A DNA stretch of 17,328 nucleotides from Anaerolineae bacterium (GTDB lineage Bacteria; Chloroflexota; Anaerolineae; JAFGEY01): NCBI GenBank assembly GCA_016929205.1, contig JAFGJF010000372.1, positions 1 to 17,328 on the forward strand. The letters run 5' to 3'. The stretch's first letter is position 1. Each line of letters begins with the position of its first letter. The position numbers were made by a program, and so were the translations under genes. The notes beneath the pieces are model-generated. The model saw nothing but the letters and a program-made list of their open reading frames with translations. It was not told the origin of the DNA and ran no database searches. Shown one piece after another: positions 1 through 17,328 of this stretch.

Positions 1-1
1 G

Positions 2-1000
2 TCCACGATCGACAGGTACGTGAATTTTATGGTGCAGGTAGGACGGGGCAACCTGTCTGCCCGGTTGAGCCTGGATAGCTCTGACGGACGATCAGAGAAC
101 GATCCGCTGGTCATCCTGGGCCGTAACCTGAACGCCATGGTCGAGGGCCTGAGCACGATGACGACACAGACGCGGGAAGCGGCGCAGAGCCTGAGTACGG
201 CTGCGGCCGAGATCCTGGCGGCGACGACACAGTTGGCGTCGACGTCCAGCGAACAGTCTTCGGCTGTGGCTCAGGCCTCAACGACGGTGGACGAGATCCG
301 CACCATCGCCGAGCGTGCCGTCGACGTGGCGCGAGAGGTCGCCGATTCGGCGCAGCGCACCGTGCAGGTCTCGGTGGCGGGACAACAAACGGTGCAGGAG
401 ACGATCGGCAGCATGGAGCAGATCCAGGCACGGGTGCAGGTCATCGCCGACAACAGCGTGGCCTTGGCCGAGCAGATGAACCAGATCAGCGAGATCATCA
501 GTTCGGTCAACGATATCGCCACCCAGTCCAACATGCTGGCCCTGAACGCGTCGGTGGAAGCGGCGCGCGCCGGTGAGAGCGGGTCGGGCTTTGCGGTGGT
601 GGCGCTCGAGATGCGCAACCTGGCCGAGCAGTCGCGGCAGGCGACGTCGCAAGTCAAGACGATTCTCAGCGATATCCAGAAAGCGACGATCGCGACGACG
701 ATGGCCACGGAAGAAGGCTCCAAGGGTGTGGCCGAAGGCGTGCGTATGGTCAGCCGGACGCGGGAGACGATCGAACAGCTCTCACAGGCGATCCAGGAAG
801 CGTCCCAGTCGGCGATGCAGGTGGTGGCCGGAGGGCAGCAGCAGGCGACGGGCATGGAGCAGATGGCGGTGACGATGCAGAGCATCAACCAGGCGACGGT
901 GCAGAGTTTGAGCGCCACCCGCCAGGCGGAAAAGGCAGCCCAGAATCTGAACGACCTGGCGCGTGGACTGAACGAGGTGGTGGAGCAGTACAAGGTCTGA
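2..1000 (+). CDS. methyl-accepting chemotaxis protein, 5'-truncated by window edge
   Basis: C-terminal part of a chemoreceptor. The frame is open to the left edge, and the codons before the GTG at 20 continue a HAMP-like sequence, so the true start and any sensor or membrane segments lie outside the window. Counting from the GTG at 20, residues 1-45 are the end of a HAMP domain (GRGNLSARL, then NLNAMVEGL). Residues about 85-300 form the long coiled-coil signalling domain. The conserved hairpin tip that contacts CheA and CheW is at about 164-207 (NDIATQS, LALNASVEAARAGE, GFAVVALEMRNLAEQS). No CheR-tethering pentapeptide is present; the protein ends EQYKV. It stands upstream of cheA and presumably feeds signal to it. 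The family is certain; the ligand cannot be told. Confidence 0.95.
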   Translation, partial: STIDRYVNFMVQVGRGNLSARLSLDSSDGRSENDPLVILGRNLNAMVEGLSTMTTQTREAAQSLSTAAAEILAATTQLASTSSEQSSAVAQASTTVDEIRTIAERAVDVAREVADSAQRTVQVSVAGQQTVQETIGSMEQIQARVQVIADNSVALAEQMNQISEIISSVNDIATQSNMLALNASVEAARAGESGSGFAVVALEMRNLAEQSRQATSQVKTILSDIQKATIATTMATEEGSKGVAEGVRMVSRTRETIEQLSQAIQEASQSAMQVVAGGQQQATGMEQMAVTMQSINQATVQSLSATRQAEKAAQNLNDLARGLNEVVEQYKV

Positions 1001-1061
1001 GACGTGAAATGTAAAGACGTGACGCGTCAAGCATCAGGCATTGGCGCAAGTTTAGCGAGGC

Positions 1062-1117
1062 GTGAAAACGTGAGGGTTCAAAGAGGCCCTACACCATACC
1101 CAACCCTCACGTTTCAC
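1062..1117. repeat. inverted repeat / hairpin in mcp-cheA spacer
   Basis: The left arm is 1062-1078 and the right arm 1102-1117. The 16-nt right arm is fully complementary to the left arm apart from one bulged A, with a 23-nt loop. There is no T tract after it, so a standard intrinsic terminator is unlikely. It could act as an mRNA stabiliser or processing site, or be a repeat-derived structure. Confidence 0.6.
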
Positions 1118-1157
1118 CAATCACAGATCACGGATAGCGAATGAAGAATGACGTATA

Positions 1158-1199
1158 TCACGAATCACGCGTCACGTATCACGAATCACGTTTCACGCA
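1158..1199. repeat. six tandem TCACGNN heptamers
   Basis: TCACG recurs at 1158, 1165, 1172, 1179, 1186 and 1193, exactly every 7 nt, with a varying dinucleotide after each (AA, CG, TA, AA, TT, CA). A 14-nt direct repeat, TATCACGAATCACG, lies at 1156-1169 and 1177-1190. Further out-of-phase TCACG copies occur at 1107 and 1128. The pattern resembles the short tandem heptamer (STRR-like) repeats known from cyanobacterial intergenic DNA. It ends just before the cheA Shine-Dalgarno site. Confidence 0.8.
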
Positions 1200-1212
1200 A
1201 TAGGAGGACACC

Positions 1213-3900
1213 ATGTCCCTCAGTGCAAAAATAAGAGAGCAATTGATCAGCAGTTTCCGGGTCGAGCTGGCCGAGCACGTGCAAACGATGAACGATGGGC
1301 TGCTGTCCGTCGAGCAGGAACGCGTCGAGGCAACCGAGCACCAGGAGACATTGGAAAATGTCTTTCGTGCGGCGCACAGCCTGAAAGGCGCGGCGCGGGC
1401 GGTTGGCGTGACGATGGTCGAGCAACTGGCGCATACGTTGGAGAGTGTCCTCGACGCGCTGCAACACCAGCGCATCGAGCCAACGCCAGAGATGTTTACG
1501 GCGTGTTACACCGCCATCGATGCGATCGAATTGACCCAGGCGGCCTACGAAGCGGGCGAGACGACGCCGCCTTTGAGTGCCTTGCAGGCCGTTGCCGGAC
1601 TGGAACCGTTTGCCAGCAGACAAGCTGACAAGCCAGGTGCACAAAAACCCAAGCCTGAACGACCCAGGCTGTCCAAGGGTGAACCGGATCTGGATGCGGC
1701 GTTAAGCCAGACCGTCAGCGCGTTGATGCGCCAGGTGCAAGAGGAAAAAAGCCAGCAACAGGTGGGAGAATCATCTCGGACAGTGCCGGTGCTGCCACCA
1801 CTGGATTCGCCGTTGGTGGCAGAGCAGACGACGACGGCAGGGCCACCATCAACGACAGCGTCACTGGCGGCAACAGCACCCGGACAAGCGCAAGTGTCGC
1901 TTAATGACAGTGTGCCATCGAACCATGATGGGCCATCCAACAGCGGTATGCTGCCAGGCAGAGATGGATCCAAGCCAAGTGCTGTATCCGCCAACGGGGA
2001 TGAGACGATCCGCGTTCCGGTGAGTAAACTGGATGCGTTGATGGCCCAACTGAGCGAACTGTTGGTCTCCAAGATTCGCATCGAACAGGGGCTGAACCAG
2101 GTGCGCCAGTTCCAGGGACTGCTGGGAGAGTGGCAGAAAGACTGGCTGGAGATGCGCAGCGTTTACAATCGCCTGGTGCGCCAGCAGCAGCACGGTGTAC
2201 TAAGCGACTATCGTATGAAATCGGTCGATGCAATGCGCAGCGATCTGTTCGGCCTGACCCAAGACCGGGCCAAGTCGCTGGCGCACAAAGGGAATGCAAA
2301 CAGCGGCTTTCAGGGCCGTTCTGTTCACGAGCTGCGCGAGTTGAGCAAGGATGTGGAACAGCTCCTGGGCTATGTCGCTGACGGACAGGACCAGCTCTAT
2401 CGTATGGGCGTGCTGGTCAACGACCTGTCGCGCCAGTACGCCAGTGACACGATGCATATGTCGCTGGTGATCGGAGAATTGGAACAAGAGATCAAGCGGG
2501 TGCGGATGCTGCCTCTGAGCACGATCACCGGCACCTTTGGACGGATGGTGCGCGATCTGGCGCATTTGTCCAACAAGGAAGTGGTCCTCGAGATCGTCGG
2601 CGGCGAGACGGAACTGGACAAACAGGTCCTGGAGCAGATCAAAGACCCGTTGATCCATCTGCTGCGCAATGCGGTGGACCACGGGATCGAACCGCCCGAG
2701 GTGCGCAAGGCGATGGGCAAGCCGCCTACCGGTACGATCACCCTCAGGGCCGAGCAGGCAGGCAAAGACGTCGTCCTGTCGATATCGGATGATGGACGCG
2801 GTCTGGACTTTGATGCCATCCGCCAGGTCGTGGGGCGCAAGCGTGGCGTCGATGCCCAGGCGCTGAGCGAAGCGGAACTCAAGGAAGCGATTTTTACCGC
2901 TGGCATTTCGACCAGTCCGATCATTACCGACATCTCGGGAAGGGGCGTGGGGCTGGACGTGGTGCGGCGCAATATCGAAACGCTGCACGGGGTGATCGAC
3001 CTCGAGTCGGAGCCTGGTTGGGGGACGACCTTCAAGTTGACTCTACAGTTGGCCTTGACCAGTTCGCGGGGGTTGATGGTGCGCGCGGGCGGGGAATTGT
3101 TGGCCATTCCAATCAAAAACGTCGAGTGGATCGCCCGTTACCATCCAGAAGAGATTGTCTCCTTGGAGGGGCAGGATACCGTACGTTATAACAATCGTCC
3201 GTTGACGCTGGTGCGGTTGAGTGACGTGCTCGAGCTCCCAGACGTCGAAAGTCAGCACGATCAAGACAGCGTATTGGTGGTCATCCTGGCCGGAGCCGAG
3301 CGGCGAATGGCCTTCGCCGTCGATGATCTGGTGGATGAGCAAGAGGTGGTGATGAAAGGGTTGGGCCAGCAACTTGCGCGGGTGGGCGGTATCGCCGGAG
3401 CGACGGTGCAGGGTAACGGTCAGGTCGTGCTGATCCTCAACGTCGCCGATTTGATCAAGATGGCGATGAAGGAAAAACGTCGATCGGTGCTCGATATGTT
3501 GAACGCGACGGCTACGTCTGTCGCGGAACGTACGCAGCGTCGCATCCTCGTCGTCGACGATTCGATCACGACGCGGACGTTGGAAAAGAACATTCTGGAA
3601 GCGGCAGGCTATACAGTGCAACTGGCTACCGATGGACGAGAAGCGTTGAACGTAATGGCGACGGGAGGGATACCGGATTTGATCGTGTCGGACGTGGCGA
3701 TGCCGAGGATGAACGGATTCGATCTGACGCGGCAGGTCAAAGAGGATTCACAAACGACAAATGTGCCGGTGATCCTTGTGACATCGCTGGATTCGGTGGA
3801 AGACAAAACGCAGGGCATCGAGGCTGGTGCGGATGCGTACATTGTCAAGAGTAGTTTCGATCAGCAGAATCTACTGGAAACGATAGAGCAGTTGATATGA
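1213..3900 (+). CDS. cheA: hybrid chemotaxis histidine kinase CheA with C-terminal receiver
   Basis: Sensor kinase core of the cluster, 895 aa. The start is fixed by AGGAGG at 1202-1207. Hpt (P1) domain at about 1-110 with phospho-acceptor His55 (FRAAHSLKGAAR). A Pro/Ser/Thr/Gln-rich linker at about 138-262 replaces a recognisable P2 domain. The dimerisation region, about 265-435, is much longer than the usual ~65 residues of P3. The ATPase follows, with N-box Asn486 and His490 (LLRNAVDHG), G1 box DDGRG 526-530 and G2 box GRGVGLDVV 577-585. CheW-like domain at about 612-755. Receiver at 776-895 with Asp782/Asp783, phospho-acceptor Asp827, Thr857 and Lys879. All catalytic residues are present, so the kinase should be active. 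The tethered receiver resembles FrzE/PilL-type hybrids and may act as phosphate sink or output. Confidence 0.96.
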   Translation: MSLSAKIREQLISSFRVELAEHVQTMNDGLLSVEQERVEATEHQETLENVFRAAHSLKGAARAVGVTMVEQLAHTLESVLDALQHQRIEPTPEMFTACYTAIDAIELTQAAYEAGETTPPLSALQAVAGLEPFASRQADKPGAQKPKPERPRLSKGEPDLDAALSQTVSALMRQVQEEKSQQQVGESSRTVPVLPPLDSPLVAEQTTTAGPPSTTASLAATAPGQAQVSLNDSVPSNHDGPSNSGMLPGRDGSKPSAVSANGDETIRVPVSKLDALMAQLSELLVSKIRIEQGLNQVRQFQGLLGEWQKDWLEMRSVYNRLVRQQQHGVLSDYRMKSVDAMRSDLFGLTQDRAKSLAHKGNANSGFQGRSVHELRELSKDVEQLLGYVADGQDQLYRMGVLVNDLSRQYASDTMHMSLVIGELEQEIKRVRMLPLSTITGTFGRMVRDLAHLSNKEVVLEIVGGETELDKQVLEQIKDPLIHLLRNAVDHGIEPPEVRKAMGKPPTGTITLRAEQAGKDVVLSISDDGRGLDFDAIRQVVGRKRGVDAQALSEAELKEAIFTAGISTSPIITDISGRGVGLDVVRRNIETLHGVIDLESEPGWGTTFKLTLQLALTSSRGLMVRAGGELLAIPIKNVEWIARYHPEEIVSLEGQDTVRYNNRPLTLVRLSDVLELPDVESQHDQDSVLVVILAGAERRMAFAVDDLVDEQEVVMKGLGQQLARVGGIAGATVQGNGQVVLILNVADLIKMAMKEKRRSVLDMLNATATSVAERTQRRILVVDDSITTRTLEKNILEAAGYTVQLATDGREALNVMATGGIPDLIVSDVAMPRMNGFDLTRQVKEDSQTTNVPVILVTSLDSVEDKTQGIEAGADAYIVKSSFDQQNLLETIEQLI

Positions 3901-3906
3901 GTCCAA

Positions 3907-3977
3907 AGTTGCAGGTTGAAAGTTGAGAGTTGAATGCAAGATGTGTTCTAACTTTCAACGTTCAACTGGAAACTGAA
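3907..3977. repeat. converging heptamer repeats forming a long hairpin
   Basis: The left side reads as four RGTTGNN heptamers at 3907-3934 (AGTTGCA, GGTTGAA, AGTTGAG, AGTTGAA). The right side reads as four AACNNNN heptamers at 3950-3977 (AACTTTC, AACGTTC, AACTGGA, AACTGAA). Arms 3915-3931 and 3950-3966 pair over 17 positions, with 15 Watson-Crick pairs, one G-U and one mismatch, around an 18-nt loop. There is no T run after it. It fills nearly the whole cheA to receiver-gene spacer and shares the 7-nt period, but not the sequence, of the array before cheA. Confidence 0.75.
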
Positions 3978-3978
3978 T

Positions 3979-3982
3979 GGAG
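3979..3982 (+). promoter_or_regulatory. ribosome binding site choosing the ATG at 3989
   Basis: GGAG lies 6 nt before the ATG at 3989. The earlier in-frame ATG at 3977 sits in the last repeat heptamer, overlaps this site and has no good Shine-Dalgarno of its own, so 3989 is preferred. Confidence 0.6.
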
Positions 3983-3988
3983 TTTGAT

Positions 3989-4441
3989 ATGGGTGAGTCC
4001 AAGACGGCATTGATTGTAGAGGACAGCCGGGTGCAGGCAACGCATGTGGGTCAGTTGTTGATCGAAGTGGGGCTGCAGGTATTGTATGCCGGCGATGGCC
4101 TGGAAGGAGTGCAAAAAGCGCAGCGCTACCATCCAGACATCATTATTCTCGATCTAGAGATGCCACGAATGCATGGCCTGGAAGCGTGCCGGCGGCTCAA
4201 GCAAGATGCACGTACAGCCGACATCCCGATCGTGATGCTCACCTCGCACGCCGACGAAGCGGTGATGGTGTTGGAAGGGATCGAGTTGGGAGCGATCGAC
4301 TTTATTCCCAAAGACGGCTTTGCCGACGTGGTCTTGGTCGAAACGCTTCGCCAGTTGCATTTGCTGCCGAATGGCACTCCTACCGCAGATGCGGAGGCGC
4401 ACCTGGTCGAAACGAGCGAAAATATGAGTATGGTGGGCTAA
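3989..4441 (+). CDS. CheY-like single-domain response regulator (first copy)
   Basis: Receiver protein of 150 aa from the preferred ATG (154 aa if the ATG at 3977 is used). Acidic residues Glu11-Asp12, phospho-acceptor Asp55 (ILDLEMPRMHG), Thr85 and Lys108 are all present, so it should accept phosphate from CheA. After Lys108 the sequence is PKDGFADVVLVETL instead of the common KPF, and the same motif recurs in the second receiver protein of this operon. The last ~25 residues are a short tail without a DNA-binding domain. It lies 88 nt after cheA and its TAA overlaps the cheB ATG by one base. Its target could be a motor, a pilus or another output; the sequence does not say. Confidence 0.93.
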   Translation: MGESKTALIVEDSRVQATHVGQLLIEVGLQVLYAGDGLEGVQKAQRYHPDIIILDLEMPRMHGLEACRRLKQDARTADIPIVMLTSHADEAVMVLEGIELGAIDFIPKDGFADVVLVETLRQLHLLPNGTPTADAEAHLVETSENMSMVG

Positions 4442-5592
4442 TGTCAACCAAGATCAAGACCGGCCCAATCCGGGTGGTGGTCGTCGACGATTCTTTGAGC
4501 GTGCGCGAGCTGCTGGTAGCGTTACTGCACAACTCGGAAGGGATGCAGGTGGTGGGGGTAGGCTCGAACGGCGAAGAAGCGGTGCGCTTGGTCCATCGGT
4601 TGCGACCAGACGTGGTGACGATGGACGTGCTGATGCCCAAGATGGACGGATTGGAAGCGACGCGGCGGATTATGTGCGAGGTACCGACACCGATTGTCGT
4701 GGTGACGGCCAATATGATGCGCGCGGACATCGACCTGACCTTTGAAGCACTGCAGGCCGGCGCGCTGACCGTGATCCGCAAGCCTGGTCTGAACGATCCT
4801 GAGAACTGTGAAAAGCTGGTCCAGACCGTGTGTCTGATGTCGGGTGTGCCGGTGATTCATCATTGGGGACGCGATCGCCTGCCTGGCACATCGACAGGGG
4901 CGGCCAAGAGCGCAATGGAAAAAGCGGGCGCGGAGGTGTCACTGACACGCTTTAGCCCGGGGTTGTCATCCGGTTTGAGACAGGCGCTGAAAGGGCGGGA
5001 TGTCCGGATCATTGGCATCGGCTCCTCGACCGGAGGTCCGGCTGCACTGGCCAAGGTGCTGAGACCACTGCCGGCAGATTTTGCGATACCGATTCTGGCT
5101 GTGCAGCATATCACGCCTGGCTTTGTCAGCGGACTGGCCGAATGGCTGGACAAAGAGACAGCCTTACACGTGAGCATTGCCGGACCGGGCGACACGCCGC
5201 AGCCGGGCACGGTGCTTTTTGCTCCGGATGATTATCACATGGAACTGAATGCGTGGGGCGTGGTCGAGTTGAATCGTGAACCGCCCTATGCCGGGCTGCG
5301 GCCTTCGGCAAACTATCTGTTCCATTCATTGGCCCGGAACTATGGCGTGCGTGCGGCAGGAGTGATCTTGACCGGGATGGGAGACGATGGCGTAGAGGGG
5401 TTGGTGGCGCTGCATCGATCCGGGGGGGTGACGTTGGCGCAAGATGAAGCGAGTTGTGTGGTGTACGGGATGCCTCGCGAGGCCGCCGCCCGCGGCGCAG
5501 TCGACCAGGTGATGCCCTTGGAGTTGATTGCGTTGAGCCTTGAGCAACTCGATGCTAAAAGAGTGCCGCGTCGGGAGGCAAGTCATGGGTAA
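4441..5592 (+). CDS. cheB: CheB-type receptor methylesterase/glutamine deamidase
   Basis: 383 aa. It removes methyl groups from receptor glutamates and resets adaptation in the cytoplasm. N-terminal receiver at about 10-130 with Asp16/Asp17, phospho-acceptor Asp62 (TMDVLMPKMDG), Thr89 and Lys114. After a linker, the CheB esterase domain is at about 188-370 with the expected triad: Ser196 in GSSTGG, His223 in VQHITPGF and Asp316 in TGMGDDG. The start is chosen at the ATG overlapping the stop of the preceding gene by one base; open sequence upstream in this frame only reads through the receiver gene. No cheR is seen in the window and would be expected nearby if methylation is used. Confidence 0.96.
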   Translation: MSTKIKTGPIRVVVVDDSLSVRELLVALLHNSEGMQVVGVGSNGEEAVRLVHRLRPDVVTMDVLMPKMDGLEATRRIMCEVPTPIVVVTANMMRADIDLTFEALQAGALTVIRKPGLNDPENCEKLVQTVCLMSGVPVIHHWGRDRLPGTSTGAAKSAMEKAGAEVSLTRFSPGLSSGLRQALKGRDVRIIGIGSSTGGPAALAKVLRPLPADFAIPILAVQHITPGFVSGLAEWLDKETALHVSIAGPGDTPQPGTVLFAPDDYHMELNAWGVVELNREPPYAGLRPSANYLFHSLARNYGVRAAGVILTGMGDDGVEGLVALHRSGGVTLAQDEASCVVYGMPREAAARGAVDQVMPLELIALSLEQLDAKRVPRREASHG

Positions 5593-5956
5593 CAAAACGA
5601 TGGATATCTGTAACAGTCTGGACATTATCTCTGCTCGAATGGCTGTCCGACAACTGGCTCGCACCGTCGGCTTGAGGACGATGGATCAAGCACGAATTGC
5701 CCTGGCGACGTCGTCGCTGGCACAAGCTATGGGTATGGATAATGGGCACAAGGGACAGGTCGATATCGAAAGCTGTACAAAGAGCGAGTGCGTAGGTGTC
5801 AAGGTGGTGTGCACGGCCAACGTAGGCGAGGACGAGGATACGCCGCGCTTTGGCGACGCACGGTGGATGGTCGATGATTACGAGATCGTTCGTATCTCGC
5901 CCGTCCAGCTTCGGGCCACCATTGTAAAGTGGATAAATGGTAGGAGCGTGGGATGA
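5585..5956 (+). CDS. RsbT-like (GHKL) regulatory protein with degenerate ATP-binding boxes
   Basis: 123 aa. The start at 5585 is set by GGGAGG at 5573-5578, and the gene overlaps the cheB end by 8 nt. Residues 7-40 (DIISAR, RTVGLRTMDQARIAL) and the C-terminal end (DDYEIVRIS, LRATIVKWI) fit the RsbT-type anti-sigma/switch kinase pattern as I remember it. The parts that bind ATP do not fit. Where RsbT has an SELARN N-box, this protein has TSSLAQAM (42-49). Where RsbT has DxGPGI, it has ANVGEDED (78-85). The glycine-rich lid is reduced to PRFGDAR. I infer a pseudokinase-like binding protein that kept the fold and lost catalysis. It could be a partner-switch adaptor between CheA/CheY signalling and a STAS or phosphatase partner elsewhere. 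The family call is moderately sure; loss of activity is inference. Confidence 0.72.
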   Translation: MGNKTMDICNSLDIISARMAVRQLARTVGLRTMDQARIALATSSLAQAMGMDNGHKGQVDIESCTKSECVGVKVVCTANVGEDEDTPRFGDARWMVDDYEIVRISPVQLRATIVKWINGRSVG

Positions 5957-6357
5957 ACAACACCCAAACTGTGGCACGAAAAACGATACTTGTTGTTGAA
6001 GACAGCTCCACCCAATCCCTGCACCTGCGAGCGCTGTTGGAAGATGCGGGTGTGGGTGCGATTGTCGCCAACAATGGCTTTGAGGGGGTCCAGATGGCCC
6101 AAGTTTTGCGTCCCGATCTGATCGTGCTTGACGTTCAAATGCCGGGCATGAACGGGCTTCAGGTCTGTGAGGCACTCAAGCAGATCAAGGAGACGTGCGA
6201 CATTCCGATCATTATGCTCACCCGGCACGACGACCCCGAAATGGTTGCATTGGGTATGCAATCGGGGATCACGGATTACATTCCCAAAGACGCCTTTGCC
6301 GATGTGGTTTTGATCGAGACGCTCAAAGAGATGGAGATCATTCCGCACACAGTGTGA
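5953..6357 (+). CDS. CheY-like single-domain response regulator (second copy)
   Basis: 134 aa. Starts at the ATG of an ATGA overlap with the RsbT-like gene, with AGGAG at 5942-5946. Glu16-Asp17, phospho-acceptor Asp60 (IVLDVQMPGMNG), Thr90 and Lys112 are present. It is a close paralogue of the receiver protein at 3989-4441: both have a VEDS motif, FEGVQ/LEGVQ, and PKDxFADVVLxETL after the conserved lysine. The two copies suggest a division of labour, for example output versus phosphate sink as proposed for PilG/PilH-type pairs, but nothing here shows which is which. Confidence 0.93.
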   Translation: MNNTQTVARKTILVVEDSSTQSLHLRALLEDAGVGAIVANNGFEGVQMAQVLRPDLIVLDVQMPGMNGLQVCEALKQIKETCDIPIIMLTRHDDPEMVALGMQSGITDYIPKDAFADVVLIETLKEMEIIPHTV

Positions 6358-6393
6358 GCACCCATGTCGCTCAAGATGAGGACGCTACAAGTT

Positions 6394-6397
6394 GGAG
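6394..6397 (+). promoter_or_regulatory. ribosome binding site favouring the GTG at 6406
   Basis: GGAG lies 8 nt before GTG 6406. The in-frame ATG at 6364, 6 nt after the previous stop, has no visible Shine-Dalgarno and could only be used by translational coupling. Confidence 0.5.
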
Positions 6398-6405
6398 AAA
6401 CTAGA

Positions 6406-7830
6406 GTGGCGAATGAACGCGTACTGCTAATTGAAGACAGCCTGGTTTACCGGGAGTTGATCGTGCACCATATCCTGGAACCGCACGGCTACCAGGCGCT
6501 CGTCACCGGCGACGGGCAGGAGGGTCTGCGACTGGCGCTGGCTGAGAGGCCGGATCTGATCATCACCGACTGGGAACTGCCTGGCCTGACCGGGATCCAG
6601 ATCCTCGAAGCGTTGCACGCGTCCAGACTCGACATTCCGATTATTTTGATGACCTTGCACGGTTCGGAAGAGCTGGTCGTGCGCGCCTTTCGTCAGGGGA
6701 TCAAGGACTATGTGATCAAACCCTTTGAGGTCGAAGAGATGCTATCGGTCATCGACCAGGCATTGACCGAGACGCGGTTGCGCCGTGAGCGTGATGCTTT
6801 GATGCGGAAACTGGTCGAGGTGAACCAGCAACTGCAAGCCATCCTGACCCATACCGAAGATGTGGTGCTGGTCGTGGACGATGATCCACAGGCGCACATC
6901 ATTCTGGCCAACAAGGCTGCCCAACAGGCGTTCGGGATCGAGCCAAATGTGGCCGGAGATCCCCTGGCATCGATCATCGATGATGAAGTGCTGCTTGACG
7001 TCTTTACCCGCGCGCAGGAGACGGCCAGGTCTGCCCAGGCCGAGATCACGCTATCGGATGAACGCACCTTGAATGCCAATGTGACGCCGATCGCCGGTGT
7101 AGGACAGGTGGCGGTGATGCAAGATATTACTCATTTCAAAGAGTTGGACCGGATCAAGAGCGAATTGGTGTCAACTGTATCCCACGACCTGCGTTCACCG
7201 TTGACGTCGATCAAGGGGTTTGCCGAACTGCTGCCTATGGCCGGGAGCTTGAATGAACAGCAAAAGCATTTTCTGTCCAACATCCGACGAGGTGTGGACA
7301 GCGTGGCGGATATGATCGCGGACCTGCTGGACCTGGGACGGATCGAGGCGGAAGCGCGAATGGAGATGACCGAGTGTGATCTGGTTGAGATCGTGAAAAG
7401 GACCGTGATCGGCCTGCAAGGGCCGGCCGAATATAAGCATCAAAGTTTGACCTTGCGTTGTGACGCTGATCTGCCAGCGGTGTTGGGCAACCGGATCCGA
7501 TTGGGACAGGCGATCTCGAACCTGGTGGGCAATGCGATCAAGTACACACCGCAAGAAGGACATATCGAGGTGTCGGTAGGCAGGCAGAACGGACACCTGG
7601 CGATTGCCGTAAAAGACGATGGTATGGGTATCCCGGCCGATGCAGTGCCGCGCCTCTTTGAAAAGTTTTACCGGGTCAAGAGTGCCGAGACGGACAACAT
7701 CACCGGCAGCGGATTAGGGCTCTCACTGGTCAAGTCGATCGTAGAAAAGCACCAGGGCCGGATCTGGGTTGACAGCCAGTTGGGTCAAGGCAGCATATTT
7801 ACTGTGGTTTTGCCAGTCAATCGTTCGTAG
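6406..7830 (+). CDS. REC-PAS-histidine kinase
   Basis: 474 aa from the preferred GTG; 488 aa if the ATG at 6364 is used. Domains in order: receiver 5-120 with Glu10-Asp11, Asp55 (ITDWELPG), Thr83 and Lys105 followed by the usual PF; a helical linker; a PAS-like domain at about 140-245; HisKA with His260 (VSTVSHDLRSPLTSIKG); HATPase_c with Asn372/Asn376 (NLVGNAIKYT), Asp405 (DDGMGIP) and the G2 box GSGLGL 434-439. No membrane segment, so it is cytoplasmic. The N-terminal receiver suggests it is driven by phosphate from CheA or another kinase and passes the signal to a further response regulator not seen here. It closes the chemosensory operon. Confidence 0.95.
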   Translation: MANERVLLIEDSLVYRELIVHHILEPHGYQALVTGDGQEGLRLALAERPDLIITDWELPGLTGIQILEALHASRLDIPIILMTLHGSEELVVRAFRQGIKDYVIKPFEVEEMLSVIDQALTETRLRRERDALMRKLVEVNQQLQAILTHTEDVVLVVDDDPQAHIILANKAAQQAFGIEPNVAGDPLASIIDDEVLLDVFTRAQETARSAQAEITLSDERTLNANVTPIAGVGQVAVMQDITHFKELDRIKSELVSTVSHDLRSPLTSIKGFAELLPMAGSLNEQQKHFLSNIRRGVDSVADMIADLLDLGRIEAEARMEMTECDLVEIVKRTVIGLQGPAEYKHQSLTLRCDADLPAVLGNRIRLGQAISNLVGNAIKYTPQEGHIEVSVGRQNGHLAIAVKDDGMGIPADAVPRLFEKFYRVKSAETDNITGSGLGLSLVKSIVEKHQGRIWVDSQLGQGSIFTVVLPVNRS

Positions 7831-7840
7831 CGAGAATACC

Positions 7841-8046
7841 TTCCCGGCATGCTTATATCCAGCAAGGTGAGGTGGATATCGCCACCAAAGCTGCGCACCA
7901 AGCCAAGTGCTTCCTGTCCAGCTTGCGCCTTCAATGTCTGGTACCCCATCCGCTGCGCCAGTGTCTGTGTCACTTGAAGCACAGAGTTGTTGTCACCAAC
8001 AATCAGGATCGTTGCCGCGTTGGAGACGAGCAGATCGCCAGTCGTT
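7841..8046 (-). pseudogene. truncated receiver-domain remnant
   Basis: Read on the - strand from about 8046 down, this codes for a clear first half of a receiver domain: ATILIVGDNNSVLQVTQ, RMGYQTLKAQAGQEAL, then LTLLDISMPG ending near 7844. The conserved acidic pair appears as GD, one aspartate having become glycine. Right after the MPG the match stops and the frame runs into the antisense of the kinase gene, so the second half (Thr and Lys region) is gone. The segment before ATILIV does not look like a known domain. Most likely it is the C-terminal receiver of a lost hybrid kinase, cut by deletion. Bounds are approximate. Confidence 0.65.
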
Positions 8047-8085
8047 TGGCCTTCTCGATCGGGTTCAGGCTGAAATCCTCGCCTT

Positions 8086-8114
8086 TTGTAAAATGCCCGA
8101 GATTCTGGTACAAT
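8086..8114 (+). promoter_or_regulatory. sigma70-like promoter candidate upstream of the GyrI-like gene
   Basis: TTGTAA at 8086-8091 and TACAAT at 8109-8114 with a 17-nt spacer. The start would lie about 140 nt ahead of the coding region. Confidence 0.4.
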
Positions 8115-8173
8115 GTTCTTGTTGTTTTTCTTGCCGGGATGGTCAAATGGTCTCAATGTGGCTACAGCTATTG

Positions 8174-8186
8174 GGTGATGATCACC
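8174..8186. promoter_or_regulatory. operator-like palindrome
   Basis: GGTGATGATCACC is a perfect 6+1+6 inverted repeat. It sits just before a second promoter candidate (TTGAAA at 8190), a common position for a regulator binding site. The regulator is unknown. Confidence 0.35.
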
Positions 8187-8189
8187 TGT

Positions 8190-8221
8190 TTGAAAATAAT
8201 GACATTTTCACAGTATATAAC
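8190..8221 (+). promoter_or_regulatory. second promoter candidate upstream of the GyrI-like gene
   Basis: TTGAAA at 8190-8195 followed by TATATA at 8214-8219 (18-nt spacer) or TATAAC at 8216-8221 (20-nt spacer), in a locally AT-rich stretch 40-70 nt before the coding start. Confidence 0.35.
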
Positions 8222-8259
8222 GTCTTCTAGCTGCTCCGGTTGTGCTAGTGAGGTGCAAA

Positions 8260-8880
8260 ATGGCCAAGATGGACTTTAAAAAAGAGTTGAAGCATCTATA
8301 CAATCCATCGGCAAAGGTTTTCACCGTTGTTGATGTGCCGTCGATGCACTTTTTGATGATCGATGGGCATGGCGATCCGAATACGGCGCGGGCATACCAG
8401 GAAGCCGTCGAGGCGCTGTACGGCTTGGCATTCAAGATCAAGTTTGTCAGCAAGCGAGAACTGGACAAAGACTATGTTGTGCCGCCGCTGGAAGGATTGT
8501 GGTGGGCGGAGGATATGGACACGTTCTCCAGCGCGCGGGACAAAAGCGCCTGGGATTGGACAATGATGATCATGCAGCCGCAGTGGATCACGCAGGATAT
8601 CGTCACCGAGTCGATCGAGCAGGTGAAAGAAAAAGAGTTGCCGGCTTTGTCCAGGATCAGACTGGAGGATTATGCCGAAGGCCTCTCGGTGCAGATTATG
8701 CACCTCGGCTCTTACGATGATGAAGGTCCGGCGTTGGCCCGGCTGCACAGCGAATGGATCCCTGAAAATGGCTACGTGGAAAACGGCAAACATCACGAGA
8801 TCTATATCAGCGATCCGCGCCGTGTCGCACCGGAAAAACTAAAGACCGTGCTCCGGCAGCCGGTTAGAAGAGCCCGATAG
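8260..8880 (+). CDS. GyrI-like small-molecule-binding protein
   Basis: 206 aa. The start at ATG 8260 is chosen because GAGG at 8250-8253 precedes it; an in-frame GTG at 8242 is possible but less likely. The sequence fits the stand-alone GyrI-like/COG4832 family: FLMIDGHGDPN at 31-41, DYVVPPLEGLWW at 71-82, WDWTMMIMQP at 98-107, and a C-terminal HHEIYISDPRRVAPEK. These proteins bind small hydrophobic or cationic compounds in the SOUL/GyrI fold; some hydrolyse them, most are uncharacterised. No DNA-binding domain is attached. The next gene starts 7 nt after its stop, so the two are likely one transcript. Confidence 0.88.
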   Translation: MAKMDFKKELKHLYNPSAKVFTVVDVPSMHFLMIDGHGDPNTARAYQEAVEALYGLAFKIKFVSKRELDKDYVVPPLEGLWWAEDMDTFSSARDKSAWDWTMMIMQPQWITQDIVTESIEQVKEKELPALSRIRLEDYAEGLSVQIMHLGSYDDEGPALARLHSEWIPENGYVENGKHHEIYISDPRRVAPEKLKTVLRQPVRRAR

Positions 8881-8887
8881 GGGAGCG

Positions 8888-9673
8888 ATGAAGCGAATTC
8901 AACTGATCCATTGGCAGGCCGACGAAGCAAAGGAGCGAGCTGCGCGTCTCGAAAGGGCCGGCTATCAAGTCGACTGCCAGATACCCGGCGGATCGGCGTA
9001 TTTGCGTGCATTGGAGGCGACTGCGCCTGACGCGGTTGTTATCGATCTGTCGCGGCTGCCATCACAGGGACGGGATTTTGCGCTGCTCATTCGCAAGCGC
9101 AAGGGGACCCGCTATTTTCCTCTGGTTTTTGTCGGCGGCGCGCCGGAAAAAGTGTCGCGCATCCAGGAACTGCTTCCAGACGCGCTGACCACTTGTTGGG
9201 AACGGATAGATGAGGCGCTGGAGGAAGCGATAGCCAATCCGCCAGCCGATCCCATCGCACCGGATTCCCAGTTTGCAGCCTATGCCGGCAAGCCGTTGTG
9301 GAAAAAGCTGGGTATCAAGCCGAACTCGATGGTCGGCTTGATCGATACCCCGCCGGATTTCGGACGAACCTTGGCCGAGTTGCCCGAGGGGGTACGGCTT
9401 CAGCAGCAAGTGTATGAGGGATGCGATCTGTTTGTCTGGTTTGTGCAGTCTCGTGATGAACTCGAGGCCAGGATAGCCGAGATGGCAGCCTTGGCCGAAC
9501 GTGGCCCGCTCTGGATCGCCTGGCCCAAAAAGGCATCTCGGATGACAACAGATCTGACACAGCAGCATGTGCGAGACGTCGGTCTTGCCACAGGGTTGGT
9601 CGATTACAAGATATGCTCTATCGACAAGACCTGGTCGAGCCTGTTGTTTACAAAACGCCAAGCCGGAGGATAG
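8888..9673 (+). CDS. receiver-like domain fused to DUF3052-type domain
   Basis: 261 aa, with GGGAG right after the preceding stop. Residues 1-117 have the alternating pattern of a receiver domain, with Asp53 (AVVIDLSRLPSQGRD) in the phospho-acceptor place. The N-terminal acidic pair is missing (LIHWQAD), and no Lys-Pro follows the last strand, so it is probably a pseudo-receiver. Residues about 129-258 match the DUF3052 family: AGKPLWKKLGIKP, a TPPDF turn, LPEGV, DLFVWFVQSRDELE and the signature WIAWPKKAS (209-217), then TDL, RDVGL and KICSIDKTWS. DUF3052 has no firmly known function. Its neighbour is the GyrI-like gene. The DUF call is from memory of the motif pattern; the pseudo-receiver call is inference. 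Confidence 0.8.
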   Translation: MKRIQLIHWQADEAKERAARLERAGYQVDCQIPGGSAYLRALEATAPDAVVIDLSRLPSQGRDFALLIRKRKGTRYFPLVFVGGAPEKVSRIQELLPDALTTCWERIDEALEEAIANPPADPIAPDSQFAAYAGKPLWKKLGIKPNSMVGLIDTPPDFGRTLAELPEGVRLQQQVYEGCDLFVWFVQSRDELEARIAEMAALAERGPLWIAWPKKASRMTTDLTQQHVRDVGLATGLVDYKICSIDKTWSSLLFTKRQAGG

Positions 9674-9701
9674 GGCGACGACAAGTCGCTGGTTATCATC
9701 G

Positions 9702-10643
9702 ATGAATCGTTTGGGTCGTTCTCTTTTCAGTGTCTTGTCGCTAGTCAGTTTGTTCGTCGTGAGCTGCGTGCCCAACAGCAGGACGACGACTGTGTCCGGT
9801 ACTGCGGTGCCTGTTGTCACACCTGCCGCTATAGAGGTAACGACACTTTTGCCCACTCGCGCACCAGAGCCTACGCTCACGGGTCCTGGGCCTACACGAA
9901 CGCCACTGCCAACCGTAACGGCAACGCCTTCTCCAACTCCAGTCGTGCCTGATACGGGATGGGAACGATTACCCTCAAGTCTGGAACGCCGCATTGTCAA
10001 TCTACTGGACGAGCAAGGCGAGATGATCGAGCAACTCTATATGCTGCGTTTCGATCCCCAATATTTTGTATTTGGCGTGGCCTATCACGCGAACCCACAA
10101 TCCTTGGAGGCCTGGCAGGCTGAAACCGGAGCTCTCGTTCTCGTCAATGGCGGATATTACAGGCGAGAGGGCGAGATCGCTATTCCCAATGGATTGACGG
10201 TGATAGATGGCACGGCGATGGGGCAGAGTTTTGGTTCCTTTGCCGGCATGCTGGCGATCACAGACGACGGGCCAGAACTGCGTTGGCTGGCGCAACATCC
10301 GTACGATCCAGATGAGCCGCTGCGTGCCGCGCTGCAGTCCTTTCCATTGTTGGTCAAACCGGGGGGCGAGATCGGTTTCCCCGAACAACACGAGGATCAC
10401 ATACAAGCACGGCGGACAGTCATTGGGCAGGATCGATATGGCCGGATTCTTTTTATCATTGCCTCTTGGGGTTATTTTACGCTGCACCAAATCAGTCGTT
10501 ACCTGGTGACGTTGGATCTGGATCTAGAGATCGCCATTAATCTGGATGGTGGACCCTCTACCGGCATCCTGGTCGCGGATCCGTTGGACCAGATTCCTGC
10601 TTTTACACTCTTGCCGATTGTGATAACCGTACACCCTCGATAA
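9702..10643 (+). CDS. lipoprotein with phosphodiester glycosidase (NAGPA-type) domain
   Basis: 313 aa. The start at ATG 9702 gives a classic lipoprotein signal: MNR, hydrophobic LFSVLSLVSLFVV, then the lipobox VVSC with Cys22. No strong Shine-Dalgarno is seen, and the frame is open further upstream inside the previous gene, so the start rests on the signal peptide. A Thr/Pro-rich linker (about 28-85) spaces the domain from the membrane. The globular part carries the NAGPA/DUF2233 motifs VNGGYY (148-153), RRTVIGQDRYGRI (237-249) and NLDGGPSTGI (280-289). Relatives cleave phosphodiester-linked sugars; in bacteria the substrates are mostly unknown, with wall or exopolysaccharide decorations as candidates. 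Acts on the outer face of the cytoplasmic membrane. Confidence 0.85.
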   Translation: MNRLGRSLFSVLSLVSLFVVSCVPNSRTTTVSGTAVPVVTPAAIEVTTLLPTRAPEPTLTGPGPTRTPLPTVTATPSPTPVVPDTGWERLPSSLERRIVNLLDEQGEMIEQLYMLRFDPQYFVFGVAYHANPQSLEAWQAETGALVLVNGGYYRREGEIAIPNGLTVIDGTAMGQSFGSFAGMLAITDDGPELRWLAQHPYDPDEPLRAALQSFPLLVKPGGEIGFPEQHEDHIQARRTVIGQDRYGRILFIIASWGYFTLHQISRYLVTLDLDLEIAINLDGGPSTGILVADPLDQIPAFTLLPIVITVHPR

Positions 10644-10747
10644 ATACGGGGATATCTGCTCTTTCAGGATTTGGCGATCCCGAACAGGGTGGGGATGGTA
10701 ACCGAGGGTTCACGATTCCTTTGGCGCAGAGCTTTTTTGTTCGCACG

Positions 10748-10752
10748 GGAGG
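10748..10752 (+). promoter_or_regulatory. ribosome binding site favouring the GTG at 10763
   Basis: GGAGG, 10 nt before GTG 10763. The in-frame TTG at 10721 would add 14 residues with no family resemblance and no Shine-Dalgarno. Confidence 0.5.
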
Positions 10753-10762
10753 TGGGTTCATC

Positions 10763-11371
10763 GTGTTAACTGGCCAAAATGCCAGGCCGGCCGAAGTGAC
10801 TGCACCAGGACAACCGGTGCTGATCGTGGTCACGGGGTCACCGTGTACCGGTAAAACGGCACTTGCTCAGCGGTTGGGCGATAGCTTTGCGCTGCCAGTG
10901 ATGACCAAGGACACGATCAAGGAAACGCTGTTTGACAACCTGGGTTGGTCCGACCGGACGTGGTCAAAACGGTTGGGTGGGGCGAGCGCTGAAGTGCTTT
11001 ACACCTTCGCCGAAGCCCATCTCAAGGCTGGCCAATCGTGTATTGTGGAAGCCAATTTTTCCGCCGCGTTTGCAAACCCGATCTTTCAACGTTTCGAAGC
11101 GGGTTATTCATTTTTGCCGATTCAGATTCTCTGCTTAGCCGATCCCGCTGTCCTACGGGTGCGTTTCGAACAACGTGCGCGCAGCGGCGAACGGCATCCG
11201 GGGCACCAGGATCATCTCCCGACAGATCTGCAGACGAACGATCCTATCGTCGGCCGCATCGAACCATTGGATATCGGGGGGCATCTGATCGAGTTGGATA
11301 CGACCGTGTTTGAACAGATGGACTATGATGGCCTGTGCTGCCACATTTTGAACCTCTGGCGAGAATCATAA
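10763..11371 (+). CDS. P-loop kinase-like ATPase (AAA_33/zeta-toxin-like fold)
   Basis: 202 aa from the preferred GTG. Walker A GSPCTGKT at 25-32, followed by LAQRLGDSFALPVMTKDTIKE, where the Asp-Thr after the lysine is typical of small P-loop kinases of the gluconate/shikimate-kinase and AAA_33 type. Later, IVEANF (about 97-102) takes the place of the second acidic strand, and RFEQRARSGERHPGHQ is an arginine-rich lid-like segment. It most likely phosphorylates a small molecule. No antitoxin-like partner lies beside it, so a toxin role is unsupported. Its substrate cannot be told. Confidence 0.8.
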   Translation: MLTGQNARPAEVTAPGQPVLIVVTGSPCTGKTALAQRLGDSFALPVMTKDTIKETLFDNLGWSDRTWSKRLGGASAEVLYTFAEAHLKAGQSCIVEANFSAAFANPIFQRFEAGYSFLPIQILCLADPAVLRVRFEQRARSGERHPGHQDHLPTDLQTNDPIVGRIEPLDIGGHLIELDTTVFEQMDYDGLCCHILNLWRES

Positions 11372-11610
11372 AGCGATCTTGACAGAGTTGTGATAACGGT
11401 CTACCATGGCGGTAGGCTCTATGATCAGATACCACACGTTGAGTGGATCGCCAGAAATGCCGAGATGACCATAAACATCCAGCAGGTAGGCCACGGGGCA
11501 CTATCACGGTATGCTCAGATAGCTATTTCATTCGCGTTGATTCCGTATTTCGTATAGACGTCATCGATCAAGGGTTGGGTGGGTTCAGGCTTGTTCAGGA
11601 ACTGGAGAGA
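11366..11610 (-). pseudogene. possible decayed C-terminus of an unidentified protein
   Basis: On the - strand, two adjacent frames read like real protein. Frame one, from about 11606, gives LQFLNKPEPTQPLIDDVY then TKYGINANEIAI before a TGA at 11515-11517. A shift into another frame then gives VAYLLDVYGHLGISGDPLN, VWYLIIEPTAMVDRYHNS and VKIAL, ending at a TGA at 11366-11368 that abuts the stop of the P-loop gene. One nonsense mutation plus one frameshift would explain it. I do not recognise the family. It may be chance; the + strand promoter candidate at 11379 lies inside it. Confidence 0.3.
11379..11407 (+). promoter_or_regulatory. sigma70-like promoter candidate for the carbohydrate cluster
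   Basis: A perfect TTGACA at 11379-11384 and TACCAT at 11402-11407 with a 17-nt spacer. It would give a leader of about 200 nt before the GH43-like gene. I see no clear riboswitch or terminator in that leader. Confidence 0.4.
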
Positions 11611-11618
11611 ATTTGAGT

Positions 11619-12545
11619 ATGCGCTATGCGGACCGCACACGCGGTCGCCCCTTTTCCAAAGATCCGGCCGTGGTGCGTTTCAAAGGCCGGTATTGGATGT
11701 ATTATTCGCTGCCTCCATATGGCGATGGCAGATCCAACGATGGCTGGTCGATCGGCGCTGCCGTAAGCGACGATTTGGAGAACTGGCACCAGAGTGGCGC
11801 GATTCTGCCCGAACAGGAATGCGAACAAAATGGGATATGTGCGCCGGGCGCGATCGTGCTGGAGGAGCAGGTGCACCTGTTCTACCAGACTTACGGCAAT
11901 GGGCCCAGGGACGCGATTTGTCACGCCCGGTCCTCGGATGGCTTGCGCTTTGAGCGAAATGTGACGAACCCGGTGTTCCGGCCGGCCGGAGCATGGACCT
12001 GTGGGCGGGCCATCGACGCTGATGTGATCGTGCACGATGATGAACTGCGGCTGTATTTTGCCACGCGCGATCCGACGATGACGGTGCAGATGCTGGGCGT
12101 GGCGAGCGCGCCACTGGGGTCTGGCTATGGACGTGCCGATTGGCTACAGCGTTGCGACGCATCGATCCTCAAACCCGAGCTGCCCTGGGAGCAGCAGTGC
12201 ATTGAGGCGCCTGCGCTGTGTACACACGGGAACCATCTCTATATGTTTTATGCCGGGGCGTACAACAATCGTCCCCAGCAGATTGGTTGCGCGATGAGTG
12301 TGGATGGCATTGCCTGGCAGCGTCTTTCCGATGAGCCATTCTTGTCCAACGGCAAACCGGGTGAGTGGAACGCGTGCGAATCGGGCCATCCGTACGCATT
12401 CGTCGATCAGGATGGACAGACCTATTTGTTTTTCCAGGGCAATAACGATATGGGCAAGACGTGGTATCTGTCTTGCGTCAGAATAGGGTGGCGCAATGGC
12501 CGGCCTCACATAGAGCAGCCAGGCTGTGGCAATGATCTCGAATAG
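11619..12545 (+). CDS. GH43-like five-bladed beta-propeller glycoside hydrolase
   Basis: 308 aa. ATG 11619 is preferred over an in-frame TTG at 11613; GGAGAG at 11604-11609 serves either. The repeats of aromatic-rich strands followed by SDDLENW, SSDGLRFER and SVDGIAWQR are typical of the GH32/43/62/68/117/130 propellers. Likely catalytic residues: Asp15 (SKDPAVVRFKGRYWMYYS) as base, Asp133 or Asp135 (GRAIDADVIV) as pKa modulator, Glu196 (CIEAPALCTHGNHLYMFYAG) as acid. No signal peptide, so probably cytoplasmic and acting on imported oligosaccharides. Specificity is not readable. The next gene starts 10 nt after its stop. Confidence 0.8.
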   Translation: MRYADRTRGRPFSKDPAVVRFKGRYWMYYSLPPYGDGRSNDGWSIGAAVSDDLENWHQSGAILPEQECEQNGICAPGAIVLEEQVHLFYQTYGNGPRDAICHARSSDGLRFERNVTNPVFRPAGAWTCGRAIDADVIVHDDELRLYFATRDPTMTVQMLGVASAPLGSGYGRADWLQRCDASILKPELPWEQQCIEAPALCTHGNHLYMFYAGAYNNRPQQIGCAMSVDGIAWQRLSDEPFLSNGKPGEWNACESGHPYAFVDQDGQTYLFFQGNNDMGKTWYLSCVRIGWRNGRPHIEQPGCGNDLE

Positions 12546-12555
12546 GGAGGAAACG

Positions 12556-13566
12556 ATGCACATTGGACTCATTGGATGTGGCAACATGGGCAACAGCCTG
12601 GCGCGGGCGCTGGTGGCGACCGGAGAAGCACAGTTGTCGTTCGTGTACGACGTGCGGCCGGACGCGGCGGCGGCTTTTGCCGAACAGTACGAGGCCAAAG
12701 CCACATCGTCGGTGGAGGCGCTGCTGGCCTGTCCCGGCCTGGATGGTGTGATCGTCGCCGCGCCGCCCGACTTGCACGCGCCGTTGGTTATTCAGGCGGC
12801 CGAAGCCGGGGTGGATGTGTTTTGCGAAAAGCCGATGGCGCTCAATGTCGCCGGATGCGAGGCCATGCTGGCGGCGGCCGAGCAGCACCGGATCAAGCTG
12901 ATGATCGGGCACGTGCTGCGATACTATGAGCCTTACCGGTCGATCCGGCGCTGGCAGGCTGACGGGCGATTTGGCCAGTTGTATGCGGCGTCGATCTGGC
13001 GGGTGACGGACAGCGTTCACCGGCAGGCGGCAGGGAATTGGCGTGCCAGCCTGGCCAGAAGCGGTGGTTACTTGTTTGAGGTCAGCGCGCACGAGCTGGA
13101 TATGCTGCGCTGCTTGATGGGCCGGCCGGAGAGTGTGTATGCCGTCTCGCAAAAGATGTCATCCGGCGGTGAGTGTGCCACGTCGCCCAAGGGCGAGTGG
13201 GCCGATTATTTATCGCTGCAGATTCGTTTTGCCAAAGGGGGCGTGGCTGCCTACGAGGGCGGTGCGGGCAGTTATGCGCGGCGATACGGCTTTCGTTTTT
13301 ACTTTGAACAGGCAACCCTGGCCAGCGACGAGGCCTTTGACCGGCACGCACTGCAAGTATATGGCGCCGATGGAGAGGTCATCGCTATACCAGAGGATGT
13401 GTTTTCACCTGTCCATCCCGTCGAGGCCGAATTGAGCGACTGGCTGGCTGCGCTGCGGGATGAGGCGCCGGTTGCCATTCCCGGCGAGGAAGGGCTGGCG
13501 ACGGTGGCCCTCGTTGTGGCTGCTTATCGCTCCGCAGAGATGGGGCAGATCGTGGTTTATGAGTGA
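12556..13566 (+). CDS. Gfo/Idh/MocA-family NAD(P)-dependent oxidoreductase
   Basis: 336 aa. The start is fixed by GGGAGG at 12545-12550, overlapping the last base of the preceding stop. Rossmann domain with GLIGCGNMG (4-12), Asp32 at the end of strand two (YDVRPD, favouring NAD), AAPPDLHA (68-75) and the diagnostic EKPMALN (91-97) with the Lys92-Pro93 pair. The C-terminal domain carries EVSAHELDML, with His179 and Asp182 in the usual ExxxHxxD catalytic motif. Oxidises or reduces a sugar or cyclitol hydroxyl. Placed between a glycoside hydrolase and a TIM-barrel isomerase, it probably acts on the released monosaccharide. Confidence 0.93.
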   Translation: MHIGLIGCGNMGNSLARALVATGEAQLSFVYDVRPDAAAAFAEQYEAKATSSVEALLACPGLDGVIVAAPPDLHAPLVIQAAEAGVDVFCEKPMALNVAGCEAMLAAAEQHRIKLMIGHVLRYYEPYRSIRRWQADGRFGQLYAASIWRVTDSVHRQAAGNWRASLARSGGYLFEVSAHELDMLRCLMGRPESVYAVSQKMSSGGECATSPKGEWADYLSLQIRFAKGGVAAYEGGAGSYARRYGFRFYFEQATLASDEAFDRHALQVYGADGEVIAIPEDVFSPVHPVEAELSDWLAALRDEAPVAIPGEEGLATVALVVAAYRSAEMGQIVVYE

Positions 13567-13599
13567 GGTCATTTTTTGTAGAAAGAAAGGTGAACTGAG

Positions 13600-14388
13600 A
13601 TGATCAGAATTGGATGCACCACCAGACCCTATGCGGCAGTGTCTTTTCAGGAGGCGTGCCAGCGCATCGCCGCAACGGGCTATACCGACGTTGCCGTCTT
13701 TTCTGGCATGGGCGTAGAGCCGGACAGCAGCCGTGAAGAGGTGCTGGTTGCGCGTGCTATTGCTCAAGATGCAGGCTTGGCACCCTCGATGCTGCTTGCC
13801 CGGGCTCCCTTGGAACTTGGACTGAAAGAGGCTGTTGCGGCATACAAAGGCCTCATCGACAGCGCCGTGACGTTAGGTGCAGCCTGGCTGCTGGACCTCG
13901 GCACGGGCAATGAGGCCTTTTATGAGGACTATTATGTGCTCATGCGCCAGGTTGCGCCGTATGCGCAGCAGGCTGGCGTCCAGATCACGCTCAAGCCGCA
14001 TGGTGGGATCACGCTGACCAACGATGAGCTGATCGCCGCCTATCACAAGGTCGATCATCCCGCTTTTGGTATTTGTTACGATCCGGGTAACATTATCTAT
14101 TATACCAAGGGGCAGGAACGGCCAGAGACGCACATCGCCCGGGTTGCACCGCTGGTCAAGACCGGAATCATCAAGGATTGCATCGTGCGTGATGGCAAAC
14201 CTGACGTCATGATCACGCCCGGCGAGGGTTGGGTTGACTTTGACGCCGTGTTATCCGGCCTGGTGAAGGGGGGTTTTGACGGGCCGCTGTATGTCGAGTG
14301 TGTGGGCGGCGAGTCGATAGACGAGATCGACCGAAACGTGCGCCGCACGTTGACCTTTGTGCGCGATATCCTGTCCAGGTTGATCTGA
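13600..14388 (+). CDS. xylose-isomerase-like TIM-barrel protein (sugar phosphate isomerase/epimerase)
   Basis: 262 aa, AAGGTGA at 13587-13593 as ribosome binding site. AP_endonuc_2 (COG1082) fold: MIRIGCTTRPY at strand one, ATGYTDVAVF at strand two, and the metal-site strands LKPHGG (131-136), CYDPGNIIYY (159-168), IIKDC (190-194), PGEGWVDF (207-214) and PLYVECVGG (229-237). Likely ligands are Asp161, His178 or His134, and Glu209/Glu233. The strand that often provides a glutamate has Lys132, as in a subgroup of this family. Together with the Gfo/Idh/MocA enzyme it forms a common pair in inositol, keto-sugar and unusual-sugar breakdown. Its stop overlaps the next start by one base. Confidence 0.88.
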   Translation: MIRIGCTTRPYAAVSFQEACQRIAATGYTDVAVFSGMGVEPDSSREEVLVARAIAQDAGLAPSMLLARAPLELGLKEAVAAYKGLIDSAVTLGAAWLLDLGTGNEAFYEDYYVLMRQVAPYAQQAGVQITLKPHGGITLTNDELIAAYHKVDHPAFGICYDPGNIIYYTKGQERPETHIARVAPLVKTGIIKDCIVRDGKPDVMITPGEGWVDFDAVLSGLVKGGFDGPLYVECVGGESIDEIDRNVRRTLTFVRDILSRLI

Positions 14389-15503
14389 TGGGCGGCTCGA
14401 TAACGCCTCGTCGTGCGCGCGAATGGGGCATTGTGCCCGGCATTCTCTCGCCCGGTTCTCTGAACGCGATCACGGATGTGGACGGCGTGTGTGTTGGGCA
14501 TATGACAGCGATTGAAGGCGAGGGCATCCGCACCGGCGCGACGGCGGTTCTGCCACATGGCGGGAACCTGTATTGGGACAAAGTTCCGGCTGGGGTGGTC
14601 GTGGGCAACGGCTATGGCAAGCTGATGGGCAGCACGCAGATCGCCGAGTTGGGCGAAATTGAAACGCCGATCGTCTTGACCAACACGCTGTCTGTGCCGC
14701 GCGCGGCGGACGCCATTCTCGATTGGACGCTGGCTCAACCTGGAAGCGACCGGATCCGTTCGGTGAATCCGGTCGTCGGAGAGACGAACGACGGTTACCT
14801 GAACGACATCTGCCTTCGCGTGCTGACCGCCGGCAGGATACGACAGGCAGTCAAGTCCGCCGAGGTGGGTCCGGTTCAAGAGGGCTGCGTCGGCGCAGGA
14901 ACCGGGACGATGGCTTTTGGCTGGAAAGGCGGCATCGGCACCAGTTCGCGCCGCTTGCCGCGCAGCCTGGGCGGGTACACGGTCGGCGTGTTGGTGCAGT
15001 CCAATTTTGGCGGCGTGTTGCAGATCCTGGGCGTGCCGGTTGGGCAAGCGCTGGGCCGGTACACTCTCCAGGATGCGCTGGATCGCGGCGATGCAGATGG
15101 CTCGATCATGATCGTTGTTGCCACCGACGCGCCTTTGTCCGACCGCAACTTGACGCGATTGGCACGGCGGGCATTGGCCGGGCTGGCGCGCGCGGGGGCG
15201 GCGATGAGCAACGGCTCGGGCGATTACGTCATTGCTTTTTCGACGGCCGAGAGCGTACGGCGTACACAAAAGCGGCGTCGCGGGCTGTCGACGGTGACTG
15301 AACTGCCAAACGAAGAGGTATCCCCGTTGTTTCAGGCCGTCATTGAAGCCACCGAGGAGGCGATCTATAATTCGCTGTTTATGGCAACGTCCATCACCGG
15401 CTACAAGGGCGCGTCGGCTGAAGCTCTGCCGATCGATCGCGCGCTGGATCTGCTCCGTGAACACAGCCAGATCGCGAACGTTCCACCCGTGGCACGAGCG
15501 TAG
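14388..15503 (+). CDS. P1/DmpA-family aminopeptidase (L-aminopeptidase/D-esterase type)
   Basis: 371 aa. Starts at the ATG overlapping the previous stop (TGATG); open sequence further upstream is only read-through of the isomerase gene. Family S58 self-processing Ntn-type hydrolase. WGIVPGILSPGSLNAITDVDGVCVGH is replaced in detail but typical in pattern at 13-38; ETNDGYLND (132-140) gives the conserved Tyr137, VQSNFGG (203-209) the Asn206, and GDADGSIMIVVATDAPL holds the expected Gly238-Ser239 self-cleavage site, with Ser239 as nucleophile. SNGSGDYVIAF (274-284) is the other signature. Relatives cleave N-terminal residues from peptides, amides or beta-peptides. Its tight fit into a sugar operon is unusual; the natural substrate is unknown. 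Confidence 0.93.
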   Translation: MGGSITPRRAREWGIVPGILSPGSLNAITDVDGVCVGHMTAIEGEGIRTGATAVLPHGGNLYWDKVPAGVVVGNGYGKLMGSTQIAELGEIETPIVLTNTLSVPRAADAILDWTLAQPGSDRIRSVNPVVGETNDGYLNDICLRVLTAGRIRQAVKSAEVGPVQEGCVGAGTGTMAFGWKGGIGTSSRRLPRSLGGYTVGVLVQSNFGGVLQILGVPVGQALGRYTLQDALDRGDADGSIMIVVATDAPLSDRNLTRLARRALAGLARAGAAMSNGSGDYVIAFSTAESVRRTQKRRRGLSTVTELPNEEVSPLFQAVIEATEEAIYNSLFMATSITGYKGASAEALPIDRALDLLREHSQIANVPPVARA

Positions 15504-15507
15504 TAGA

Positions 15508-15996
15508 ATGCCAATCACCGAGCGGATCGCGGGTGTCCCGCCCACAACACAGTTTGCCGTCCCAAGGCTGTGGTGGATGTGGCTGTTGGTCGTTTCCATC
15601 GCCGGGTGTGTCGGCGGCGTGGTGCTTGCGCTGGGCACAACCGTGTTTGAACCGGCCCTCGATGCGATCTGGTCCTTTGTCTTTGGCGCCGATGCGACGC
15701 CGTCTGCTGCCGACCGGGTAATGTTTAACGTGGCAATCGCCATCGGCGGCGGCCTACAAGCCGGGGCCAGTGCAATGATCGCCTTTATGGCCGTCCATCC
15801 ATTGCGGCGCGGCGAGCGCTGGGCGTGGGTGGCGTGTGTGTTGGGGCTGTCGTTGTGGCTCGTGCTTGATACCGGGCTGACGGTATGGTACTGCTTGCAC
15901 GGCTACCCGAGGTTGTGGCCCAAGGTGGTCAATGACCTGAGCTTTGTCGTCATGTTTGGCGTGCCCTATGCGGCACTGTATCGCTACTGTCGTTAG
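15508..15996 (+). CDS. small membrane protein with four predicted helices
   Basis: 162 aa; not recognised as a known family. The ATG is 4 nt after the preceding stop, without a clear Shine-Dalgarno, so coupling is likely; open sequence upstream belongs to the peptidase gene. Hydrophobic segments lie at about 21-45 (WWMWLLVVSIAGCVGGVVLAL), 70-97, 106-128 (WVACVLGLSLWLVLDTGLTV) and 141-158. Short basic loops (PLRRGERW) separate the second and third. No enzyme motif is seen. Its place in the operon suggests a role in the same pathway, but membership may be incidental. Confidence 0.75.
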   Translation: MPITERIAGVPPTTQFAVPRLWWMWLLVVSIAGCVGGVVLALGTTVFEPALDAIWSFVFGADATPSAADRVMFNVAIAIGGGLQAGASAMIAFMAVHPLRRGERWAWVACVLGLSLWLVLDTGLTVWYCLHGYPRLWPKVVNDLSFVVMFGVPYAALYRYCR

Positions 15997-16036
15997 CCCA
16001 CAATCCCCATTTTCTTGTATTTCGAATGGAGACAAG

Positions 16037-17328
16037 ATGAATTCGACGATTCAAAATGATACGGCCAAATGGATATGGAGCCCAGAAACAAACCGCAACC
16101 AGTACGTGCTCTTTTGTAAAGAGGTGATGCTGCCCGATGTGGTGACCTCGCTGCACAGTCGTATTTCTGCGTCTTATCACTATGAGCTGTACATCAACGG
16201 CGCGTTTGTTGCCCGAGGACCGGTGCACGGCGACCCGCAGTGGTGCCAGTATGATGAACTGTCCTATGAGGGCGACGGCAAAGCGAGACAGTTGCAGATC
16301 GCCATCCTGGTCCACCACGTGCCCGACAGAAAATTGCATTATCTGCTGCCCGCACCGGGCGGCCTCGTGGCCGAATTCCGGGCTGGTGGTGCGTGTGTTG
16401 TCACGAACGAGAGTTGGCGATGCAAGAATTTGACGATGTGGCGTGGGGATGTGCCCCCACGCGGCTGGGCGTTGGACGAGTGCGAGGATTATGATGCGAC
16501 GCTCGAGCCGGAAGGATGGCAGGACAAACGGTTCCCATCGCGCGTCATCGCGACTTGGGATCATGCCGTGCTCGTCCAGGATGCCGATGCCATTTGGGCT
16601 AACGACCAAAAACGGATGACGCCGTTTTTGCGACGGCGTTTCGTCGCCCCACTGCAGTTTAGGGCTTTCAAGGCGTTGCAGCCGGGTGCAGAGGACATAG
16701 GTGACGTATCGCGCACGTGCGACGAGGAACCGCTCGTCCCGGTGCATGATCAAGTAGCCTTTGACCTGGATGCCGTCAACAGCCGGTTGCAGGATGCTCA
16801 TGTTTTTACGTTTGACCTGGGACGCGAGTACGTTGGCTTTTACGATCTGGACATAGAGGCCCCCCAAGATACGGTCGTCGAACTATCTGGGGCAGAACTG
16901 CTGCGCGATGGCCGTCCCTGGATCTTGCGCAAGAATACGCGCTACTCGGTCCGCTACAGGGCGCGAGCCGGACGGCAGCGGTTCGTGTCCTTTGGTTGGA
17001 ACGGTTTTCGTTACTTGCATATGGTTATCCGTGGCAGTACGCAAGGGGTGCAGATCCACCGTATCGGCTGCCTGGAGCGTAAAGCACCGTTGACCTACAC
17101 CGGCGCCTGGTCGACGGACGACGAACGGCTGCAACAGATTTTTGATCTGTGCCGTTATACGCTAGAGGTGGGCGCGCAGGAGCACTTGATCGACTGTCCC
17201 ACCCGAGAGCAGACGCAGTACTGGGGCGATGCGCTGTGGATCGCCGAAAGCCTGTGGCGCGGCTTTGGGGCGCGGTCGTACCTGGAATGGTACCTGGAGA
17301 GTTTTTTGCACGTGCCGTTCAACGAGCA
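16037..17328 (+). CDS. GH78 alpha-L-rhamnosidase, 3'-truncated by window edge
   Basis: The first 430 aa are visible. ATG 16037 has GGAG at 16028-16031. The N-terminal half has beta-sandwich character: KWIWSPE, SYHYELYINGAFVARGPVHG (the accessory domain that approaches the active site), then FDLGREYVGFYDLDI and GAELLRDG, the pattern of the Bac_rhamnosid domains. The catalytic (alpha/alpha)6 barrel begins near 370, with DCPTREQTQYWGDALW at 386-401, matching the GH78 signature DCPxRExxxWxGDA that carries the general acid. No signal peptide, so likely cytoplasmic. Removes terminal alpha-L-rhamnose from oligosaccharides or glycosides. The remainder of the barrel lies beyond the window. Confidence 0.92.
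   Translation, partial: MNSTIQNDTAKWIWSPETNRNQYVLFCKEVMLPDVVTSLHSRISASYHYELYINGAFVARGPVHGDPQWCQYDELSYEGDGKARQLQIAILVHHVPDRKLHYLLPAPGGLVAEFRAGGACVVTNESWRCKNLTMWRGDVPPRGWALDECEDYDATLEPEGWQDKRFPSRVIATWDHAVLVQDADAIWANDQKRMTPFLRRRFVAPLQFRAFKALQPGAEDIGDVSRTCDEEPLVPVHDQVAFDLDAVNSRLQDAHVFTFDLGREYVGFYDLDIEAPQDTVVELSGAELLRDGRPWILRKNTRYSVRYRARAGRQRFVSFGWNGFRYLHMVIRGSTQGVQIHRIGCLERKAPLTYTGAWSTDDERLQQIFDLCRYTLEVGAQEHLIDCPTREQTQYWGDALWIAESLWRGFGARSYLEWYLESFLHVPFNE

Follow-up and report, generated by a model that had tools for sequence, protein, structure and literature searches.

Within the window, by which we mean the whole analysed stretch of 17,328 nucleotides, Pfam domains outline a chemosensory gene string in the order MCP (cut), CheA-receiver, receiver, CheB, pseudo-RsbT, receiver and receiver-PAS-histidine kinase (table 1). 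The gene of interest, pseudo-RsbT, had been picked out in an earlier note, made from the letters alone, as a 123-aa frame lying between cheB and a cheY-like gene; both of its overlaps are indeed present, of 8 bp with cheB, whose frame ends at 5592, and of 4 bp with CheY2, which starts at 5953. This overlap of genes is the one ground for supposing that pseudo-RsbT is co-expressed with cheB and CheY2. The closest CheA proteins found for that of the window are 60-66% identical and occur in Chloroflexota-type genomes, which suggests this phylum for the window as well. Both stand-alone receivers end in an unusual stretch, KDxFADVVLxETL, perhaps a shared docking site, and downstream of the che string (8242-8880) lies a gene for a protein with a GyrI-like small-molecule binding domain.

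Table 1. Features of the window around pseudo-RsbT.
Feature	Position	Strand	Evidence or remark
MCP signalling domain	20..1000	+	Pfam MCPsignal 1.3e-36; gene cut by window start
cheA with C-terminal receiver domain	1213..3900	+	Pfam Hpt, H-kinase_dim, HATPase_c, CheW, Response_reg
CheY1, first stand-alone receiver	3977..4441	+	Pfam Response_reg 3.2e-24
cheB, receiver and methylesterase	4438..5592	+	Pfam CheB_methylest 1.3e-61
GGGAGG, ribosome-binding-site-like	5573..5578	+	6 nt 5' of ATG at 5585
pseudo-RsbT, 123-aa degenerate RsbT-like protein	5585..5956	+	ORF, homologue family, fold prediction, profile match to intact RsbT
Arg18 to Arg22 codons, helix 1	5636..5650	+	Partner-side positions kept: Arg18 and Arg22
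Former N-box, residues 43-48 SSLAQA (intact RsbT SELARN)	5711..5728	+	Glu and Asn lost
Former G1 box, residues 78-82 (intact RsbT DxGPG)	5816..5830	+	Lost; shortened lid after
CheY2, second stand-alone receiver	5953..6357	+	Pfam Response_reg 2.3e-24; usual pseudo-RsbT neighbour
Receiver-PAS-histidine kinase	6364..7830	+	Pfam

Pseudo-RsbT marks a protein family without a Pfam name. The frame had no match in Pfam or NCBIfam at E<=10, and neither the single protein nor the family profiles A1 and A2 matched in PDB sequence searches. Membership in HATPase_c_2 (PF13581) by Pfam score was rejected, the window protein having no match at E<=10 and a single one of the 98 members of family alignment A2 matching, at E 0.028. 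Comparison of profiles by hhalign, on the other hand, aligned the family with intact RsbT over 122 columns (probability 99.7, E 1.7e-25); thus, of the proposed kinship with RsbT and GHKL families, the tie to intact RsbT was recovered but that to the Pfam domain was not. The predicted structure has the GHKL fold that the earlier note anticipated, of RsbW/SpoIIAB type, and the best structural matches of the model in the PDB are RsbW/SpoIIAB. A chance open frame was rejected on the strength of 133 homologues at E<=10; most of the 120 among the matches listed are 34-50% identical. Among 13 close pairs of other family members, a set that lies outside the window gene and whose L065-L069 pair includes a receiver, dN/dS is 0.02-0.11, indicating purifying selection.

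Measured against intact RsbT, the window protein has S44 and A48 in place of the N-box Glu and Asn, A78 in place of the Asp of DxGPG, and a shorter lid stretch, so that the loss of the N-box Asn, DxGxG and lid glycines was read correctly at the outset. The loss is common to the whole family, beyond what the single window sequence could reveal. In the 50 main-type rows (A3) and the nine rows of a divergent group (A5), the N-box Asn and the DxGPG pattern never occur; the N-box Glu survives in 11/50 and 0/9, and the G1 Asp in 2/50 and 0/9 (joint alignment). The Asn is also absent from all of 120 database rows (the window protein and P0003-P0121 among the matches listed, the near copy P0002 left out), and no homologue with intact ATP boxes was met at the same place. 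GxGxG anywhere in the protein is found in 6/50 and 0/9, versus 28 of the 30 rows of intact RsbT (A4), while the 120 database rows hold DxGxG elsewhere in 2 and GxGxG in 13. The N-box Glu and Asn, the G1 Asp and DxGPG are all kept 30/30 in A4, whose rows were picked by hand as intact, a choice that excluded L009 and L062, both half degenerate, as well as domains that form part of long fusion frames; a fairer control is given by 29 loci fetched by score alone from a phylum sample, all 29 of which carry an ELARN-type N-box and DxGPG. Could the protein still hydrolyse ATP or act as a kinase, its catalytic residues rearranged? The Glu kept in those 11 rows would fit, but the uniform absence of the Asn and of DxGPG from A3, and structure models predicting no helix of at least four residues between 80 and 97, the expected place of the lid, make this very unlikely.

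Relatives concentrate in one bacterial branch. A first contig scan of genomes with the single protein as query found no relative, and one with profile A2 gave 22 loci, 21 in contigs titled as Chloroflexota-type bacteria and one (L004) titled Microgenomates; the cluster of the latter resembles the Chloroflexota ones, and is perhaps a misplaced contig in a Microgenomates bin. Across 396 genomes of the class of G003 (E<=1e-6), strong matches (E<=3e-28) fell at 28 places in 22 genomes, weak members being liable to be missed since at most the best 11 candidates per genome were scored (the best 10 in the scan for rsbT). Another 38 weaker places were all read: 21 hold a single-domain RsbT whose N-box and DxGPG are intact, in most cases with STAS and RsbX-like genes alongside, nine form the divergent group, and six fall within frames of 708-791 aa; three of these six were seen in part, L049 being intact and L051 and L053 degenerate. 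The last two (L009:7698-8177 and L062:5062-5550) are second RsbT-like proteins beside an MCP gene, which look half degenerate: the G1 and lid motifs are changed in both, and an Asn survives in the N-box region of the L009 copy. When 400 genomes sampled from the phylum were scanned at E<=1e-16, a threshold that the divergent group would fail, G003 alone gave a strong match; 45 others among the matches listed scored 64-93 bits, and the 29 that were fetched are all intact RsbT.

The genomic setting, too, is conserved. We read 32 main-type clusters (L004, L005, L014 and L015 included, and some of them close relatives), with ORFs called mechanically as the longest frame, so that overlaps outside the window are approximate. 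In this survey of related genomes, a check that the earlier note had proposed, che genes are found at 30 of these loci (not L059 or L073), with cheA at 25 and cheB at 26, and a receiver adjoins the family gene on the same strand in 27. The five without are L001 and L070, at contig ends, L061, with cheB on both sides, L062, whose receiver is on the opposite strand, and L073. This last, the weakest of the 32 (100 bits; L073:5632-6081, minus strand), lies at a contig end on its upstream side; the 5.6 kb downstream contain no che gene and hold a 904-aa frame that looks MalT-like. All nine members of the divergent group are found in strings of the order cheB-receiver-[family]-cheW-receiver; the last receivers of two such strings (L138:9299-10255 and L158:9549-10460) have a weak Roadblock/LC7 match, below cut-off. 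Conversely, a family gene shares the string with 18 of the 20 CheA places that best resemble the window CheA, the remaining two being L156 (cheA-REC-cheB-cheB without a family member) and L157, which ends after REC. Six neighbours that bear a receiver were tested against Pfam, and none gave a PP2C match. The broken motifs of the window copy, taken by themselves, would suit a single decayed copy; this was rejected, as was a chance frame, and either is scarcely credible in view of the family-wide loss, the low dN/dS of the relatives and the che context.

With the catalytic columns removed, a tree of 89 rows separates the 30 RsbT rows from the 59 family rows by a branch with support of 87/100 and 90% of 200 bootstraps, and the 39-row subgroup that includes the window protein has 100/100; the tree, built on 109 columns, leaves many forks unresolved and is unrooted, with no outgroup. 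A single loss of catalysis is the simplest account, though it is not proven. The direction from kinase to dead protein is taken from what is generally known of the GHKL family.

What the family retains lies in helix 1. Arg18 and Arg22 are each present in 50/50 main-type and 9/9 divergent rows and in 117/120 and 119/120 database rows, the exceptions being gaps, save one Gln. Both are also common in intact RsbT (20/30 and 21/30 in A4), and for this reason their role may lie in dimerisation or in the fold. Via profile alignments, Arg18 aligns with Arg20 of SpoIIAB, which the available part of one study links to sigma-factor binding and to the SpoIIAA site (PMC10345196); by the same logic Arg18 would also fall at the position of RsbW Arg23, linked to RsbV Asp23 in the portion of the source at hand (PMC7340262). 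By spacing, the pair corresponds to RsbT R19 and R23, placed in the RsbU interface by the available text of a third paper (PMC12143880). Arg18 and Arg22 are therefore candidate partner-binding residues of pseudo-RsbT, and the earlier proposal of an adaptor that keeps a binding surface without catalysis agrees with the catalytic loss and the kept arginines, an agreement at the level of sequence. The match to the RsbU interface also suits another account, in which the RsbU-activating half of RsbT persists, binding and stiffening the helical linker of a dimeric GAF-GAF, histidine kinase or PP2C protein much as RsbT stiffens RsbU, and GAF-labelled genes do adjoin the family gene in several clusters. 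Yet, apart from L003 and L061, none of the 32 clusters gave a PP2C gene when searched with a profile grown from the RsbX-like protein of L003, and Pfam shows no GAF gene in the window's own che string; we regard this account as improbable.

Does the family, then, act towards an Rsb-type partner or within the chemosensory array? In some genomes an rsb module is joined to the same che string, with rsb names assigned from Pfam domains and gene order. At L003 (33-2014), STAS, rsbT, rsbT and a SpoIIE-type RsbX-like phosphatase directly precede cheW-mcp-cheA-REC-cheB-[family], and at L061 (3-2368) STAS, STAS, rsbT, rsbT and an RsbX-like phosphatase directly precede cheW-mcp-cheA-...-[family]; the rsbT copies are intact in both. 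The order rsbT-RsbX-cheW-mcp is met at contig ends in two further genomes (L165 of G299, L171 of G002), with the family on other contigs, and G299 also has a STAS protein gene directly upstream of cheA (L054:12914-13744, minus strand). This STAS protein is 50-63% identical to 13 STAS proteins of L061, L161, L162, L168 and L169, and its N-terminal part resembles the stretch that precedes the signalling domain in MCPs, at 41.7% over 96 aa (E 4e-14) for those of these clusters and at 49% over 39 aa (E 3e-7 pairwise) for that of the window; we read the shared stretch as HAMP-like, Pfam giving it no name.

Thus the suggested link to a STAS or phosphatase module holds for the gene order of two genomes, the contig ends of two more and the STAS gene beside cheA in one of these, but the 12 other clusters in which cheW is visible upstream of cheA, several of them close relatives, show no rsb genes there; because of these 12 the link between neighbouring genes is not general, and the corresponding part of the window's own string lies beyond its edge. 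G387 has a close CheA, yet its rsbT-RsbX pair (L163) does not stand beside cheW; the genes after the pair are unrelated and lie mostly on the opposite strand. Fourteen control CheA loci without the family (L142-L155, chosen as CheA matches without a nearby family match, several cut by contig ends) have no rsbT, no RsbX and no credible STAS gene, a 10-bit STAS match in L153 being taken as noise; one control genome, G249, has a divergent-group member on a different contig. Of the 31 genomes with the family, main or divergent, 12 have intact rsbT, versus 10 of the 365 that lack the family (Fisher 2e-9, with no correction for kinship or completeness, from genome lists compiled by hand and a threshold set after a score gap had been seen), a co-occurrence that may only mark the clade. 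Since the other 19 of the 31 gave no intact rsbT at this threshold, live RsbT cannot be shown to be a general partner.

The 12 clusters without rsb genes upstream and the 19 genomes without intact rsbT at the threshold, together with the usual neighbours (cheA, cheB and receivers) and the place of the divergent group between a receiver and a second cheW, would favour an adaptor confined to the chemosensory array, binding CheA, CheB, CheW or a receiver and tuning phosphotransfer or adaptation, with RsbT ancestry as no more than the source of the fold. Against it stand the STAS-rsbT-rsbT-RsbX modules that L003 and L061 carry in one string with the family gene, the contig-end orders of L165 and L171, the STAS gene of L054, and arginines kept at positions that, in the available parts of the sources cited above, bind STAS, sigma or RsbU in relatives. 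We rate this array-bound role as rather unlikely.

Overall, we favour on balance, with restrained confidence, the reading that the gene encodes a pseudo-RsbT, an RsbT-derived protein that has lost ATP binding and phosphotransfer and acts by binding alone. The reading is drawn from the predicted fold, the homology to RsbT, the loss of motifs, the kept arginines, the purifying selection in relatives, the place in a CheA:REC cluster and fusions to receivers. The fusions are found at L065 and L069, where a receiver (by Pfam in the former, by profile in the latter) is joined to the family domain in proteins of 250 and 252 aa, and in six database proteins (P0122-P0127), one of them probably that of L069 itself; the form is met in these alone, the pseudo-RsbT of the window being stand-alone. 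Two genes downstream of the fusion, both loci carry a receiver with an adenylate/guanylate cyclase domain by Pfam (L065:8034-9155, L069:8264-9370), possibly a cyclic nucleotide output.

As a mechanism, pseudo-RsbT would likely neither bind nor use ATP; CheA would, also likely, phosphorylate CheY2 or the fused receiver, whose state would expose or mask pseudo-RsbT; and, with about even chances, the freed protein would dock through helix 1 on a partner-switch protein without phosphorylating it. The partner of this last step would most likely be an RsbS/RsbR-type STAS domain, where pseudo-RsbT would compete with live RsbT or take its place, so that CheA output would reach a stressosome-type switch, although a STAS scaffold, a helical linker or a Che protein could each fill the place.

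The chemosensory array and the stressosome, both cooperative signalling assemblies of bacteria that have been studied in depth, are mostly regarded as separate. A direct candidate for a physical wire between them is offered by the conserved dead RsbT of the che clusters, along with the RSTX-type module found in the same gene string in some genomes. The loss of the catalytic centre, with residues of the partner-binding side kept, suggests a link between two sensing machines that is so far undescribed. We advance more tentatively, as possible but doubtful, that in this Chloroflexota branch the two form one machine, with CheA output reaching an RsbR/RsbS-type scaffold via a receiver-gated dead RsbT; dead RsbT would then compete with live RsbT, and methylation-based adaptation would tune the stress switch. 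If pseudo-RsbT does act by binding alone, the binding role of RsbT can outlive its kinase role.

Titles and abstract starts among the literature matches listed, a scope beyond which preprints and most subscription papers lie, gave no dead RsbT in a che cluster and no RSTX module joined to MCP and CheA. The nearest described systems each share part of the arrangement. Modules of rsbRSTX with varied downstream genes (PMC9237108) resemble it in setting RSTX beside two-component genes, as does the module of V. brasiliensis, where a CheY-like gene is adjacent and, in the available text, the authors suggested aerotaxis (PMC4976288); unlike the clusters described here, the downstream domains named in the available part of PMC9237108 do not include MCP, CheW or CheA, nor does that part mention a dead RsbT. 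In Nostoc punctiforme, a chemotaxis-like system, Hmp, and Rsb-like partner switching by HmpU-W serve one process (PMC6495340), but the portion at hand names them as two systems, with no dead RsbT inside the che cluster. LvrC of Leptospira, a receiver with an RsbW-like Bergerat domain, recalls the fusions of L065, L069 and P0122-P0127; according to the available text its crystals contained ADP and its input comes from the histidine kinase LvrB (PMC13269768), whereas members of the pseudo-RsbT family are degenerate and mostly encoded by a gene of their own within a CheA cluster. The anti-sigma kinases RsbW and SpoIIAB provide the best PDB structural matches and share an Arg at the position of SpoIIAB Arg20, but their catalytic residues are lost in pseudo-RsbT. 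RsbT itself, as part of the RsbR-RsbS-RsbT stressosome, differs in having the N-box Asn and DxGPG, which pseudo-RsbT lacks along with a full-length lid, and pseudo-RsbT sits in a che cluster; yet the two are alike in profile, in predicted fold, in the arginines of helix 1 and in C-terminal acidic and KW patterns.
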